In this document: piece after piece, positions 1 through 64,000 of the stretch | Numbering within the stretch: the stretch's first letter is position 1 | Layout: every line of letters starts with the position of its first letter | Source of the DNA: Paludibacteraceae bacterium | Lineage (GTDB): Bacteria; Bacteroidota; Bacteroidia; Bacteroidales; Paludibacteraceae | NCBI GenBank assembly: GCA_905233935.1 | Contig: CAJOFU010000001.1 | Span: 1-64,000 of the forward strand | Reading direction: 5' to 3' | DNA: 64,000 nt | Notes under the pieces: generated by a model | What the model was told of the DNA's origin: nothing | Seen by the model: the letters and a program-made list of their open reading frames with translations, nothing else | Database searches by the model: none | Position numbers and translations under genes: made by a program

Positions 1-1
1 T

Positions 2-28
2 ATTCGTTTAATTCGTCTAATTCGTTGC
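2..28. repeat. 9-bp tandem repeat, 3 units
   Basis: Three units, ATTCGTTTA, ATTCGTCTA and ATTCGTTGC, lie just after the stop of the truncated TonB receptor. This is one of many micro-repeat arrays in the window. Confidence 0.7.
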
Positions 29-37
29 GCCTCTAAA

Positions 38-829
38 TCACTGCCTGCCTTTTCGCAGCCTCCTTCGTGGTGCCAGCACCTTGCCGTTCGTGGCGTTGAG
101 GTAGATGTTCACGCCGTTGAGATCGGAGTTGAGGAGTGCCGTAGCCTCTTTGTCGGTCGGATCAGGCGCATAGTAGCCGTTGCTGTGGGCATAGTCGGCA
201 CTGGCGAGTACGCGCCATTCGCTGCGTCGCCAGCCGCCTGTGAGTTCGGCTTTGGCATAGCGGTTCATACCCATCTGCAAAGATACGTGGTAGGTGTCCT
301 GCTCAGCGCGCCGCGTGACGATATTGATTGCCCCGCAGAAAGCGTTGCCTCCTACAAGCGATGCCGCTGCCCCCTCGAGCACCTCGATGCGCTCGATGGC
401 AGAGAGAGGGACAGGGATGTTCATGGCATAGTGCCCTGTCTGCGCGTCGCTGACACTGACGCCGTTGAGCAGGATCATCACCTGATCGAACGTGCCGCCG
501 CGCATGCTCACGTCGGCTTGGGCGCCACTGGCACCACGCGAACGGATATCCAGCCCGGGAAGCGATGCCAGCAGGTCTGCAATGGTTGTTGCAGGCAGGG
601 CAGCGATGGCTTCGCTACCGACCTCAGTCACCAGACGATAGGCTTGCGAATGGATCTCTGTCTGCCGCGAGACGACCTGCACTTCCTGCAAGCGAAGTTG
701 CGTCACCTCATCGGGGACAGCCGACGAATCAGCAACAGAAGCGAACGTGCTGATGACACCTGCAAACGCCAAGACAAGTACTCCAAGCAGAGCACGATAG
801 GAGCACAGCAATTGACGGTCAACAATCAT
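38..829 (-). CDS. TonB-dependent receptor, N-terminal plug part only (truncated)
   Basis: Outer-membrane TonB-dependent receptor fragment, 263 aa. It has an N-terminal signal segment (residues ~12-31) and a TonB plug domain (~65-172) with typical motifs such as LPGLDIRSRG, SMRGGTFDQVMILLNGV and IERIEVLEGAAASLVGGNAFCGAINIVT. The first barrel strands follow. The family is usually 600-700 aa, but this frame stops soon after the third or fourth strand with a non-family, basic tail (PRRRLRKGRQ). That points to a frameshift or 3' truncation; the remainder, if any, is left of the window. The ATG overlaps the stop of the upstream lipoprotein gene (ATGA), so translation is probably coupled. The substrate cannot be told. 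A 9-bp tandem repeat lies directly behind the stop. Confidence 0.75.
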   Translation of the reverse strand: MIVDRQLLCSYRALLGVLVLAFAGVISTFASVADSSAVPDEVTQLRLQEVQVVSRQTEIHSQAYRLVTEVGSEAIAALPATTIADLLASLPGLDIRSRGASGAQADVSMRGGTFDQVMILLNGVSVSDAQTGHYAMNIPVPLSAIERIEVLEGAAASLVGGNAFCGAINIVTRRAEQDTYHVSLQMGMNRYAKAELTGGWRRSEWRVLASADYAHSNGYYAPDPTDKEATALLNSDLNGVNIYLNATNGKVLAPRRRLRKGRQ

Positions 830-1530
830 CGTACAGGGAAATCAAAATACGTGTCCGAATAGGGTTCGCCAGCAAGGGTAAAATGCCACCACTCGCTGTC
901 AATCATAGTGAATCCGTGCCGGAGCATCGCATCCCAGAGGATCCGGCGGTTGGCTCTCCACTCAGTGCTTTCGACTCTTGACATCGGACTTTCGGCTACG
1001 TAATCCGGATGGTTCTCCAAGCCAAACCAATCGAAAGGACTGCCCATATCGAGTTCTTTGCCCGTGGCTGCATCCACGAGCGTCAGATCAACCGTTGAAC
1101 CGCGGCTGTGTCCCGAACGCGCCATGATATAGCCTTGCTCAAACAGCAGGCTCTTGTCCACCATAGGATAGAAGACGGCTTTCATCGCTGTATCTTGCAG
1201 GTTTTCCGCCCAACGGATGAAATGATTCACAGCGCGTTGAGGGCGGTAGGCGTCCCAGATCTTGATACGGTAGCCTTGTGCCTTCAGTTCGTCGCTGGCA
1301 GCCTTGAGAGAGTCAGCGGCTTGACGCGTCATCAGGGCAATAGGCGCCTCGTAGCCGTCGATGCGGGAGCCGACGAAGTTATACGTACTAAAATACCGGA
1401 TCTCCAATATGGCATCCGGCACCACATCGGTGATTGCCACAAAATCCGAACGATCCATCGTCGGGTCGGTCTGTTTGGCACAACCGATGAACACAAGTGC
1501 CGTGAGGGCAAAAAGTATGATTTTGTTCAT
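826..1530 (-). CDS. VanX/DdpX-like D-Ala-D-Ala dipeptidase, lipoprotein
   Basis: M15D-family zinc metallopeptidase, 234 aa, predicted to cleave D-alanyl-D-alanine dipeptides in the periplasm. The lipobox FIGC puts the lipidated Cys at residue 17. Family motifs are present: WDAYRP (~92-97), the zinc-binding SGHSRGSTVDL (H141, D148) and EWWH (E213 catalytic, H216 zinc). Length matches VanX-like proteins. It is first in a two-gene unit with the TonB receptor fragment (4-bp overlap) and is driven by the promoter at 1559-1590. A role in peptidoglycan turnover is more likely than vancomycin resistance, since no vanH or vanA ligase gene is nearby. Confidence 0.88.
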   Translation of the reverse strand: MNKIILFALTALVFIGCAKQTDPTMDRSDFVAITDVVPDAILEIRYFSTYNFVGSRIDGYEAPIALMTRQAADSLKAASDELKAQGYRIKIWDAYRPQRAVNHFIRWAENLQDTAMKAVFYPMVDKSLLFEQGYIMARSGHSRGSTVDLTLVDAATGKELDMGSPFDWFGLENHPDYVAESPMSRVESTEWRANRRILWDAMLRHGFTMIDSEWWHFTLAGEPYSDTYFDFPVR

Positions 1531-1558
1531 AATTGTAAAATTTAAGCTAAATCGACTG

Positions 1559-1590
1559 CAAAGTTACAAAAAAATTCTGATATTTGCAAA
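1559..1590 (-). promoter_or_regulatory. Bacteroidota promoter for the VanX-like gene
   Basis: On the minus strand, TTTG (1587-1590), 20 nt, TAACTTTG (1559-1566). This matches the Bacteroides consensus TTTG-N19-21-TAnnTTTG and lies about 30 nt upstream of the ATG. Confidence 0.8.
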
Positions 1591-1716
1591 AAAAAGTTGA
1601 TATTTTGATGATATCGTAATTTTCATTTTGAAAATTTGACAAAGATATGATTTGATACCTGAACAATACGTATCGGCAAAAAACGGGGCAAAAAATGAAT
1701 ATTTTGCGCCAAAAAC

Positions 1717-1747
1717 TTGCCGAAGTCAGCAAAATTTCATATCTTTG
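1717..1747 (+). promoter_or_regulatory. Bacteroidota promoter for the alcohol dehydrogenase operon
   Basis: TTG (1717-1719), 20 nt, TATCTTTG (1740-1747). Transcription would start near 1753, giving a leader of about 100 nt before the ATG at 1851. Confidence 0.75.
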
Positions 1748-1850
1748 CATAGGGTTTCAGTATTGGTGCGATAAATTTTAGAAAATAAAACCAAATAAAA
1801 TCGAAGCCAGATCAAAAATGGCAAAAATTATTTTCAAAGCGAAATAACTT

Positions 1851-2999
1851 ATGCAAGGCAACTTTAAGTACCACAATCCAACGAAATTGTATTTCGGCGA
1901 AGAGTCTTTGAAGTATCTCAAGGACGAGTTAGCGAACTTCGGTGAGCGCGTGCTGCTCAACTACGGCAGCGGCAGCGTGAAGCGTAACGGCATCTACGAT
2001 GAGGTCGTAGCAATCCTTCGTGAGGGCGGCAAAACGATCGTAGAGAATCCGGGCGTAATGAGTAATCCGACGCTGGAAAAACTGCACGAAGGTGTACGTA
2101 TAGCCCGTGAGAACAAGGTCGATTGGATACTGGCGCTGGGTGGCGGCAGCGTGTGTGACTACTCGAAAGGCGTAGCTGCGTCTGTATATTTCGAGGGCGA
2201 CTACTGGCAGGAGTTCTGGCTCGACGGACACCAACCCGCCAAGAAACAACAGATTCTGCCCGTAGGATGCATCCTGACGATGGCAGGAACAGGTAGTGAG
2301 ATGAACGGCGGCTGTGTGATCACCGATGCGGCGAACAGTTTCAAGACCGGACACGTGTTCGACAGCCGGTTGATGCCGAGATTCTCGATACTTAATCCGC
2401 GTTATACAATGACCGTGCCGATCGAGCAGATGAAAGCGGGAATATACGACATAATGAACCACATCTTCGAGCAATACTTCTCCGACTTCGACGACAACAC
2501 GAGCGATTACATATCCGAGGGATTGATGCGCAGTCTGATTGTGGCTTCGCGTGAAGCGGTCAAAGACCCGCAGAACTACGAGGCACGCAGCAACATTATG
2601 TGGACGGCTACGTGGGCTCTGAACACGCTGATCAAGTGCGGCAAGTCGGAGGACTGGATGGTTCACATGATCGGTCACTCACTGGGTGCTTGGACGCACG
2701 CACCGCACGGATATTGTCTGGCAGCCTGCTCGATGGCTTACTATCGCCGTGCTATGGAACAGGGACGGCCTAAATTCGAACGTTTTGCGCGAAACGTTTG
2801 GGGCGTGAATACAGCCGAAGAAGGTCTTGAAGCCCTGAAGAGCTGGATGCTTGAGATCGGTCTGCCGCTGACCATCACAGAGATTGGTGCCACGCCGGAA
2901 ATGATCGATGACATCGTTTCGACTACCGTCATCTTCCCCGCAGGCTACCTTGACCTCAAACCAGAGGACATAAAGCAGATATTGAAGGAGAGCTTGTAA
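1851..2999 (+). CDS. Iron-containing alcohol dehydrogenase (YqhD/butanol dehydrogenase type)
   Basis: Group III NAD(P)H-dependent alcohol/aldehyde reductase, 382 aa, cytosolic. The nucleotide-binding GGGSVCD motif is at 97-103. The metal-ligand set fits the YqhD/BdhA pattern: D200 and H204 in GIYDIMNH, then H272 and H286 in MVHMIGHSLGAWTHAPHG. It likely reduces short-chain or toxic aldehydes during fermentation. It is first in a plus-strand run with aspA, serB and a HAD phosphatase (32-bp gap to aspA). The substrate is not determinable from sequence. Confidence 0.9.
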   Translation: MQGNFKYHNPTKLYFGEESLKYLKDELANFGERVLLNYGSGSVKRNGIYDEVVAILREGGKTIVENPGVMSNPTLEKLHEGVRIARENKVDWILALGGGSVCDYSKGVAASVYFEGDYWQEFWLDGHQPAKKQQILPVGCILTMAGTGSEMNGGCVITDAANSFKTGHVFDSRLMPRFSILNPRYTMTVPIEQMKAGIYDIMNHIFEQYFSDFDDNTSDYISEGLMRSLIVASREAVKDPQNYEARSNIMWTATWALNTLIKCGKSEDWMVHMIGHSLGAWTHAPHGYCLAACSMAYYRRAMEQGRPKFERFARNVWGVNTAEEGLEALKSWMLEIGLPLTITEIGATPEMIDDIVSTTVIFPAGYLDLKPEDIKQILKESL

Positions 3000-3030
3000 A
3001 CAACGAACAAACATACAAATATCTAATCAT

Positions 3031-4452
3031 ATGAACACAACGAATGGTAATTCCAAGCAGCAAGCGTTTCGCTTGGAGTCAGATCTGTTAGGAGAGTTGC
3101 GCGTACCGGCTGAGGCGTACTACGGCGTGCAGACGCAACGCGGCATAGACAACTACAAGGTGTCGAACCTGAAGATGTCGGATTTTCCGGAGTACATCAT
3201 TGCGATGGCTTACATCAAGTTAGCCGCCGTGGAGGCGAACCACGAGTTAGGGATCATCAACGATGCGATCTACGCAGCCATTGCGCAAGCGTGCCACGAA
3301 CTGATTGAGGGCAAGATGCATGATCAGTTCCCGACGGATATGGTGCAAGGAGGCGCGGGTACGACGGTGAATATGAACGCCAACGAGGTGATAGCCAACC
3401 GTGCGTTGGAGATCATGGGGCATAACCGCGGTGAGTACCAGTTCTGCTCACCCAACGACCATGTGAACTGTGCGCAGAGCACCAACGATGCCTACCCCTC
3501 AGCGTTCCGCTATGCGTTCATTAGAATGAACAGAGGGCTGGTGGAAGAACTCAAGAATCTGATTGCCTCGTTGAGGAAGAAAGGTGACGAGTTCAACGAC
3601 TCACTGAAGATGGGTCGTACGCAGCTGCAAGACGCCGTACCGATGACCAGCGGGCAAGAGTTCCACGCGTTTGCGAACAACCTCGAAGAGGAGGTAGCCA
3701 ACCTCGACAGGAACATCAAGTTGCTATACGAGATCAACATGGGCGGTACGGCTATCGGTACTGGTCTGAACGCCGCAGCGGGTTATGCGGAGTTGTGCAT
3801 CAGGAAGATGTGCGAACTGACCGGCGAGCCGTTTGAGTTGGCGAGTGACCTGGTAGAAGCTACACCGGACACCGGCGCGTACGTGAGCTACTCAGCATCG
3901 CTCAAGCGTCTGGCAGTTAAGCTGAGCAAGACCTGCAACGACCTGCGACTGATGGCGAGTGGACCGCGATGCGGCTTGCACGAGATCAACCTGCCGCCTA
4001 TGGCACCGGGATCATCGATTATGCCGGGTAAGGTTAATCCCGTTATCCCTGAGGTAACGAACCAAGTATGCTTCAAGGTGATAGGTAACGACACAGCCGT
4101 GACCTTCGCCGCCGAGGCAGGACAACTGCAGCTGAACGTGATGGAGCCGATCATCACCGAGTGTATCTTCGAGTCGATCACATGGCTAAGGAACGTGATG
4201 AAGATCCTTCGCGAGAAGTGCATCGACGGCATAACCGTCAACCGCGAGCATAACGAGAAGATGGTGAAACAATCCATCGGTATCGTGACGGCTCTGAACC
4301 CCGTGATAGGTTACAAAGCCTCGACGAAGATCGCCAAAGAGGCATTGGAAACAGGCAAGGGCGTATATGACCTCGTATTAGAGCACGGCTTGCTGAGCAA
4401 GGAGCAGTTGGATAAGTTGCTTGATCCCGAAAACATGTTAGCTGCGCATTGA
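3031..4452 (+). CDS. aspA: Aspartate ammonia-lyase
   Basis: Fumarase/aspartase superfamily enzyme, 473 aa, full length. It interconverts L-aspartate and fumarate plus ammonia and feeds fumarate to anaerobic respiration. The superfamily signature GSSIMPGKVNPV is near residue 330, with the catalytic Ser in this mobile loop. An early TSTNDAYPSA-type segment (AQSTNDAYPSAFR) is also present. The gene ends only 1 bp before the ATG of serB, so the two are translationally linked, joining aspartate and serine metabolism. Confidence 0.93.
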   Translation: MNTTNGNSKQQAFRLESDLLGELRVPAEAYYGVQTQRGIDNYKVSNLKMSDFPEYIIAMAYIKLAAVEANHELGIINDAIYAAIAQACHELIEGKMHDQFPTDMVQGGAGTTVNMNANEVIANRALEIMGHNRGEYQFCSPNDHVNCAQSTNDAYPSAFRYAFIRMNRGLVEELKNLIASLRKKGDEFNDSLKMGRTQLQDAVPMTSGQEFHAFANNLEEEVANLDRNIKLLYEINMGGTAIGTGLNAAAGYAELCIRKMCELTGEPFELASDLVEATPDTGAYVSYSASLKRLAVKLSKTCNDLRLMASGPRCGLHEINLPPMAPGSSIMPGKVNPVIPEVTNQVCFKVIGNDTAVTFAAEAGQLQLNVMEPIITECIFESITWLRNVMKILREKCIDGITVNREHNEKMVKQSIGIVTALNPVIGYKASTKIAKEALETGKGVYDLVLEHGLLSKEQLDKLLDPENMLAAH

Positions 4453-4453
4453 T

Positions 4454-5668
4454 ATGAACCGCGAGTTTATACTGATCAACATCATCGGTTTTGACAAACC
4501 CGGTGTGACCTCGGCTGTGACTGAGGTGTTAGGCAGGTACGGAGCGTATATCCAAGACATCGGTCAGTCGAACCTGCATCATCAGTTGAACCTGAGTATC
4601 CTGATCCGCATTGATGACCCCAGTAAGAGCGGTGACATGATCAAAGAGGTGCTGTTCTGCTGTTCGCGGTTGGAGATGATCGTTCGCTTCACGCCGCTGA
4701 GCGAAGAGGAGTACGCAGCGTGGGTAGGTCGTCAGGAGCAAGACCGTTACGTAGTGACGCTGCTGGCGCGCGAATTGAATGCACGCCATGTAGCCCGCGT
4801 AACCGAGTTGGTAGCCAAACGGCAACTGAACATTGACAATATCCTAAGACTGAGCGAACGCCCGAATGTAGAAGTGCCTGTAGAGAAACGCCACAGCTGC
4901 ATTGAGTTCTCGCTGCGCGGCAACCTGTCCGACCGCGAGGCACTGCAACGCGAACTGCTGGAAGTGTCAAGGGAAGAAGGTATCGATATATCCTTCCAGA
5001 AGGATGATATGTTCCGTCGTAACCGCCGCCTGATATGCGTGGATATGGACTCGACGTTCATCCAGACGGAGGTGATCGACGAACTGGCAATGCGTGCCGG
5101 TGTGGGCGACGAGGTGAAAGCCATCACGCTGTCCGCCATGCGCGGCGAGATAGACTTCAAGGAGAGCTTCACGCGCCGAGTAGCACTGCTCAAAGGGCTG
5201 GATGCCAATGTGCGTCAGGATATCATTGATAACCTGCCGATTACCGAAGGTGCAGACCGGCTGTTCAGTGTGCTCAAGAAGTGCGGATTCAAGATTGCTA
5301 TCCTGTCCGGCGGATTCACGTTCGTGGGCAAGTACCTACAGGAGCGTTTCGGCGTGGATTACTTGTACGCCAACGTACTGGAGGTGGAGGACGGCAAGTT
5401 CACCGGCAGGTATGTAGGCGAGGTGGTGGATGCCAAGCGCAAAGCCGAACTGCTTGAGCTCATCGCGCAGGTTGAGCATATCGACATGGCGCAGGTGATA
5501 GCCGTAGGCGACGGAGCCAACGACCTGAACATGTTAGGAAAAGCAGGATTAGGTATAGCGTTCCACGCCAAGCCGAAGGTCAAAGAGAGTGCCGCGCAGG
5601 CTATCTCAACCGTTGGTTTGGACGGCATATTATACTTCCTCGGATTCAAAGATTCGTTCCTCAAGTAA
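4454..5668 (+). CDS. serB: Phosphoserine phosphatase with N-terminal ACT domains
   Basis: HAD-family phosphoserine phosphatase, 404 aa, catalysing the last step of serine synthesis. The N-terminal ~170 residues form a tandem ACT-like region (FDKPGVTSAVTEVLGRYGAYI), probably for serine feedback. The HAD core carries DMDSTFIQTEVIDELA (nucleophile Asp), SGGFTFVGKYL and GDGANDLNMLGKAG. Length fits Bacteroidales SerB. It begins 1 bp after aspA and is followed 12 bp later by a second HAD phosphatase. Confidence 0.94.
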   Translation: MNREFILINIIGFDKPGVTSAVTEVLGRYGAYIQDIGQSNLHHQLNLSILIRIDDPSKSGDMIKEVLFCCSRLEMIVRFTPLSEEEYAAWVGRQEQDRYVVTLLARELNARHVARVTELVAKRQLNIDNILRLSERPNVEVPVEKRHSCIEFSLRGNLSDREALQRELLEVSREEGIDISFQKDDMFRRNRRLICVDMDSTFIQTEVIDELAMRAGVGDEVKAITLSAMRGEIDFKESFTRRVALLKGLDANVRQDIIDNLPITEGADRLFSVLKKCGFKIAILSGGFTFVGKYLQERFGVDYLYANVLEVEDGKFTGRYVGEVVDAKRKAELLELIAQVEHIDMAQVIAVGDGANDLNMLGKAGLGIAFHAKPKVKESAAQAISTVGLDGILYFLGFKDSFLK

Positions 5669-5680
5669 ACGGCTGAAAAC

Positions 5681-6337
5681 ATGATCATCATCTTCGATCT
5701 GGACGGCACTTTGCTCAACACGATAGACGATCTGGGCTATGCGTGCAACTTTGCGTTGGGGCAATCAGGTTACCCGACGCATCCTATTGCCGACTATCCG
5801 AAGATGGTAGGCAACGGGATTAACAACCTTATTAGGCGTGCGCTGCCCGTCACAGAGCGAACAGAGGAAAACGTGCAATACGTCCGAATACATTTTGTGT
5901 CATACTACAACCGGCACAACTGCGACTACACCCGTCCATATGACGGCATCCGTGCACTGCTCGCTACGCTCAAGGCAGAGGGACACCAACTCGCCGTGGC
6001 AAGCAATAAGTACCAAGTCGCAACGGAAAAGATCGTCACGCACTTCTTCCCTGACACCTTCGACGTCATCTTGGGCGAAAGAGACGGCGTGAACCGCAAA
6101 CCCGATCCGCGGATAGTGTTTGATATAGTCGAAAGCGAAAAGTCGAAAGTCGAAAGTTCGCAGGTTCTATATATCGGGGACAGTTTGGTGGATATGCAGA
6201 CGGCGCAGAATGCGGGAGTGCCGTTCATTGCGTGCTCGTGGGGATTCGTGCCGCGCAACGAACTGGTTGCCGCAGGTGTGACGCATATAGCAGACACACC
6301 CGGGCAAATAATAGAACTGTTGAAAGAGCGAGTTTAA
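5681..6337 (+). CDS. HAD phosphatase, phosphoglycolate phosphatase-like
   Basis: Subfamily IA HAD hydrolase, 218 aa. The N-terminal DLDGTLLNT carries the nucleophile, followed by the SNKYQ motif II, a RKPDP lysine motif and YIGDSLVDMQTA. It most resembles Gph, but 5'-nucleotidase or other sugar-phosphate activity cannot be excluded. A five-unit heptamer repeat (6128-6162) encodes the stretch VESEKSKVESSQ between the third and fourth motifs. That site is normally a short loop, so the repeat lengthens a surface loop. The stop overlaps the convergent TonB receptor stop by 4 bp (TTAA). Confidence 0.85.
   Translation: MIIIFDLDGTLLNTIDDLGYACNFALGQSGYPTHPIADYPKMVGNGINNLIRRALPVTERTEENVQYVRIHFVSYYNRHNCDYTRPYDGIRALLATLKAEGHQLAVASNKYQVATEKIVTHFFPDTFDVILGERDGVNRKPDPRIVFDIVESEKSKVESSQVLYIGDSLVDMQTAQNAGVPFIACSWGFVPRNELVAAGVTHIADTPGQIIELLKERV
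6128..6162. repeat. Heptamer array inside the HAD phosphatase gene, 5 units
   Basis: Units GTCGAAA, GCGAAAA, GTCGAAA, GTCGAAA, GTTCG.. run in frame through the gene. Confidence 0.8.
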
Positions 6338-8856
6338 TCTTCCTTGCGGTCGAGTGCCCAACGGAAACCAAGATATATCTTCCAACCGGTAGTAGGCGCC
6401 CAGACCATCGAGGCATCAAACGGGGCAGAGTAATCAAGGATTACCTGTCCTGTTTCGTTATATGTACCGGCAATCGGATGATCCTGCGTGAAGTTCGTCA
6501 TGTTCTCTGCGCCAAGATAGAGCGAGCATGTGCGCCAGTACTTCGTGACTTGCGCGAGCAACTGCGGATACCACTGGTGGTACACATTGCCGTTCTTTTC
6601 GAAGTACTGCATGTTGGTGGCTGCATGTTGGAAGCCATCGGGCATTCGTCCGTAGCCGTTGAACTGGGCGGTGACATCGAACTGCCACTTCTTGAGAGGC
6701 GTGACGTAACTCATGGTTATCAGTCCCTTAAACTTGTTTTGAAGGGCTTTCTCGCGCAGTTCAAAGTTGTTGGTGGCGGCATTGAAGGTTGTCTGGCGCA
6801 CGTCGTTGTAACGGAATGCTGCAGTGATTGTCCAGCCGCGCAGTACTTCCATCGAGGCTTCGATCTGTGCCGTGTGGCTGAGTGAACGCGCTCCGGGTAT
6901 ATCGCTCAGGTTGTAGAACGTTACAGCATTAGGCGAGCCATCCAAATCGACCAGCACGCCGTCGAAGAAGTTCGTAAAATAATATTCCGCTGAGATTTGC
7001 AGGTTGCGTTTGCCTATGGGGATATCAAACACGGTAGTCAGACCAGCGTTCATGCTGCGCTCCTGTGACTGCGCGTTAATGGTGAATGTGCGCGTGGATG
7101 CGAGCAGTCCGGCGTTGTCCGCTATGATGTTCGGCGAGCGGTAACCCAGACCTACACTGCCCCGCAGTGTCCACCACTCGAACGGCGCATAGCGGATGTT
7201 CAGTCGCGGTGTGGCAAATAAGCCGTAGCGCGTCGAGTAATCGCCTCGCAGACCGGCAATCAAGGAAAGTTGTTCGCCGTACGTGAGCGTATATTCGGCA
7301 AAGATGCCGGGTGTGAGTTCGCGGCGGTCGAAGTTGATGGTGGATGGTGTAGGGTGTGGGGTGTACGGTGTAAGGGTTTCCCAGTATTGGTCGTAGTTGA
7401 GGGAGAGACCTGCGGAGAGTTTGTGGGAGAGGGCTTGGAGAGATCGACCATGCATGGTCGATGCATTATCTAAGGTAGATGCATTATTGGTGGTAGATGG
7501 CTCGTTCGTCCATGTGTTCTCAAAGATGGCGTTGAGGTAGGCGTTAGCCTGCGAGGCACGCCATGTAGTGCTACCGTAATGATTGTCCTGATCGTGGTAG
7601 GAACCTGCGACAATGATGCCGAGCGACATACCCGACTCCTCGTCAAAGACGATGCCGTTTTTCATGAATCCGTCAATGCGGTCGGTGCGGAGGTCGATGA
7701 GGTAAGGTGAGCTCGGCGGAACAGCGCCGAGAGCCGAACTATGCGTGGAACGTTGACCGCCATGGCGTTCGTCGTGCAGTCCGCGCACGAGGAACATGAA
7801 GGTGTAATTGTCGTTCTTGTAGCGCCAGCGGTTGAGCAGGTTGAGGTTGCGGTTGAGAGGCATATCAAGCACGCCGTCGTGGTTGTCATCCATGGGGAAC
7901 GCACCTTCCTGATAGTGCGCTAATACGCTCGTCGCCATCGAACCAAGCATGGGGTCGTTGGGCAGAGGAATCATCCATCCACCGGTGAGATTCGCCTCGG
8001 TGTAGAGCTCTTTGTTGAGCATCACATTCACGGCAAGAGGACTCTGTGTGTGAGGTTTGAGGTACTCGACATTGATCTGTCCGGTGATGGCTTCGTAGCC
8101 GTTGATGACGGATGAGGTGCCCTTGCTGATCTGCACGGCGTCCATCCACGAGCCGGGTATATACTCCAAGCCGAAGGACTGCGCCAAGCCTCGTACGGCA
8201 GGTGTGTTCTCGGTGAGCAGTTGCACATACGTGCCGCTGAGTCCGAGGAGTTTGATCTGCTTGGCTCCTGTAGCGGCATCGGCATAGGAGACGTCGACGG
8301 ATGCTGAGGTCTCAAAACTCTCGCTGAGGTTACAGCAAGCTGCGCGGCATAGTTCGCCCTGACCAAACGACTCGACATCGAATGCCGAGAACCGTGACTT
8401 GATGACCGACTGCCGGCGTGCCTCAATAGTGACTTCGTCAAGTTGCTGATCGTCGGGGATGAGGACGATAGCAAGGGGTTTGCGGTCTTTGACGCGCGTG
8501 GTGTCGTTACGGTAACCGAGGAAGGAGGTGACGAGGAGTTTGGTTTGGCGGATCGGTTCGATCTCAAAGAATCCGTCGGCGTTGGTTGTTGTGCCGACGG
8601 TTGTTTCCGCCCACCAGATGTTCGCTCCGGCAAGGGGCTCGCCCTGGTCGTCATAGACGATGCCTTGCAGGTGAGCGTGTATAGGGAGAGAGAGCGTGAT
8701 GAGGGCGACGAGAAGAACGGCTTTGTTGCAATTGGACACCAAGGGGCAACCCGTGCAGCCTTTCGTGCAGTCTGCACGCCGCTGACGGCGGATGACAAGG
8801 TACATGCCGATGGCGGCAGCGAGGATAAGTAATATAGTTAGTATCTTTTGTATCAT
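6334..8856 (-). CDS. TonB-dependent receptor with FeoB-associated Cys-rich N-terminus
   Basis: Outer-membrane TonB-dependent receptor, 840 aa. The N-terminus is odd. Residues 1-45 are a membrane helix followed by RRQRRADCTKGCTGCPLVSNC, which looks like the small FeoB-associated Cys-rich membrane protein. A second hydrophobic signal-like segment (AVLLVALITLSLPIHA) comes next, then a carboxypeptidase-regulatory-like domain (~65-145), a plug (~150-265, with CRAACCNLSESFETSASVDVSYADAATGAKQI) and a 22-strand-type barrel. Either it is a true fusion or translation of the receptor starts internally (a GTG at VSNC is possible). It lies 29 bp downstream of feoB in the same operon, so iron or another metal is a likely substrate. 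Two in-frame micro-repeat arrays lie in extracellular-loop regions. Confidence 0.85.
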   Translation of the reverse strand: MIQKILTILLILAAAIGMYLVIRRQRRADCTKGCTGCPLVSNCNKAVLLVALITLSLPIHAHLQGIVYDDQGEPLAGANIWWAETTVGTTTNADGFFEIEPIRQTKLLVTSFLGYRNDTTRVKDRKPLAIVLIPDDQQLDEVTIEARRQSVIKSRFSAFDVESFGQGELCRAACCNLSESFETSASVDVSYADAATGAKQIKLLGLSGTYVQLLTENTPAVRGLAQSFGLEYIPGSWMDAVQISKGTSSVINGYEAITGQINVEYLKPHTQSPLAVNVMLNKELYTEANLTGGWMIPLPNDPMLGSMATSVLAHYQEGAFPMDDNHDGVLDMPLNRNLNLLNRWRYKNDNYTFMFLVRGLHDERHGGQRSTHSSALGAVPPSSPYLIDLRTDRIDGFMKNGIVFDEESGMSLGIIVAGSYHDQDNHYGSTTWRASQANAYLNAIFENTWTNEPSTTNNASTLDNASTMHGRSLQALSHKLSAGLSLNYDQYWETLTPYTPHPTPSTINFDRRELTPGIFAEYTLTYGEQLSLIAGLRGDYSTRYGLFATPRLNIRYAPFEWWTLRGSVGLGYRSPNIIADNAGLLASTRTFTINAQSQERSMNAGLTTVFDIPIGKRNLQISAEYYFTNFFDGVLVDLDGSPNAVTFYNLSDIPGARSLSHTAQIEASMEVLRGWTITAAFRYNDVRQTTFNAATNNFELREKALQNKFKGLITMSYVTPLKKWQFDVTAQFNGYGRMPDGFQHAATNMQYFEKNGNVYHQWYPQLLAQVTKYWRTCSLYLGAENMTNFTQDHPIAGTYNETGQVILDYSAPFDASMVWAPTTGWKIYLGFRWALDRKED
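7346..7373. repeat. Heptamer array inside the TonB receptor, 4 units
   Basis: On the plus strand: GGTGTAG, GGTGTGG, GGTGTAC, GGTGTAA. On the coding strand it encodes the YTPHPTPST region of a predicted loop. Confidence 0.8.
7442..7495. repeat. 18-bp tandem repeat with internal palindrome, 3 units
   Basis: Three 18-bp units beginning GATCGACC, GATGCATT and GATGCATT encode hexapeptide repeats (TTNNAS, TLDNAS, TMHGRS) in the TonB receptor. The first unit contains the 20-bp palindrome at 7443-7462. Confidence 0.8.
7443..7462. repeat. N4-centred palindrome (family member 1)
   Basis: ATCGACCA-TGCA-TGGTCGAT, perfect 8-bp arms around 4 nt. It lies in frame within the TonB receptor gene. Confidence 0.75.
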
Positions 8857-8885
8857 ATTTGTCTTTATTCTTTCAGCGAAGCGGT

Positions 8886-10550
8886 CTATAATATCAAGTT
8901 ACAAACAAATGCGGCGAGCCACGCGAGGAGCAGGGAGTTGATGACGGAGAACGCCGCCCAACGCCAACCTATCTCCTTGCGGAGCGTGGAAACGGTTGCT
9001 ACGCAAGGGAAATACAACAGGATGAACACGAGGAACGCATAGGCGGTACCCGGTGCGAGAGCCATCGTTGTCATGTCATAGCCAAATAGGATGGCGAAGG
9101 TTGCAGCGATGGCTTCCTTAGCAGGTACGCCGGTCATCAGGCAGACGCACATTCGCCAGTCAAAACCGAGGGGCGCCATAAGCGGTTCGAGCCAATGACC
9201 TATAGCCGCCAACCATGAATCTTCCATTGCATTGATATCTCCGGCAGGGAAGAACTCCAACGCCCAGATAATGATTGAGGCAAAGAGTACGACGGTAGTG
9301 ATCTTTTGCAGAAAATCCTTGACACGATGCCAGACGTGCGCGGTGATGGAGCGCAATGAGGGCATACGGAAATCCGGCAACTCGTTGACGCAGTCTTCTT
9401 CAGAGGTGCGGAACCATTTGGTCTTCTTGAGGATGAATGCCATGACGAAACTAAGCAACATTCCGAGCAGATAGAGCGAGGCGAGGATCAAAGCGTGGTG
9501 ACGTTGAAAGAACGTGGTGATGAGCAATATATATACCGGCAGACGTGCCGAGCAACTCATGAAGGGCACCATGAGCATCGTTACGGCGCGGTTCTTGGGG
9601 TTAGGTATCTGATCGCGGGCAGCGATGATGGCAGGCACGTTGCAGTCAAAACCCATCAGCAGCGGGAAGAAACTCCGTCCGTGCAAACCCATGAGGTGCA
9701 TGATCCTATCCATGAGGAAGTTGATACGTGCCGTGTAGCCTATGTCCTCAATAAGGCTGAGGCAGAAGAACAGGATGATAATGTTCGGCAACGCGGTGAC
9801 GAGTGAGCCTACGCCTTGCACCACTCCATCCGCCAACAGACTGCGCAGCCAACCCTCTGGCATAGTGCCAACAATCCAGTCGTAGAGCCAATCCACGCCG
9901 CTCTGCATCCAATCCTGAATGGGTGCGCCGATGGCGAACGTACACCAGAAAACGAAGCCCATGACGGCAAAGAAGATAGGGAATCCTGTCCATTTGTTGG
10001 TCAGGATGCGGTTGACACGTTCTTCCCAGGTGGCGGTATCCGTTTCGGGGTGAACGAGTACCTGCATGAGCAAACCTTCCATGTAGGCGTGCCAGGCTTC
10101 CTCGTCGGTTTGCTCCCAGCCGTGGACGATAAAATGTTGCAGGCTGTCAGCCTTTAGCCATTGGCTGTCGGCTTGCAGCAACCCAGACAGTTCGCTGATA
10201 CCCTCGCCGGTTACGGTTGATACGAGCAGTGTCGGCACGCCGGTTTGTTCGCGGAACGCTGCGAGGTCAAGGCTGTGACCTGTTTGGAGCAACAGGTCGT
10301 ACCTATTGATGGCTATGATCATCGGATGCCCGTGCTCCATGAACGACGGGGTCATCTGCAAACACTCGCGCAAACGGAGTGCATCCACAACTTGGAGCAC
10401 GACATCTGTCGGTGTGGTCAGATGATCCATCTGCTCGTGCGACGAGCACTCGGCAAACACTCTGCCGGGTGACGTAAGTCGCTCAATGACAGCACTCTTG
10501 CCGCTGCCGTCGAGTCCGACTACTGTAATATATAAAGGTTTGTTATCCAT
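8886..10550 (-). CDS. feoB: FeoB-type ferrous iron transporter with shortened G domain
   Basis: Inner-membrane FeoB homologue, 554 aa, for Fe(II) uptake. The transport core is well conserved: two Gate-type regions with GYTARINFLMDRIM, GFDCNVPAI, PFMSCSARLPVY and TGVPAKEAIAAT, and about eight or more membrane helices. The N-terminal G domain is unusual. G1 reads GLDGSGKS (12-19), G4 NRYD (82-85) and G5 STVTGEG (111-117), but the switch region with the G2 Thr and the G3 DxPG motif is missing. The usual ~45 residues between G1 and the DVVLQVVDA strand are absent. A heptamer array encodes ~124-140. No feoA gene or FeoA domain is present. It is followed by the TonB receptor with the Cys-rich N-terminus. 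Confidence 0.85.
   Translation of the reverse strand: MDNKPLYITVVGLDGSGKSAVIERLTSPGRVFAECSSHEQMDHLTTPTDVVLQVVDALRLRECLQMTPSFMEHGHPMIIAINRYDLLLQTGHSLDLAAFREQTGVPTLLVSTVTGEGISELSGLLQADSQWLKADSLQHFIVHGWEQTDEEAWHAYMEGLLMQVLVHPETDTATWEERVNRILTNKWTGFPIFFAVMGFVFWCTFAIGAPIQDWMQSGVDWLYDWIVGTMPEGWLRSLLADGVVQGVGSLVTALPNIIILFFCLSLIEDIGYTARINFLMDRIMHLMGLHGRSFFPLLMGFDCNVPAIIAARDQIPNPKNRAVTMLMVPFMSCSARLPVYILLITTFFQRHHALILASLYLLGMLLSFVMAFILKKTKWFRTSEEDCVNELPDFRMPSLRSITAHVWHRVKDFLQKITTVVLFASIIIWALEFFPAGDINAMEDSWLAAIGHWLEPLMAPLGFDWRMCVCLMTGVPAKEAIAATFAILFGYDMTTMALAPGTAYAFLVFILLYFPCVATVSTLRKEIGWRWAAFSVINSLLLAWLAAFVCNLIL
10142..10179. repeat. Heptamer array inside feoB, 5 units
   Basis: GGCTGTC, AGCCTTT, AGCCATT, GGCTGTC, GGCTTGC. 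It encodes the QADSQWLKADS linker between the G domain and the membrane core. Confidence 0.75.
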
Positions 10551-10558
10551 ATTTAACT

Positions 10559-10607
10559 TTGACCGTTGGCTATTGGCTGTTGGCTGTTAGCCATTAACTG
10601 TTGGTCA
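10559..10607. repeat. Heptamer array upstream of feoB, 7 units
   Basis: TTGACCG, TTGGCTA, TTGGCTG, TTGGCTG, TTAGCCA, TTAACTG, TTGGTCA. The 49-bp array lies between the promoter and the feoB start, so it forms most of the mRNA leader. Confidence 0.85.
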
Positions 10608-10622
10608 TTCGACAAAACACTG

Positions 10623-10653
10623 CAAAGGTACAACATTTTTATGATATTTGCAA
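10623..10653 (-). promoter_or_regulatory. Bacteroidota promoter for feoB
   Basis: Minus strand: TTG (10651-10653), 20 nt, TACCTTTG (10623-10630). The start site would be near 10617, just upstream of the heptamer array. Confidence 0.78.
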
Positions 10654-10753
10654 TAGCTATTTGTGGGGATTTTTGGGCTATAAATGTGAAGTCGAACCAA
10701 AATCACGGGATATATACATAGTATATATAGGTAGTGGTGGGATACGATGAACC

Positions 10754-10907
10754 CCCGATAAGCCTCCGACACGCTCCCGATAAGCCTTCATGTTGTCTTA
10801 TCCTGAAAATAGGTTTGTCTTATTGTGAAATAGGTTTACTCATAAAAAGAAACAAAAATATGCTATTTGTTGCGGATTAGTATGCTATTTATCACAGATT
10901 AGGGGGA
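10754..10907. repeat. 22-bp periodic tandem array, 7 units
   Basis: Seven consecutive 22-bp units. Units 1-2 share CCCGATAAGCCT, units 3-4 share TTAT..TGAAA..TAGGTTT, and units 6-7 share TATTT...GATTAG, while unit 5 is diverged. The period is exact but the sequence changes along the array. There is no spacer between units, so it is not a CRISPR. Confidence 0.8.
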
Positions 10908-10932
10908 TTTGGGCACGAATATTGCATAATTA

Positions 10933-10964
10933 TTTGCAAATATGGATTTTTTTTCGTATTTTTG
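10933..10964 (+). promoter_or_regulatory. Bacteroidota promoter for the GHL10-like gene
   Basis: TTTG (10933-10936), 20 nt, TATTTTTG (10957-10964), about 30 nt before the chosen ATG. Confidence 0.8.
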
Positions 10965-10994
10965 CGGCGAAATTGAAAATTGAGACTTTTTGTG

Positions 10995-12338
10995 ATGAAG
11001 AAAACCAGCATTATACTGTTGTTTATTTTTGCGCTTGTGCAAGGTGTGCATGCGGAGTCACCCCGTGCGGAGTTTCGTGCGGCGTGGCTGACGACGCTAC
11101 TGAACATAGACTGGCCAAAGACTGTTATAGACAGCGTTTGTCCGGAAGCAATAGCGGTTCAGAAGGCAGAGTTGACAGACTTGCTTGATCAGTTGCAGGC
11201 AGGGAACATCAACGCTGTATGTTTTCAAGTCCGACCGTCAGCAGACGCGCTGTATGAATCGTCGTACGAGCCGTGGAGTCCGGTGCTGACGGGAGTACGC
11301 GGTATGTATCCCGGGTACGATCCGTTGGCGTTTGTGATACAAGAGGCACACAAGCGCGGGATGGAGTTACATGCGTGGGTTAACCCGTTCCGCTACGAGC
11401 GCTATGCTGGCGAGCGCATATTGGATATAGAAGCGTACATAGCGTCGGAGGACTCCGATCCGCTGCGTATCTACCACCCCGAGTGGCTGTTGATATACAA
11501 CACCAACCAGTACAAAGGCTCGATCATCGATCCCGGGCATCCGGAAGCACGGATGTATGTGATGCAGGTGTTGATGGAGATCATCCGCAACTATGACATT
11601 GACGGGTTGGTGATGGATGACTATTTCTACCCCTACGGAGGCACGACGAACGAAGACCGCAGAAGTCAGAGGAAGTACAAACCTGCAGATATGGCTGTTG
11701 GTAACTGGCGCAGAGCCTGTGTGAACGAGGTGATCCGCACGATCCACGACTCAATACAAGCCACTAAGCCGTGGGTGAAGTTCGGCATGTCGCCGTTCGG
11801 CATCTACTCGATGACCGACAGTGCGGCAGGTCAGTTCGGTTTGCAGTTGCCTACGGGTATCGTGGGCACGGATGCTTGGGCAGACTTGTACTGCGACCCG
11901 CTGGCGTGGGTGAAATGGCGTTATGTCGATTACCTGGCTCCGCAACTGTACTGGTCAACGCAGACCATCCGTCAGAACTACGAGACGTTGTGCCGTTGGT
12001 GGTGTGAGAGCGTGGCGTCGATCGACAAACAGCGTGGCGACGGCAGGCAGACGCACGTATATATCAGTCATGCTTCGTACCGTTTCGGCTCGGAGGAGTT
12101 GGCGACGCAGATAGATATCAACCGCAAATATGCTCCGCACAACGCTCCGGGAAGCATCTTCTACAACACGAATCAATACCTGAATTTTACAGGTGGCAAG
12201 AAGACGGAGAACAGTTGTGCGAACCTCAGGAAGATCCGCTTTGCACAAAAAGTGATGCCGCCTGTTATGCCGTGGAAAGAGCGCAAGCCACTGACCACAC
12301 CGGCGCCGATTGTTCCGGACACTCTAACGGCATTTTGA
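10995..12338 (+). CDS. Secreted glycoside-hydrolase-like protein (GHL10/DUF187, YngK type)
   Basis: Predicted exported protein of 447 aa with a glycosyl hydrolase-like 10 TIM barrel. The track starts at TTG 10980, but ATG 10995 gives a classic signal peptide (MKKTSIILLFIFALVQGVHAES) and lies correctly behind the promoter, so I use it. Family features include EFRAAWLTTLLNIDWP, NAVCFQVRPSADALYES, ELHAWVNPFRYE, DIDGLVMDDYFYPY and VDYLAPQLYWS. It probably acts on a polysaccharide or peptidoglycan glycan in the periplasm or at the surface. The substrate is unknown. Confidence 0.85.
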   Translation: MKKTSIILLFIFALVQGVHAESPRAEFRAAWLTTLLNIDWPKTVIDSVCPEAIAVQKAELTDLLDQLQAGNINAVCFQVRPSADALYESSYEPWSPVLTGVRGMYPGYDPLAFVIQEAHKRGMELHAWVNPFRYERYAGERILDIEAYIASEDSDPLRIYHPEWLLIYNTNQYKGSIIDPGHPEARMYVMQVLMEIIRNYDIDGLVMDDYFYPYGGTTNEDRRSQRKYKPADMAVGNWRRACVNEVIRTIHDSIQATKPWVKFGMSPFGIYSMTDSAAGQFGLQLPTGIVGTDAWADLYCDPLAWVKWRYVDYLAPQLYWSTQTIRQNYETLCRWWCESVASIDKQRGDGRQTHVYISHASYRFGSEELATQIDINRKYAPHNAPGSIFYNTNQYLNFTGGKKTENSCANLRKIRFAQKVMPPVMPWKERKPLTTPAPIVPDTLTAF

Positions 12339-12399
12339 TTGCTGCATTTGCCAATTATCAATTCAAAGAGGGGTTATTTTGCACAAATAGCCCCTAAAA

Positions 12400-12431
12400 T
12401 TTGCAATATTTCGAAATATTACGTAATTTTG
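12400..12431 (+). promoter_or_regulatory. Promoter for yhcH-glgB-nagB-cysS with palindrome in the spacer
   Basis: TTTG (12400-12403), 20 nt, TAATTTTG (12424-12431). The spacer is almost filled by the perfect 16-bp palindrome AATATTTCGAAATATT (12405-12420), a plausible repressor operator. Confidence 0.7.
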
Positions 12432-12483
12432 TACGCGCGTTCGACTGAGCGTTCGGCAAAAGCAGAAAAATAAAAAACTATCT

Positions 12484-12933
12484 ATGATACTTGACAAATT
12501 AGAGAACGCTGACTGGTACTTTGGTTGTGTACCCGGTTTTCAGCAATTCATGAAGTTCTTCAATGACAACGACCTGGAAGAACTGCCCGCATGCAAAATC
12601 AAGTTGGACGGTCAGGATCTGATTATGGAAATCCGTGACCAGGCAGCCAAAGACGAGAAAGACTGCAAGCTTGAAGCTCACAAAGATTACATTGACATCC
12701 AAGTACCTCTGACGACATCGGAAACGATGCTTTGGAGTTCGATTGAGGATTGCCAGAACGTCATCAAGGAGTATGACGAAGGCAAGGATGTAGAGTTATA
12801 CGGCGACAAACCCGCCGCACGCTTCAGCGTGCCGAGAGGTTATTTCGCTGTATTCTTCCCCACGGATGCACATGCCGCAGGCATTGCTTCATCCACGTTC
12901 AGAAAGATAATTGTTAAAGCTAAAGTAGAATAA
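12484..12933 (+). CDS. YhcH/YjgK/YiaL family protein (sugar anomerase-like)
   Basis: DUF386 cupin-like protein, 149 aa. Family motifs are LEAHKDYIDIQVPL (the metal-binding EAH..D) and FFPTDAHAAG. Relatives in E. coli are linked to sialic acid use (NanQ anomerase). Here it is the first gene of a run with glgB (16-bp gap), nagB and cysS, so amino-sugar or glycogen metabolism is a fair context. The specific sugar is not determinable. Confidence 0.88.
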   Translation: MILDKLENADWYFGCVPGFQQFMKFFNDNDLEELPACKIKLDGQDLIMEIRDQAAKDEKDCKLEAHKDYIDIQVPLTTSETMLWSSIEDCQNVIKEYDEGKDVELYGDKPAARFSVPRGYFAVFFPTDAHAAGIASSTFRKIIVKAKVE

Positions 12934-12949
12934 ATCCATTCATTTAACT

Positions 12950-14959
12950 ATGCTACAGATTGTACAAAACGAGCCGGGTCTTCAACCCTACGAACAGGCA
13001 CTACAAGCACGTCACGATTATGCCGAACGCAAGATTAAAGAACTGACCGGAGGTAAGAAGAAACTCGCCCCATGGGCAGACGGTTACCTGTATTTCGGTT
13101 TGCATCATTTGAACCCGGGATGGGTTCTTCGCGAATGGGCACCCAATGCCACAGCCATCTACGTAAAAGGCGACTTCAACAACTGGGAGAAAAACGAGAG
13201 CTATCGCCTCTACCCTGTCGGCAACGGTGTATGGGAAGGCTACTTCACAGAGGATCAGATCTTTCACGGTCAGCACTACAAGTTGCTGGTAGAGTGGTTG
13301 GGCGGTTACGGAGAGCGTATTCCGTCGTATGCACGCCGCGTGGTGCAAGACGAACAGACGAAGATCTTCTCAGCCCAAGTGTGGGCACCTGAAAAAGAGT
13401 TTGATATGGGCAAACGTCGTGGTCCGAGAGGCTGGAAGAAAGACCGTCCGCTGTATATCTACGAGTGCCACATCGGTATGGCTACCGAGGAGCAGCGTGT
13501 GGGCACCTATAGCGAGTTCCGCGAGAATGTGCTGCCGCGTATAATCAAACTCGGCTACAACTGCATCCAGATCATGGCTATTCAGGAGCACCCGTACTAC
13601 GGATCATTCGGATACCATGTATCGAACTTCTTTGCTCCGTCATCTCGCTTCGGCACGCCGGAAGAGTTGAAAGAACTCATCAAAGCGGCTCACGACAAAG
13701 GTATAGCCGTAATCATGGATATAGTACATTCGCACGCTGTAAAGAACGAGCTCGAAGGTTTGGGTAATTTCGACGGCACGCCGTATCAGTACTTCCACGA
13801 CGGTGCACGCCGCGAGCATCCGGCTTGGGACAGTCTGTGCTTCAACTACGGCAAGAACGAGGTGATGCACTTCTTGTTGTCGAACTGCAAATACTGGCTT
13901 GAGGAGTATGACTTTGACGGATTCCGTTTTGACGGTGTAACATCGATGATGTACCTCAGTCACGGACTCGGCGAGGACTTTAACGGCTACGGCTCGTACT
14001 TCAACGGCAACGAGGACGGCGATGCTATATGCTACCTAACGCTGGCGAACAAACTGATACATGAGGTAAAGAAGAACGCCATCACCATCGCCGAAGATAT
14101 GTCCGGCATGCCGGGTATAGCTGCTCCGTTTGCCGATGGAGGAATGGGATTTGATTACCGTCTGGCTATGGGTATACCTGACTTCTGGATCAAGTATATC
14201 AAGGAGGTACGCGACGAGGACTGGAAAGCCGGTCACATCCTGTATGAGATGACCAACCGTCGTCAGCATGAGAAAACGATCTCCTACGCCGAGAGTCATG
14301 ACCAGGCACTTGTGGGCGACAAGACGATCATCTTCCGTCTGGTGGATGCCGACATGTACTGGCACTTTGAGCACGGGCACTCGACATATATGGTTGACCG
14401 CGGTATAGCGCTGCACAAGATGATCCGACTGATCACCGCATCAACCACGAACGGCGGTTACCTGAACTTCATGGGCAACGAGTTCGGTCACCCCGAATGG
14501 ATCGACTTCCCGCGCCAAGGCAACGGCTGGAGTTACAAATACGCACGCCGTCAGTGGTCGCTGGTTGACAATCAGAACTTCTACTACGCCGACCTCAACC
14601 GATTCGATGCGGCAATGATAAAGATGCTACGTAAGTCGGGCATCACACCCGAGACGCCGATCATCAACCTGTGGGATCGTGAGGGTGATCAGGTAGTAGC
14701 ATACATGCGTGGAGACTACGTGTTTGTATTCAACTGGAACGGAACAAAGTCGTTCCCCGACTACGGATTCCTCGCTCCGGAAGGCAAGTACCATGTGGTA
14801 CTCAATACCGACGACCCGCAGTTTGCAGGATTCGAGCAGACGGATGACAGTGTGGATCACTTCACTATGCCCGATCGCGAGTATGCCAAGGACAAGAAAG
14901 GCTGGCTCAAGCTCTACTTGCCGGCACGTAGTGCGATCGTTATGAAGAAAATGGACTAA
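12950..14959 (+). CDS. glgB: 1,4-alpha-glucan branching enzyme
   Basis: GH13 glycogen branching enzyme, 669 aa, cytosolic. It transfers alpha-1,4 glucan segments to alpha-1,6 positions. A CBM48 module spans about 60-150 ([20 protein letters not shown]). The GH13 barrel has [16 protein letters not shown] (nucleophile Asp), [10 protein letters not shown] (acid Glu) and [14 protein letters not shown]. Its architecture resembles the eukaryotic-type GH13_8 branching enzymes common in Bacteroidota. It lies 11 bp upstream of nagB. Confidence 0.95.
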
Positions 14960-14970
14960 TAGAAAATACT

Positions 14971-15765
14971 ATGAGACTTATTATCGAAAAGAACTACGAC
15001 TTGATGTCGGAGTGGGCAGCAAACCATGTTGCCAAACGTATAAATGAATTTGCGCCGAAGGAGAGCAATCCTTTTGTGCTTGGTTTGCCGACAGGCTCAT
15101 CGCCATTAGGTATGTACCGCAAACTGATTGAACTGAACAAAGCCGGCAAGGTATCCTTCCGCAACGTGGTAACGTTCAATATGGATGAGTATGTAGGTCT
15201 GCCCGAAGAGCATCCTGAAAGCTACCACAGCTTTATGTGGAACAACTTCTTCTCGCACATCGACATCCGCAAAGAGAACGTAAATATCCTGAACGGTAAC
15301 GCAGCTGACCTCGAGGCTGAGTGCGCACGTTATGAGGCAAAGATCAAGAACTACGGTGGTATTCATCTGTTCCTCGGAGGCATTGGCCCGGACGGTCACA
15401 TCGCCTTCAACGAGCCGGGTTCGTCGCTGACATCGCGAACACGTAAGAAAGAATTGACCACTGACACCATCATCGCCAACTCGCGCTTCTTCAACAACGA
15501 TATCAACCTCGTACCGAAGACCGCTCTGACGGTAGGTGTGGGGACCGTAATGGACGCCAAAGAGGTGCTGATTCTGGTGAACGGTCACAACAAAGCCCGC
15601 GCATTGCAGCACGCAGTGGAAGGCAGCGTTTCACACATGTGGACGATCAGTGCATTGCAGATGCATCAGCACGGAATCATCGTTTGCGACGAACTCGCCT
15701 GCGGCGAACTGAAGGTCGATACCTACAAGTACTTCCTCGACATCGAGAAGAATAACCTTTTGTAG
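14971..15765 (+). CDS. nagB: Glucosamine-6-phosphate deaminase
   Basis: NagB, 264 aa, converts glucosamine-6-phosphate to fructose-6-phosphate and ammonia. Signature segments are [17 protein letters not shown] (phosphate binding), FNMDEYVGL (catalytic Asp region) and [17 protein letters not shown]. Full length. A four-unit heptamer array begins at the stop codon and fills the gap to cysS. Confidence 0.95.
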
Positions 15766-15796
15766 AAGTCAGACATCAGAAATCAGAAGTCAGATT
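15765..15796. repeat. Heptamer array filling the nagB-cysS gap
   Basis: GAAGTCA, GACATCA, GAAATCA, GAAGTCA, GATT.. start on the last base of the nagB stop and reach the cysS ATG. Confidence 0.88.
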
Positions 15797-17314
15797 ATGC
15801 TATACCTATATAATACGCTCGCGCGCACGAAACAACCTTTCCGTCCCTTGCATGAGGGACATGTAGGTATGTACGTATGCGGTCCGACGGTGTATGGCGA
15901 TGCCCATCTGGGTCACGCCCGACCGGCTATCACTTTTGACATATTATTCCGCTACCTGACGGCCATCGGCTATAAGGTGCGCTACGTGCGTAACATCACC
16001 GATGTAGGTCACCTCGAGCACGATGCGGATGAGGGCGAGGACAAGATAGCCAAGAAAGCCCGTCTGGAGCAACTCGAGCCGATGGAGGTTGTGCAGTTCT
16101 TCACCAACCGCTACCATCACGATATGGAAGCACTGAACGTACTGCCACCATCGATTGAGCCGCACGCTTCGGGGCATATCATCGAGCAGATTGCCTTCGT
16201 GCAGAAGATCCTAGACAAGGGTTACGCGTATGTGAGCAACGGCAGCGTATATATGGATGTGGAGCGTTATGCACAAGACTTCCCCTACGGCAAACTCAGC
16301 GGACGCAACCTTGAGGATATAGTAACCGACACACGCGAATTGGACGGTCAAGACGAGAAACGTCACTCGTACGATTTCGCCCTGTGGAAGAAAGCTGCGC
16401 CGGAGCATATCATGCACTGGCCGGCAGAGTTCCGCTATACAGAGGACGGCGAGCAGAAAGTGCTCAAGAGCGAAGGATTCCCGGGGTGGCACATGGAGTG
16501 CTCGGCTATGGGAACGAAGTATCTGGGCGAGGAGTTTGACATCCACGGAGGTGGTATGGATTTGATGTTCCCGCACCACGAGGCAGAGATAGCACAGAGT
16601 TGCGCAGCACTTGGGCACGACACCGTGCACTATTGGCTGCACAACAACATGATCACCATTGCGGGCAAGAAGATGGGTAAGAGTTACAATAACTTCATCA
16701 CCCTCAGGCAGTTCTTTGCAGGCGATCATCCGTTGCTAACGAAGGCATTCAGCCCGATGACCATCCGGTTCTTTATTCTGATGGCACATTACCGTTCAAC
16801 GGTGGATTTCTCGTCCGAAGCACTGGAAGCGGCTGAGAAAGGTTTCCAAAGGATGGCGGAAGCGTACGCACGTTTGCAGAAGATCAGCGCTGCGGCTACG
16901 TCAACGGATGAGGTGCATAGCCTTGTAGCCGAGCTAAGGCAACATTGCGCTGAGGCGATGGATGACGACCTGAATACTCCGATTGTTATATCCAACCTGT
17001 TTGACTCGACAAAGGCGATTAACAGCGTTGCTGACGGGAAAGCCACGATTAGCGAGGCGGATTTGAAAGAACTCCGTGAAGTTTGGCAACAGTTCGCTAT
17101 TGACATCCTCGGTCTGCAACTTGCCGGCACTCAGCAGTCAGCAGTCGGTGGTCAACAAGAAGCCTACAACAAGGCTATTGACCTGCTACTGAACATCCGT
17201 TTGGATGCCAAGCGCAACAAAGACTGGCCGACATCCGACCGCATCCGCAACTCGCTGACCGAACTCGGATTCAAGATCAAGGACACCAAGGAAGGCTTTG
17301 AGTGGTCGCTGTGA
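15797..17314 (+). CDS. cysS: Cysteine--tRNA ligase
   Basis: Class I aminoacyl-tRNA synthetase, 505 aa. The HIGH-type motif is [15 protein letters not shown], the KMSKS-type motif is KKMGKSYNN, and zinc ligands fall in [15 protein letters not shown] and HHEAE. It is full length with the C-terminal helical domain. In that C-terminal part a four-unit heptamer array encodes [11 protein letters not shown], inserted where relatives have a short linker. The leader before the ATG is also made of heptamers. Confidence 0.95.
17131..17158. repeat. Heptamer array inside cysS, 4 units
   Basis: TCAGCAG, TCAGCAG, TCGGTGG, TCAACAA, read in frame as QQSAVGGQQ. Confidence 0.85.
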
Positions 17315-17317
17315 TGA

Positions 17318-17341
17318 GGATTAGCGGGTTAGTGGATTAGG
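17318..17341. repeat. 8-bp tandem repeat after cysS, 3 units
   Basis: GGATTAGC, GGGTTAGT, GGATTAGG directly after the cysS stop. The same 8-mer type occurs inside rlmI at 22335-22374. Confidence 0.75.
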
Positions 17342-17359
17342 GGTTCCGATATGAACAAC

Positions 17360-17390
17360 AAAACAGCAGAGCGATGAACTCTGCTGTTTT
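17360..17390. terminator. Bidirectional hairpin terminator between cysS and tRNA-Pro
   Basis: A 12-bp perfect stem (AAAACAGCAGAG / CTCTGCTGTTTT) with a 7-nt loop. T-rich sequence follows on both strands, so it can end cysS (plus) and the tRNA (minus). Confidence 0.85.
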
Positions 17391-17392
17391 TG

Positions 17393-17466
17393 TCGGGATG
17401 ACAAGATTCGAACTTGCGACCTCCGGTCCCCCAGACCGTTGCGCTACCGGACTGCGCCACATCCCG
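17393..17466 (-). tRNA. tRNA-Pro (anticodon GGG)
   Basis: Cloverleaf of 74 nt. Acceptor CGGGATG/CATCCCG, D stem GCGC/GCGC, anticodon loop CTGGGGG giving anticodon GGG, T arm GCAAG-TTCGAAT-CTTGT, discriminator A. No CCA is encoded. The outermost anticodon-stem pair (27-43) is A-G by my alignment. Confidence 0.9.
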
Positions 17467-17523
17467 TCGCGTTCGGCAATGATTCTTTTTACAAAGGACC
17501 ATAAACTTTCGCGAAAGCGGATG

Positions 17524-17554
17524 CAAAAGTACGACAATTTTTGCAGAAAAACAA
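17524..17554 (-). promoter_or_regulatory. Promoter for tRNA-Pro
   Basis: Minus strand: TTG (17552-17554), 20 nt, TACTTTTG (17524-17531). About 55 nt of leader precedes the tRNA and contains the 12-bp palindrome CTTTCGCGAAAG (17506-17517). Confidence 0.7.
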
Positions 17555-17622
17555 TTATTTTCCCCGAAAAATGTGCATGAGTGGCATAATTCTTGCTTTT
17601 TGCAATCTGTAGAATAAAATAT

Positions 17623-18210
17623 ATGCGTCTGAAAGCTGTACATATAGCCGTTGCATGCTGCCTGATAGCAGTCAGTCCGATGTATGCCAAAGTGAGTTTG
17701 CAGACGAATACGATGCCGAACGAGCAGGAAAACGATACGCTATACCAAGCCATACTTCACGAGGTGTATTGCTATGCGCCGTTGAAGTTCAAGAATAAGC
17801 AACAAGAGCGGTTCTACTGGCGCACAGTACGCGATGTGAAGAAGACGCTACCTTACGCCAAGCGCATCAACCAAGCGATCATCGAAGCGGAAGATACATT
17901 GGCGAAGATGACTCCTAAAGAGCGGCGACGTTGGTGGAACAAGCGCGAACGCGAACTGTTTCGCGAGTACGAAAAGGATTTTCGGAACATGACGGCTTCG
18001 CAGGGGCGGATGCTGATGCTACTGCTTGACAGGGAGAGTAACCGCACGTCGTACGAACTGATCCGCACATTTAAGAGCAAGTTCGCCGCAGACTTCTGGC
18101 AGTTCATAGCCAAACTATTCAAGAACGACCTGAAAGAAGAGTACGACGCCAACGACAAAGACAGAATCACCGAGCGCATCATTACGCTCGTGGAAAATGA
18201 TCAATTATAG
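17623..18210 (+). CDS. DUF4294 family exported protein
   Basis: Uncharacterised Bacteroidota protein, 195 aa from ATG 17623. I reject the TTG at 17593 because the ATG directly begins a good signal peptide (MRLKAVHIAVACCLIAVSPMYA). The conserved core is RFYWRTVRDVKKTLPYAKRINQAI followed by a basic helical segment (TPKERRRWWNKRERELFREYEKDF), matching DUF4294. It is probably periplasmic and alpha-helical. The function is unknown. It is a single gene ending before the convergent rpsO terminator. Confidence 0.8.
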   Translation: MRLKAVHIAVACCLIAVSPMYAKVSLQTNTMPNEQENDTLYQAILHEVYCYAPLKFKNKQQERFYWRTVRDVKKTLPYAKRINQAIIEAEDTLAKMTPKERRRWWNKRERELFREYEKDFRNMTASQGRMLMLLLDRESNRTSYELIRTFKSKFAADFWQFIAKLFKNDLKEEYDANDKDRITERIITLVENDQL

Positions 18211-18237
18211 CACATCTGACTGCACAACAGTCAACAA

Positions 18238-18267
18238 AAATAGGAGTGACTCACGTCGCTCCTATTT
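18238..18267. terminator. Bidirectional terminator between the DUF4294 gene and rpsO
   Basis: Stem AAATAGGAGTGAC / GTCGCTCCTATTT, 13 positions with one G-T mismatch or wobble, 4-nt loop. A/T runs sit at both ends, between convergent genes. Confidence 0.8.
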
Positions 18268-18285
18268 CGTTTAGCAGTGTAAGGA

Positions 18286-18561
18286 TTACTTACGGATACC
18301 GAGTTCCTTGATGAGTGCACGGTACTTCTCGATGTCTTTCGCCTTCAGGTAGTCGAGCAGACGACGACGCTTACCAACGAGGTTGGTCAGTGCGCGCTCT
18401 GTGCCAAAGTCCTTGCGGTTCAGCTTCAGGTGCTCGGTGAGGTGGTTGATACGGAAAGTGAACAGTGCGATCTGACCTTCGGTCGAACCGGTGTCCTGTG
18501 CGTTCTTGCCAAACTTGGCAAAAAGCTCTGCTTTTTTCTCTGATGTCAAATACATAGACAT
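18286..18561 (-). CDS. rpsO: 30S ribosomal protein S15
   Basis: S15, 91 aa, binds 16S rRNA in the platform of the small subunit. The whole length matches: TGSTEGQIALFTFRINHLTEHLK, HxxD-like KLNRKDFGTERAL and LVGKRRRLLDYLK. It has its own promoter at 18693-18724 with a leader of about 125 nt. That is long for this genome and could hold the autoregulatory site known for S15 in other bacteria; this is inference. A terminator follows. Confidence 0.96.
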   Translation of the reverse strand: MSMYLTSEKKAELFAKFGKNAQDTGSTEGQIALFTFRINHLTEHLKLNRKDFGTERALTNLVGKRRRLLDYLKAKDIEKYRALIKELGIRK

Positions 18562-18563
18562 TT

Positions 18564-18596
18564 TTTCATTTTGTCATTTACCATTTGTTCATTTAT
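18564..18596. repeat. Degenerate 7/8-bp repeat in the rpsO leader
   Basis: Four CATTT cores spaced 8, 7 and 8 bp lie just upstream of the rpsO start. This array is weaker than the others. Confidence 0.5.
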
Positions 18597-18692
18597 GTAT
18601 GGTAAACGGCGCGGTTAAACAATCATGGCTAAAGCAGCATTGTGGAAATGACAACTTCGCCACATTTCAATGCTTTTTAATCAAAGCGGCTG

Positions 18693-18724
18693 CAAAAGTA
18701 CATAAATTTTCCGATATTTGCAAA
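18693..18724 (-). promoter_or_regulatory. Promoter for rpsO
   Basis: Minus strand: TTTG (18721-18724), 20 nt, TACTTTTG (18693-18700). Confidence 0.78.
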
Positions 18725-18777
18725 TATTTTGGCAAAAAAATGAAAAATTTACTTCGTTTTGTCCTATTTAGCTACCT

Positions 18778-20235
18778 TTACAGGGCAGCGAGTGTCGCTT
18801 TGAGCCACTTCCATGTTTTGGCTGTGGATGAAATGCTCAGCCGCTCTTTGGGTGAATGTACGTCGTACATCTGCGGTCCTACGCTGACCATATCCATGTC
18901 AGGGTACTTGGTTAAGAACAACCCGCACTCCAGTCCTGCGTGGATAGCCAGAACTTTCGGCTCGCTGCTGAACAGCTGCTTATGTGTGGCAACTATTACA
19001 TCCAGTAGCGGAGAGTTGACATTCGGTGCCCACCCCGGGTAGCCGTCACCATGTGTCACTTCGTCGCAAGCGATGGAGAGTGCGTATTCTACGTGCCGCT
19101 TGATCTGATGTTTCTGCGCTTCGATGGACGAGCGCTGCGAGGTGTTGATCTCGATATACGGGCGACCATCTGCTTCGGCTTTGCTGTGAACGGAGGCAAG
19201 GTTGGTGGAGGTTTCAACGAGGTCGGGGATGTCGGCACTCATGCGAATCATTCCGTGAGGACACGTAGTGAGGGTAGCCAGCAGACGTGAGGTGTCGCTA
19301 AAACTCATCACAGCATCGGGCAGCGCCGTTGTTTCCATCTGGCAGTGGATATCGGGGTTGGTAGCTTGATAGACAGCCTCCACTTGTGCCGCTTTCTCGT
19401 TGAAGAGGATACGCAGACGCTCACGATCCTCAAACGGTACGCACACGATAGCTTCCGCCTCGCGGGCGATAGCATTGCGCAGGTTACCGCCGTGGATGGT
19501 TGCGAGGAACATATCCGTCGAGTCGAATATCTCTGCGAGGAAGTACGCCAGCACCTTGTTGGCATTCGCTCTGCCTTTGTTGATATCCTCACCTGAATGC
19601 CCACCGGGCAGTCCGTCCACACGCAGACGCAGTCCGAGCCATTTGCCCTCGGGAAGTGGCTGTGGGGTGTAATGCATCCTGCCGAGACTGTCTATACCTC
19701 CGGCGCAACCTATACAGATATGTCCGTCATCCTCGTTGTCGAGGTTGATGAGTCGGCGACCGCGTAGAATGCCGTCTTGCAGTCGGTCAGCGCCTGTCAG
19801 ACCGGTCTCTTCGTCCACGGTGAACAATGCTTCAAGAGCGGGATGTTTGACATCGGAGCAGGTGAATGCTGCCAGAGCCATGGCAATACCGATGCCGTCG
19901 TCTGCGCCGAGGGTTGTTCCTTTGGCGTGCAGCCAGTCGCCTTCGACAACAGTCTGGATGGGATCGTTCATGAAGTCAATGGTGCAGTCGGCATCTTTCT
20001 CGCACACCATATCCTGGTGCGCTTGCAGGATGACAGCAGGATGGTCTTCGTAACCCGGGGTAGCAGGTACACGCATGACGACGTTCATAGCGTCATCAAC
20101 GATGCACTCTATCTGATGCTCGGCTGCAAAGTCCTGCAACCAACGGCTGATCTTTTGCTCGTGCTTTGACGGACGAGGAATCTGATTGATTTGGGCGAAG
20201 ATGTCAAATACTTCGCGGGGTTCTATGTTGTTCAT
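18778..20235 (-). CDS. pepD: Aminoacyl-histidine dipeptidase (PepD, M20 family)
   Basis: M20C cytosolic metallodipeptidase, 485 aa, hydrolysing Xaa-His and other dipeptides. Metal-site motifs are ILQAHQDMVCEKD, GTTLGADDGIGIAMA, TVDEETGLTGA (catalytic Glu-Glu), INLDNEDDGHICIGCAGG and a late VGPQMYDVHSPKERLSI. Full length. It lies 42 bp downstream of the C69 peptidase gene, with an N4-type palindrome in the gap, so the two peptidases are probably co-transcribed. Confidence 0.94.
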   Translation of the reverse strand: MNNIEPREVFDIFAQINQIPRPSKHEQKISRWLQDFAAEHQIECIVDDAMNVVMRVPATPGYEDHPAVILQAHQDMVCEKDADCTIDFMNDPIQTVVEGDWLHAKGTTLGADDGIGIAMALAAFTCSDVKHPALEALFTVDEETGLTGADRLQDGILRGRRLINLDNEDDGHICIGCAGGIDSLGRMHYTPQPLPEGKWLGLRLRVDGLPGGHSGEDINKGRANANKVLAYFLAEIFDSTDMFLATIHGGNLRNAIAREAEAIVCVPFEDRERLRILFNEKAAQVEAVYQATNPDIHCQMETTALPDAVMSFSDTSRLLATLTTCPHGMIRMSADIPDLVETSTNLASVHSKAEADGRPYIEINTSQRSSIEAQKHQIKRHVEYALSIACDEVTHGDGYPGWAPNVNSPLLDVIVATHKQLFSSEPKVLAIHAGLECGLFLTKYPDMDMVSVGPQMYDVHSPKERLSISSTAKTWKWLKATLAAL

Positions 20236-20251
20236 TATGCAATTGGATTTT

Positions 20252-20271
20252 ATCAGCCAATCATGGCTGAT
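20252..20271. repeat. N4-centred palindrome (family member 2)
   Basis: ATCAGCCA-ATCA-TGGCTGAT, perfect arms, in the gap between the C69 peptidase stop and the pepD start. Confidence 0.85.
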
Positions 20272-20277
20272 GCATTA

Positions 20278-21942
20278 TTATTCATGCAGTGTTTCGGGTG
20301 CGATGGTGCGCAGGAACGGTTCGGGGAAAGGAGGACGATTTGGCATCGTAGGCTGACCGTAGGGGTTGCGCACGAACTGTCCGTTCTCGAACTTACGTTC
20401 CTGACCGTCGATGTACTTGGTGATGAGGTAGATGTACAGATCTTTCCAATCTTTGACCACCTCTTCGCCTTGCTTGCAGGAGTAAGCTGTCAGCAGTTTG
20501 CGTGCATCTTCGGCAGAGAGCAATGCAATCTCACGGTCAAGACCTTCAACTTGTGTGTTGAAGCGTTCTTCCCACATCGCCTGACGCTCACGGATCTCAG
20601 GCAGGATGCGTTCGTACTTTTCGTAGGCTTTGTTTGCCACGAGGTTGAATGCCCACCATGCAGAAGTTGGAGAATAGGTATAAAGATCGCCATTGCCTTG
20701 CTTCATGCAGTCGGGCACCTCAGTGATACAACTGAATATAGGTACATATACGTTGGTGGCTGCATCATCTACGCCAAACCAGAAGATTCCTGCGGGTTTG
20801 CCGCTGCGCATCTGCGAAACAAACGACCACGCGGTTTGCTGGGTAGCGGTAGGACGCTGATACCAATATTTGACGCTGTCGAGTTCGAATGCCAAACCAC
20901 CGTAACGCAGTTTACTATGCCATGCACCGGCAGCAGCACCTTGGGTTATATCCAGCGGTGTGCCTTCGTACTGATCGCGCATGCAATCCTTGATCTCCTG
21001 TGCGCTTACTTTGTGGTTGGGACGGATATAGAGCGGCATCGGTTCGCCGGCATCTTTGCCATCGGTAGCGAGAAAGGTCTGACCGGTTACGAACGGAAGG
21101 TATTTATCCATATCGTTGTCAAAGTGGCGGAAGAAACTCCACACACGTGCTTCGCAGGCGAGCAGACCGGAGAAATCGTAGGGGTTGAATGCCTTCTGGA
21201 ATGAGAACTCGGAATCCTTGCCTTCGAACAGTCCTTTGCGTCGGGCAAACTCGATGATGTCTGCCGAGTAGAGCACATCGCCCATATCCACGATGCCTGT
21301 CTTCTTGGCTTTCTTGGCTGCAGCTTTGGTTGGAGCGGGTATTCCTTGTGTGCGAGCTTGGTTGGCATGTGCCGCAATGCAGTCGTCCGGGATGCGTGTG
21401 GCAACCCACACTGCACCTTTCTCGCCGGCTCCCCGACCGATGATATCCATGATCCATATCTCGTTCGGATCACCAAACGACAGGCTTTCGCCCTCGCTGG
21501 CGTAACCGTACTCTTTGACGAGAGAAGTCACACACTCTATAGCCTCACGGGCTGTAGAGCAACGCTCCAGAGCAATGTATATCAGGCTGCCGTAGTCGAT
21601 ACCTACGGTATCCCATAACTCTTCGCGTCCGCCCCACGTTGTTTCGCCGACAGTGAGCTGGTGTTCGTTGGTGTTACCGACAACAGAATATGTGTGCGCT
21701 ACTTGCGGGATGGAACAGAGCGGCTTGCCGGTGTCCCACTCTACTACCTCACGCACCGAGCCAGCCGGATGATCGGCTGCGGGAGCGAAATGCAGATAAC
21801 CATAGAAAGAATACGCGTCGGCTGCATACGAAATAATCGTGCTGCCGTCAACAGTTGCATCTTTGCCTGCAAGGAAATTGGTGCAGGCTAAAACTGCTGT
21901 CCAAGCGGCGAGAAGTACGCCAAGAGAAAAAACTTTTTTCAT
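20278..21942 (-). CDS. Secreted C69-family dipeptidase
   Basis: C69 (PepD/U34-type) Ntn-hydrolase dipeptidase, 554 aa from ATG 21942. The track extends to 22167, but that part crosses the promoter and has no family similarity. The signal peptide MKKVFSLGVLLAAWTAVLA is followed by Cys in ACTNFLAGKDATVDGSTIISY. That Cys is the expected N-terminal nucleophile after cleavage, although a lipobox reading (VLAC) is also possible. Other features are TWGGREELWDTVGIDYGSLIYIALERC and EGESLSFGDPNEIWIMDI. It likely degrades dipeptides in the periplasm. pepD lies downstream. Confidence 0.9.
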   Translation of the reverse strand: MKKVFSLGVLLAAWTAVLACTNFLAGKDATVDGSTIISYAADAYSFYGYLHFAPAADHPAGSVREVVEWDTGKPLCSIPQVAHTYSVVGNTNEHQLTVGETTWGGREELWDTVGIDYGSLIYIALERCSTAREAIECVTSLVKEYGYASEGESLSFGDPNEIWIMDIIGRGAGEKGAVWVATRIPDDCIAAHANQARTQGIPAPTKAAAKKAKKTGIVDMGDVLYSADIIEFARRKGLFEGKDSEFSFQKAFNPYDFSGLLACEARVWSFFRHFDNDMDKYLPFVTGQTFLATDGKDAGEPMPLYIRPNHKVSAQEIKDCMRDQYEGTPLDITQGAAAGAWHSKLRYGGLAFELDSVKYWYQRPTATQQTAWSFVSQMRSGKPAGIFWFGVDDAATNVYVPIFSCITEVPDCMKQGNGDLYTYSPTSAWWAFNLVANKAYEKYERILPEIRERQAMWEERFNTQVEGLDREIALLSAEDARKLLTAYSCKQGEEVVKDWKDLYIYLITKYIDGQERKFENGQFVRNPYGQPTMPNRPPFPEPFLRTIAPETLHE

Positions 21943-22017
21943 TATGTATGCAATAAATGATAATAATCGATGACCAGCATTGCCGATTGAAAGAACACTC
22001 AATTGACAATTTGCGTG

Positions 22018-22049
22018 CAAAGATACGATTTTTTTTGCAAATATGCAAA
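22018..22049 (-). promoter_or_regulatory. Promoter for the C69 peptidase-pepD unit
   Basis: Minus strand: TTTG (22046-22049), 20 nt, TATCTTTG (22018-22025). Its -33 box is 4 nt from that of the divergent rlmI promoter. Confidence 0.82.
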
Positions 22050-22053
22050 TTTT

Positions 22054-22085
22054 TTTGCAATATTCAATAATTTTTAGTAACTTTG
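22054..22085 (+). promoter_or_regulatory. Promoter for rlmI
   Basis: TTTG (22054-22057), 20 nt, TAACTTTG (22078-22085), about 28 nt before the rlmI ATG. Confidence 0.82.
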
Positions 22086-22113
22086 CCCGAAATATCACAA
22101 AACAACAAGCGGC

Positions 22114-23367
22114 ATGACAACCATAATTCTCAAACCTCATAAAGAGGAATCCGTCTTGCGATTTCATCCATGGGTTTTCTCGGGAGCGATAGCCCGTATT
22201 GTATTAGATGCCACTCATCGAGCCGCAGCGCCGGAGGAAGGCGAGTTGGTGTGCGTACAAAGCGCAGACGAGAAAGTGCTCGGTGCAGGTCATTGGCAAG
22301 TGGGATCTATCGCTGTGCGGTTGTTGGCATTTGGGGATGAACGGATTAGCGGGACAGAGGATGAGTGGATTAGGGGCTTGCTGCTCAAGCGCATAGCCGC
22401 AGCATACCGGATGCGTCAACGGCTCGGACTGCTTCGCGAGGATAACAACACATACAGGCTGATACACGGCGAGGGAGATATGCTGCCCGGATTAGTGGTG
22501 GACGTGTACGGTGATACCGCCGTAGTGCAGGCACACTCGGTGGGAATGCATCAATGCCGGAAAGCAATAGCCGAGGCGATTGTGAAAGAGGTGAAGGAAG
22601 TAGATGCGGTGTACTATAAGTCGGATGACACTCTACCGTTCAAGGCACAGATAGAAGGGGAGAAGACGGGGTACTTGATTGAGAAATCAGAAGTCAGAAA
22701 TCAGAAATCAGACAATATAGAATACTGGGCGAAGGAGAACGGAATTGATGTGCGCATTGACTGGCTGCGGGGACAAAAGACGGGATTCTTTATCGACCAG
22801 CGTGAGAACAGAGCATTAGTGGAGCGTTATGCGGCAGGGAAAGATGTGTTGAATATGTTCTGCTATACGGGAGGATTCTCGCTGTACGCGCTACGCGGCA
22901 GAGCGAAGAGTGTACATTCGGTGGATGTGAGCCAGAAAGCGATAGATCTGGTGAATGCGAATGTAGAGAGGAATTTTCCTCATTGCCCAAACCACAAAGC
23001 CGTGACGGCTGATGCATTTGACTACTTGAGCGAGCAACGGGCACAGGGGCACCAGTATGACCTGATCATATTAGATCCACCTGCGTTTGCCAAGCACCGT
23101 GACGCGGTTAAGAATGCATTGCGCGGATACCAACGGATCAACGCCAAAGCGATAGAAATGATCCGTCCGGGAGGAATACTGTTCACGTTCAGTTGTTCGC
23201 AAGCAGTAGATAAAGAGGCGTTCAGGCTGGCAGTATTCAGTGCTGCGGCACAGACAGGCAGAAAAGTGCGGATATTGCACCAACTGCATCAGCCACAGGA
23301 TCATCCGATCAATATCTATCACCCCGAAGGAGAATATTTAAAAGGACTTGTATTGTACGTAGAATGA
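22114..23367 (+). CDS. rlmI: 23S rRNA (cytosine-5-)-methyltransferase, RlmI type
   Basis: Class I SAM-dependent methyltransferase, 417 aa. The N-terminus is PUA-like (KPHKEESVLRFHPWVFSGAI). The central region has QKTGFFIDQRENR and NMFCYTGGFSLYAL (SAM motif I), then DLIILDPPAFAKH and FSCSQ with the catalytic Cys region. Two in-frame repeat arrays lie in it: an 8-mer array (FGDERISGTEDEWIRG) and a heptamer array (EKSEVRNQKSDN) just before the catalytic domain. The stop overlaps the next ATG by 4 bp. Confidence 0.9.
   Translation: MTTIILKPHKEESVLRFHPWVFSGAIARIVLDATHRAAAPEEGELVCVQSADEKVLGAGHWQVGSIAVRLLAFGDERISGTEDEWIRGLLLKRIAAAYRMRQRLGLLREDNNTYRLIHGEGDMLPGLVVDVYGDTAVVQAHSVGMHQCRKAIAEAIVKEVKEVDAVYYKSDDTLPFKAQIEGEKTGYLIEKSEVRNQKSDNIEYWAKENGIDVRIDWLRGQKTGFFIDQRENRALVERYAAGKDVLNMFCYTGGFSLYALRGRAKSVHSVDVSQKAIDLVNANVERNFPHCPNHKAVTADAFDYLSEQRAQGHQYDLIILDPPAFAKHRDAVKNALRGYQRINAKAIEMIRPGGILFTFSCSQAVDKEAFRLAVFSAAAQTGRKVRILHQLHQPQDHPINIYHPEGEYLKGLVLYVE
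22335..22374. repeat. 8-bp tandem repeat inside rlmI, 5 units
   Basis: GGATGAAC, GGATTAGC, GGGACAGA, GGATGAGT, GGATTAGG, in frame. Confidence 0.75.
22683..22717. repeat. Heptamer array inside rlmI, 4-5 units
   Basis: GAAATCA, GAAGTCA, GAAATCA, GAAATCA, GACAATA. It has the same units as the arrays at 15765 and 56318, but here it is translated (KSEVRNQKSDN). Confidence 0.88.
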
Positions 23368-23834
23368 AACGATTCATTAGCATTATTATCGGAGTGCTGT
23401 GTGCAGTGTGGATGCAAGCTGCCCTGCCGAGTGTGGCACTCAAGGATGTGGACGGCAAAACCGTCAAAACGGAGAGCTTGGCAGAACAAGGCAAGCCGGT
23501 GATTATTGCATTCTTTGCAACATGGTGCAAGCCGTGTATGCGCGAGTTGGAAGCCATCAACGAGTTGTATGCTGACTGGCAGGAACAGACCGGCGTGGAG
23601 ATGTATATTGTATCCATCGACCAAGGGCAGGATGTGAAGAAAGTCAAACCGCTGGTTGACGGTTACGGTTGGGATTACCATGTGCTGCTTGACCCGAACA
23701 GCGAGCTGAAGCGGGCGATGAACGTGCAGAATGTGCCTCATCTGTTTGTGATTGACAGCAAGGGACAGACGGTATATAACCATACGGGATATACCGATGG
23801 CAGTGAGAAGGAAATCAAGCAGTTCTTGAAATAG
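23364..23834 (+). CDS. TlpA-like thioredoxin-fold protein
   Basis: Exported thiol-disulfide protein, 156 aa. A signal peptide (MKRFISIIIGVLCAVWMQA) is followed by an AhpC/TSA-Redoxin fold with the active site WCKPC (ATWCKPCMRELEAI) and the cis-Pro segment NVPHLFVID. It is predicted to act in the periplasm. It overlaps rlmI by ATGA and is followed by the Omp28/DUF6029 cluster, whose Omp28-like members also carry CxxC motifs. It may keep these reduced or oxidised, which is inference from context. Confidence 0.9.
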   Translation: MKRFISIIIGVLCAVWMQAALPSVALKDVDGKTVKTESLAEQGKPVIIAFFATWCKPCMRELEAINELYADWQEQTGVEMYIVSIDQGQDVKKVKPLVDGYGWDYHVLLDPNSELKRAMNVQNVPHLFVIDSKGQTVYNHTGYTDGSEKEIKQFLK

Positions 23835-23842
23835 TTCTTATC

Positions 23843-23873
23843 TCGGCAAAGCCTCGAACGATCGGCTAAAGCC
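23843..23873. repeat. Direct repeat of a small hairpin
   Basis: TCGGCAAAGCC and TCGGCTAAAGCC start 19 bp apart. Each can form a short GGC/GCC hairpin. They lie between the TlpA-like and barrel genes. Confidence 0.5.
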
Positions 23874-23880
23874 GTATGGA

Positions 23881-23915
23881 GTGTTGAGAGTTTAGTGTTT
23901 AGAATTGAGAGATTA
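23881..23915. repeat. Heptamer array at the start of the barrel gene, 5 units
   Basis: GTGTTGA, GAGTTTA, GTGTTTA, GAATTGA, GAGATTA. The third unit contains the only usable start codon (GTG 23895) of the next gene. Confidence 0.85.
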
Positions 23916-25607
23916 CATATTGCGGTGCTGGTATTAGGGTTGCTATTGGCGAATAGCCGATGGCTAACTGCCAATGATACCGTGTATGTGAGTGGCGGCA
24001 TTCAGCATGACGGGCTCTTCCCTACGCGGGATGTATCGGCTGTACGCACTGCGCCACGAGGCGAGTGGGCGAAGATCGACCATTTGAGCAACAACTATCT
24101 CGACTTGTCAATGAATTACCTGCGCACTGATAGTAATGCCGCACAATTTCGCGGTTTGCGCGCGGACACACGATTAGAATTGAATCAATGGCCGCTACTC
24201 GGTTATGAACCCGGATTCGCCGGTCACGGCATAGGCAGGCTGAGTGTGATGGCAGACTTTGCATGGGGACAGATCTGCGTAGGCGATGTGTATGGACAGT
24301 TCGGGTCGGGAATGATTCTAAACTTGTACGAAAACAGAGACCTTGGTATAGACAACCCGTTGCGAGGTGCAAAGATCAGTGCATCACCGTACAAAGGTAT
24401 TCATCTGACACTGCTTGGCGGCAAGCAACGACGTTATTGGAATTGCTATCATGATGGTGCGTGGGGCTGGAACTACAAGCAGGATGCCGCATTGGGGGCA
24501 GACCTGGAGTTAGGTTTGCACGAGTGGTTACACGGGCTGCAACAGAGTGATCTTGAACTGACTATAGGCGGAAGTTACGTGAGCAAGTACGAACATGAAG
24601 ACACCGTGTTGGTTACACTGAGTGACGGTTTGTATCGATACAACTTGCCACGTTGGGTAGGCGCCGGTGAGGTGCGAGCCAACCTGCAAGGAAAAGGCTG
24701 GGATGCACTCATCGAATATGCCTACAAAGCCAACGACCCGACGCTGGAGAATAGTTACAGTTACCGTTCAGGACAGGCGTTGCTGCTGTCATTGGGCTAC
24801 TCACGAAAGGGATTGTCGGTGCTGGCACAAGCCAAACGTTCGGATAACATGTCACTGCGTTCGTCGCGTAGTGTAAGAGGCTTGGCAGGCAGACTGAACC
24901 TGTTGCCGGTGTTCACTCCACAGCACACCTACGCTCTGGCAGCCCGTTACCCCTACGCCACGCAGTATATCATCGGTGAGTGGGCTTTTCAGGCAGAAGT
25001 GCGCTATACAGCTCCGAGGAAGAGCAAGGTGGGCGGAAAGTACGGCACGACGTTCAAGCTGAGTATTGCTCATGTGCGCGGACTACGTGAAGAGGGCAGT
25101 TGGGCAGTGAACACCACAACCGACGGCACGTACTACACGGATATCCATGCGGAGTTACATAAGAAAATCAATGCATACTGGACGCTCAACGCAATGCTGA
25201 TGTATCAGACCTACAACCGAAAGGTCATTGAAGGTGAAGGCGGTTTGGTGCGTGCAGGAGTCGCTGTATTGGATAACAAGATACATATTACGGATAACAT
25301 CACTCTGCGTAATGAGTTGCAATACTTATATACAAGGCAGCACAAAGGGCAGTGGGTATATGTGTTAGCAGAACTGGATTTGTGGCAACATTGGACGGTT
25401 TCCGGCAGTTGGGAGTATAACATCGGCTACGCACCGGATGAGACGAAGGAGCACAACTACACGGCTATGCTGACTTATTCAAACGGTGCACACCATGTAT
25501 CAGCAGGTTACGTGAAGACGAGCAGCGGGTTCAATTGTTCAGGTGGAGTGTGCCGCTATGAGCCGGAGCAGGAAGGAGTGAGGATGAGTTATAGTTTTAC
25601 GTGGTGA
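23895..25607 (+). CDS. Outer-membrane beta-barrel protein, DUF6029-like
   Basis: 570-aa exported protein. After the signal peptide come YVSGGIQHDGLFPTRD and LSNNYLDLSMNYL, then a long run of amphipathic strands ending in Phe-Trp-type residues (VRMSYSFTW), typical of a barrel. It resembles DUF6029 proteins that accompany Omp28-like genes in Bacteroidales; the match is from memory and moderate. No ATG exists at the 5' end. GTG 23895, inside a heptamer array, is the only good start and gives MFRIERLHIAVLVLGLLLANS. Substrate and role are unknown. Confidence 0.78.
   Translation: MFRIERLHIAVLVLGLLLANSRWLTANDTVYVSGGIQHDGLFPTRDVSAVRTAPRGEWAKIDHLSNNYLDLSMNYLRTDSNAAQFRGLRADTRLELNQWPLLGYEPGFAGHGIGRLSVMADFAWGQICVGDVYGQFGSGMILNLYENRDLGIDNPLRGAKISASPYKGIHLTLLGGKQRRYWNCYHDGAWGWNYKQDAALGADLELGLHEWLHGLQQSDLELTIGGSYVSKYEHEDTVLVTLSDGLYRYNLPRWVGAGEVRANLQGKGWDALIEYAYKANDPTLENSYSYRSGQALLLSLGYSRKGLSVLAQAKRSDNMSLRSSRSVRGLAGRLNLLPVFTPQHTYALAARYPYATQYIIGEWAFQAEVRYTAPRKSKVGGKYGTTFKLSIAHVRGLREEGSWAVNTTTDGTYYTDIHAELHKKINAYWTLNAMLMYQTYNRKVIEGEGGLVRAGVAVLDNKIHITDNITLRNELQYLYTRQHKGQWVYVLAELDLWQHWTVSGSWEYNIGYAPDETKEHNYTAMLTYSNGAHHVSAGYVKTSSGFNCSGGVCRYEPEQEGVRMSYSFTW
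23939..23973. repeat. Heptamer array in the signal-peptide end, 5 units
   Basis: GTTGCTA, TTGGCGA, ATAGCCG, ATGGCTA, ACTGCCA encode LLANSRWLTA at the predicted signal cleavage region. The units resemble those of the array upstream of feoB. Confidence 0.75.
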
Positions 25608-25610
25608 TTT

Positions 25611-25645
25611 TAGTTGAGTGTTTAGTGTTTAGAGCTGAGAGATAT
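25611..25645. repeat. Heptamer array at the start of the first Omp28-like gene, 5 units
   Basis: TAGTTGA, GTGTTTA, GTGTTTA, GAGCTGA, GAGATAT. It is nearly the same array as at 23881 and again contains a GTG start followed by TTTAGA..GAGAGA. Confidence 0.88.
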
Positions 25646-26434
25646 ATTGCTATCATGTTGTCAGTAATAGTGCTGGCAGGATGCGAGGTGATCGGCGAGA
25701 GTGAACGGCTCATACCGATGCCAGTGCCGGTTGACAGCACCGAACGGGCGCATGTATTGATAGAATTCACGGGATTTCGTTGTGTGAACTGTCCGAAAGC
25801 GTCTGCTGAGGCAGAGGCACTAAAACAAACATACGGTGAACGCCTGATTGTCGTGGCTATGCACCCGGCATCGAATCCGTTCACGCAGGGCGCAGCACTA
25901 TTCGATTATACCTGCGAGGAAGCGGATGTCTATTACCGATATATGGGCGGCAATGCCACAACGCCATTTCCAACAGGGAATATTAATTTTACGAGCGATG
26001 AAGAGGGTTTTCTGAACGATTACCCAACGTGGGCAACTCTGCTTGCGCAGCAGATGAGTCAGCCGACAGAGGTACACTTGAGCGTACAGGCAATGCGTGA
26101 CAACAATACAAATAACATCACCGTAACAACCACTGCATCTGCTGACAAGATGCAAGACTGCAGGCTGGTAACGTGGCTCATTGAAGACAGTATACAAGGT
26201 GCACAAGCAATGCCTGACGGCAGTGTGAACAGAGACTATTATCATCGCCATGTGCTACGTATGGCAGCGGGCGATGCGTGGGGAGAGAACAAGACAATTC
26301 CGTTCACAGCGGTTACCGTTACCACAACAATGACGCTGCCTGACGGCTGCGAGCCTAAGCATTGCAGCATAGTAGTTGCAGCATTGGACGAAAATAACAG
26401 AATAATCAACGCAAGACAAACAACTATACAATGA
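25625..26434 (+). CDS. Omp28-related lipoprotein with thioredoxin-like domain
   Basis: Exported lipoprotein of about 269 aa. Possible starts are GTG 25601, GTG 25604, GTG 25625 and ATG 25655. I choose GTG 25625 because it gives a lipoprotein signal with a basic start (MFRAERYIAIMLSVIVLAGC); ATG 25655 leaves too short a signal. The mature part has VLIEFTGFRCVNCPKASAEAEAL (Omp28-type thioredoxin fold with CxxC) and a beta-sandwich C-terminus. It overlaps the next gene by ATGA. The function of the family is not settled. Confidence 0.85.
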   Translation: MFRAERYIAIMLSVIVLAGCEVIGESERLIPMPVPVDSTERAHVLIEFTGFRCVNCPKASAEAEALKQTYGERLIVVAMHPASNPFTQGAALFDYTCEEADVYYRYMGGNATTPFPTGNINFTSDEEGFLNDYPTWATLLAQQMSQPTEVHLSVQAMRDNNTNNITVTTTASADKMQDCRLVTWLIEDSIQGAQAMPDGSVNRDYYHRHVLRMAAGDAWGENKTIPFTAVTVTTTMTLPDGCEPKHCSIVVAALDENNRIINARQTTIQ

Positions 26435-26985
26435 AGAAATTGATTTTTACACTGACAGCCCTACTGCTCATGCAGAGTGCGCATGCACTGATCGTAAGCG
26501 TCAAGGGCGAAGGCGAAGTGAGTGAAGAAGGCATGAGCCTGATCATCACTGAAGGCGAAGAAGACATCCTGACAGGAAAGTACACGATGGAATTGGAAGG
26601 CGATGTGCTGATCAATTCCGGCGAACTTGAGATGCAGATCATCCGTTCTTCCAGTGGATTAGAAGACGAGTTCTGCTGCGGGAACAATTGCACAGCAGGC
26701 AATGGCGAAACTCAAGAGACGAAGACATTCAACATCAACGATGGTGTTGCACATTGGTATTCGCATTACGTGCCGGTGTTAGGTTCGAACGAAACCATCC
26801 GGTATATCTTCCGCGACGGTGAGGAAAGTCTTGAGGTGCGCGTGCAATATGTATATCAGACCGACGCTGTAAGCGAGGTGAAGGATGATAAGGCTGCAAC
26901 GAGCAAGATATTACATGACGGTCAAGTGTATATCCAACGTGACGGACAGCTGTTCACTATAACCGGAACAATGGAAAAGCAATAA
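26431..26985 (+). CDS. Secreted protein of unknown function with repeat-type C-terminal motif
   Basis: 184-aa exported protein (signal MKKLIFTLTALLLMQSAHA). It is acidic, beta-rich and has a CCGNNC cluster (~87-92). The C-terminus, SKILHDGQVYIQRDGQLFTITG, resembles the last residues of the 628-aa surface protein at 40760 (QKMIIDGQLFIIRDGVMFNANG). This shared tail may be an export or anchoring signal. I do not recognise the family. It is translationally coupled to the Omp28-like gene before it. Confidence 0.75.
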   Translation: MKKLIFTLTALLLMQSAHALIVSVKGEGEVSEEGMSLIITEGEEDILTGKYTMELEGDVLINSGELEMQIIRSSSGLEDEFCCGNNCTAGNGETQETKTFNINDGVAHWYSHYVPVLGSNETIRYIFRDGEESLEVRVQYVYQTDAVSEVKDDKAATSKILHDGQVYIQRDGQLFTITGTMEKQ

Positions 26986-27006
26986 AACGGCATAAACTAT
27001 GAACGT

Positions 27007-27477
27007 ATGAAAAGAACGATTTTGATTTTACCATTGCTGCTGTTGACAGTGATGGCGCGGGCAGAAGCAGGGCTGCAAGTTCACTATCTGACAGGTAGTG
27101 ACAAGCAATACGCTGTTTCGCTCATCGGGCAAATAACGTTTGCCGACAATGTGATGTATTTGTACGACAAATCGAAAACCGAGTTGGGACATACAGCCGT
27201 AGCAGATATTGACAAGATTGTGTTTGGCGAATATGTGCCCTCTTCGGTGAATGATATCGAAGTACGTGTGGCTGTCTATCCGAATCCGACACATGATGCC
27301 ATGGTGATTAAGGGTTTGTCGGCAGGTCAGACAGTACGTGTATATGACTTGCAGGGACGACTGCTATCCGCTACGCAGACGCAAGCAGAAAGTACGCTTA
27401 TTGATGTCAGCGCTTTGCAGAATGGTACGTACCTGCTGCAGATAGGTGCAGAAGTTGTGAAATTTATTAAGGAATAA
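27007..27477 (+). CDS. Small secreted protein with T9SS type A sorting domain
   Basis: 156-aa protein: signal peptide (MKRTILILPLLLLTVMARA), a short beta-rich region, then a type A C-terminal sorting domain from ~82 (VAVYPNPTHDAMVIKGLSAGQTVRVYDLQGRLL....LQNGTYLLQIG). This domain directs proteins through the type IX secretion system to the cell surface. The cargo part (~60 aa) is small and unassigned. Its presence shows the organism has a T9SS. Confidence 0.88.
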   Translation: MKRTILILPLLLLTVMARAEAGLQVHYLTGSDKQYAVSLIGQITFADNVMYLYDKSKTELGHTAVADIDKIVFGEYVPSSVNDIEVRVAVYPNPTHDAMVIKGLSAGQTVRVYDLQGRLLSATQTQAESTLIDVSALQNGTYLLQIGAEVVKFIKE

Positions 27478-27492
27478 CAAATATCGAGCAAT

Positions 27493-28980
27493 ATGAAGAA
27501 ATTATTTACATTGGTTCTTACTGCAGTGGCAGTAATGTGCATGGGCTTTGAGGTAACCCGCACCGAGATGCGCGTATGGGTAGGTGACGAGATCGCTTGT
27601 CAGAAAGACATAACAGAGATTGACAGCATAACGTTTGTGGAAATAACCGAACAACTACCTGACGCTTTCCCCAAGAAACATCTGATAGAGGAGTTCACGG
27701 GTCAGGACTGCGGTTGGTGCCCTTACGGAATGGACTGCGTACACGACTTCATTGGCGATGATGAGAACTGGGTACTTGTACTGCATCACTATGGTTATAA
27801 GAAAGACAACTTCTCAGTAACCGGCAGTCAGAATATTATGAACAAGTTAGGTGTCAATGGCGCGCCGAGTATTTCCATTGACAGAAAGGCAACAAAAAGT
27901 GACGCAGGAAATGCAATCTGCTTTCACCCGGGTTATCTGCCAACAGTAACATCGCAGTTTGAAACAACCACGTACGCTTCGATAGAGATTGAGAACACGT
28001 ACAGCGAGACTGATCGGAAATTGAACGTACATCTTAGCGGTTTGATCGTGAAAGAAGACTACCCCAACCTGATGCTTACTGTGCTGGTAAAAGAGTCCGG
28101 AATGATTGATTACCAACAGGATTATTACGGAACATTCGAAGGTTGGCAGGAGTTTCGTCACGCCAATGCCGTGCGCGCCTATCTCACTGCTCCGTTAGGT
28201 GACAGTCTGCGCGTGAAGAGCAACCACTCGTGGTCGGCGGATTATGAACTGACACTTGACAGCAAATGGGTAGCAGATAACTGTGCTGTAGTAGCATTTA
28301 TTTCTGAGAACTTCAAACCCGTTGTACAAGCCGAGCAACGTCCTGTTGTAGATGGTACGAAAGGTGGTTTGGATATATTGCACGGAGGTATTACTGCTGT
28401 TCCGGTAGCCGATTACTACCCGGAACCAGGAGAGGATATATCGCCGAGTACCTATTCCGGCAGAGACGCTGATACAATTACCACGGCGTATGGATATTAC
28501 TATTCGTATCCGGACGAGGGCTTCAATTACTGGCAGGTTCAGGCGTACGACTTAACCAAGACTGTAAAAGTGAACAATACGACCTGTGTGCCGTTCTTGG
28601 ATTTGTATCTGTTCACCAAGATTGACGAGACCACTATTCCTGTAGGTACATACAGATTGAACACCTCTATGAGACCTGGGACAGCTTACGCCGGATTCCG
28701 TGATGATGAGAAGATTCAGGTAGATGGTACGAGTTTCTACTATACGTCAAAAAGTTACTTATCGCAGGGTTATCTTGTTCCTGAGGCACAATGGCTCATA
28801 GCAAGCGGCACACTTACCGTAACGAAAGAGGGTTGGAAGATTACGGGGAAAGCTCGTAACGGATCAGACATCCAACTGGTAGGTACGAAGCCTATCAGCA
28901 TTCAAGGCAAAGCCGGTGCGCCGATGCGCGTCAAGACAAATGAAGCAACTGCTCCACAACGCGCGGTACGCCTACAGTAG
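27493..28980 (+). CDS. Omp28-related outer-membrane protein with CxxC thioredoxin fold
   Basis: 495-aa exported protein. The signal (MKKLFTLVLTAVAVMCMG) is followed by a short segment similar to that in the T9SS gene upstream, then HLIEEFTGQDCGWCPYGMD (Omp28 thioredoxin-like active site CGWC), NIMNKLGVNGAPSISIDR (cis-Pro) and C-terminal beta-sandwich regions. It is the last gene of the secreted cluster. Its 3' end overlaps the convergent sir2 gene by 50 bp, so the final ~16 residues are encoded antisense to sir2. Confidence 0.85.
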   Translation: MKKLFTLVLTAVAVMCMGFEVTRTEMRVWVGDEIACQKDITEIDSITFVEITEQLPDAFPKKHLIEEFTGQDCGWCPYGMDCVHDFIGDDENWVLVLHHYGYKKDNFSVTGSQNIMNKLGVNGAPSISIDRKATKSDAGNAICFHPGYLPTVTSQFETTTYASIEIENTYSETDRKLNVHLSGLIVKEDYPNLMLTVLVKESGMIDYQQDYYGTFEGWQEFRHANAVRAYLTAPLGDSLRVKSNHSWSADYELTLDSKWVADNCAVVAFISENFKPVVQAEQRPVVDGTKGGLDILHGGITAVPVADYYPEPGEDISPSTYSGRDADTITTAYGYYYSYPDEGFNYWQVQAYDLTKTVKVNNTTCVPFLDLYLFTKIDETTIPVGTYRLNTSMRPGTAYAGFRDDEKIQVDGTSFYYTSKSYLSQGYLVPEAQWLIASGTLTVTKEGWKITGKARNGSDIQLVGTKPISIQGKAGAPMRVKTNEATAPQRAVRLQ

Positions 28981-29626
28981 CCGGTTCACGTACCAACTGA
29001 ACACGTGAGGCATAAATGCCTAACTGAGGATCGCCCGGATCAACCATAATGATTCGGGCGTTTTCAGGTGCGTAATGCAACAGTGACGCGGCTGGATAAA
29101 CGTTGAGTGAAGTGCCTACGACAACAAGGATATCGGCTGTGGCGGCAATGTTGCAAGCCTCGGTGAAGTACGGAACACCTTCGCCGAAGAAGACAATATA
29201 CGGGCGAAGGAGCGAGCCGTTAGGATGACGGTCGCCATAATGTTGCTCCCAACCTTCGATCGGTACAGTGGCTATCTCGTCGTTCTCCGCACGGAGTTTG
29301 CGGATCTCGCCATGCAGGTGAACGACATTTGTCGCTCCGGCACGCTCGTGGAGATCGTCGATGTTCTGGGTAATGATACGTGTCCCCGGGATCGCTTGTT
29401 GCAGACGGGCGATAGCCTCATGGGCTGCATTGGGTTTGGCGTTGATGACATCACGGCGACGCGCGTTGTAGAAATCCACACAGAGTTGCGGGTTACGCAG
29501 CCATGCTTCGTGCGTGCACACGTCTTCAATACGATACTTCTCCCAGAGTCCGTCGGAGTCACGGAAGGTTCCTAAACCACTTTCAGCCGAAATACCGGCG
29601 CCGGTAAAAACAACAATTTTTTTCAT
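28931..29626 (-). CDS. NAD-dependent protein deacylase (Sir2/CobB)
   Basis: Sirtuin of 231 aa from ATG 29626; the track start at 29656 is a TTG inside a repeat. Motifs: FTGAGISAESGLGTFRD (NAD binding), ITQNIDDLHERAG, VVHLHGEI (catalytic His), RPYIVFFGEGVPY and VVGTSLNVYPAASLL. The zinc Cys pairs of classic sirtuins are missing, as in many Bacteroidota homologues. It is the last gene of the minus operon that starts at 37446. Confidence 0.92.
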   Translation of the reverse strand: MKKIVVFTGAGISAESGLGTFRDSDGLWEKYRIEDVCTHEAWLRNPQLCVDFYNARRRDVINAKPNAAHEAIARLQQAIPGTRIITQNIDDLHERAGATNVVHLHGEIRKLRAENDEIATVPIEGWEQHYGDRHPNGSLLRPYIVFFGEGVPYFTEACNIAATADILVVVGTSLNVYPAASLLHYAPENARIIMVDPGDPQLGIYASRVQLVREPATVGVPRVVEQLLHLS

Positions 29627-29652
29627 GGTCGTATAGTTTTTATTATTCACTT

Positions 29653-29687
29653 TCAAATGTCAAATAACAAATCTCAAATCTCAATGT
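29653..29687. repeat. Heptamer array in the manA-sir2 gap, 5 units
   Basis: TCAAATG, TCAAATA, ACAAATC, TCAAATC, TCAATGT. It overlaps the manA stop. Confidence 0.85.
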
Positions 29688-30585
29688 ACACTTCCAAGGC
29701 GCGGAAAGAGCCTGAGAGGCGGACATCAGCGGTTGTGGCGGAAAGGAGGATGAGTTCGCCCTTAGTGATAGTGGTTTGGGCATCATTCTCCAGTTCGGTC
29801 AGTGTGCATTCGCCATCCAAGCAGATAAGGCAGACGAAACTGTCAAGACGACTATATTCACGCAGAATGGGCTCAGTGACTTGCAGTACATTGGTGACAA
29901 AATACGGACAAGAAACGAGATTGTTTACTGCCTTGTCGTTTGCGGCGTTATCGCTGGTTCGCGCCAATTGCACATCATTGTAGTTGATGCACTCGGCGGC
30001 ACGCTCAGTGTGCAGTTCGCGCGGATTGCCCTCTTTGTCTCGGCGGTCGTAGTCGTAAATGCGGTAGGTGGTATCGGACGTCTGCTGAATCTCGCAGAGT
30101 TGACATCCCGAACCAATGGAGTGGATTCGTCCGGCAGGAATAAAGAAACAGTCACCGTCGCGTATCTCGTACTCAGCGAGTGCGCTAAGAATGGTTTTGT
30201 CGGCAACCATCTGTTTGTACTCATCGGGTGTGAGTTGCCGCTTGAGCCCGCAATAAATACGTGCACCCGGTTCGGAGGGAAGTGCATACCACATCTCGGT
30301 CTTGCCCCACGGCTCGCCGTACTTCTGTGCCCACTGATCGGAAGGATGAACCTGCACGCTGAGATCGTCACGGGCATCAATGAACTTGATGAGTAGGGGG
30401 AAAGTATCGCCATAACGGGCAAAGACGTGCTTGCCGACCAGTTGCTCTTTCTGCTCACATAGCATGCGCCAGATATTTTGTCCGGTCTCGACGCAGATAC
30501 TATCTCGTCCCGGGTAAGCAGAGAGAATCCATTGCTCTGCTCCCCAGATCATGGGTCGGTCTATGGGATAGAAGTGATATATCAT
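29674..30585 (-). CDS. manA: Mannose-6-phosphate isomerase, class I
   Basis: Type I phosphomannose isomerase, 303 aa, a zinc cupin linking fructose-6-P and mannose-6-P for GDP-sugar and glycan synthesis. Zinc-site motifs are LSVQVHPSDQ, GKTEMWYAL and FFIPAGRIHSIG. It is the short bacterial form without the large helical insert. The start ATG lies inside a small heptamer array. It sits between dnaG and sir2 in the operon. Confidence 0.93.
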   Translation of the reverse strand: MIYHFYPIDRPMIWGAEQWILSAYPGRDSICVETGQNIWRMLCEQKEQLVGKHVFARYGDTFPLLIKFIDARDDLSVQVHPSDQWAQKYGEPWGKTEMWYALPSEPGARIYCGLKRQLTPDEYKQMVADKTILSALAEYEIRDGDCFFIPAGRIHSIGSGCQLCEIQQTSDTTYRIYDYDRRDKEGNPRELHTERAAECINYNDVQLARTSDNAANDKAVNNLVSCPYFVTNVLQVTEPILREYSRLDSFVCLICLDGECTLTELENDAQTTITKGELILLSATTADVRLSGSFRALEVYIEI

Positions 30586-30611
30586 TTATGATTTCAAATT
30601 TATGATTTTGT
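30584..30611. repeat. Heptamer array in the dnaG-manA gap, 4 units
   Basis: ATTTATG, ATTTCAA, ATTTATG, ATTTTGT fill the gap from the manA ATG to the dnaG stop. Confidence 0.75.
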
Positions 30612-32656
30612 TAATGCATGCGGTTGCCTAAGAACTTGCATATCTCGCGTTTGACGGATTGCAGTTCACTAAGTTGCCCGAGCAGTTGCAGAGACTGATC
30701 CGTATCGCCTGATTCCATCTGTTTCTTGACTGCGGCTATGCGTTCATTGATCAGACTGAGTTTGAGTTCGCACAGCAGTTGCGGCACGAGTTCATTAAGC
30801 AGATCTTGCTCCGAACGCTGCTCAACGTCTTGTACCACATTCTCGGATATAGCGACCTTGTAGAAAATGGATGACAGCTGATAGCGGTCGGCAATCAAAT
30901 CACAGGCAAGAGCATTGATCTCTTGATCCGGATGGAACTTAAAGAATGTTTCCGCCACGAACCCATCGGCATTTTGGTGGGCACGAAACTCCTCAAAAAT
31001 GCGTTTGTCAACAGGCAGAGGTATATCCACTCCATCGGCATCGAGTTGTTGCAACAGATAATTACCTACAGATACAGTCTGTCCGTTCGGGAAACGGAAG
31101 AATGGTCGTTCGCCATAACGCACGAGCAGTTGTGTCAGGTTGCGAATATTCTGATCCACCTTCGACATTCGTCCGATAATAGCCCGATCTTCCCGTACGT
31201 TTTCACTCTTTTCTGTCGGGGTATCGGTTGACGTCGGTTTAGAGGTGAGTATGCCTTCGCGCTCTTTTTCGCGGCGTTGGGCGTTATACGATTCCGTAGC
31301 GTTCTTGCGTCGTTCGAGGCGTTGTTGCTCAACTGCACGAGTAAGCACCTCGGCAGAGGTCTGGAGTAGTTCGGCGCAATCGCGGATATATTCGTAACGG
31401 GTAATCTCATCGGGGATAAGAGAGATAGACTCCACGAGATCGTGCGTCAGTTCGGAGCGTTTGGAAGGGTCAGATTTGACCTGTTCCCAACTAAACTGCG
31501 CCTTAAAACGGATAAAGTCCTGCTGGTGGGTGCGGATATACTCCATAAACTCCGATGCATCGTGGCTGCGGGCGTAGGAGTCGGGGTCTTCGCCATCGGG
31601 CAGGAGTACGACCTTAACGAAGAATCCCTCACTAAGGAACATATCTATACCGCGTATAGCAGCATGAATACCGGCTGCATCGCCGTCGTAGAGGACAGTG
31701 ATGTTCGTAGTGAAACGTTTGATGAGGCGTACCTGCGGTTGCGTGAGGGCTGTTCCACCGGAAGCAACGACGTTTTCGATACCTGCCTGATGCATGGAGA
31801 GGGCATCCATCTGTCCCTCAACAAGGTAACAGAGGTTGGTCTTCGCGATGGATTGTTTGGCTTGGAAAAGTCCGTACAGTTCGTTGGTCTTGGAGTAGAT
31901 AGTCGAACCGGGCGAGTTGACGTACTTGCCCATTGGGATTTCCTTGCCGTCCTTGTCGTATTTCTTGCGCAGGATTCGTCCGGCGAAAGCAACCGTCTTG
32001 CCTGAGGGAGTGAAGATAGGGAATATGACGCGGTCACGGAAACGGTCGTAGGCTTCCCCTTTTTCGTTCTTACCGCAGACACCTGTACCGATGAGGGTGT
32101 CAACATCGTTAGTCAGGTACTTGTCGATATATCCGGCTTTGTGTGCAGCATCGGTCAGAGCATTGCCTTTGTTGGGCGAGTAACCCAAGCCGAACTTGCG
32201 GATGGTTGTGTCCTGCATCCCGCGCTCACGGAAATACTTAAGACCAATGGTTTGTCCCTCCTCAGTGTTCCACAGTTGGTCTTGAAACCACTTGTTTGCC
32301 CACTCATTGACCGCGTACATTGCTTCGCGGTCATCCTGATGCTGTTGCTCTTCGGGAGTCAGTTCGCGTTCCTCTATCTCGATGTGGTACTTCTTGGCGA
32401 GTGTACGCAGAGCGTCGGCGTAGGAGCAGTTGTCAATCTTCATGACGAACCCAACGGCATTTCCGCTCTCGCCGCAACCGAAGCATTTGAATATGCCTTT
32501 ACTCGGTGACACCGTGAACGAGCCTGTTCGCTCCGAGTGGAACGGACAAAGCCCGATGAGGTTCGCACCGCGTCGTTTGAGCGGAACGTAATCCTGTACC
32601 ACCTCTTCAATCTTGGCGGCACTAAAGATCTTGTCTATGGTCTGCGGAGGTATCAT
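30611..32656 (-). CDS. dnaG: DNA primase
   Basis: Replicative primase, 681 aa. N-terminal CHC2 zinc finger (CPFHSE...CFGCGESG), a catalytic core with a Toprim domain (YLVEGQMDALSM and LYDGDAAGIHAAIRGI with the acidic metal ligands), and a C-terminal helicase-interacting helical domain. Full length. It lies between the outer-membrane barrel gene and manA. Heptamer arrays flank it on both sides. Confidence 0.95.
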   Translation of the reverse strand: MIPPQTIDKIFSAAKIEEVVQDYVPLKRRGANLIGLCPFHSERTGSFTVSPSKGIFKCFGCGESGNAVGFVMKIDNCSYADALRTLAKKYHIEIEERELTPEEQQHQDDREAMYAVNEWANKWFQDQLWNTEEGQTIGLKYFRERGMQDTTIRKFGLGYSPNKGNALTDAAHKAGYIDKYLTNDVDTLIGTGVCGKNEKGEAYDRFRDRVIFPIFTPSGKTVAFAGRILRKKYDKDGKEIPMGKYVNSPGSTIYSKTNELYGLFQAKQSIAKTNLCYLVEGQMDALSMHQAGIENVVASGGTALTQPQVRLIKRFTTNITVLYDGDAAGIHAAIRGIDMFLSEGFFVKVVLLPDGEDPDSYARSHDASEFMEYIRTHQQDFIRFKAQFSWEQVKSDPSKRSELTHDLVESISLIPDEITRYEYIRDCAELLQTSAEVLTRAVEQQRLERRKNATESYNAQRREKEREGILTSKPTSTDTPTEKSENVREDRAIIGRMSKVDQNIRNLTQLLVRYGERPFFRFPNGQTVSVGNYLLQQLDADGVDIPLPVDKRIFEEFRAHQNADGFVAETFFKFHPDQEINALACDLIADRYQLSSIFYKVAISENVVQDVEQRSEQDLLNELVPQLLCELKLSLINERIAAVKKQMESGDTDQSLQLLGQLSELQSVKREICKFLGNRMH

Positions 32657-32660
32657 CTAA

Positions 32661-32695
32661 ATACTGACTTCTGAATACTGAACACTGAATACTCT
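32661..32695. repeat. Heptamer array in the barrel-dnaG gap, 5 units
   Basis: ATACTGA, CTTCTGA, ATACTGA, ACACTGA, ATACTCT. It fills the 37-bp gap almost exactly. Confidence 0.88.
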
Positions 32696-33422
32696 AATTC
32701 TGCCAGATGTACATACCGATCTTGATCTGCCACTGGTCGAAACGTCCGCGGGTGTAGAGTTCGGAATCTATCCCCATGGCTTTGAAGGTATCCTTTTTGT
32801 AGGGATTGAACAAGCCGAAGTCGTAACCGCCACGGATAAAGTAGCGCTTATATTGAAAACCTGCTCCTACACCCCATGTGACATTCACGCGTTTGTAATC
32901 CTCACCGTCATGGTTGTCACGATGCGTATAACCGTAATACGCACCGGGAGCGTCGGCATCAACAGGGAACACACCTTCCGCTGTGCGTATATACTCGTAC
33001 TCTTTGAGTGACAGGTGGACTTGGATCGAAGGGCCTGTATAGAGCATCAGATAGGTGTTTCCGGCTATTTGGAACTTGTATTGCCAATCGCAGAAGATTT
33101 CTAACCCATGATAGTTTCCGCGATAACGCGCCTGATCGGTTGACATATCGCTGATGTATGTCCACTTGGAGTGATACGTAGCGAAGGTATAGTTCAATCC
33201 GAGGGTTGTACCGAAGCCTTTGACGATGGAAGCGTCATAACTCAGACCGATCTTCACACCATTCATTGCAATGGTTTCCAACTTCTTGGAGGTAGGTGAG
33301 TTGATACGCAAAGTAGGGGAAGCATAACCTACGTGGATGCCAAAACCTCCCATTTCGTCGTCTTGCGCCATTACACCTGCTGCCAACAGCAGGGCAAAAA
33401 GAATTGTTGTTGTACGTTTCAT
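32694..33422 (-). CDS. Outer-membrane beta-barrel protein (porin/PorT-like)
   Basis: 242-aa exported protein with signal peptide MKRTTTILFALLLAAGVMAQ. The mature part is alternating beta strands (FGIHVGYASPTLRI, VKIGLSYDASIVKGFGTTLGLNY, FCDWQYKFQIAGNTYLMLYTGPSI, VTWGVGAGFQYKRYFIRGGYDFGLFN, WQIKIGMYIWQN) typical of small 8-10-strand barrels such as the PorT family. No specific function can be given. It lies 23 bp after the OstA-like gene, in an operon rich in envelope genes. Confidence 0.8.
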   Translation of the reverse strand: MKRTTTILFALLLAAGVMAQDDEMGGFGIHVGYASPTLRINSPTSKKLETIAMNGVKIGLSYDASIVKGFGTTLGLNYTFATYHSKWTYISDMSTDQARYRGNYHGLEIFCDWQYKFQIAGNTYLMLYTGPSIQVHLSLKEYEYIRTAEGVFPVDADAPGAYYGYTHRDNHDGEDYKRVNVTWGVGAGFQYKRYFIRGGYDFGLFNPYKKDTFKAMGIDSELYTRGRFDQWQIKIGMYIWQN

Positions 33423-33437
33423 TATTTTGTACGTTTC
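33411..33437. repeat. 17-bp direct duplication at the barrel gene start
   Basis: TGTACGTTTC occurs twice, 17 bp apart; the first copy covers the fourth to first codons of the gene. The OstA-barrel gap is thus also repeat-derived. Confidence 0.6.
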
Positions 33438-33445
33438 GTTTATAG

Positions 33446-35164
33446 TTATTTGCTAACAGATATTTTGCTTCTTCCTGTTTTTCCTGCGCCCGTGTTGGGT
33501 TTGTTCTGCGGTTTGGATGGCTGGTCGTCTTTCGTTTCGGAATCATCCGTTGCGCTCACGCTCTGCTTGTCGGGGCGAGCTGTGTGCTCAACCGAGAGCA
33601 AGACATCAGCCGGTACGCGTGGGCGTTCGTCCTCTGCCCAAAAGAACGAGCCGAGGTGCATAACCTCATCACTGACCTGATCCATCGGATACATCGTGCC
33701 AGTCGTAGCGGTGGTGAAGAGTACGTGATGCACGTGACGGTTTTCGATATACACCTTGACAAAACTGCTCTGCGTGCGGTTACAACCGCTGAGGGTGTTA
33801 TCTTTCTCGTCGATGGGAAAGAACACCGTTTCCGCATTGCCGTTGACATCAACGCGGTAAATATCGCCATCCTTGACGTGCGCAATAATCTCCTTACCGC
33901 TCATCTGATTGAAGTGCATCAGATCATGTTGCTGAATACAGATGGCTGAACCCATCCCGTGGGCATAATCCACTTCCTCGTTGCGGAAATAGATGTAGAT
34001 GCTATCCGCAGACACCTGGTTGTTATCGCTCCAACAGACGGGATTGCCGTACATTTTGCCGATGGAATCGTTGCCAAGATAGACTGCCGAATCACATACT
34101 GCCTGCATATCGTCGCGGTATATGCGTACGTTGTGATGTGCCCGCACGCGACGGTATGTGCTGTCTTCCGGCAATGTATCTGACAACGCAAGCTCCTCGG
34201 TAAACAAGGTATCGGCGTGCATGAAGGTGTGCAGACTGTCGCCCCAACTCTCCAGTAGGGCTTGGTGGGTGGCAAATCCGTGTGAACCCCATTCGGGGTG
34301 TTTGGATGCCGGTGAGTCATCTTCGTACAGTTCGCCGTAGTTGCCCCGGAGCGTGACCTGTTGAACGGAGTCGATGAGTTCGATGTTTCCGTACAACCTG
34401 CCAAATGCCTGATGCTTATCATAATAGATCGTATCGCCGGTCATGAACTTGCCGTCCGTGTGGCTGATGGTTGAGCGGTCGTACAGTTCGGATTCCTCGG
34501 TGCGGGTGTTATACAGCCCGCGGGAGGATAGGATCGTGGTCTCCTGCTCATAGAGAACGGTTGTCGGCGAAACGAGTTCGGCTACGTGCGTCTCGGTGTC
34601 GTAGAGCAGGGTGTCGGTATCCATCGTGAAGCGGTCGTTGACCAGATGCACACTATCGCGAAACGCTGCATGTTTGTTGTACGGCGTGTATTGTCCCCAG
34701 CGCGAGGTGAGGGTATTCAGGTCATCGACAATCTTGCCGCCGGAGTAGTAGTACGCTATGTCAGCAACGCGGTCGTAGTTCAGGCTGTCAGTGGTCAGGA
34801 TCGCCTCGTGATGCAGCAGTCGTACGTTTTGTCGCAATCGGGCAATCTTGGTATTGCCGTTGTAGAAGAGTTTGTCGCCATAACCGGTGAGGGTATCGCC
34901 TTGTACCATCTTCACGTGCCCGTAGGCTTCCAGCGAGTTGCTTGCCTCAAAGAAGTTCGCCGAGTCGCAATACATCAGCGCATCATCGTGCCGGAACAAC
35001 ACGTTGCCCACTACGATGCGAGCATCGGGCAATTTCTCCTGATCAAACAACAGGTTGTTGGCGCGCTCAAGATACACGAGAGTTTGTGCAGTTGACAGTT
35101 GACAATTGATAGTTGACATTACGCCAACCAGCAACATGAACAAATATGAAATGTGCTGTTTCAA
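33446..35164 (-). CDS. OstA-like (LptA/LptD-N domain) envelope protein
   Basis: 572-aa exported protein with OstA-like beta-jellyroll repeats (ARIVVGNVLFRHDDALMYCDSANFF, LEAYGHVKMVQGDTLTGYGDKLFYNG and several similar repeats to ~470). It is predicted to work in lipopolysaccharide transport to the outer membrane. The C-terminus is a low-complexity K/S/P-rich tail. No ATG gives a full signal peptide; TTG 35164, inside a heptamer array, gives MKQHISYLFMLLVGVMSTINCQLSTAQ. The end of this signal peptide is itself encoded by a second heptamer array. ATG 35137 is an alternative. Confidence 0.85.
   Translation of the reverse strand: MKQHISYLFMLLVGVMSTINCQLSTAQTLVYLERANNLLFDQEKLPDARIVVGNVLFRHDDALMYCDSANFFEASNSLEAYGHVKMVQGDTLTGYGDKLFYNGNTKIARLRQNVRLLHHEAILTTDSLNYDRVADIAYYYSGGKIVDDLNTLTSRWGQYTPYNKHAAFRDSVHLVNDRFTMDTDTLLYDTETHVAELVSPTTVLYEQETTILSSRGLYNTRTEESELYDRSTISHTDGKFMTGDTIYYDKHQAFGRLYGNIELIDSVQQVTLRGNYGELYEDDSPASKHPEWGSHGFATHQALLESWGDSLHTFMHADTLFTEELALSDTLPEDSTYRRVRAHHNVRIYRDDMQAVCDSAVYLGNDSIGKMYGNPVCWSDNNQVSADSIYIYFRNEEVDYAHGMGSAICIQQHDLMHFNQMSGKEIIAHVKDGDIYRVDVNGNAETVFFPIDEKDNTLSGCNRTQSSFVKVYIENRHVHHVLFTTATTGTMYPMDQVSDEVMHLGSFFWAEDERPRVPADVLLSVEHTARPDKQSVSATDDSETKDDQPSKPQNKPNTGAGKTGRSKISVSK
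35089..35116. repeat. Heptamer array in the OstA-like signal peptide, 4 units
   Basis: CAGTTGA, CAGTTGA, CAATTGA, TAGTTGA. On the coding strand it encodes STINCQLST, the signal-peptide cleavage region. Confidence 0.88.
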
Positions 35165-35202
35165 CTTTCAACTAATTAGGCTTTTGACTTTTTACTTTCG
35201 AC
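35159..35202. repeat. Heptamer-type array in the SurA-OstA gap
   Basis: TTTCAAC, TTTCAAC, TAATTAG, then TTTTGAC, TTTTTAC, TTTCGAC (one 8-bp step). It supplies the TTG start of the OstA-like gene. Confidence 0.78.
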
Positions 35203-36548
35203 TATTTGTGAATCCAGTTCGGGAACTCAAAGTCACATCCCGCCCAACGCGGATCGATCTGTATGTATGTCTCTTTTTGCTTTTTGATGATCCAGTCGTG
35301 GATATACTCGGCGGAGAGTTTCTGCTCGAGCATCGACTTGATCGTTTGGAAGTCATCCGTCAGGTTTGCACGGTGAACATCGGTCTTGCGTTTGAGCTTG
35401 ACGATGGCGCATACCTCTTTGTTCTTCGTCGGGTCAATCATCACAAACGGGTCGGATATATCGCCCTCTTTCATCGAATAGATCTGCTTAGCCACCTCGG
35501 AGGGCAGATCTTGGTACTCAAACTTCGATGCGCCGGTGTTGGGGTTGGTCATCAAACCGGCATTCATGACGGTATTTTTGTCTTCAGAGTACATGAGGAT
35601 TGCTTGTTCGAAGCTCAGGCTATCAGCGCGGACAACTCGCGCTATGGAGTCAAGACGATTGAGTGCATTGAACTTGTCGGAGGCAGAAACGCGCGGCTTG
35701 AGCAGGATATGGCGACAGTTGATGCGCTCACCATGTTTCTCGATGAGTTGGATGATATGGAAGCCGTATTCTGTTTCGACTATTCGGCTGACTTTCTTCG
35801 GGTCGTTGAGCGCGAACGCCACTTCGGCAAACTCCGGCACGAGTTGTCCGCGACCCACGAAGCCTAATTCCCCACCATGCTTGGCTGACTCGGTATCCTC
35901 GGAATAGAATCGTGCAAGCATGGCAAAATCAGCCTGACCACTTACGACGCGTTCGGTGAACTCGCGCAGACGGCTCTTGATGCGCTCCGTCTCTTCGATA
36001 GGCACCGGTGGCACGAAACTCAGGATCTGTACCTCTACATCCGCCGGCATCATCGGGATAGAATCCAAGGGCAGCGAGTTGTAGTAGCGGCGAATCTCTG
36101 CCGGTGTAGGCTTGATGTGCGAGGTGAGTTTCTGCTGCATCTGTTGGATGGTCATCTGGTTACGCACGCTCTTCATCATCTCTTCGCGGATCTCCGAACT
36201 GGGTTTACGGAAGTATTCCTCCATCTTTTCCTTGGAGCCGATCTGCGAGATGTAGTAGTTCATTCGCATATCAACCTGATGGCTGACCGTGGATTCGGAC
36301 ACCTCAATCGAGTCGAGTTCGGCTTGGTGCAGAAAGAGTTTTTGCACAGCAAGCTGCTCGGGGATAACACAATACGGGTCACCGGCAATCGGTTGTCCTT
36401 CGTACTGCGCACGCAATCGCTCCTCTTCCACTTCCGAACGAAGGATAGCGTCATCGCCGACAATCCAGATAACTTCATCAATGATGTTGTTTTGTGCCAC
36501 GCATGGCAACGCTAACATCAGCACACAAATATATAGAATTCGCTTCAT
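35202..36548 (-). CDS. Periplasmic peptidyl-prolyl isomerase, SurA-like
   Basis: 448-aa chaperone with signal peptide MKRILYICVLMLALPCVAQ, a SurA N-terminal helical domain (EVIWIVGDDAILRSEVEEERLR) and two parvulin domains. The first is at ~175-275 (FAMLARFYSEDTESAKHGGELGFVGRGQLVPEFAEVAFAL.....ETEYGFHIIQLIEK), the second at ~280-385 and degenerate. It helps fold outer-membrane barrels. It sits between a SurA-like lipoprotein and the OstA-like gene, a sensible envelope-biogenesis set. Confidence 0.92.
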   Translation of the reverse strand: MKRILYICVLMLALPCVAQNNIIDEVIWIVGDDAILRSEVEEERLRAQYEGQPIAGDPYCVIPEQLAVQKLFLHQAELDSIEVSESTVSHQVDMRMNYYISQIGSKEKMEEYFRKPSSEIREEMMKSVRNQMTIQQMQQKLTSHIKPTPAEIRRYYNSLPLDSIPMMPADVEVQILSFVPPVPIEETERIKSRLREFTERVVSGQADFAMLARFYSEDTESAKHGGELGFVGRGQLVPEFAEVAFALNDPKKVSRIVETEYGFHIIQLIEKHGERINCRHILLKPRVSASDKFNALNRLDSIARVVRADSLSFEQAILMYSEDKNTVMNAGLMTNPNTGASKFEYQDLPSEVAKQIYSMKEGDISDPFVMIDPTKNKEVCAIVKLKRKTDVHRANLTDDFQTIKSMLEQKLSAEYIHDWIIKKQKETYIQIDPRWAGCDFEFPNWIHK

Positions 36549-36553
36549 ATATC

Positions 36554-36600
36554 TTTTGACTTATTGCTTTCGACTTTTGATTTTCGACTTTCGACTATTA
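36554..36600. repeat. Heptamer array in the lipoprotein-surA gap, 6 units
   Basis: TTTTGAC, TTATTGC, TTTCGAC, TTTTGAT, TTTCGAC, TTTCGAC, TATTA. It fills the whole 49-bp gap. Confidence 0.88.
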
Positions 36601-37446
36601 ATAGATAATTACTTTCCCGAATCGCACAGCATCATCGTAGAGTTCTTGCCGTTGCTGTTGCAGAAACGACACGCGCCGTTCGGAGAGGATCATCTTGTCT
36701 ATAGTTGCCCGCGCATAATCAATAGGCATCGGTTGCCCGGCAAGACGGCAGTCGGTCACCTGCAGCAGATAGACGGATGTGGTATCTTGCTCGGCGTACT
36801 GCTTACCCGCTGCGAGGGATTTTTGCCATTTGTTCGATGGCATGCGCATCAGGATCTGGTTGCCTGTGCACCACTGCGCGGTAAACAGCTCGTAACCGCT
36901 TGCATATTGGTACGCATATTTCTCGATGTATTCGAGGTTTTCCTCGTCCGTCAGATCCATTAGTCTCTTCTTTAGTTCAGGCTGCGAGGGTGCATCTTGC
37001 GGGATAACGAGCAGTGCGCCTTGCAGGATGTTCTCTTGCAGAATAAATCGCTCCTGATGATGCACATAGAACGTATCCGCCTCGGCATCGGTAACTGTTT
37101 TCGGCATTCTCTTGTCCACAATGTGCCGCTCATATTCCGCCACGTAAAGGCTGCGGCGGTAATCCTCGACCAGCGCCTCTATCTCCGGAGTGCTGTGACT
37201 CTTGCCTTCCTGATATTGCAGGATATCCGTCGCCCAGCGGCGGATGAACTGTTCGGCATAACGTGCACTGTCCTCAGGCGTGGTTGCACTTGAGGTTACG
37301 GCATCCAAGTCTGCCTGATAGAGGTAATAGTTGCCCACCTGCGCCACAGCGCCCTCTTTGACGTCGCGCTGAAACAGATTGCAACTGCTAAGGCACACCA
37401 AACAAAGGCACACCATAGCAAGCGGATATAGTAGATGTTTAGTCAT
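36598..37446 (-). CDS. SurA-N-like lipoprotein (PPIase-associated)
   Basis: 282-aa lipoprotein (lipobox LSSC, Cys ~22). Its layout resembles the N-terminal chaperone part of SurA/PrsA proteins: VAQVGNYYLYQADLDAV, followed by helices, and a C-terminal IDYARATIDKMILSERRVSFLQQQRQELYDDAVRFG segment. No clear active parvulin domain is seen. It is first in a seven-gene operon with surA, ostA-like, barrel, dnaG, manA and sir2. It is probably an envelope chaperone; this is inference. Confidence 0.78.
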   Translation of the reverse strand: MTKHLLYPLAMVCLCLVCLSSCNLFQRDVKEGAVAQVGNYYLYQADLDAVTSSATTPEDSARYAEQFIRRWATDILQYQEGKSHSTPEIEALVEDYRRSLYVAEYERHIVDKRMPKTVTDAEADTFYVHHQERFILQENILQGALLVIPQDAPSQPELKKRLMDLTDEENLEYIEKYAYQYASGYELFTAQWCTGNQILMRMPSNKWQKSLAAGKQYAEQDTTSVYLLQVTDCRLAGQPMPIDYARATIDKMILSERRVSFLQQQRQELYDDAVRFGKVIIY

Positions 37447-37463
37447 ATTGTTGTTGTTTCATC

Positions 37464-37481
37464 TCCGCCAGATGTGGCGGA
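37464..37481. repeat. N4-centred palindrome (family member 3)
   Basis: TCCGCCA-GATG-TGGCGGA in the 5' leader of the lipoprotein gene, 17 nt before its ATG. Confidence 0.8.
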
Positions 37482-37495
37482 TGGCTGTAAACGCG

Positions 37496-37527
37496 CAAAG
37501 TTACGAAAATTTTTGCATATATGCAAA
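37496..37527 (-). promoter_or_regulatory. Promoter for the lipoprotein-surA-ostA-dnaG-manA-sir2 operon
   Basis: Minus strand: TTTG (37524-37527), 20 nt, TAACTTTG (37496-37503). It is the only clear promoter seen for the seven-gene run. Confidence 0.8.
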
Positions 37528-37566
37528 TTTTCTTGCAATTTTCGTTTAGATTAGCGTCATTTTGCC

Positions 37567-38580
37567 TTACGAATGATATATTGTGTATAATTTTGAACCA
37601 TCAACCTCTTCGTACGTGTCCGGCAGTTTCATGTCGGGTGCGGGCACTCCCTCGCCGATGGTGACGGGTGCTACTTCGATGTGCATCTCATCCCAGATGT
37701 CTGTTTCCAGGATGTGTTTGAGTAGGGTTGTACCGCCTTCAACCATTACGGAGTGGATATTACGCTGAGCGAGGTCGCTGAGGATGAACGACCACTCGGT
37801 ACACTCGTCATATACGATGGTTGGCGCGTCGTCGGAGAAGATCTTGGCGTCCTTCGGGATGCGGTGATGACGGTCGAGGACTATGCGCACGGGATTACGT
37901 CCAGACCAGCGGGTCGTCAGCAGCGAGGGGTTATCCAGTAGTGCGGTGCGTGTGCCGACCATGATCGCCATATTCTCGGCACGCATCTTATGAACAAGTT
38001 GCTTGGTTACGGGTGTAGAAATAACCAGTGGCGTACCATCCTTGCGGATCAAGTCCACGAACCCATCCGCCGTTTGTGCCCATTTGAGGATAACGTACGG
38101 ACGATGTTTCTCGTGCAGGCAGAGAAACCGTTTGTTCAGTTCGCGACAAGCTTGCTCCTCTACACCTACTGTCACTTCTATACCTGCATCACGGAGTTTC
38201 TGCACACCTCGTCCGGCTACTTGCGGGTTGGGGTCAAGGCAACCGATCACCACCCGCTTAACACCTTTGCTAATGATCAGGTCGGCGCATGGCGGTGTCT
38301 TACCGTAGTGCGAACAAGGCTCTAATGATACATATAGTGTGAATCCGCCATACATGGCGGATATTGCATCTTCCGATAGTCCCGCCATCTTCTGATCCGC
38401 TGCGTGGAAACACTCCACCTCGGCGTGACCCTCACCATAACGATGATGCCACCCTTCGGCGAAAATAGTGTCATCGGCAGGATTGACCAACAAGGCACCC
38501 ACCATCGGATTAGGGGGAACATAATACTCGCCATTACGCGCCAACTCAACGCATCGCAATATATAATCTGAATCTGTCAT
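37567..38580 (-). CDS. ribD: Riboflavin biosynthesis deaminase/reductase RibD
   Basis: Bifunctional enzyme of 337 aa from ATG 38580; the track start at 38655 overlaps the prmC promoter and gives a non-family extension. The deaminase domain has GEGHAEVECFH (zinc His, catalytic Glu) and LEPCSHYGKTPPCADL (zinc Cys); the reductase domain has ILKWAQTADGF and SVMVEGGTTLLKHIL. Between the HAE and PCxxxxxxPPC motifs the protein has about a dozen extra residues (SEDAISAMYGGF). These are encoded by a 20-bp palindrome of the N4 family, an apparent in-frame insertion. Confidence 0.93.
   Translation of the reverse strand: MTDSDYILRCVELARNGEYYVPPNPMVGALLVNPADDTIFAEGWHHRYGEGHAEVECFHAADQKMAGLSEDAISAMYGGFTLYVSLEPCSHYGKTPPCADLIISKGVKRVVIGCLDPNPQVAGRGVQKLRDAGIEVTVGVEEQACRELNKRFLCLHEKHRPYVILKWAQTADGFVDLIRKDGTPLVISTPVTKQLVHKMRAENMAIMVGTRTALLDNPSLLTTRWSGRNPVRIVLDRHHRIPKDAKIFSDDAPTIVYDECTEWSFILSDLAQRNIHSVMVEGGTTLLKHILETDIWDEMHIEVAPVTIGEGVPAPDMKLPDTYEEVDGSKLYTIYHS
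38343..38362. repeat. N4-centred palindrome (family member 4) inside ribD
   Basis: ATCCGCCA-TACA-TGGCGGAT, perfect arms, in frame inside the deaminase domain. Confidence 0.88.
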
Positions 38581-38590
38581 AGCATTTTTA

Positions 38591-38622
38591 TTTGCAAATG
38601 TCAAATATTTTTTGTATCTTTG
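38591..38622 (+). promoter_or_regulatory. Promoter for prmC-recX-recO
   Basis: TTTG (38591-38594), 20 nt, TATCTTTG (38615-38622). The box ends only 4 nt before the ATG, implying a nearly leaderless mRNA. Confidence 0.82.
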
Positions 38623-38626
38623 CAGC

Positions 38627-39466
38627 ATGAAAGCAATAGTGGAACATATTGTCACGCAACTGACGCCCTGTTACGGCGAGCACGAGGCACGTGAACTGGC
38701 ATATTGGATCATTGAGGAAACAACCGGAATGAACCGTTTTGACCTGTGCACGCACAAAGGTACAAAAAATATACCAGATTTGGAAATAATTTTGAAAAAA
38801 TTATGTAAATTTGTTCCTGTGCAGTATATTTTCGGTCATACAGAGTGGTTAGGCTTGGATTTGGATGTAAACGAAGCCACCCTTATTCCCCGACCCGAAA
38901 CGGCAGAATTGGTTGAGGCAATCAGCAATCAGCAGTCAGCAATCAGCTGTCAGCGATCAGCAATCAGCAATCAGCAATCAGCAGTCAGAGTGTTGGATGT
39001 GGGGACGGGAAGCGGGTGTATTGCTTTGGCACTCAAAAAGAAACACCCTGAGTGGATTGTTGAAGGGCTGGACAAAAGCGAAGAAGCTATTGCAGTCGCT
39101 AAACGCAATGCTGCGAAACTGGGATTAGACGTGCGGTTCTTTGTGGAGAATATACTCAGCGACGAGATCGGCGAATATGACCTCATTGTGTCTAACCCGC
39201 CGTATATCCGACCGTCGGAAAGAGGGACAATGACAGAGAACACTTTGCTTCACGAACCCAAAGAAGCATTGTTTGTGCCGGAAGACGATCCCCTACTCTT
39301 CTATCGGCGCATAGCGCAGTTACATAAAGCAAAAGAACTGTGGTTCGAGATCAGCGAGACACAAGGCGATGCAATGCTTGAACTGATGCATCAAACGGAC
39401 TACGAGGCTGAATGCCTCAACGATATGTACGGCAAACAACGATTCATTCATGCAATACAAAAGTGA
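38627..39466 (+). CDS. prmC: Release factor glutamine methyltransferase
   Basis: PrmC/HemK, 279 aa, methylates the GGQ glutamine of release factors. ATG 38627 is chosen; the upstream TTG lies inside the promoter. Motifs: PVQYIFGHTEWLGLDLDVNEATLIPRPETAELVE, LDVGTGSGCIALALKKKHP (SAM motif I) and LIVSNPPYIRPSE (NPPY). Between the RPET segment and SAM motif I lies an insert, AISNQQSAISCQRSAISNQQSAVR, made of ten heptamers. Its 21-bp period gives a perfect heptapeptide repeat. The gene overlaps recX by 17 bp. Confidence 0.93.
   Translation: MKAIVEHIVTQLTPCYGEHEARELAYWIIEETTGMNRFDLCTHKGTKNIPDLEIILKKLCKFVPVQYIFGHTEWLGLDLDVNEATLIPRPETAELVEAISNQQSAISCQRSAISNQQSAVRVLDVGTGSGCIALALKKKHPEWIVEGLDKSEEAIAVAKRNAAKLGLDVRFFVENILSDEIGEYDLIVSNPPYIRPSERGTMTENTLLHEPKEALFVPEDDPLLFYRRIAQLHKAKELWFEISETQGDAMLELMHQTDYEAECLNDMYGKQRFIHAIQK
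38918..38987. repeat. Heptamer array inside prmC, 10 units
   Basis: GCAATCA, GCAATCA, GCAGTCA, GCAATCA, GCTGTCA, GCGATCA, then three GCAATCA and GCAGTCA. At 70 bp it is the longest and most regular array of the window. Confidence 0.95.
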
Positions 39467-39926
39467 ACAGATAGAAGACAAGAAGCCTGTTGACACCAAG
39501 GTCTATCTGGAGCGTGCGGAGCGTTATTGCGCCGGTGCGGAACATTGTGCAGTAGAGGTTGCACAACTGCTTGAGCGGTTGGGTGCAACCGATGTACAGA
39601 TCGACGATGTCATCGGGATTTTGCAAAAGCAACAATACCTCGATGAACAACGGTATTGCCGGGCATTTGTGCACGACAAAGTAGCGTTTCAAGCTTGGGG
39701 CAGAATGAAGATCATCATGGGTTTACGCACCAAACACTTGCCCGAACAGGAGATACAACAAGCATTAGACGATATGGATGAAACGGTGTACGCAAGCAAT
39801 ATCCGTAAAGCCATTCAGAGCAAGCGGGGACAAGACAAGCAGAAGATAATACGGTTTATGCTGCAACGCGGCTACACATTTGACGATTTGCGGCGTTACG
39901 CCAATTTGGATGCAGAGGAAGAATAA
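39450..39926 (+). CDS. recX: Regulatory protein RecX
   Basis: RecX-family modulator of RecA, 158 aa. It is a helical three-repeat protein with YLERAERYCAGAEHCAVEVAQLLERLG, YLDEQRYCRAFVHDKVAFQAWGRMKI and a third repeat with KIIRFMLQRGYTFDDLRR. The ATG overlaps the prmC end by 17 bp and recO follows 2 bp later, so it lies within a tight prmC-recX-recO unit. Confidence 0.85.
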   Translation: MQYKSEQIEDKKPVDTKVYLERAERYCAGAEHCAVEVAQLLERLGATDVQIDDVIGILQKQQYLDEQRYCRAFVHDKVAFQAWGRMKIIMGLRTKHLPEQEIQQALDDMDETVYASNIRKAIQSKRGQDKQKIIRFMLQRGYTFDDLRRYANLDAEEE

Positions 39927-39928
39927 CC

Positions 39929-40528
39929 ATGAAACAAACGACGGAAGCAATAGTATTAGGACTAAAGAAGCACTCCGACAAAATGTCGTTGCTGCAAGTC
40001 TATACCAAGGCAGAAGGACGTCTTGCGCTGCAGGTGTATGGTGCACACGGCAAGCACAAGATCAAAGCAGCCTACCAGCCGCTTTCCATCGTCGAACTAA
40101 CCTACAGCGTCAACCCGTCAAAACCTTTTGCTACTGTCGATACCATCGACCCTGTCTTCCTACCCGAGCAGGTCTATGCCGACATCCGCCGGCAATCTAT
40201 CGCTCTGTTTGTTACAGAGATGCTGATGCTCACACTCACGCACCCGCAACAGGACGAACCGATCTATGAATTCCTCGATGACTTCGTCCACGAACTCAAC
40301 GACGATCCCGAACCCGAGAACTTGCACATCTCATTCATGATGCAACTCGCCGAACTCCTCGGCATAGGTTCACCCGCCGAAGAACTCACCGTGAACCTTT
40401 CACCATTAACCCTCTCACGCAAAACGCGTCAGGAGATCCTTCGTCAACTCTGCGACTACTACCTCACACACGTTGACTCCTTCCGCCTACCCAAATCCCT
40501 CGACATCCTCATCGAGGTCTTCAACTAA
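39929..40528 (+). CDS. recO: DNA repair protein RecO, short form
   Basis: 199-aa RecO with the N-terminal OB fold (TEAIVLGLKKHSDKMSLLQVYTKAEGRLALQVYG) and a helical middle domain (FMMQLAELLGIG). RecO loads RecA in the RecFOR pathway. The protein is shorter than the usual ~240 aa. The C-terminal Cys4 zinc finger is not seen: there is a single Cys near the end. This looks like a natural short form, as the ORF ends cleanly before a terminator. Confidence 0.87.
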   Translation: MKQTTEAIVLGLKKHSDKMSLLQVYTKAEGRLALQVYGAHGKHKIKAAYQPLSIVELTYSVNPSKPFATVDTIDPVFLPEQVYADIRRQSIALFVTEMLMLTLTHPQQDEPIYEFLDDFVHELNDDPEPENLHISFMMQLAELLGIGSPAEELTVNLSPLTLSRKTRQEILRQLCDYYLTHVDSFRLPKSLDILIEVFN

Positions 40529-40594
40529 TCCCGTTAAGCCCATGTTTCCCCCTTAATAGTCACGTAATGGTATCGCTTTTTTGTCGAGACAATC

Positions 40595-40649
40595 TTTAGT
40601 TCTTCTTTAGTTGTTCTTTAGTTCTTATTTAGTTCTTCTTTGGTTCTTC
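40595..40649. repeat. 11-bp tandem repeat, 5 units
   Basis: TTTAGTTCTTC with minor changes, five times, in the convergent gap after recO. Confidence 0.9.
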
Positions 40650-40703
40650 ATGCTATCATCTGCGAAGCATTAGCCACTCTCACTACTACGTCTATATACA
40701 CAA

Positions 40704-40734
40704 ATTAAGGCGATGCATCGTGCATCGCCTTAAT
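40704..40734. terminator. Hairpin between convergent recO and the surface-protein gene
   Basis: A perfect 14-bp stem, ATTAAGGCGATGCA / TGCATCGCCTTAAT, with a TCG loop. It lacks a clear T run, so termination is inferred from its strength and position. Confidence 0.6.
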
Positions 40735-40759
40735 AGTAGTTCAACGGAAATTGTTCCGA

Positions 40760-42646
40760 TTATTTTACAGCAGCGCCGTTGGCGTTGAACATAACGCCGT
40801 CGCGGATAATGAAGAGTTGACCGTCAATGATCATCTTCTGCGCCTTGCCGGCAACAGTAGCGTTGTCAACAGCTGTTTCGATAGCTTTCTCGCGTGAAAC
40901 GAAGATAGCGTTCTTAGCCTGTGGGTTGCCGTTGTACTCGTTGTAAGTAGCCTTAATGGTGAGAACATCGTTTACTGCAACATCCAATGTGTTGAACTTC
41001 TTCGACTCGCCGGCAGGAGTGAGTACGCCATAAACGTAGAGCGAACCTGTTGCATCTTCAATCGTGAGGTTACCATACTGATCGTTGGCAATATTAATCA
41101 CTTTACCTGTCAGAACGCAGGTGTCCTTCGTGTTCTTGAGTTCAAGGAATTCTGCGATGGTCTTCTCACCGAGGTTCTCGGGCTCTTCAACTTCAGCGCG
41201 CTCTTTGATCTCTACGGTGCAACCTGCAGCAAACTCCGGAGTGGTGTTGTACTTGGTCAGTTTACCAGTAACAGCAACCTTGTCACCTACGCGAACAGCG
41301 TCTTCCTCTTTCTCGATAGCGCACTTGAAAGCCTCAAGCACGTTGCCGCCTTCCTTGGTGTCAGCCATCCAGAAGCTCATTGAGCCGTCTTTCCAAGCAT
41401 AAGCGATAGATGTTACAAATCCTTCGATGGTGTACTCCTTACCACCATTGTACTCTTCGTTGTTTGCACTTACTGACAGCGCAGCTTCGCGAGCCTCAGC
41501 ACAGTTGGTCGGATCCGGGAGAACAACAGGGAAGGTAACTTCGAGAGTTTGGGTTTCGTACGTATATGTGAAGGTGTACTCACCGTCAACATCAGCTGTG
41601 AGGTGCATATCACCACTACCGCTTGCGAGTGAGGTAGAAGCGTTTTCGCGAGTGATGGTAGCACCATTAGCTTTCCATGCGCCATCGAGCTTCAAACCGA
41701 ACTCAATGTCGCCTGCAGCCAATGTCAGTTTGAGCGAAGCAGTCTTCTTGTCCTCAGTTGTAGCAAAAGCCTCTGTGTCTGCCCAGTCGCTGGATACGAA
41801 AGTACCGTGCATAACTACTGTCGGAACAACAACAGCCTCACCGGTTTTGGTAGCAAGAGCGCTAACGTTGTTGCTATTGTCCGGCTCGAAAGTGATGGTG
41901 ATGGTATAGATACCGTCAGCATCAATAGCGAGATTATAGTCTTGGGAAGGATAAGCTTCATCCCACGAGTGGTTCTTGACTACTTTGAAGTTAACAGAAC
42001 CGGCAGCGAGTTCGAGGTTCTCTTTCTCCCACTTGAAGGTACCATCGTTTTGCTTAACCATATCGTTAGCAGTATTGGTCGGATCCCAACTTGTACCGAA
42101 AGCAACAGTCGAGCTACCTGCTACAGTCCAAGTATCACCAGCAGGAGCATCTGCATAGTTAATGGTGATATACTTAACATAGCCACGCTTTGCGGCAGTA
42201 CCCAAGACAATAGTCGTTACTTGAGTAGCGCCATCGTACACATACGTAAAGTCTCCAAAAGTACCTTTTGCACCTGTTTTGGTAGTCGCAAAAGTAGAGT
42301 CTTGCAGCAGACCTGAACCCTCAGTTGCACTCCAAGGCGAAGCATTCATTACGATGGATGTTGGAGTAACGGCAGCAGCTAAGGTCAAAGTAATTGAACC
42401 TGAGCCAGAACTGTTTCCGAACTTTAAGCCATAGCCTTCCTGACCATTGTACACTTTACCTGACGCAGCAATAGCAGAAACATACTCAGCACCCTCAGCA
42501 ATGTAATCAGAAACCGTCGTACTTGACAAACTTGTGCTACTGTCACCTTTACCTTCACCAGCATCCTTAAAGGCAATAGTGTACGAGCCAGCCATCATAC
42601 TACCTGCGAAGAGCACGGCAGCGAATAAAGAAAAGATTTTCTTCAT
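40760..42646 (-). CDS. Multidomain exported surface protein with OB-fold repeats
   Basis: 628-aa exported protein (signal MKKIFSLFAAVLFAGSMMA). In order: an N-terminal beta-sandwich (~20-170); two SusE/CBM-like modules (~172-262 and ~278-372), each built as WTVAGSSTVAFGTSWDPT / VVMHGTFVSSDW with DGTFKWEKENLEL- and DGEYTFTYTYE-type strands; two OB-fold-like modules (~380-485 and ~490-600, EGFVTSIAYAW and TGKVINIANDQYGNLTIEDATGSLYVYG); and a short tail, MIIDGQLFIIRDGVMFNANG. The tail resembles the end of the 184-aa protein at 26431. Surface binding of glycans or nucleic acid is possible, not shown. It has its own promoter. Confidence 0.78.
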   Translation of the reverse strand: MKKIFSLFAAVLFAGSMMAGSYTIAFKDAGEGKGDSSTSLSSTTVSDYIAEGAEYVSAIAASGKVYNGQEGYGLKFGNSSGSGSITLTLAAAVTPTSIVMNASPWSATEGSGLLQDSTFATTKTGAKGTFGDFTYVYDGATQVTTIVLGTAAKRGYVKYITINYADAPAGDTWTVAGSSTVAFGTSWDPTNTANDMVKQNDGTFKWEKENLELAAGSVNFKVVKNHSWDEAYPSQDYNLAIDADGIYTITITFEPDNSNNVSALATKTGEAVVVPTVVMHGTFVSSDWADTEAFATTEDKKTASLKLTLAAGDIEFGLKLDGAWKANGATITRENASTSLASGSGDMHLTADVDGEYTFTYTYETQTLEVTFPVVLPDPTNCAEAREAALSVSANNEEYNGGKEYTIEGFVTSIAYAWKDGSMSFWMADTKEGGNVLEAFKCAIEKEEDAVRVGDKVAVTGKLTKYNTTPEFAAGCTVEIKERAEVEEPENLGEKTIAEFLELKNTKDTCVLTGKVINIANDQYGNLTIEDATGSLYVYGVLTPAGESKKFNTLDVAVNDVLTIKATYNEYNGNPQAKNAIFVSREKAIETAVDNATVAGKAQKMIIDGQLFIIRDGVMFNANGAAVK

Positions 42647-42729
42647 GATTTTTGAATTTAAGTTAATATAAAGATTGATTATTTATGTTATATAAACATA
42701 TATTCTTAGGGAAAATCCCATTTTCGTTA

Positions 42730-42761
42730 CAAAGGTACGACTTTTTATTGACATTTGCAAA
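42730..42761 (-). promoter_or_regulatory. Promoter for the surface-protein gene
   Basis: Minus strand: TTTG (42758-42761), 20 nt, TACCTTTG (42730-42737), giving a leader of about 80 nt. Confidence 0.82.
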
Positions 42762-42795
42762 TATTTTTGCAGAAAAATGTCAAAAAAGTGCGTTT

Positions 42796-42990
42796 TTACT
42801 TTTCAGCGCCCTCTGCAAGAGCTTGCTCCATGTCGCGGAGTTGGGATTCGCAGAAGCGGAGAAGTTGTTGGGCTTCCTGGGCTTTTTGTTTGTAGAGAGA
42901 TACAGAGAGCGCCTCTGTCTGTTCGAGTTCGCGGACAATCTGTTCAACGCGTTTGATGGCGGCGTCGTACGAAAGATTCGTTGTTTCCAT
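42796..42990 (-). CDS. xseB: Exodeoxyribonuclease VII small subunit
   Basis: XseB, 64 aa, the small helical subunit of exonuclease VII (NLSYDAAIKRVEQIVRELEQTEALSVSLYKQKAQEAQQLL). xseA usually precedes xseB in Bacteroidales, but here the upstream neighbour is a sugar transferase and no xseA is in the window. The family match rests on the short, typical sequence and length. Confidence 0.85.
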   Translation of the reverse strand: METTNLSYDAAIKRVEQIVRELEQTEALSVSLYKQKAQEAQQLLRFCESQLRDMEQALAEGAEK

Positions 42991-43041
42991 ACACTATAAA
43001 ACTATATCAAATTTGGAGTAAACCCTACTAAAACCCCGATA

Positions 43042-44313
43042 TTACTTGCCTTTGCCGTCGAGGATGACGCCGATGGTGTAGAAGAGGATCTTGGCATCAA
43101 GACGGAGTGACATGTTTTCGATATAAACGATGTCGTAGTTGAGTCGGTCGATCATCTTCTGCAGGGTATCGGTGTAACCTACGCGGATGGGACCCCAGCT
43201 GGTCAGTCCCGGGCGAATCTTATAGAGCAGGCAGTAATACGGCGCCTGTTCGACGATCTGGTTGATAAAGAACTCCCGTTCAGGTCGAGGTCCTACGACA
43301 GACATGTCGCCCTTGAGGATGTTCCACATCTGCGGAAGTTCGTCGAGACGGTAGCGGCGCATAAACTTGCCGACGCGTGTAACGCGCGGGTCGTCGTCGG
43401 CAGAGAGTTGCGGGACTTCATCTTCGGCATCTTGCACCATCGTGCGGAACTTATAAATCATGAAGGGTTTGCCATGCAGACCGATACGTTGCTGACTGTA
43501 GAACGCAGGCCCTTTGGATGAACTGTAGGCGAGAATCCACAGCACGAGATACAGCGGGGAGAGGATGATCATGGTGAGTATAGCCGAGACGACATCAAAA
43601 GCGCGTTTGATGCAGAGTTCGGAGTCCGAGGCTTTGTGGCGGGTGATCATGATCAAGGGGTTCTCGCCTATCTCGGAGATCTTGGCAGCGCCGGTAAGCA
43701 TGTCATAGAGTTTGGGGACGATAGCGATCTCGACATCCAAGGGATAGACGCGCTGGATGATGCGATAGAGGGTATTATCGTCTTTATCCTGAGGCAGGTC
43801 GATGACAACCATATCGCCTTTGCTGACACGGAGGTTGGCAACCTCGGCTTCGCTGTGGATGGTGTGCGTAGCCGGAGGCGTAGCGTGGCGACGGAGAATA
43901 AGCGTGAAGCAGAGGCGGAAGAAGTAACTGATGCAGAACTGCAATAGCCACAACACGCCGAGCGAAACGACATAACGGTGGTAGTCCTCAACCTGGTCGT
44001 CGATAATGATGATAAAGAACGCCACAAACGATATAACGAGCGAGGATATGAAGGTAGTCAGTAATTCCTGACTGAGTTTTTTGCGCCGTACGTGCAGGTA
44101 GTAGCCGGAGAGATAGTAGATGCCCAAGCAGACCAAGGGGTAGAACAACAACGGGGTGTAGAAGTTAAACGCAGGGATAAGAACCGAATCCACACCGAAC
44201 ACCCTGCCTTCGTACACGAGCCAGCGGAACAACAGGAAAGCGAGCCAAACGAGTTCGGCGGAGAGGAAGTCAAGCAATATGTATCCTAATTGGAGTTTGC
44301 GACGCGGGCTCAT
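43042..44313 (-). CDS. Exopolysaccharide polyprenyl glycosylphosphotransferase
   Basis: 423-aa inner-membrane initiating sugar transferase of the WcaJ/WbaP group. Four or five N-terminal helices lead to a Rossmann-like middle region and a C-terminal Bac_transf domain with KRAFDVVSAILTMIILSPLYLVL, GPAFYSQQRIGLHGKPFMIYKFRTMVQDAE, DELPQMWNILKGDMSVVGPRPE and RPGLTSWGPI. It transfers a sugar-1-phosphate to undecaprenyl phosphate. It overlaps the exonuclease-TsaC gene by ATGA. No other capsule gene is nearby, so the glycan cannot be named. Confidence 0.9.
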   Translation of the reverse strand: MSPRRKLQLGYILLDFLSAELVWLAFLLFRWLVYEGRVFGVDSVLIPAFNFYTPLLFYPLVCLGIYYLSGYYLHVRRKKLSQELLTTFISSLVISFVAFFIIIIDDQVEDYHRYVVSLGVLWLLQFCISYFFRLCFTLILRRHATPPATHTIHSEAEVANLRVSKGDMVVIDLPQDKDDNTLYRIIQRVYPLDVEIAIVPKLYDMLTGAAKISEIGENPLIMITRHKASDSELCIKRAFDVVSAILTMIILSPLYLVLWILAYSSSKGPAFYSQQRIGLHGKPFMIYKFRTMVQDAEDEVPQLSADDDPRVTRVGKFMRRYRLDELPQMWNILKGDMSVVGPRPEREFFINQIVEQAPYYCLLYKIRPGLTSWGPIRVGYTDTLQKMIDRLNYDIVYIENMSLRLDAKILFYTIGVILDGKGK

Positions 44314-45560
44314 GGGCGGATGATGGTTATCGAATTATCGGAATTGACCTTGATGATACTACTGGGTTGGGCGGGTTTGTTCTCGCTACGGCGGGAGCGG
44401 CAGACATAGTCAACGCTCTCAAGGAGTTTGGCATCTATCTCGCAGAACGCCTTGGGCGTAGGACGACCGGCGAAGTTGGCGGAAGTCGAAACGAGGGGTT
44501 TGCCGAGTTGATGACAGAGAAGGTTGGAGAACTTCTCGTAGGTGACGCGGATACCCAGACTGCCATCTTCGGCGAGGATAGACGGCGAGACGTTGCGGGC
44601 TTCGGGATAGATGAGCGTGATCGGTTTGGGCGCAACGCCTTCCTCGGGGGCAGAAACCTCCAAGAGATTAGCCGCCGCGTCAGGGATTACGGGAATATAG
44701 TCTGCAATGCGTTCGGGCGAATCGACGAGCACGAGTACGGACTTGCCTTTGTCGCGCTGCTTGAGGCGGAAGAGCTTGGCAACCGCCTCGTCGTTGGTGG
44801 CATCACAACCCAAGCCCCAGACGGTGTCGGTGGGATAAAGGATCACTCCGCCATTGTTCAAGACGTCGATTGCAACGTCTATATCCTTGTGCATATTGAT
44901 GTCGAGCTGATGCTGCACTTGTGCTTCGCGCTCGGCGAACTTGAGTTGTTCGACCTCACGGTTAGGCAGTTGCTTGGAGTCGAGCAAAGCATTGTAGATG
45001 AGCAGCGTAGCCCACGCATCGGTAGCCGCATAGCGTGCCTGTTCGGGCGTGAGTGTATCGGCTTCCCAGTTGGTGAGTTGTTGCGACTTGCTGATCTTCT
45101 TGCCAAAGACGATGGCAAAGATCTTTTGCAGCCCGAGATCGAGGATACCGTAACGCGCCACGAGCGATTGCAGGTCGATGCAGTTCGCCGGTTTGAAGTC
45201 GTGCAAGCGTCTCAGACCATTGAGGTCATCTTTGAAGGCTAAGCCTACCTTGCAGATCTGTTTGTTGCTGAACAGTTTCGCCAAGTTTGGCGAAAGACCG
45301 ATCTTGTTGAGGCGGAAGAGGTAACAACGCTGTTCGGTAGCAATCTGTACGAGAGCAGTCGGGTAATGGATGCCGCGTGTGAACGAAGGTCGGGCTTCGG
45401 TATCGATACCCAAGACCGTGCACGAACGAAGATAGGCAACCGCCTCGTCGACCTGCTCGGGCTGATCGACAATAATCGTCTCGCCATCAAACTGCGCAAG
45501 AGGCATCAGATTGACCAGTTCTTTCGAAATATGGTGTACAAATTGCTTAGTGTGTTCCAT
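44310..45560 (-). CDS. Fusion of a RNase D-like 3'-5' exonuclease and TsaC/Sua5
   Basis: 416 aa from ATG 45560; the track start at 45593 lies inside the promoter. Residues ~20-200 are a DEDDy exonuclease (GIDTEARPSFTRG, CIDLQSLVARYG, LTNWEADTLTPEQARYAATDAWATLLIY). Residues ~215-416 are a YrdC/Sua5 domain (ILYPTDTVWGLGCDA, KLFRLKQRDKGKSV, LGIRV, LVSTSANFAGRPTP) that makes threonylcarbamoyl-AMP for tRNA t6A37. Both halves keep their active-site residues. The fusion joins a possible tRNA/RNA-processing nuclease with a tRNA-modifying enzyme. Confidence 0.9.
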   Translation of the reverse strand: MEHTKQFVHHISKELVNLMPLAQFDGETIIVDQPEQVDEAVAYLRSCTVLGIDTEARPSFTRGIHYPTALVQIATEQRCYLFRLNKIGLSPNLAKLFSNKQICKVGLAFKDDLNGLRRLHDFKPANCIDLQSLVARYGILDLGLQKIFAIVFGKKISKSQQLTNWEADTLTPEQARYAATDAWATLLIYNALLDSKQLPNREVEQLKFAEREAQVQHQLDINMHKDIDVAIDVLNNGGVILYPTDTVWGLGCDATNDEAVAKLFRLKQRDKGKSVLVLVDSPERIADYIPVIPDAAANLLEVSAPEEGVAPKPITLIYPEARNVSPSILAEDGSLGIRVTYEKFSNLLCHQLGKPLVSTSANFAGRPTPKAFCEIDAKLLESVDYVCRSRRSENKPAQPSSIIKVNSDNSITIIRP

Positions 45561-45590
45561 TAAAATGGGGGCATTTTCAAGAAAAGCACA

Positions 45591-45622
45591 CAAAGTTACA
45601 ATTTTTTTTGCAAATTTACAAA
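45591..45622 (-). promoter_or_regulatory. Promoter for the exonuclease-TsaC gene
   Basis: Minus strand: TTTG (45619-45622), 20 nt, TAACTTTG (45591-45598). It interleaves with the divergent upp promoter. Confidence 0.83.
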
Positions 45623-45638
45623 TTTTTTTGTATCTTTG
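45607..45638 (+). promoter_or_regulatory. Promoter for upp
   Basis: TTTG (45607-45610), 20 nt, TATCTTTG (45631-45638). It shares 16 bp with the minus-strand promoter, so the two should exclude each other. Confidence 0.83.
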
Positions 45639-45728
45639 TGCGCCGAAAATGAAAATTGTCGCTCAAGTGCGAAATAAATGTACTTTTTAGACACCCTAAA
45701 ATCGCCAAACAAATCAAAACAGAATACT

Positions 45729-46403
45729 ATGCAAGTTATCAACTTATCGGAGAACAACAGTGTTCTCAATCAGTTTCTCGGCGAGATTCGCGACGTGAAC
45801 ATCCAGCGTGATTCTCTTCGTTTCCGTCGTAACATCGAGCGCATCGGCGAGGTGATGGCGATGGAAGTGAGCAAGCATCTTCATTACGAAGCTCGCGATG
45901 TAACCACTCCTCTCGGCACGGCTGTGGTGCCGCAGATCACGGATCAGATTGTGTTGGGTACAATACTGCGTGCGGGACTGCCGTTACATCAAGGATTTCT
46001 GAACATCTTCGACCGTGCAGAGAACGCGTTCCTCAGTGCCTACCGCCGCGTCAACGACAAAGGCGAACTGGAGATCGTAGCCGAGTATATGGCAGCCCCG
46101 TCGATTGTTGACAAGACGCTGATTCTGGTTGATCCGATGCTGGCTACGGGAATGTCGATGGAAGTAGGCTACCTCGCACTACTCAGACACGGCAAGCCTG
46201 TACACACACATATGTGCAGCGTGATTGCTACGCCTAAGTCTATCGAGTATATGCGCCGCGAACTCAACGACAGTCCCGATGTAACCCTTTGGTGCGCAGC
46301 AATTGATCCGATCCTGAACGACAAGAAATATATCGTTCCGGGTCTGGGTGATGCCGGCGATTTGTGTTACGGAATAAAAATACATCTGTCCGATCGTTCT
46401 TAA
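45729..46403 (+). CDS. upp: Uracil phosphoribosyltransferase
   Basis: UPRT, 224 aa from ATG 45729 (the track extends upstream to 45678 without family similarity). It salvages uracil to UMP with PRPP. Motifs: GTILRAGLPLHQGFL, the PRPP loop LVDPMLATGMSM and the C-terminal PGLGDAGDLCYG. The leader from the promoter is about 85 nt. VanZ and dprA follow. Confidence 0.92.
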   Translation: MQVINLSENNSVLNQFLGEIRDVNIQRDSLRFRRNIERIGEVMAMEVSKHLHYEARDVTTPLGTAVVPQITDQIVLGTILRAGLPLHQGFLNIFDRAENAFLSAYRRVNDKGELEIVAEYMAAPSIVDKTLILVDPMLATGMSMEVGYLALLRHGKPVHTHMCSVIATPKSIEYMRRELNDSPDVTLWCAAIDPILNDKKYIVPGLGDAGDLCYGIKIHLSDRS

Positions 46404-46443
46404 TAATAGCCATAGTACAGTCTATCTGCCATCGGCGATTGTA

Positions 46444-46803
46444 ATGACAGGCATCACATGGCTTAGCCTTGTGAAAGAAGTGCCTGCGCCCCTAATAGGT
46501 GATATACCGTTGGCAGACAAGTGGGGTCACATGTTAGCGTATCTGGTCTTTGCCCTATGTCTGGCAGTTGACAGTTATCGTGTGCGTGTGAGTTCGCGCG
46601 TATTATATATAGTATCGCTTATGCTGCCCGTGGTATATGGCGGATTTATGGAGTGGATGCAATTGTACTGTCCGCCACGTTCGTGCGAGTTACTGGACTG
46701 GGTTGCTGATTGTATCGGAACATTGGCAGGTGTGGGATTGTTTGGCATCTTTCATGTTATACATCTTCACCGCAAAGCGAACAAAGACTTAGACAAGTTA
46801 TGA
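46444..46803 (+). CDS. VanZ family membrane protein
   Basis: Small multi-pass inner-membrane protein, 119 aa, with the VanZ signature DKWGHMLAYLVFALCL and GGFMEWMQLYCPPRSCELLDWVADCIGTLAG. The frame stays open upstream (TVYLPSAIVMTGITWLSLV), and that stretch would complete the first membrane helix. ATG 46444 is the only ATG but cuts into it, so an unusual upstream start is possible. The stop overlaps the dprA start (ATGATGA). Function of the family is unsettled. Confidence 0.82.
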   Translation: MTGITWLSLVKEVPAPLIGDIPLADKWGHMLAYLVFALCLAVDSYRVRVSSRVLYIVSLMLPVVYGGFMEWMQLYCPPRSCELLDWVADCIGTLAGVGLFGIFHVIHLHRKANKDLDKL

Positions 46804-47876
46804 TGAACAGTGACAAACTGCCTTATATCATCGCTCTGACGCACTTGTACAACGGCAAGCACCGTTTGCTGCGGGAAGTGCTGCAGCGTTATCCCGATCC
46901 CGAAGAAGCTTGGGAGCGTGTAATGTTGCCCGGAAAAACGGCTTCGTGGCAACGTGCGCAAGAGGAAATGGCGTTTGTTGACAAGCATCAGATAGCGACA
47001 TACTACCGATATGACCCCGATTATCCCGTACGTTTGGCAGAGTGCGCTGATGCGCCGATACTGCTATATGCCAAGGGAAATATCAACCTCAGAGACGGGC
47101 ATTTCGTTTCGATTGTCGGCACGCGACAGGCTACAGAGCGGGGGAAGATGATCACGCGGGAGATCGTGCTCGGGTTGGCAGAAAAGTTGCCGAAGTTAAC
47201 CATTGTGTCAGGGTTGGCGTACGGGATAGATATTTCGGCTCATCGTGCAGCTTTGGAAGCAGGTATCCCGACGCTGATTATTCCCGGGCACGGGTTAGAC
47301 CGGATCTATCCGGCATATCATCGCCCTGACGCTGTTCGGGCGTTGGAGAATGGCGGGATACTGACCGAATATATGTCGGGCAACACGCCTGAAAAACATC
47401 ATTTTGTGGCGCGAAACCGAATTATCGCGGGATTGTCGGAGTGCACAATCGTTGTAGAGTCCCGTGCGCGCGGTGGGTCGCTGATAACGGCATCGATGGC
47501 GTTTGACTATAATAGACCGGTGTTTGCAGTGCCCGGGCGAATAAGCGATGACAGTTCGGCAGGCTGCAACAGTCTAATTCGTGATCAGCGTGCGATGCTG
47601 ATGCAAAGCCCTGACGACCTGATAGAAGCGATGATGTGGGCTACAGCAGGAAGACCGGTACAGACCAGCCTGCCGATGGACGAAGATCTGAGCGGATTGA
47701 GCAACGAAGAGCGGACGCTGCTACAGTTGCTCAGAGAGGCAGATGACGGCATATTGGTGAACGACCTCGCCGAAGAAGCGGATATTTCGTACTCGGATAT
47801 CATCACGCATCTGATGCTGTTGGAGATGAAAAAACTCATAAAATCGTTCCCAGGAGGTAAATTTAGGGCTGTGTGA
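46800..47876 (+). CDS. dprA: DNA-processing protein DprA
   Basis: DprA/Smf, 358 aa, binds incoming single-stranded DNA and loads RecA during transformation. The start is ATG 46800 (or the next ATG at 46803), overlapping the VanZ stop; the track's earlier start lies inside the vanZ gene. Core Rossmann motifs: VSIVGTRQATERGK, VSGLAYGIDISAHRAALEAG, IPGHGLDRIYP, FVARNRIIAGLSECTIVVES and GGSLITASMAFDYNRPVFAVPG. A DprA winged-helix domain ends the protein. Confidence 0.92.
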   Translation: MMNSDKLPYIIALTHLYNGKHRLLREVLQRYPDPEEAWERVMLPGKTASWQRAQEEMAFVDKHQIATYYRYDPDYPVRLAECADAPILLYAKGNINLRDGHFVSIVGTRQATERGKMITREIVLGLAEKLPKLTIVSGLAYGIDISAHRAALEAGIPTLIIPGHGLDRIYPAYHRPDAVRALENGGILTEYMSGNTPEKHHFVARNRIIAGLSECTIVVESRARGGSLITASMAFDYNRPVFAVPGRISDDSSAGCNSLIRDQRAMLMQSPDDLIEAMMWATAGRPVQTSLPMDEDLSGLSNEERTLLQLLREADDGILVNDLAEEADISYSDIITHLMLLEMKKLIKSFPGGKFRAV

Positions 47877-47896
47877 GCATTTTTTTGTCAAAATAA

Positions 47897-47928
47897 TTTG
47901 CAAATGTCATTTTTTTTTCGTAACTTTG
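47897..47928 (+). promoter_or_regulatory. Promoter for the parC operon
   Basis: TTTG (47897-47900), 20 nt, TAACTTTG (47921-47928), about 40 nt before the small membrane protein ORF. Confidence 0.82.
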
Positions 47929-47971
47929 CAGGCAATTCTGTTTTTTAGAAAATTCTTAAATCTAGATTAAT

Positions 47972-48139
47972 ATGGATTCATTACTTAAAAACCTCGGTTT
48001 AATTATCTTCCTTTGTGGAGTTATTTGCTTGTGTATTTACTATTTCGGCACGCCAAGCAACGTATTGCTGGTTAGCAGTCTGGTGCTTGAGTTTATCGGT
48101 ATTGTCGCTTATATCATCATCAACAAGCGCATTGACTGA
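47972..48139 (+). CDS. Small two-helix membrane protein
   Basis: 55-aa ORF absent from the track (too short): MDSLLKNLGLIIFLCGVICLC..., ending in AYIIINKRID. Two hydrophobic helices are separated by a short FGTPSN turn. It starts about 40 nt after a strong promoter and ends 8 bp before parC, which supports it as a real gene. I know of similar short proteins in Bacteroidales but no function. Confidence 0.78.
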   Translation: MDSLLKNLGLIIFLCGVICLCIYYFGTPSNVLLVSSLVLEFIGIVAYIIINKRID

Positions 48140-48147
48140 TAGCATTC

Positions 48148-50778
48148 ATGGCTGACTTCAGCGACGCAATCAAATATCACTTGACGGGCATGTACCAAGA
48201 CTGGTTCTTGGACTATGCCTCATACGTTATTTTGGAGCGAGCCGTCCCTGCGATAGAGGACGGCTTGAAGCCTGTTCAGCGCCGTATATTGCACGCGATG
48301 AAAGCCGTGGATGACGGCAAGTACAACAAGGTGGCAAACATCGTCGGTCAGACGATGCAATATCACCCGCACGGTGACGCTTCTATCGGTGATGCGCTGG
48401 TGCAACTCGGGCAGAAAGACCTGCTGATTGATTGTCAGGGAAACTGGGGCAACATCCTCACCGGTGACGGTGCAGCTGCTCCGCGATACATCGAGGCGCG
48501 CCTGTCGAAGTTCGCACTGGAAACGGTGTTCAACCCCAAGACAACACACTGGATGGCGTCGTACGACGGCAGGAAGAAAGAGCCTGTACATCTGCCGGTT
48601 AAGTTCCCGCTGCTGTTAGCGCAAGGCGTGGAAGGTATTGCTGTCGGCTTGAACTCAAAGATCCTGCCGCATAACTTCAACGAACTGTGCGATGCATCGT
48701 TAGCGTACTTGAGGGGTGAGGAGTTCACGTTGTACCCCGACTTCCCGACCGGCGGAGAGGTCGATGTGAGCCGTTACAACGACGGCGAGCGCGGCGGCGT
48801 GATCAAGATCCGCTCGCGTATCAGCAAGGCGGATGACAACAAGACGCTGATCATCAGTCAAGTGCCGTTCGGCACAACCACCTCGAAGATTATCGACACC
48901 ATCCTCAAGGCACAAGAGCGCGGGAAGATCAAGATCAAGAAAGTCGATGACTTCACTGCGGAAGAGGCGAAGATCGTTGTGCAACTCGCTCCAGGCGCAT
49001 CGTCCGACAAGACGATTGATGCGCTCTATGCGTTCACCGACTGCGAGGTATCTATCTCGCCGAACTGCTGCGTTATTCAGGACAAGAAGCCGATATTCAC
49101 GAATGTATCGACGCTGCTGAAATTGTCAACTGACAACACAAAGGATTTGTTGCGTCAAGAGTTAGAGATCCAGAAAGCCGAACTTGAGGAGCAATACTTC
49201 TACACCTCGCTGGAGAAGATCTTCATCGAGAACCGCATCTACAAGGAGCAAGGTTACGAGCAGGCGCCTAACAAAGAGAAACTGATTCAGTTTGTGGACG
49301 GAGCGTTGGAGCCGTTCAAGGCGAAACTTATCCGCGAAGTCAGGACAGAGGATATAGAGCGACTGTTCGATATCCGCATGATCCGCATCACGAAGTTCGA
49401 TGCCAAGAAGGCAGACGAACTGATGAAGGATCTGGACAGGAAAATCAAGGATACCATCCATGATCTCAAGCACCTGACCGAATACACGATAGCGTGGTTT
49501 GAGATGCTCAAGCAGAAATACGGCGCACGTTATCCGCGCAAGACGGAAGTCAGAAACTTCGCGAACATCAATGTCAAGACGGTTGTCGAAGCCAACGAGA
49601 AACTGTACATCAATTATGCCGATGGTTTCGTAGGCACAGGTCTGAAGAAAGACGAGTTCCTGTTCAACTGCTCGGATATCGACGATATCATCGTCTTCCA
49701 CAAGGACGGCAAGTACAAGATTACCCGTGTGGCGGAGAAAGTGTTCATCGGCACGGATATTCTGCATATCGCCATTTTCAAGAAAGACGATGTGCGCACG
49801 ATATACAATGTGGTTTACCGTGACGGCAAGGGCGGCATCTATTACATGAAACGCTTCCATGTGACGGGTGTGACGCGCGACAAGGAGTACGATCTGACGC
49901 AAGGCAAGCCTGGCTCGAAGATTGTATATTTCACAGCCAACCCGAACGGCGAGGCTGAGATTATCCGCGTGGCATTGAAGCCTCAGCTGCACCTGAAGAA
50001 GGTTGAAGTACTGAAAGATCTATCCGAACTGGCTGTCAAGAACCGCAATGCGATGGGCAACGTGCTCACGAAGTTCGAAGTCAAATCAATCACCTTGAAG
50101 CAGAAAGGTCATTCGACGCTTGGCGGACGAAAAGTGTGGTTTGATCAGGATGTATTGCGCGTGAATTATGACAACCAAGGCACATATCTTGGCGAGTTTG
50201 ATGACGAAGACCGCATATTGGTTATCACTACCGACGGCAACTACTACCTCAATACGTTTGACCCAACTGCGCACTTTGATAACAATATCCTGCACATCGA
50301 GAAGTGGCAACCGGAGAAAGTGTGGTCACTGGCTATGTGGAACGACGAGTTGCAGTTCTATTACGGCAAGCGTTTCACCCTGTCAGATGCAGCAGCCAAA
50401 CCGCAGTCGATACTCGGCGAATCCAAGGAGCATCGGATTGTTGTGCTGTCAGACAGAGAGGAAGCAGTGTTCCAATTGCAGTTTGCGGATGAAAACCGTC
50501 CGGCATTGGATGTGGTTATGGCAGAGTTCATTGATGTCAAGTCAGCCAAGGCTCGCGGCAAACGTCTGAGCACGTACGATATAGCCAACATTAGCGACGT
50601 TACTCCAGCTCTGCCGGAACCTGAACCGGAGCCGGAGCCACAAGAGACGCCGGATGATCCTGACAATACAGATAATCCGGAAACCCCGGATACCGCGGAG
50701 ACTCCTACTCCTCCGGCATCTATACCGTTCACCATCACGAATGGCGAATCGGATGTGCAATTGTCATTAGACCTTTAG
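48148..50778 (+). CDS. parC: DNA topoisomerase IV subunit A
   Basis: Type IIA topoisomerase A subunit, 876 aa. The N-terminal breakage-reunion domain has ASYVILERAVPAIEDGLKPVQRRILHAM and the active Tyr in RYIEARLSKFA (~113). The coiled-coil is present, and a C-terminal beta-pinwheel of blades is recognisable without a GyrA box, favouring ParC over GyrA. The last ~70 residues are a low-complexity acidic Pro-Glu tail (EPEPEPEPQETPDDPD) ending QLSLDL. ParE is not in the window. It lies within an operon with the small membrane protein, an esterase and a PorE-like protein. Confidence 0.92.
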   Translation: MADFSDAIKYHLTGMYQDWFLDYASYVILERAVPAIEDGLKPVQRRILHAMKAVDDGKYNKVANIVGQTMQYHPHGDASIGDALVQLGQKDLLIDCQGNWGNILTGDGAAAPRYIEARLSKFALETVFNPKTTHWMASYDGRKKEPVHLPVKFPLLLAQGVEGIAVGLNSKILPHNFNELCDASLAYLRGEEFTLYPDFPTGGEVDVSRYNDGERGGVIKIRSRISKADDNKTLIISQVPFGTTTSKIIDTILKAQERGKIKIKKVDDFTAEEAKIVVQLAPGASSDKTIDALYAFTDCEVSISPNCCVIQDKKPIFTNVSTLLKLSTDNTKDLLRQELEIQKAELEEQYFYTSLEKIFIENRIYKEQGYEQAPNKEKLIQFVDGALEPFKAKLIREVRTEDIERLFDIRMIRITKFDAKKADELMKDLDRKIKDTIHDLKHLTEYTIAWFEMLKQKYGARYPRKTEVRNFANINVKTVVEANEKLYINYADGFVGTGLKKDEFLFNCSDIDDIIVFHKDGKYKITRVAEKVFIGTDILHIAIFKKDDVRTIYNVVYRDGKGGIYYMKRFHVTGVTRDKEYDLTQGKPGSKIVYFTANPNGEAEIIRVALKPQLHLKKVEVLKDLSELAVKNRNAMGNVLTKFEVKSITLKQKGHSTLGGRKVWFDQDVLRVNYDNQGTYLGEFDDEDRILVITTDGNYYLNTFDPTAHFDNNILHIEKWQPEKVWSLAMWNDELQFYYGKRFTLSDAAAKPQSILGESKEHRIVVLSDREEAVFQLQFADENRPALDVVMAEFIDVKSAKARGKRLSTYDIANISDVTPALPEPEPEPEPQETPDDPDNTDNPETPDTAETPTPPASIPFTITNGESDVQLSLDL

Positions 50779-50782
50779 AAAT

Positions 50783-51751
50783 ATGAAAAAGCATTTATTG
50801 ATTTTGCTATCTCTGATAGCCGTGCTTTGCATATACCAGCCTGCCAAGGCTGCAAAAAATGCGGGTACTATCGAGCGGGATACATTGCTTGGTGTGCCTT
50901 GCTGCGTTTATCTGCCATATCAATACACCATGCGTGCCGGCTTGGATAAAGCGGTGTTCCCTGTGTTGTATCTTCAACACGGTATGTACGGCTCAGAGGA
51001 TGACTGGCAAAAACAAGGCGAACTGCTCAAATGGATGAACATGCTGCTGTTAGCAGACCAAGTCAGAGAGATGGTGGTAATTATGCCTGACAACTTCCTT
51101 GGCAGTATACCGCCGGAAGAACGCGACAAACTGATGCAGGCACCAAATGTCACACCATCGGGCGAGACTTTCAGCACGGAAAAGGGTTCGGCACATTGGC
51201 GCAAACTGACGGAGGAACAAGAACAGGACTACGAGATGTCAGGCTATTGGGAGGAACATTTTCAGGAATTTATGCAGGAGGCTGAACGCCGCTACAGCAT
51301 AAGCAAAAATCCCGGACAGCGAGCCATAGCAGGTCTGTCAATGGGTGGCTTTCACACGATGCATATCTCTCACTACCTGCACGGACAATTTGCGTACGTA
51401 GGTTTGTTCTCAGCTGTGATTATCCCCCGCAACGGTGCGGAACTGATGGAAGATGTAGAAGACACACAGTTTCACACGGCAGGATTTGATATGCAGCTTA
51501 ACTATGCATCGCCCGCATACAACAACTGGATGGCTGATATGCGCCACATGGTTCCGACACCGCCGATGTACTGGATCGGAATGGGGCGCGATGATTTCCT
51601 TTATGCACAGATGCAGGACTACCGGCTGTGGCTCGATCTGAACAATTTCGAATACACCTATTACGAGAGTTTAGGCGGACATACATGGACAAACTGGCAG
51701 AACTATCTCTGCCGATTCCTTAAAAAGATTTTCTGGGACGAAAAGTTCTAA
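50783..51751 (+). CDS. Exported esterase-D/Fes-type alpha/beta hydrolase
   Basis: 322-aa exported hydrolase (signal MKKHLLILLSLIAVLCIYQPAKA). It has the esterase-D fold: CVYLPYQY, FPVLYLQHGMYGSEDDW, MPDNFLG, nucleophile elbow GLSMGGFHTM and the late His in ESLGGHTWTNW. This family includes feruloyl and acetyl esterases and S-formylglutathione hydrolase-like enzymes; secretion suggests a polysaccharide or siderophore ester. It is 4 bp after parC and 18 bp before the PorE-like gene. Confidence 0.87.
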   Translation: MKKHLLILLSLIAVLCIYQPAKAAKNAGTIERDTLLGVPCCVYLPYQYTMRAGLDKAVFPVLYLQHGMYGSEDDWQKQGELLKWMNMLLLADQVREMVVIMPDNFLGSIPPEERDKLMQAPNVTPSGETFSTEKGSAHWRKLTEEQEQDYEMSGYWEEHFQEFMQEAERRYSISKNPGQRAIAGLSMGGFHTMHISHYLHGQFAYVGLFSAVIIPRNGAELMEDVEDTQFHTAGFDMQLNYASPAYNNWMADMRHMVPTPPMYWIGMGRDDFLYAQMQDYRLWLDLNNFEYTYYESLGGHTWTNWQNYLCRFLKKIFWDEKF

Positions 51752-51769
51752 ATCAAAAATGACAAGCTT

Positions 51770-54529
51770 ATGAAGAAGTTCTTACTATCTGTCATCGCTT
51801 TGCTGAGCGTCTGCATCATGCAGGCACAAGAGTACGAATACCCTATTCTGAAACAAGTGCAGAAAGGCAACTATGATGCTGCACAGAAAGATATCGAAAA
51901 ACATCTTGCCAAAGACCCGGCAGATGTACCCTATCTATACTCTGCCGCTAAGTTGTACTCTATGGCAGAATTTAGTGGTCGGGATATACCCAAGGCATAC
52001 AAGTATATCAATGACTGTAAAACGAAGTTTATGCGTCTTGATTCCGGTAAGCAGGACAAACTTATAGCCAAAGGTCTGTCCAAAGAACTGCTGAACACCA
52101 CGATTCACGAGGTTTGTTCGGAAGCACTCAAAGATGCCGAAGCGATCAACACCGAAGAGGCATACAACCAGTTTCTGAAAGACTACCCGAGAGCTGTGTC
52201 GTCGCTACAACGCCAAGCCAAGGAGCATCTGAGTCATCTGGCATTTGAGCAGGCAGTCGAGCAGAATACGATTGAGGCGTACGAGAACTTCATCGGGCAG
52301 CATCCTGACGGTAAGGATAAGAAGGAAGCCGTGCAGCGTCGTAATGCACTTGCGTACCAGCAGACCAAACAGACGAACACACTGGAGAGTTACCGTGCGT
52401 TCATTGACAAGTATCCCGAATCGGCAGATGTGCCCGACGCAAGGCAGCAGATCTATGCATTGGCACTACGTGAGGCGCAAGCTGTCGGCACCGACGAAGC
52501 TATTCAGCAATACATGAGTACTTACCCCGAAAGCCCGTTCGCTCAACAGCAACTCGCCAAGCAGGCTGCGGACAAATATGCCGAAGAAATAGCCAGCGGC
52601 AATTGGATGAGCCTGCGTGACAAAGCTGCCAAACGCAAAGATCTGATAGAAAAGCGATGTCTGCACTACGCCATCCTGCAGATTGCGGACAACCGTCACA
52701 GTCTGCCGGCAGCACAGTTCGTCTATCAAAATGCGCCGAGCGAGATTATGAAAGACTCCGCATGGATGATTATCCACGATGTGTATTGCAGCACCGGCGT
52801 ACTTGCCGACATAACCAAACTGTATGAGCACTATCCTAATCCGCGTTTTGCAGCCCTTGAGAATCATGATCGGAAGATCATATCGCAATACGATATTGTG
52901 ATGACTACCGGTACGGGTTGGCAAAGTCTGATTAAGGATGCTGCACCTTATCGCGTTGCATATGAATGGCTTACCGGACAGATTCGTGACTATCTTGTCA
53001 GGCAGGATATAGATATGGCATTACAGACTGTTCAACCGTTTGCCGAAGCGTTTGGCAGCAACTCGGACTACAAGAATCTGATTGCCGCCTTGGAACAAGG
53101 GCAACTGAAAGAGCTTACGCCTCAGGTAATATCCGACTCCATCAATACGTCCGAAAAAGAGTATTCGCCCGTCATGACTGCCGACGGCAATACCATTTAT
53201 TTCGTACGCGAAGTATATGACAAGACATATGGCAACAGCGAAGATATTTTTACCTCTACCAAACATAAAAACAGGTGGGAGAGAGCTATGCCGCTTATCG
53301 AACTGAATTCCCCGGCATCTAACGAAGCCATGCAATCTGTGTCGGCAGACGGTACACAGCTGATCTTCTTCCGCAACGGACTGCTCTACTCTACCAATAA
53401 AACTTCAGGAGGCTGGTCGCAACCTGAAATTCTGTCAAACAACATCAATATAGCCCAGTGGCAAAGTGATGCTATGATTACCAGTGACGGTCGGGCTATG
53501 CTCTTCTCTGCACAAAAACAGGTTGAAAACGAAGTGGGCACATCAATTAACATCTTCGTTTCACTGATGGATGCTGACGGTGAGTGGGGAGAACCTATTG
53601 ATCTCGGACCGAAGATTAACACTCCGGGGTTGGAGCGTAAGCCGTTTTTGCATCCCGACATGCACACCTTATACTTCAGTTCTGACAAGCACGGTAATCT
53701 TGGCGAACTGGATGTATTCAAGGTCACTCGTCTGAGCGATGACTCATGGACGGAGTGGAGTGAACCGGTTAATTTAGGCGCTCAGATCAACTCACCGCGA
53801 CAAGAGTGGGGCTACAAGATCAGCACCGACGGCAGCACAGCTTATTACTCCAACGGTGCTGACCTATATACATTGGAATTACCGCTGAACATGCGACCGA
53901 ACGCCGTGGCGACTATATCGGGAACCGTGCGTGACGATAACGGTCGGACAGTAGGAGTAACCATACGCTGGGAAGATCTGGAGACTCACGAGAGTATCGG
54001 TCAGTTGCAAACCGACCCAAGCAACGGTTCGTTCTATCTGGTTATGCCGTTAGGCAAGAACTACGGTTACTATATCGATGACGAACGTTACTTCCCGCTC
54101 TCCAACAACATTGACCTGCGTGAGCAAAAGAAATCGATTGATATAGTAAAGAATATTCAGCTCACCTCCTACAAGCAGATGATTGAACAAGGCTTGGCAG
54201 TGCAGGTGAACAACCTGTTCTTCCCGGTTAACGAATACGAACTGCTGCCACAATCAGAGAACGAACTCATCCGCGTAGCCGGAATCATCAAGGAGCGTAA
54301 TTTGCGCGTGGAGATCAGCGGCCACACCGACTCTACGGGCGATGCGAAAAAGAACATGATCCTATCCGGCAAACGTGCCGAGTCGGTTCGAAACTTCCTG
54401 ATCAAACAGGGTTGCAACGCTTCACTGCTCGTGGCTAAAGGATACGGTGCAACACGTCCTATCGCCGATAATGACACCGACGAAGGCAGACAACAGAACC
54501 GGCGCGTAGAACTCCAGTTCATCAAGTAA
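51770..54529 (+). CDS. PorE-like OmpA-family protein (T9SS-associated type)
   Basis: 919-aa exported protein (signal MKKFLLSVIALLSVCIMQAQ). In order: TPR-like and helical repeats (~25-440), WD40-like PD40 propeller blades (~455-705, with VSADGTQLIFF, MITSDGRAMLFSAQ, HPDMHTLYFSSDKHGNLGELDVF), a carboxypeptidase-regulatory-like domain (~712-780, ATISGTVRDDNGR) and a C-terminal OmpA peptidoglycan-binding domain (~805-919, VEISGHTDSTGDAKKNMILSGKRAESV). The order TPR-propeller-CRD-OmpA is that of PorE, which anchors the T9SS to peptidoglycan. This protein is longer at the N-terminus than PorE (~670 aa), so a paralogue is possible. Confidence 0.88.
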   Translation: MKKFLLSVIALLSVCIMQAQEYEYPILKQVQKGNYDAAQKDIEKHLAKDPADVPYLYSAAKLYSMAEFSGRDIPKAYKYINDCKTKFMRLDSGKQDKLIAKGLSKELLNTTIHEVCSEALKDAEAINTEEAYNQFLKDYPRAVSSLQRQAKEHLSHLAFEQAVEQNTIEAYENFIGQHPDGKDKKEAVQRRNALAYQQTKQTNTLESYRAFIDKYPESADVPDARQQIYALALREAQAVGTDEAIQQYMSTYPESPFAQQQLAKQAADKYAEEIASGNWMSLRDKAAKRKDLIEKRCLHYAILQIADNRHSLPAAQFVYQNAPSEIMKDSAWMIIHDVYCSTGVLADITKLYEHYPNPRFAALENHDRKIISQYDIVMTTGTGWQSLIKDAAPYRVAYEWLTGQIRDYLVRQDIDMALQTVQPFAEAFGSNSDYKNLIAALEQGQLKELTPQVISDSINTSEKEYSPVMTADGNTIYFVREVYDKTYGNSEDIFTSTKHKNRWERAMPLIELNSPASNEAMQSVSADGTQLIFFRNGLLYSTNKTSGGWSQPEILSNNINIAQWQSDAMITSDGRAMLFSAQKQVENEVGTSINIFVSLMDADGEWGEPIDLGPKINTPGLERKPFLHPDMHTLYFSSDKHGNLGELDVFKVTRLSDDSWTEWSEPVNLGAQINSPRQEWGYKISTDGSTAYYSNGADLYTLELPLNMRPNAVATISGTVRDDNGRTVGVTIRWEDLETHESIGQLQTDPSNGSFYLVMPLGKNYGYYIDDERYFPLSNNIDLREQKKSIDIVKNIQLTSYKQMIEQGLAVQVNNLFFPVNEYELLPQSENELIRVAGIIKERNLRVEISGHTDSTGDAKKNMILSGKRAESVRNFLIKQGCNASLLVAKGYGATRPIADNDTDEGRQQNRRVELQFIK

Positions 54530-54565
54530 GAAAACGTGGTATTGTAAAAAGAGTGGTATAGCCGC

Positions 54566-56314
54566 CTACTCGTCAGAGAAGTGCACAAGCACGTGACGGT
54601 AGGAGTTGAATATCTTGGATTTGGAAACGAATCCAAGATATTTCTTGTTAGCATCTACCACCGGCAGGTTCCATGCGCCGGTGTCCTCGAAAATCTCCAT
54701 GACTTTTTCCATGGGCATATCGTGGCGGAGGACTACTTGGGGATAGTTCATCAGTTGTGCTACCGTGAAGCGGTTGTACAAGCGCGGTTGGAACATGATG
54801 TTACGCACCTCATCTAAAAGGAGGATACCTTGCAGTTCGCCGTTGGCGTCCACTACAGGGAAGATGTTACGCTTGCTATCGGCTATGACCTTGACGAGTT
54901 GTCCGAGCGTCATGTCGGGCGAAACGGTACGAAGGTCGGTTTCCAAGACATTATTCATCTTGAGCAAGGTAAGTACCGAACGATCCTTGTTATGCGTGAG
55001 CAACTCGCCTTTCTGCGCCAGACGCATGGCGTAGAGGCTGTGTGGCTCGAAGAACATGATAGTAAGATAGGACACAACCGCCACAATCATCAGAGGCATG
55101 AGCAGGTGATAGCCGCCGGTGAGTTCGGCGATGAGGAAGATACCTGTGAGCGGCGCATGCATCACACCGGACATCAAGCCCGCCATTCCCACCAGAGTGA
55201 AGTTGACAACCGGCACCGATATACCAACCAATTTTAGCAGGTATGCACAAATAAACCCTACCAATGCGCCCATGAACAATGAGGGTGCAAATATACCACC
55301 TACTCCACCGCCGCCGTTGGTGGCTACCGATGCTACGATCTTCAGTAGAAGAACAGCCGAGAAATATACAATGATCAACCACATACCATCACCGAGCTTC
55401 GCAAACGGGCTGTACATGATACCCGACTGCGGATCGTCGTTGAAGAGTTGCAGGATCACGTCGTAGCCCTCACCGTAGAGTGGTGGAAACAGATATACCA
55501 GCAAGCCTAACACCGAGCCGCCGATGATGATTTTCAGCCACATATTCGGCAGACGTTTGAAGTGCTGCTCGAGCCAGTTCATCCCACGCGTGAAGTATAG
55601 CGACACAAAGCCGCACGCAACGCCTAACAACAAATACCAAGGAATACGTCCGAGCGTGAACGACTCGATGGTGGTCAGTTCGAACATCGGAGTAAAGCCG
55701 GAAGTGAAATAAGCGATAGCGGTAGCAGTGACCGAGGAGATAAGCAATGGCGCGATGGAGTTCATTGTGATGTCCATCATCAACACCTCAAGGGTGAACA
55801 CAAGCCCGGCTATAGGAGCCTTGAATATACCGCCTATAGCACCCGCTGCACCACAACCGATCATGAGCATCATCGTCTTCTGGTCGAGGTGGAAAAGTTT
55901 GGCGAGGTTGGAGCCTATAGCTGCACCGGTCAGCACGATAGGAGCCTCAGCACCGACAGATCCGCCGAAACCGATGGTTATGCCGCTACCAATGAGACTC
56001 GACCACATATTATGCGGCTTGATGATAGACTTGCGCTGAGATATGGCGTACAGAATCTTTGTTATACCGTGGGATATATCATCGCGTACTACATACTTGA
56101 CGAAGAGTGCTGCCAGAGCGATACCTATCATCGGGCAGACGATAAGCCACCACCAGTGCTCTCCGGCGATAAGGTACGTATTGATCAGATGCTGAATCAA
56201 ATGAATGAACAATTTAAGCAAATAGGCTGCAATAGCCGACAATATGCCGACCATCAGACTAAGTAGCAACACCAGTTGCTTCTGACCTATATGCTGCTGT
56301 ATCCACCTAACCAT
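54566..56314 (-). CDS. ClC-family chloride channel/antiporter with CBS domains
   Basis: 582-aa inner-membrane ClC protein. Selectivity-filter segments are present: GFGGSVGAEAPIVLTGAAIGS, GVGGIFAPSLFMGALVGF and FTLVGMAGLMSGVMHAPLTGIFLIAELTG. The C-terminal ~130 residues are a CBS pair (DMTLGQLVKVIADSKRNIFPVVDANGELQGILLL, MPMEKVMEIFEDTGAWNLPVVDA). The gating Glu is in the GSVGAEAP region. Whether it is a channel or a Cl-/H+ exchanger cannot be decided. It is last in the adk-obg-clc run. Confidence 0.92.
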   Translation of the reverse strand: MVRWIQQHIGQKQLVLLLSLMVGILSAIAAYLLKLFIHLIQHLINTYLIAGEHWWWLIVCPMIGIALAALFVKYVVRDDISHGITKILYAISQRKSIIKPHNMWSSLIGSGITIGFGGSVGAEAPIVLTGAAIGSNLAKLFHLDQKTMMLMIGCGAAGAIGGIFKAPIAGLVFTLEVLMMDITMNSIAPLLISSVTATAIAYFTSGFTPMFELTTIESFTLGRIPWYLLLGVACGFVSLYFTRGMNWLEQHFKRLPNMWLKIIIGGSVLGLLVYLFPPLYGEGYDVILQLFNDDPQSGIMYSPFAKLGDGMWLIIVYFSAVLLLKIVASVATNGGGGVGGIFAPSLFMGALVGFICAYLLKLVGISVPVVNFTLVGMAGLMSGVMHAPLTGIFLIAELTGGYHLLMPLMIVAVVSYLTIMFFEPHSLYAMRLAQKGELLTHNKDRSVLTLLKMNNVLETDLRTVSPDMTLGQLVKVIADSKRNIFPVVDANGELQGILLLDEVRNIMFQPRLYNRFTVAQLMNYPQVVLRHDMPMEKVMEIFEDTGAWNLPVVDANKKYLGFVSKSKIFNSYRHVLVHFSDE

Positions 56315-56317
56315 AAA

Positions 56318-56338
56318 GAAATCAGAAGTCAGATATTA
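56318..56338. repeat. Heptamer array in the obg-clc gap, 3 units
   Basis: GAAATCA, GAAGTCA, GATATTA. It covers the gap and the obg stop. Confidence 0.8.
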
Positions 56339-57514
56339 ATTATCAGCTTGCGTATCCCAACCGATACCGGCGTACTTCGAGAGATCCCACTCCTCTTCGA
56401 CCTCGTTGAGGTAGATAGTGTGTTCCTCTTCGTCCTGCTCGTTGCCGGCTTCGGCTTCCTGACGCTCCACGCGCTCGATATCCAGCGGCGAATGCGATAT
56501 CTCAATAACCTGATTCTGCTCCTTGGAGAGTTCTTCCCAGAGAATGTCTTTGAGTTCGCTGATACCTTGACCGCTGACTGATGAGAACGCCACTACGGGG
56601 ATATGGAACTCGTCGCCAAGCTTGGCGACAATCTTACTAACCTCATCCTCAGACATCGTGTCCGACTTGCTCACGGCGAGAATACGAGCTTTGGTCAGCA
56701 GTTGGGGATTATACTTCTCCAACTCGGATAACAGGATTTCATATTCGTGTTTGGGGTCCTCGGTACAAGCCGGAACAAGGAAAAGCAGTACGGCATTACG
56801 CTCAATGTGCCGTAGGAACCGGAGTCCAAGACCTTTGCCTTCGGCAGCACCCTCAATGATGCCGGGAATATCTGCCATGCAGAACGAGCGGTCGTCGCGA
56901 TAGGAAACTATACCAAGTTGCGGCGTGAGAGTAGTGAACGGATAGTCAGCTATCTCGGGTTTAGCAGCTGACACAACAGACAGAAGCGTTGACTTGCCGG
57001 CATTGGGGAATCCCACCAGACCTACATCAGCAAGCACCTTGATCTGCATGATTACCACACGTTCCTGTGCCGGTTCGCCGGGCTGGGCATAACGCGGTGC
57101 TTGGTTGGTGGAAGTGCGGAAGTGCCAGTTGCCCAGACCGCCCCGACCACCTTTGAGCAGGATAACCTGCTGACCATGCTCCTTGACCTCAGTAATCCAC
57201 TCGCCTGTTTCGCCGTCATATACCACAGTACCACACGGCACCTCGATGATGCGATCTTCACCGTCCTTGCCGAACGAACGGGACTCACCACCTTTGCCGC
57301 CATCAGTTGCTTGAATATGCTTCTGGTACTTGAGGTGCAGCAACGTCCACAAGTTTCGGTTGCCACGCAAGATAATATGTCCGCCTCGACCTCCGTCACC
57401 ACCATCAGGCCCACCTTTAGGCACGTATTTCGCCCGATGGAAATGCAGACTGCCTGCACCGCCCTTACCCGAGCGACAGTAGATCTTAACGTAATCAATA
57501 AAGTTAGACGCCAT
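56336..57514 (-). CDS. obgE: Obg-family GTPase (ObgE/CgtA)
   Basis: 392 aa from ATG 57514; the track start at 57520 is TTG. The N-terminal Gly-rich Obg fold is at 1-158. The G domain has [29 protein letters not shown] (G3) and SKSD (G4). The C-terminal tail is acidic instead of an OCT domain. It acts in 50S subunit assembly. An N4 palindrome separates it from adk. Confidence 0.94.
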
Positions 57515-57525
57515 ACGCAATATGC

Positions 57526-57545
57526 ATCCGCCAAGATTGGCGGAT
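57526..57545. repeat. N4-centred palindrome (family member 5)
   Basis: ATCCGCCA-AGAT-TGGCGGAT, perfect arms. It fills most of the adk-obg gap and includes the last base of the adk stop. Confidence 0.88.
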
Positions 57546-58120
57546 TAGTAAATCTTTTTCAAAATACGGCTGATACGTCCGTAAATTTCACTAATGGTAC
57601 CCAGCCCCTGAATACGTGCGTACTTGTCGTGCAACTCATAGTAGTCATCCACGGGGCGTGTTTGCTCGTGATAGACAACGAGGCGCTCTTTGATTGTATC
57701 CAGATTATCGTCAGCCCGGCCGCTGATCTTACCGCGTTCGATAAGACGACGGATCAATTCTTCTTCCGGCACGTTGATGTCGATAAGAACAGCTGTCTCA
57801 TCGCCGCGTTTCTTCATCAAGCGCTCCAATTGAACGGCTTGATTGAGCGTACGCGGAAAACCGTCGAAAATAAGTCCTTTGGTGTCTGCAGGCAGTTTGT
57901 CGATATAATCCTCAAGCATCTTGATAGTAATATCATCTGGCACCAGATGTCCTTGGGCTGTATAACTCTCGATGAGTTTGCCCAGTTCACTGCCGGAAGC
58001 AGCCTCATGGCGCATCATTTGACCAGTGCTGAGGTGCAACAAACCGTAGTTGGCAACAATAAATTCCGCTTGCGTGCCTTTGCCGCAACCCGGAGCGCCA
58101 CATAGTATTATATTCTTCAT
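57545..58120 (-). CDS. adk: Adenylate kinase
   Basis: Short-form adenylate kinase, 191 aa. P-loop GAPGCGKGTQAEFI, AMP-binding STGQMMRHEA, GFPRTLNQA and a short lid (RGKISGRADDNLDTIKERL) without the zinc-binding insert. It interconverts AMP, ADP and ATP. It is followed by obg after a palindrome-filled gap and preceded by a heptamer array. No own promoter is clear, so it may be reached by read-through from hup. Confidence 0.94.
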   Translation of the reverse strand: MKNIILCGAPGCGKGTQAEFIVANYGLLHLSTGQMMRHEAASGSELGKLIESYTAQGHLVPDDITIKMLEDYIDKLPADTKGLIFDGFPRTLNQAVQLERLMKKRGDETAVLIDINVPEEELIRRLIERGKISGRADDNLDTIKERLVVYHEQTRPVDDYYELHDKYARIQGLGTISEIYGRISRILKKIY

Positions 58121-58125
58121 AAGAA

Positions 58126-58167
58126 GTAGTCAGTTTTCAGTGTTCAGTTATCAGTAATCAGTTTTCA
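58126..58167. repeat. Heptamer array upstream of adk, 6 units
   Basis: GTAGTCA, GTTTTCA, GTGTTCA, GTTATCA, GTAATCA, GTTTTCA, directly upstream of the adk start. Confidence 0.88.
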
Positions 58168-58187
58168 GATGCACATTCATAAAAAAC

Positions 58188-58209
58188 GAGTTACCCTTGC
58201 GAGTAACCC
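58188..58209 (-). terminator. Rho-independent terminator of hup
   Basis: In minus-strand RNA a 9-bp stem with two G-U pairs closes a GCAA tetraloop, followed by GUUUUUU. It lies 21 bp after the hup stop. Confidence 0.85.
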
Positions 58210-58230
58210 ATTTTCCTTGAACGAGCAAGA

Positions 58231-58494
58231 TTAGAAAGCGAGCTTAGCACCTGCTTTGAACTTAACAGCCTTCTTTGCAGGGATGTCAATAACTTGCTTG
58301 GTAGCAGGATTGATACCCTTGCGAGCAGCCTTCTCAGCAACCTTCAAAGTTGCGAAACCGATAAGTTGTACAGCCTCACCTTTCTGAAGAGCTTCAGCAA
58401 TTGCGTCCAATGCAGCGTCAAGACCTTTAGCGGCAGCTGCTTTCGAAATCTCAGCTTTTGCTGCGATTGCAGCAACGAGTTCACCTTTGTTCAT
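58231..58494 (-). CDS. hup: HU family DNA-binding protein
   Basis: Histone-like HU, 87 aa, nucleoid protein. Canonical sequence: MNKGELVAAIAAKAEISKAAAAKGLDAALDAI, GFATLKVAEKAARKGINPATKQVIDIPAKKAVKFKAG. It is shorter than E. coli HU only in the usual range. It has its own promoter and a 5' leader of about 55 nt holding two perfect palindromes, and its own terminator. Confidence 0.95.
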   Translation of the reverse strand: MNKGELVAAIAAKAEISKAAAAKGLDAALDAIAEALQKGEAVQLIGFATLKVAEKAARKGINPATKQVIDIPAKKAVKFKAGAKLAF

Positions 58495-58510
58495 AATAGT
58501 TAGATTAATT

Positions 58511-58540
58511 TAAACGTTTAAAAAATCGGAGAATTCTCCG
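58511..58540. promoter_or_regulatory. Two palindromes in the hup leader
   Basis: TAAACGTTTA (58511-58520) and CGGAGAATTCTCCG (58527-58540) lie between the hup promoter and ATG. They are candidates for protein binding or an mRNA hairpin. Confidence 0.5.
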
Positions 58541-58551
58541 TACTAACACTG

Positions 58552-58583
58552 CAAAGATACAACATTTTTTGCAAATCCGCAAA
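58552..58583 (-). promoter_or_regulatory. Promoter for hup
   Basis: Minus strand: TTTG (58580-58583), 20 nt, TATCTTTG (58552-58559). Confidence 0.83.
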
Positions 58584-58684
58584 TATTTTTGAGAAAAAAT
58601 GCATGAAAGCCCTGTTTTTTTTGTATTTTTTACTGTTTAGCACGGAAATTGTTACCATTTTTGTAGAATTTTACGCAATTTTAC

Positions 58685-59398
58685 ATGAGAAATTTACCTA
58701 TTGTTACAAAGAATTTATTGCTTGCTAACGTCATTGTCTGGCTGTTGGATTCGCTTCTGGAGCGATATAACGTGCATTTGGTAGAGTGGTTCGGACTGAT
58801 GAACTGGTCGTTTTCGTCATTTGGTAACGGTTACGGTTCATTTCACTTGTGGCAGTTGTTCACATATATGTTCATGCACGCTAATTTCTCTCACCTGTTC
58901 TGCAATATGTTTGCCGTACTAATGTTCGGGCCTGCACTGGAGCGTGAATGGGGTGAGCGGAAGTTCCTCTTGTACTACCTTGTATGCGGCGTGGGTGCTG
59001 CGCTTGTACAGGAGCTCGTATGGATGGCATTTATGCCGGGTCAACTATCCGTCACTATAGGTGCCAGCGGCGCAGTGTTCGGTATCCTATTCGCATTCGG
59101 TTGGCTATTTCCCGATGTCCCATTATTCCTATTCTTTATACCCGTTCCTATACGCGCGCGAATATTCGTGATTGCTTACGCGGTGATTGAGTTGTTTGCC
59201 GGATTAGCAAACTTCTCGGGCGACAACGTGGCACACTTCGCTCACCTTGGCGGGATGCTCTTCGGCTGGCTGCTGATATTGTGCTGGCAGAAAGGATGGT
59301 TTGAGGGGAAATGGAAAGACAAGATACACCTTGCTTCCGACCGACGCGAGAAGGGTGAACGGGACTTTTCCGGCTATCATTATCACAAATCAGAATAG
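58685..59398 (+). CDS. Rhomboid family intramembrane serine protease
   Basis: 237-aa rhomboid with six membrane helices: WQLFTYMFMHANFSHLFCNMFAVLMFG (L1 and helix 2), catalytic Ser in TIGASGAVFGILFAFG and catalytic His in NVAHFAHLGGMLFGWLL. Substrates are unknown. The last codons (YHYHKSE) fall in a 22-bp duplication that also contains the start of the next gene. Confidence 0.9.
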   Translation: MRNLPIVTKNLLLANVIVWLLDSLLERYNVHLVEWFGLMNWSFSSFGNGYGSFHLWQLFTYMFMHANFSHLFCNMFAVLMFGPALEREWGERKFLLYYLVCGVGAALVQELVWMAFMPGQLSVTIGASGAVFGILFAFGWLFPDVPLFLFFIPVPIRARIFVIAYAVIELFAGLANFSGDNVAHFAHLGGMLFGWLLILCWQKGWFEGKWKDKIHLASDRREKGERDFSGYHYHKSE

Positions 59399-59422
59399 TC
59401 ATTACCACGAATCAGAATACCA
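59379..59422. repeat. 22-bp direct duplication at the rhomboid-psuK junction
   Basis: ATTATCACAAATCAGAATA and ATTACCACGAATCAGAATA start 22 bp apart. They span the rhomboid stop and the psuK ATG. Confidence 0.8.
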
Positions 59423-60321
59423 TGCAGAATCTCATCACAGTCATCGGGGGATCAAATGTTGATTTATCTGCCGCATTGTTTGACAGCTTTATTGCTGCCG
59501 ACTCCAACCCGGGAAAAGTAGATATAGGCTATGGCGGCGTTGCGCGAAACATAGCCCACAACCTCGCCCTGCTCGGTAATCGTGTGCAACTGCTTACAGC
59601 ATTCGGTGGAGACCTGTTTGGCAAGCTCCTGCGCGATCATTGCACGCAGCAGGGTATAAGTACACATCTGTCATCCAGCGTGGAGAACATGCGCAGCGGA
59701 ACATACTTGTGCATCAACAACCATGGCGGCGAGATGATAGCTGCTGTGGCGGATACTGAAGTCGTCAGCATTATCACCCCCGAGTGGTTGGAGCGACGCA
59801 TAGGCGACATCAATTTGTCAGACTACGTGGTAGCAGACACGAACATCAGCGAGAATGCTATACGGTTCCTCATGGATAACACGACTGTACCGCTACTTAT
59901 TGACGGCGTAAGTTCCACCAAAGCGCATCGCGTGATGAATGCGCTTACCAATGCCAAACTCCCCTATCTCCATTCGCTCAAACTCAACCTGAAAGAGGCT
60001 ACGGCAATCACCGGCGAAGCGAGTTATGCGCTCGCTGCGCAGCGACTCATCGATCTTGGAGTGCAATATGTGTATATCACCCTCGGCAGCGAAGGAGTTT
60101 ATTGCCGCAATGCCGCCGAAGAGTGGCTCTATCCCGCTCTACCCTTAACAGAAGTAGCGAATACTACCGGAGCAGGTGACGCATTCCTTGCCGGAGTGGT
60201 GTATGCGCTCAGCAAAGGGCTCGCGTTCCCGCAAACGGCGCAATATGGACTCATGGCAGCACGCGCCACACTCATGAGCCCCAAGGCCGTCAACCCTGAT
60301 ATAGCCAATATCCTATTATAG
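59422..60321 (+). CDS. psuK: Pseudouridine kinase
   Basis: PfkB-family kinase, 299 aa, phosphorylating pseudouridine to its 5'-phosphate. Motifs: VIGGSNVDLSA (PsuK-like N-terminus), GYGGVARNIAHNLALLG and the catalytic NTTGAGDAFLAGVVY. The assignment relies on the psuG neighbour as well as the sequence. Together they degrade pseudouridine to uracil and ribose-5-phosphate. Confidence 0.9.
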   Translation: MQNLITVIGGSNVDLSAALFDSFIAADSNPGKVDIGYGGVARNIAHNLALLGNRVQLLTAFGGDLFGKLLRDHCTQQGISTHLSSSVENMRSGTYLCINNHGGEMIAAVADTEVVSIITPEWLERRIGDINLSDYVVADTNISENAIRFLMDNTTVPLLIDGVSSTKAHRVMNALTNAKLPYLHSLKLNLKEATAITGEASYALAAQRLIDLGVQYVYITLGSEGVYCRNAAEEWLYPALPLTEVANTTGAGDAFLAGVVYALSKGLAFPQTAQYGLMAARATLMSPKAVNPDIANILL

Positions 60322-60323
60322 TA

Positions 60324-60343
60324 AGCAGCCAATATTGGCTGCT
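60324..60343. repeat. N4-centred palindrome (family member 6)
   Basis: AGCAGCCA-ATAT-TGGCTGCT between psuK and psuG, 2 bp after the psuK stop. Confidence 0.88.
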
Positions 60344-60363
60344 ATAGCAATCACATATCACAA

Positions 60364-61275
60364 ATGAACAAATACTTATCCATATCGCCTGAAGTGGCGA
60401 AAGCACTTAGCGAGGGCAAACCGGTTGTAGCCCTCGAGTCAACCATCATCAGCCACGGCATGCCTTATCCGCAGAACGTCGAAACCGCTTTGCGCGTCGA
60501 GCAGACTATCCGCGACAATGGTGCTATACCGGCTACCATAGCTATCATTGGCGGCAAACTCAAAGCCGGATGCACTCCCGAGGAGATTGAGTATCTCGGC
60601 AAGAAAGGTCAGGATGTCATCAAAGCCTCACGGCGCGATCTGCCCGTGCTCATTGCACGCGGCGAAGATGGTGCTACAACGGTTACCACCACGATGATCA
60701 TCGCAGCCATGGCAGGCATCAAGGTCTTTGCCACCGGCGGTATCGGCGGCGTGCACCGTGGAGCACAGCAGACATTTGATATATCTGCTGACCTTGAGGA
60801 ACTTGCACAGACGCCGGTTATGGTGATTTGCGCAGGTGCGAAATCCATCCTTGACCTCGGACTCACACTCGAGTATCTCGAAACGAAAGGTGTTCCCGTT
60901 ATCGGTTACGGTACTGACGAACTGCCGGCGTTCTACACGCGCCACAGCGGATTCGGTGTGGATTACCGTATTGATTCGCCGGAAGAACTTGCCGCAGCTT
61001 TTAAAGCCAAACTGGACTGTGGACTCAAGGGCGGAATGCTCGTAACGAATCCCATTCCCGAAGAGTACTCGATGCCCAAAGAGGTTATCGACAAAGCCAT
61101 CAGTCAAGCGCTGCGTGAGATGGACGAACAAGGCATCCACGGCAAGCAATGTACGCCGTTCTTGCTCGCCAAGGTAAAGGACTTGACCGGCGGTGAGAGC
61201 CTCGCATCGAATATCCAGCTTGTTCTCAACAACGCACGCCTTGCTGCCCGCACTGCAGCCGCTTTGGTGCAATAA
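60364..61275 (+). CDS. psuG: Pseudouridine-5'-phosphate glycosidase
   Basis: PsuG, 303 aa, cleaves the C-C glycosidic bond of pseudouridine-5'-P into uracil and ribose-5-P. Conserved segments: [77 protein letters not shown] and [15 protein letters not shown]. The uracil product could feed upp, encoded elsewhere in the window. Confidence 0.95.
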
Positions 61276-61348
61276 TCCGGCACTATAAACACTAAAACCG
61301 TCACACAACGATGTATGGCGGCTTTTAGTATATCTACAGCTCAGTGTA

Positions 61349-63595
61349 TCACACCATTATCGGCTCATCAGTCGGTTGGTTAAGCAGGATCTCTGTGATA
61401 ACGTCTTCCACATGGGTCTGTATGGCACGACGTAACGGGCGGGCACCGTAACGCGGGTCGGAACCCTCCTTGATAATCTGCTCGCGTACCTCGGGTGTGA
61501 TGGTTACATTATAGCCCATTACCGCAGTACGAGCCAGCAGTCCGCTCAGTTCAATATCCACAATACGCTCCAGGGCTTCACGCTGCAAGGAGTGGAAGAA
61601 CACTACGGCATCCAGCCTGTTGACAAACTCCGGCGGGAAGGTGCGGTTGAGCGCCTTGGTCAGTATCGACTGCGAGGTACGTGCGTCGGGTATAGATGAC
61701 TCAAAACCTATACCTGCACCCTGCTCGGCAAGTTGGCGCGTACCGACATTAGAGGTAAAGATGATTATCGTGTTACGGAAATCCACTGTGTGACCTTGAC
61801 GGTCGGTCAATCGACCTTCGTCCAGCATCTGCAACAGCACGTTGAAGATGTCCGAGTGTGCTTTCTCTATCTCGTCGAACAGGATAATTGAGTAGGGTTT
61901 ACGCCGCACGGCTTCGGTTAGTCTGCCGCCGTCCTCGTGGGCTACATATCCCGGAGGCGCACCTACCATCAGCGAAGCTGTGTGCTTCTCGCCGTACTCC
62001 GACATATCAAAACGGATGAGAGCATCCTTCGAGCCGAACATCTCCTCTGCAAGACATTGCGCCAAATACGTTTTGCCCACACCGGTTGGACCAAGGAAGA
62101 AGAACGAACCGATAGGTCTGTTCGGATCCGCCAAACCGAGTCGTGAACGACGAATGGCTTTTACCACCTGACTGACAGCCTCATCCTGCCCGATGACGCG
62201 TGAGCGTAGTTCGCGGTCAAGTTCGCGTAGACGCTGGCTCTCCGCCGTAGCAACCCTCTGCACCGGCACGCCGGACATAATGCTCACCACCTCGGCTATA
62301 TCGGCATCGGTAACCTCTGAATTCTGATCTCTGACATCTGAATTCTGACTCCTCGATGCCAGCAGTGCTCCGGCTTCATCCAACACGTCAATCGCCTTAT
62401 CAGGGAACGCACGATCCGTAATATACCGCTCCGACAAACGAACACACGCCTCGATGGCTTCCGGCGAATATTCCACATGGTGGTAGTCGCTGTAGTACGG
62501 CGCAAGTTGCTGCAATATGCCTACGGTCTCATCGGCAGTTGTGGGCGGAATAACAATCTTCTGGAATCGACGCTCAAGAGCCCCGTCTTTCTCTATTGTT
62601 TTCTTGTACTCGGCAAGCGTTGTGGCACCAATGCACTGTACCTCGCCGCGAGCCAATGCCGGCTTGAGGATACCTGCTGCATCCAGCGACCCCGATCCGT
62701 TGCCTGCACCCATGAGGGTGTGAATCTCATCAATGAACAAGATAATCTCGGGGTGTTTGCGCAGCTCTTGCAGCACGTTCTTCATGCGCTCCTCAAACTG
62801 CCCGCGGTACATTGTGCCGGCTACGAGTACAGCCAGATCCAGACTGATGATCCGTTTATTCTGCAGTTCGGGCACATCGGTTTTAATCAGCCGTTCTGCC
62901 AACCCTTCGACGATAGCCGACTTGCCTACACCCGGGTCGCCAAGCAGGATAGGGTTGTTCTTCCTGCGGCGCGAGAGAATACGCAGCACACGGGTTATCT
63001 CCTGCTCACGACCGACTACGGGATCCAACTTGCCCTCAATAGCCATGCGCGTTAAGTCACGACCGTACGCATCCAATGCAGGAGTATCGGATTTACTCTT
63101 GCCTTTCACCTTTTGTCTTTCGCCTTTTTCCTCCTCTTCTTCCGCTGTTCCGTCAGCCATCACCCGCTCGGGTTTGGGGTACAACTGCTCGATGACTTCG
63201 TACGTTACGCCATAGGCATTCTCCATGGTTTGTGCCACGAAGTTGATGCGCTCGCGCAGAATTGCCAGCAGCAGATGAATCGACCCGGCAACCTCAGATC
63301 CGTAGGCGTCACGCTCTATACCTACCAGACGGATGATCCGCTCTCCTGCAGGCGACAGATGAATGGTGTTGTTCTCCACCTGCTCCGGCGGGTCTTGACG
63401 AACATGATCGTCTAAAACGTGTTTGAGTTCAGTGAACTTGACGGGTGTCTTGCTGAGTATGTCGTAAGCTGTGCCTTCCGCCAAGCGCAGAATGCCGAGC
63501 ATCAGATGTTCGGGACTAACCTTGGCATTACCCAGACGAACAGTCTCCTGTCCTGCGTAAGAAATAATCGTTTTCAGTCGTGCTGTATATTCCAT
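61349..63595 (-). CDS. Clp protease ATP-binding subunit, ClpA/ClpC type
   Basis: HSP100 unfoldase of 748 aa from ATG 63595 (the track start is non-family). Clp_N repeat (~1-145), a linker, D1 ([39 protein letters not shown]), then D2 ([47 protein letters not shown]) and a C-terminal D2-small domain. The coiled-coil M-domain of ClpC/ClpB after DVLDEAG is missing, as in ClpA. In its place a heptamer array encodes [16 protein letters not shown] second array forms the basic N-D1 linker. No clpS or clpP is in the window. Confidence 0.9.
62315..62349. repeat. Heptamer array inside the clp gene (D1 end), 5 units
   Basis: CTCTGAA, TTCTGAT, CTCTGAC, ATCTGAA, TTCTGAC on the plus strand; the coding strand reads the stop-free orientation. 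Confidence 0.88.
63096..63130. repeat. Heptamer array inside the clp gene (N-D1 linker), 5 units
   Basis: CTCTTGC, CTTTCAC, CTTTTGT, CTTTCGC, CTTTTTC. The coding strand gives a basic linker ([14 protein letters not shown]). Confidence 0.85.
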
Positions 63596-63614
63596 AACTA
63601 ATACCTTATCATTT

Positions 63615-63634
63615 AGCAGCCAAGATTGGCTGCT
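63615..63634. repeat. N4-centred palindrome (family member 7)
   Basis: AGCAGCCA-AGAT-TGGCTGCT between the porin stop and the clp start. Confidence 0.88.
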
Positions 63635-63639
63635 GTCTA

Positions 63640-64000
63640 TTACTTGTAGAAGTGCCACGCCAACCCTGCGCGGAACATGGGCGGGTTAAGCGGATAGCGA
63701 GCCATTGAGAAATATTTGGCGTCCATAAAATGTCCGTTCAAGTGCTGGTATTCAACAAATAGCCGCAGCTTGATCAGGCGGACATAGAAGTTGGCATACA
63801 CATTAACAATCGGGTAGTTGCCAACCAGAACCTCGTTCTGCGTGCAGAACTGCGAAGTTGCTGGGCATAGTAGCGGTGCGTAGTATGCCGTGTGGTACCG
63901 TACGTTCGCTCCGAACTGTGCATCCAAGGCGCGAAACCACACGCCGTGGTAATACAAGTTGCTGTACAATGCTACCGTTGGCAGGGGCAACACGGCATTC
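63640..64000 (-). CDS. Putative porin, C-terminal part (runs off the window)
   Basis: C-terminal ~120 residues of a beta-barrel outer-membrane protein. Strands alternate and the protein ends MFRAGLAWHFYK. The segment YFSMARYPLNPPMFRAGLAWHFY is like the closing strands of Bacteroidota putative porins. The frame is open to the window edge, so the track's first Met (a GTG) is not the start. It probably shares an mRNA with the clp gene 44 bp downstream. Confidence 0.72.
   Translation of the reverse strand, partial: NAVLPLPTVALYSNLYYHGVWFRALDAQFGANVRYHTAYYAPLLCPATSQFCTQNEVLVGNYPIVNVYANFYVRLIKLRLFVEYQHLNGHFMDAKYFSMARYPLNPPMFRAGLAWHFYK

Follow-up and report, generated by a model that had tools for sequence, protein, structure and literature searches.

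A 22-bp periodic array between feoB and a hydrolase gene is the 3' tail of a short repeat dispersed in a genus of Paludibacteraceae

Introduction

Why does a non-coding stretch between two divergent genes hold a 22-bp step over seven units while its sequence drifts from one end to the other? The question arises at positions 10754-10907 of a 64,000-nucleotide stretch of contig CAJOFU010000001.1 from a Paludibacteraceae bacterium, the whole of which is called the window here. An earlier note on this DNA described the locus as one array that could present repeated protein sites on one face of the DNA, and placed it between two divergent promoters. The observation holds in part, and it matters for a different reason: what was seen forms the 3' tail of a short repeat, itself non-coding, that is dispersed in one Paludibacteraceae genus of rumen bacteria.

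Results

The periodicity itself is real. Identity at lag 22 across 10754-10907 reaches z = 5.9, which none of 2000 dinucleotide shuffles equalled at any lag from 6 to 45, and units 3-7 alone (10795-10907) reach z = 5.0, again with 0/2000 shuffles. The pairwise likeness of units described in the earlier note is borne out, units 1-2, 3-4 and 6-7 sharing 14 of 22 bases each. The remaining neighbours share 6 (units 2-3), 10 (4-5) and 7 (5-6) of 22 bases and non-adjacent units 2-9. We rejected the proposed single array of seven units because only the three adjacent pairs are alike, the locus being composed of three unlike two-copy pairs. Tandem Repeats Finder reports the second and the third of these:

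10793..10837, + strand: second pair, local 22-bp two-copy repeat (units 3-4), score 69
10859..10902, + strand: third pair, local 22-bp two-copy repeat (units 6-7), score 60

The second and third pairs are 22-bp duplications local to this locus. Units 3-7 lack the CGA motif of the element described below, are private to the locus, returned no further match in the genome search and are missing from the orthologous locus of the nearest relative, G001. The first pair (units 1-2), by its sequence, consists of 11-bp units of a dispersed element starting upstream of 10754; it belongs to a tail of 11-bp units, and the 22 bp are therefore 2 x 11. Since 22 is twice 11, units 3-7 may be two-step duplications made by the same tail-building process, or they may be ordinary slippage products.

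The earlier note had also reported the 22-bp period at 59379-59422. A two-copy 22-bp repeat is present there (59377-59419), but it bears no core and was not matched by the array in the genome search; it covers the end of ORF 58685-59398, rhomboid-like as we read its sequence, and reaches into the gap that precedes the next gene. The note had staked its reading on further periodic tracts in the genome and on the period being kept in close strains. The outcome is split: the nearest relative, G001, lacks units 3-7 but keeps the 11-bp part with different units, and other tracts of 11 and 22 bp are common.

When the array and its flanks were searched against the genome, the first pair and the sequence immediately 5' of it matched a repeat family within the same genome. 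In an alignment of 13 of its copies, a conserved core leads into steps of 11 bp that start with CGA. At the locus the element is composed of:

10699..10744, + strand: core of the dispersed element (AAAATCACGGGATA ... GGTGGGATA), 46 bp, with BLAST copies elsewhere in the same genome
10710..10728, + strand: AT-rich perfect inverted repeat ATATATAC-ATA-GTATATAT, a putative hairpin or cruciform
10745..10788, + strand: tail of four 11-bp units CGATGAACCCC CGATAAGCCTC CGACACGCTCC CGATAAGCCTT, directly 3' of the core and containing 22-bp units 1-2

All 115 deduplicated cores have a perfect inverted repeat in their AT stretch, with arms of 7 (one core), 8 (73), 9 (29), 10 (11) or 11 bp (one). Core length varies between 44 and 52 bases, as cut in our script, and the bases outside the hairpin total 26 in 112/115. 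A stem of varying length between fixed flanks suggests that the repeat acts as a hairpin or cruciform rather than as a spaced double-stranded site. The argument is one of geometry and not of energy: the single-strand folding energy of the window copy is no better than that of shuffles (z -0.33), and the RNA consensus fold of the aligned copies is weak (RNAalifold -2.6). A second core in this genome (GGTGGGATTAAAGTCTAGGATT...) bears the same kind of tail. Core variants of three further genomes (G154, G047, G149) have a right half of GTATACC or GTGTACC before GGGATACG or AGGATACG, possibly a second palindrome. At L049:1559-1586 an 11-bp array lies to the left of a core copy, the side normally having none.

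A two-part pattern finds the core in 57 of 151 genomes of the genus, with 0 for the reversed control, and BLAST in 12 of 41 genomes, all of this same genus, with 0/16 from other genera. Scanning the whole collection with the core pattern gave 91 stretches, and among the matches listed (80) all are labelled Paludibacteraceae or (uncultured) Bacteroidales. An origin from phages, plasmids or viruses was rejected, no match being found in phages or plasmids, nor in viral contigs with one exact pattern. A full-text literature search, the coverage of which leaves out preprints and most subscription journals, returned no description of this element, which looks like a little-explored kind of bacterial repeat.

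We analysed the tails on 111-114 tails taken from 115 deduplicated cores (131 occurrences), near-identical orthologs still being included and L093, L121 and L123, which the regular expression missed, being left out. Across the first 44 post-core bases of 111 tails identity is 0.539 at lag 11, 0.485 at lag 22 and 0.400 at lag 33, compared to 0.215-0.262 at the remaining lags between 4 and 32, and lags 10 and 12 do not stand out. For the window tail we ran the shuffles on 10751-10794, six bases off the final placement at 10745-10788. Within the tail, 10755-10783 fits the genome-wide pattern CCGAYAA-N4 with one mismatch. Information per unit falls with distance from the core (10.0, 5.9, 4.3, 2.0 and 0.7 bits). 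Units 2 and 3 match at 6.4 of 11 positions within one element compared to 4.3 between elements, and they are alike at 8/11 or better in 36 of 111 tails with 4.2 expected; neighbouring units matching better within than between elements, the tails are therefore re-copied locally.

The wording of the tails also differs by genome. With pairs alike at 20/22 or better dropped, tail units of different elements agree at 11.25 of 22 positions within a genome and at 8.66 between genomes, and the maximum among 300 shuffles of the genome labels is 9.31. Such dialects read CGAcAaCGG.T in this genome, GGA.ATAacTA in CACXPH and CGaCTCGa.CT in CAJOEJ. Between G000 and G001, CGA positions changed in 2/81 cases compared to 27/189 at seven other unit positions (Fisher p 0.0025), in a small sample of 27 hand-picked units from 7 orthologous arrays with CGA picked because it is the consensus; the Y position (3/27 changed) was set aside. 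The slower change of CGA fits a recognition of each unit. The idea of repeated protein sites on one face of the DNA thus survives, but with a unit of 11 bp, i.e. one turn, and as part of a genus-wide dispersed element.

The 11-bp step extends beyond the cores. In about 1.0 Mb of non-redundant sequence we counted 42 non-coding lag-11 segments away from the core, compared to 17, 5 and 3 for lags 10, 12 and 13. In this genome, 58 places carry three CCGAYAA motifs spaced by 11 bp, the reversed control giving 2; by our own count the sites fall in about 30 separate arrays, several of them in frame inside genes and many ending in GCGTACGTTTT. Exact CGTACGTTTT sites are directly preceded by at least two units in 16/19 cases in this genome and 6/11 in G001, and this end motif is at about control level in five other genomes tested. 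Two further 11-bp arrays lie in the window:

31160..31203, + strand: second array of the same 11-mers with a CGTACGTTTT end, in frame in dnaG (30614-32656, - strand)
40593..40649, + strand: intergenic 11-bp array of TCTTTAGTTCT x 5, no core

An array related to the latter occurs at another place in the same genome (L026). A further type, ATCCGATGAGC ACCCGATGAGC followed by CACCGAGGAAA-like units, was seen at three genome places (L267, L271, L272). Open frames running through arrays encode an O-methyltransferase, a DHH-family protein, a pterin-binding enzyme, a class I tRNA synthetase, DnaG, a GH9 enzyme with CelD_N and a carboxypeptidase-regulatory-like protein. The window also holds many 7-bp arrays, among them ten GCAATCA heptamers at 38918-38988 inside open frame 38567-39463, the protein of which matches small methyltransferase families and is, in our own reading, presumably PrmC/HemK-like. 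Heptamer and 11-mer arrays may share an origin.

Close relatives differ by whole units, as minisatellites/VNTRs do. The tails of the near-identical orthologs L163 and L181 differ by one 11-bp unit, and the DHH-family gene has nine units in G000 compared to three in G001, i.e. 66 bp, six units or 22 codons, a difference that represents growth or loss of the array and not an empty site of the core element. G001 also has the O-methyltransferase array, G007 has another repeat in its place, and the shorter L278 of G049 lacks it. The DnaG array is present in G000 and, with substitutions, in G001, and lies in a linker that is different in G007 and shorter in G049. At the feoB locus G001, which is about 90% identical in the aligned feoB part, has the same core, and its tail differs and contains one unit of 10 bp, an exception to the 11-bp step; no alignment is obtained on the hydrolase side, so that the neighbourhood has changed as well. 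Two copies within one genome (L018/L019) have alike tails and unrelated flanks, which indicates mobility.

As the earlier note had stated, the array lies between divergent feoB and hydrolase genes, the FeoB gene being on the - strand and the hydrolase, of type GHL10, on the + strand. By the Bacteroidetes consensus, 10623..10653 (- strand; TACCTTTG with TTG upstream) and 10933..10964 (+ strand; TTTG ... TATTTTTG) are the likely feoB and hydrolase promoters. A special link to either gene did not hold up, with copies lying in every orientation and even inside genes. Relative to the flanking ORFs we counted 28 copies as -|-, 22 as -|+, 18 as +|+ and 10 as +|- among the 78 of 115 that have two flanking ORFs and no overlapping frame. 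This lack of a useful orientation bias speaks against a terminator as well as a dedicated operator. The neighbouring genes contain no recurrent transposase, and a recurrent neighbour as mobiliser was not found; BspA-like leucine-rich genes do recur near a subset, the largest protein cluster comprising 12 loci. A subfamily of the element is placed just upstream of such leucine-rich repeat or related genes (L091, L099, L100, L109, L192, L198, L204), BspA-like being a name we assign from sequence. Searching the window for Rfam families gave only a tRNA at gathering scores.

Discussion

The copies with unrelated flanks, the hairpin geometry of the core, the 11-bp step, the whole-unit differences, the slow change of CGA and the dialects support a model according to which the repeat would be a non-autonomous mobile element, moved in trans by an enzyme and bearing a hairpin core and an 11-bp tail that is read by a protein and gains or loses whole units, its spread making the dialects; we give this model an even chance. 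A sequence-specific protein, perhaps the mobilising enzyme itself, would grip the core as a hairpin and bind the units of the tail in head-to-tail order, so that every helical turn presents one unit with its conserved CGA block and a variable spacer. The binding requirement would preserve the step of 11 bp even as the wording drifts and local re-copying goes on; expansion of the tail would result in locus-specific units, and spread within a genome in genome-specific dialects. A mobilising or binding protein was found neither among the neighbours nor among Y1 transposases in carrier genomes, and for the core element we saw neither a target-site duplication nor a clean empty site. Much of the homogeneity of the tails could come from local slippage alone, and part of the dialects from common descent of the copies.

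Carried further, slippage would make the element a neutral minisatellite, i.e. an old dispersed core with a tail made by replication slippage in steps of 11 bp, which later doubled to 22, and read by no protein. We consider this a serious though rather unlikely alternative: the whole-unit length changes between relatives, the local homogeneity and the abundance of core-less arrays, likewise seen for heptamers in the window, are all expected from it, but lags 10 and 12 show no excess although the units have strongly diverged, CGA evolves more slowly than other positions, and the same 11-mers reappear behind different cores and ends. A more far-reaching scenario, which we regard as improbable, is a dedicated enzyme recognising an anchor, either the hairpin core or the CGTACGTTTT end, and adding 11-base units, the wording of which would be set in each genome by a template of its own or by a co-evolving binding protein.

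A regulatory operator array for feoB and the hydrolase, for example of an OmpR/PhoB-type regulator with 7-bp sites and 4-bp spacers, would suit the location between divergent genes, and PMC4832192 describes PhoP sites as 7-bp direct repeats with 4-bp spacers, which gives the same 11-bp step. However, we rejected a Feo-specific operator as the main reading because of the mixed orientation, the copies inside coding genes and the loss of units 3-7 in G001. The motif wording also varies from genome to genome, and we hold such an operator array to be very improbable. At the RNA level, the hairpin followed by units with pyrimidine-rich ends could be a site of Rho loading or processing, in which C residues recur at regular intervals 3' of a hairpin. 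Copies do not favour positions 3' of a gene in the sense direction, the left ORF being on the + strand in 28/78, and the window has no Rfam match except a tRNA; with no orientation bias and no terminator-like site the Rho-loading/terminator reading was rejected, and we hold an RNA-level element to be very improbable too.

As a rule, the short repeats of bacteria are fixed palindromes. In the present element, a conserved core bears a tail with a nearly exact one-turn step and a wording that differs by locus and genome, and arrays of the same 11-mers run in frame through normally essential genes, dnaG among them. Should a protein read the tail, as in the mobile-element model, a DNA-binding specificity and its sites would be co-evolving in dozens of sister species, and the sequence alone would reveal it. 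Should an enzyme write it, repeats would be made in a way that is new, by a telomerase-like or array-building process at scattered sites of the chromosome, essential genes included. In either reading, proteins of this genus contain inserts derived from a repeat.

Comparison with known systems suggests several partial likenesses. REP elements, as described in PMC3733652, are short dispersed palindrome-bearing repeats without an ORF that also occur inside genes, all of which applies to the element reported here. In contrast to REPs, no fixed GTAG tag stands beside the hairpin in our aligned copies, and the available text of PMC3733652 describes no tandem 11-bp tail. REP/RAYT membership was rejected because the Y1 transposase (PF01797) is lacking, scoring over the cut-off in 0/6 element-rich genomes compared to 4/13 genomes in which the element was not detected. 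Rickettsia palindromic elements are, according to PMC10969869, in-frame repeats inside unrelated protein genes, and our arrays run in frame through protein genes as well; the Rickettsia elements are palindromes of ~150 bp, whereas we see stepped 11-bp arrays, often CGTACGTTTT-ended, with unit numbers varying between relatives. The 7 + 4 bp spacing of OmpR/PhoB-type sites (PMC4832192) gives an 11-bp step as well; here, the wording depends on the genome and the locus, some sites are intragenic and no regulator was identified. Like MITEs, the element is small, non-autonomous, multi-copy and apparently mobile; unlike MITEs, it shows, by eye, no terminal inverted repeats in the aligned copies, the left and right ends being unrelated and the right end being the variable tail. 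Pneumococcal BOX elements and minisatellites combine core modules with a module in variable repeat number. A core plus a variably repeated module is found here too, the unit differing in its length of 11 bp, in being specific to locus and genome and in keeping its phase almost without exception. In summary, we see a palindromic repeat, short and dispersed, whose tandem tail varies; by the features tested, it is neither REP/RAYT nor MITE.

Follow-up and report, generated by a model that had tools for sequence, protein, structure and literature searches.

Heptamer arrays probably absorbed as start codons and signal-peptide beginnings of two neighbouring genes in a Paludibacteraceae bacterium

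The locus and its two arrays

The window, a stretch of 64,000 nucleotides, belongs to contig C1 of the 2.23-Mb metagenome-assembled genome (MAG) G000 of a Paludibacteraceae bacterium, whose closest relatives with a name are rumen Bacteroidales MAGs; several of these bear the label Paludibacteraceae. A gene for a DUF6029 barrel protein and a gene for an Omp28-type protein lie here in tandem, each entered at its 5' end by a short array of 7-base repeats. The features of the locus are as follows.

23364..23834, plus strand: thioredoxin-like gene of TlpA/AhpC type, preceding the barrel gene (open reading frame; Pfam AhpC-TSA, 3.8e-22)
23835..23864, plus strand: short dispersed element TTCTTATCTCGGCAAAGCCTCGAACGATCG, located after the thioredoxin stop and before array 1
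23883-23910, plus strand: array 1, GTTGAGA GTTTAGT GTTTAGA ATTGAGA, spacer entering coding sequence (period-7 score 10)
23895..23897, plus strand: GTG within array 1, putative start codon of the DUF6029 gene (relative L022 has ATG at the homologous codon)
23895..25607, plus strand: DUF6029 barrel gene (Pfam DUF6029, 4.8e-130)
about 23895-23972, plus strand: predicted DUF6029 signal peptide MFRIERLHIAVLVLGLLLANSRWLTA, by inspection
23948..23978, plus strand: end of the barrel signal peptide, possibly a decayed array (period 7 not significant here, clear in L022)
25601..25603, plus strand: upstream GTG, an alternative start for the Omp28-type gene, where many orthologues have the ATG that overlaps the DUF6029 stop
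25613-25640, plus strand: array 2, GTTGAGT GTTTAGT GTTTAGA GCTGAGA, spacer entering coding sequence (period-7 score 12)
25625..26434, plus strand: predicted Omp28-type lipoprotein gene with a putative GTG start in array 2 (Pfam Omp28, 4e-27; orthologue 5' ends)

A sequence-only reading of this DNA had placed a GTG start inside each array, and the arrays themselves were borne out, as neither period-7 score was matched by any of 5000 shuffles and all other periods from 4 to 12 scored at most 6 in both. No in-frame ATG is found near the start of the barrel gene in the window, as that reading had stated, and GTG 23895 would open a 570-residue protein with the N-terminus MFRIERLHIAV that scores 435 bits against the DUF6029 profile (PF19494; gathering cut-off 27). 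GTG 25625 would likewise give a protein starting MFRAERYIAIM, whose N-terminal part MFRAERYIAIMLSVIVLAGC resembles, by inspection, a lipoprotein signal peptide, with a charged n-region, a hydrophobic core and the lipobox LAGC at 25673-25684, the Cys of which keeps its position in the listed orthologues with a readable coding 5' end. The gene product, earlier described only as secreted, is thus better regarded as a lipoprotein candidate. The further claim that this gene has no fitting ATG holds insofar as ATG 25655 would leave MLSVIVLAGC without a charged n-region, but two additional in-frame upstream GTGs, 25601 and 25604, had been overlooked. The context of both in-array GTGs is poor for a Bacteroidetes start, with T at -3 and G in the first codon position.

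The dispersed element at 23835-23864 is missing from the sister locus L021, and similar copies (TTCTTATCTCG...AACGAT) occur in G000 at C5:56156, C17:10166 and C20:17529, the C17 copy sitting inside a heptamer array region. Further downstream, a Por secretion tail protein is encoded at 27007-27477 and a second Omp28-type protein at 27493-28980, which suggests a cluster of surface or secreted proteins. No Rfam family reached its gathering score in 22000-29700.

Gene starts in related genomes

The comparison of 5' ends covered some 40 orthologous loci. In the DUF6029 tree the window groups first with L021 and then with L022, in a clade with L023-L025, L027 and L028. L021 keeps both arrays and both GTGs, and array 2 differs from its sister counterpart by a single base; since the arrays recur nearly identical in this independently named MAG, an assembly artefact was rejected as their source. 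L022, 88%/86% identical to the window, carries an ATG at the exact codon of GTG 23895, giving MKGCNRYLFMLIVGVMSIINCQLSTA for the window's MFRIERLHIAVLVLGLLLANSRWLTA (26 residues each), and another at the exact codon of GTG 25625, giving MIRIEKYIAIMMSVIVLAGC for MFRAERYIAIMLSVIVLAGC (20 each to the lipobox Cys), and a different array directly precedes each ATG. The comparison with orthologues that the sequence-only reading had proposed therefore supports both in-array starts. The arrays most likely supply the start codons of the DUF6029 and Omp28-type genes, and we infer from these alignments that initiation takes place at GTG 23895 and GTG 25625.

Elsewhere among the relatives, the barrel gene would begin with TTG inside arrays of differing units in L023 and L025, with ATG immediately after an array of array 1's family in L028, with TTG directly after the upstream stop in L024, L032 and L033, and with ATG or TTG inside the end of the upstream gene in L029, L031, L039 and L048; across the start comparison, L023 has both TTG and GTG starts in arrays. 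For the Omp28-type gene, an ATG that overlaps the DUF6029 stop (acATGGTAA) is present in many relatives (e.g., L028, L029, L030 and L048); the window has GTG 25601 there. This common arrangement, together with a frame that in both the window and L021 runs from GTG 25601 through the array without a stop, would fit a start of the Omp28-type gene outside array 2, either at GTG 25601/25604 with the whole array coding or at ATG 25655. Such a start is nevertheless improbable: L022 has a stop in the 25601 frame and its ATG at the codon of GTG 25625, a start at 25601 places the hydrophobic VILVECLVF ahead of the charges, and MLSVIVLAGC from ATG 25655 lacks the positive charge that the orthologues' candidate signal peptides carry as Lys or Arg near the start.

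A repeat length of 7, which is not a multiple of three, a start inside the array and products predicted to be surface proteins also recall contingency loci, in which the gain or loss of one unit would shift the frame and switch both proteins on or off. Contingency loci consist of near-perfect repeats that vary in copy number, whereas the units here are degenerate, which lowers slippage, and no length change from the GTG on separates the two sister species: array 2 has equal length in the sister and array 1 shows no indel beyond that point. Array 2 also has a second GTG exactly one unit upstream, so that if one unit were lost a start would again stand at the same place. Phase variation is accordingly very unlikely.

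The sequence-only reading had also assigned the end of the barrel signal peptide to a second array. In the window, period 7 at about 23948-23978 is at chance level (657 of 2000 shuffles reach its score), and the claim was not sustained there. Because the periodicity is marginal in L021 (49 of 2000) and clear in L022 (0 of 2000), this segment may be a decayed array. In the barrel gene of L041, a repeat just upstream of and into 3001, coding AEAKAEARAEARAEAKAEAKAEA, makes the signal-peptide end and is another repeat-derived signal-peptide sequence.

Distribution of period-7 arrays in the genome

The arrays had been presented as a feature of these two genes, a view too narrow for the 109 period-7 arrays, about 13 per 100 kb, that were found in the 849 kb surveyed of the 2.23 Mb of G000. 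The next fundamental periods, 8 and 11, account for 36 and 33 arrays (periods 14 and 21, as multiples of 7, were not counted as fundamental), and the excess of period 7 over neighbouring periods recurs in G001, G007 and G014. Array density is 13-16 per 100 kb in the loci of the closest relatives (L021-L050, L053, L055) and 1.3 in those of other families. Of the arrays, 47 (43%) lie wholly inside genes and 62 do not; in 195 co-directional spacers of 20-99 bases, identity reaches 0.41 at lag 7 and 0.36 at the adjacent lag 8, compared with 0.27-0.30 for lags 3-6 and 9-13. The G000 sample uses 51 canonical units of 1172 possible, in both orientations, and 30 of 45 arrays in G007, a relative of 72% identity, use units also present in G000; the units are drawn from a limited repertoire. 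Of the 47 coding arrays, 33 contain no stop when read in sense, against only 12 when read in antisense. Among the period-7 arrays of the window, the longest has ten copies of GCAATCA (38918-38988) and lies inside the open reading frame 38612-39466, and an 11-base array of five copies (TCTTTAGTTCT) lies at 40593-40649.

In this survey, starts were assigned by a simple purpose-made gene caller and are rough; it misplaced those of both the DUF6029 and the Omp28-type gene, which were set by hand. In 63 of 576 genes an array, in some cases of period 8, overlaps the start or ends at most 15 bases before it, and array ends peak at -4 to 0 relative to start codons. Within long spacers, 16 arrays have a flanking start and 9 of them are no more than 30 bases away from it, against 3.0 expected (maximum 8 in 2000 placements); arrays near stops showed no clear excess there. 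Start regions with arrays are predicted to be less folded (mean -3.9 versus -5.8 kcal/mol, p=0.03). Non-ATG starts appear commoner beside arrays (7/55 versus 3/155, p=0.004; 6/55, p=0.011, with a C6 miscall dropped), a suggestive difference given the rough start calls and the inclusion of both hand-set window genes. Genes preceded by arrays show no excess of signal peptides (22/55 versus 62/155, odds ratio 1.0), and convergent spacers hold arrays about as often as others (4/22 versus 51/196, p=0.6).

The clustering of array ends 0-4 bases before starts, the proximity to starts in long spacers and the lower folding are what would be expected if the arrays were functional translation-initiation elements, that is, unstructured, C-poor or A-rich stretches before starts that aid initiation or re-initiation inside operons or, in a variant, heptamers bound by a protein such as ribosomal protein S1, and the repeats of Beggiatoaceae show the same position preference (PMC4679880). 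Against such a role stand the 51 widely different units in both orientations, the 43% of arrays inside genes, the similar filling of convergent spacers and the 14 of 35 spacer sites at which the sister genome has no array, and it is considered unlikely. The start proximity and the less folded initiation regions still leave room for a real translational role.

Turnover between sister species

Comparison with the sister genome G001, sampled as 1.06 Mb, showed that of 52 array sites 15 hold the same array, 20 a different array and 17 none, a split that rests on alignment thresholds with some borderline calls. In-gene sites were divided into 6 same, 8 different and 3 absent, and spacer sites into 9, 12 and 14. 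Length changes between the sisters are multiples of three in 11 of 12 cases within genes, while 24 of 29 in spacers are not. Next door to the barrel locus, the conserved SAM-dependent methyltransferase gene 22114-23367 contains an in-frame AGAAATC array at 22682-22712, where the sister has an array of GTTGAAA type that is 9 bases longer. A TCAGTTA-type array at 58130-58168, the complement of the published TAACTGA, lies 9 bases upstream of a minus-strand gene, and its sister counterpart has a dispersed element in the middle.

Slippage by itself does not readily account for an array giving way to one of another unit at the same site. An undescribed active process that swaps heptamer arrays at hot spots, from a small shared repertoire of units, is a tentative and rather doubtful explanation. 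If it were true, covering both spacers and in-frame sites inside genes, gene starts, signal-peptide ends and protein loops would be continually rewritten from 7-base words.

Relation to known heptamer repeats

Heptamer direct repeats with the unit TAACTGA have been described in Beggiatoaceae, some Cyanobacteria and Bacteroidetes, with a proposed role in translation initiation (MacGregor 2015, PMC4679880). The present arrays resemble them as tandem 7-base units located mainly in spacers (62 of 109 not wholly inside genes) and ending a few bases before start codons (63 of 576 genes with an array at or shortly before the start); some TAACTGA repeats also occur inside genes, mostly at gene edges, as in-gene arrays occur here. 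In that system a single unit prevails and related heptamers seldom form repeats, in contrast to the 51 canonical units in 849 kb of G000, and arrays 1 and 2 have the units GTTTAGW/GTTGAGW rather than TAACTGA. Unlike TAACTGA repeats, arrays here can encode a start codon and n-region, and arrays of different units replace one another at one site.

The GGGAATC and GGGGA(C/T)T heptamers of Xanthomonas and Nostoc (Rehm et al. 2015, PMC4692102) are likewise intergenic 7-base repeats, and those of Xanthomonas vary between the same genes of related species; they are G-rich and quadruplex-forming, whereas the arrays here are A/T-rich, without G-runs, of many units and often in genes. Heptameric simple sequence repeats are, as cited there from Mrazek 2007, over-represented in many bacteria, and the excess of period 7 among longer simple repeats is shared with the present genome; polymerase slippage is cited in the same paper as a tentative hypothesis for this period. 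The open-licence literature yielded no earlier report on this Bacteroidales group or on array-dominated intra-operon spacers. What is new relative to the known heptamers is the unit diversity, the overlap with start and signal-peptide codons and the replacement at the same site.

Absorption of tolerated repeats

Taken together, the arrays are best explained, with a probability of about 0.68, as tolerated repeats of fast turnover that were absorbed as start codon and n-region at two junctions. On this view, degenerate short arrays of period 7 number in the hundreds across the genome and accumulate where they are tolerated, namely in short gene-gene spacers and at permissive in-frame positions inside genes. 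They turn over fast, probably by polymerase slippage and recombination between like arrays, slippage being the presumed motor. An array may have extended into the following gene's 5' end at both the thioredoxin/DUF6029 and the DUF6029/Omp28 junction, so that a weak in-array GTG took the place of the old start and the next 5-6 array-derived codons (FRIER, FRAER) came to act as the charged n-region of a signal peptide. An array could serve in this way because an n-region demands nothing beyond a start codon and positive charge, and because translation in Bacteroidetes does not depend on a Shine-Dalgarno sequence at the start site. Bacteroidetes lack such sequences, and their initiation is instead adjusted by weak folding and by adenines upstream of the start (PMC6847099); a C-poor repeat would therefore be acceptable as a start region. 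Owing to the T at -3 and the GTG, weak initiation is predicted at both genes, and translational coupling to the upstream gene may help it.

The earlier proposal that the repeat was taken over as a start and export signal is thus partly supported and survives in its first half, given the supply of starts and the ATGs of L022. As to export, the array encodes the charged n-region, but the hydrophobic core and lipobox lie outside it. The absence of signal-peptide enrichment and the arrays in convergent spacers and inside genes argue that the repeats were absorbed rather than selected as a start or export module; their role at the two genes is best seen as a passive by-product of a genome-wide repeat habit rather than a dedicated export signal.

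On this account simple repeats can move the start of a gene. Across one genus, the same gene starts in the overlap with the upstream gene, directly after its stop, after an array or inside one, and weak GTG or TTG starts are absorbed as the start moves; gene callers that prefer ATG will misplace such in-array starts. The array swaps between sister species, in frame inside genes, constitute a testable natural record of the origin and spread of heptamers, a question standing since the 2007 report of their over-representation, as cited in PMC4692102.
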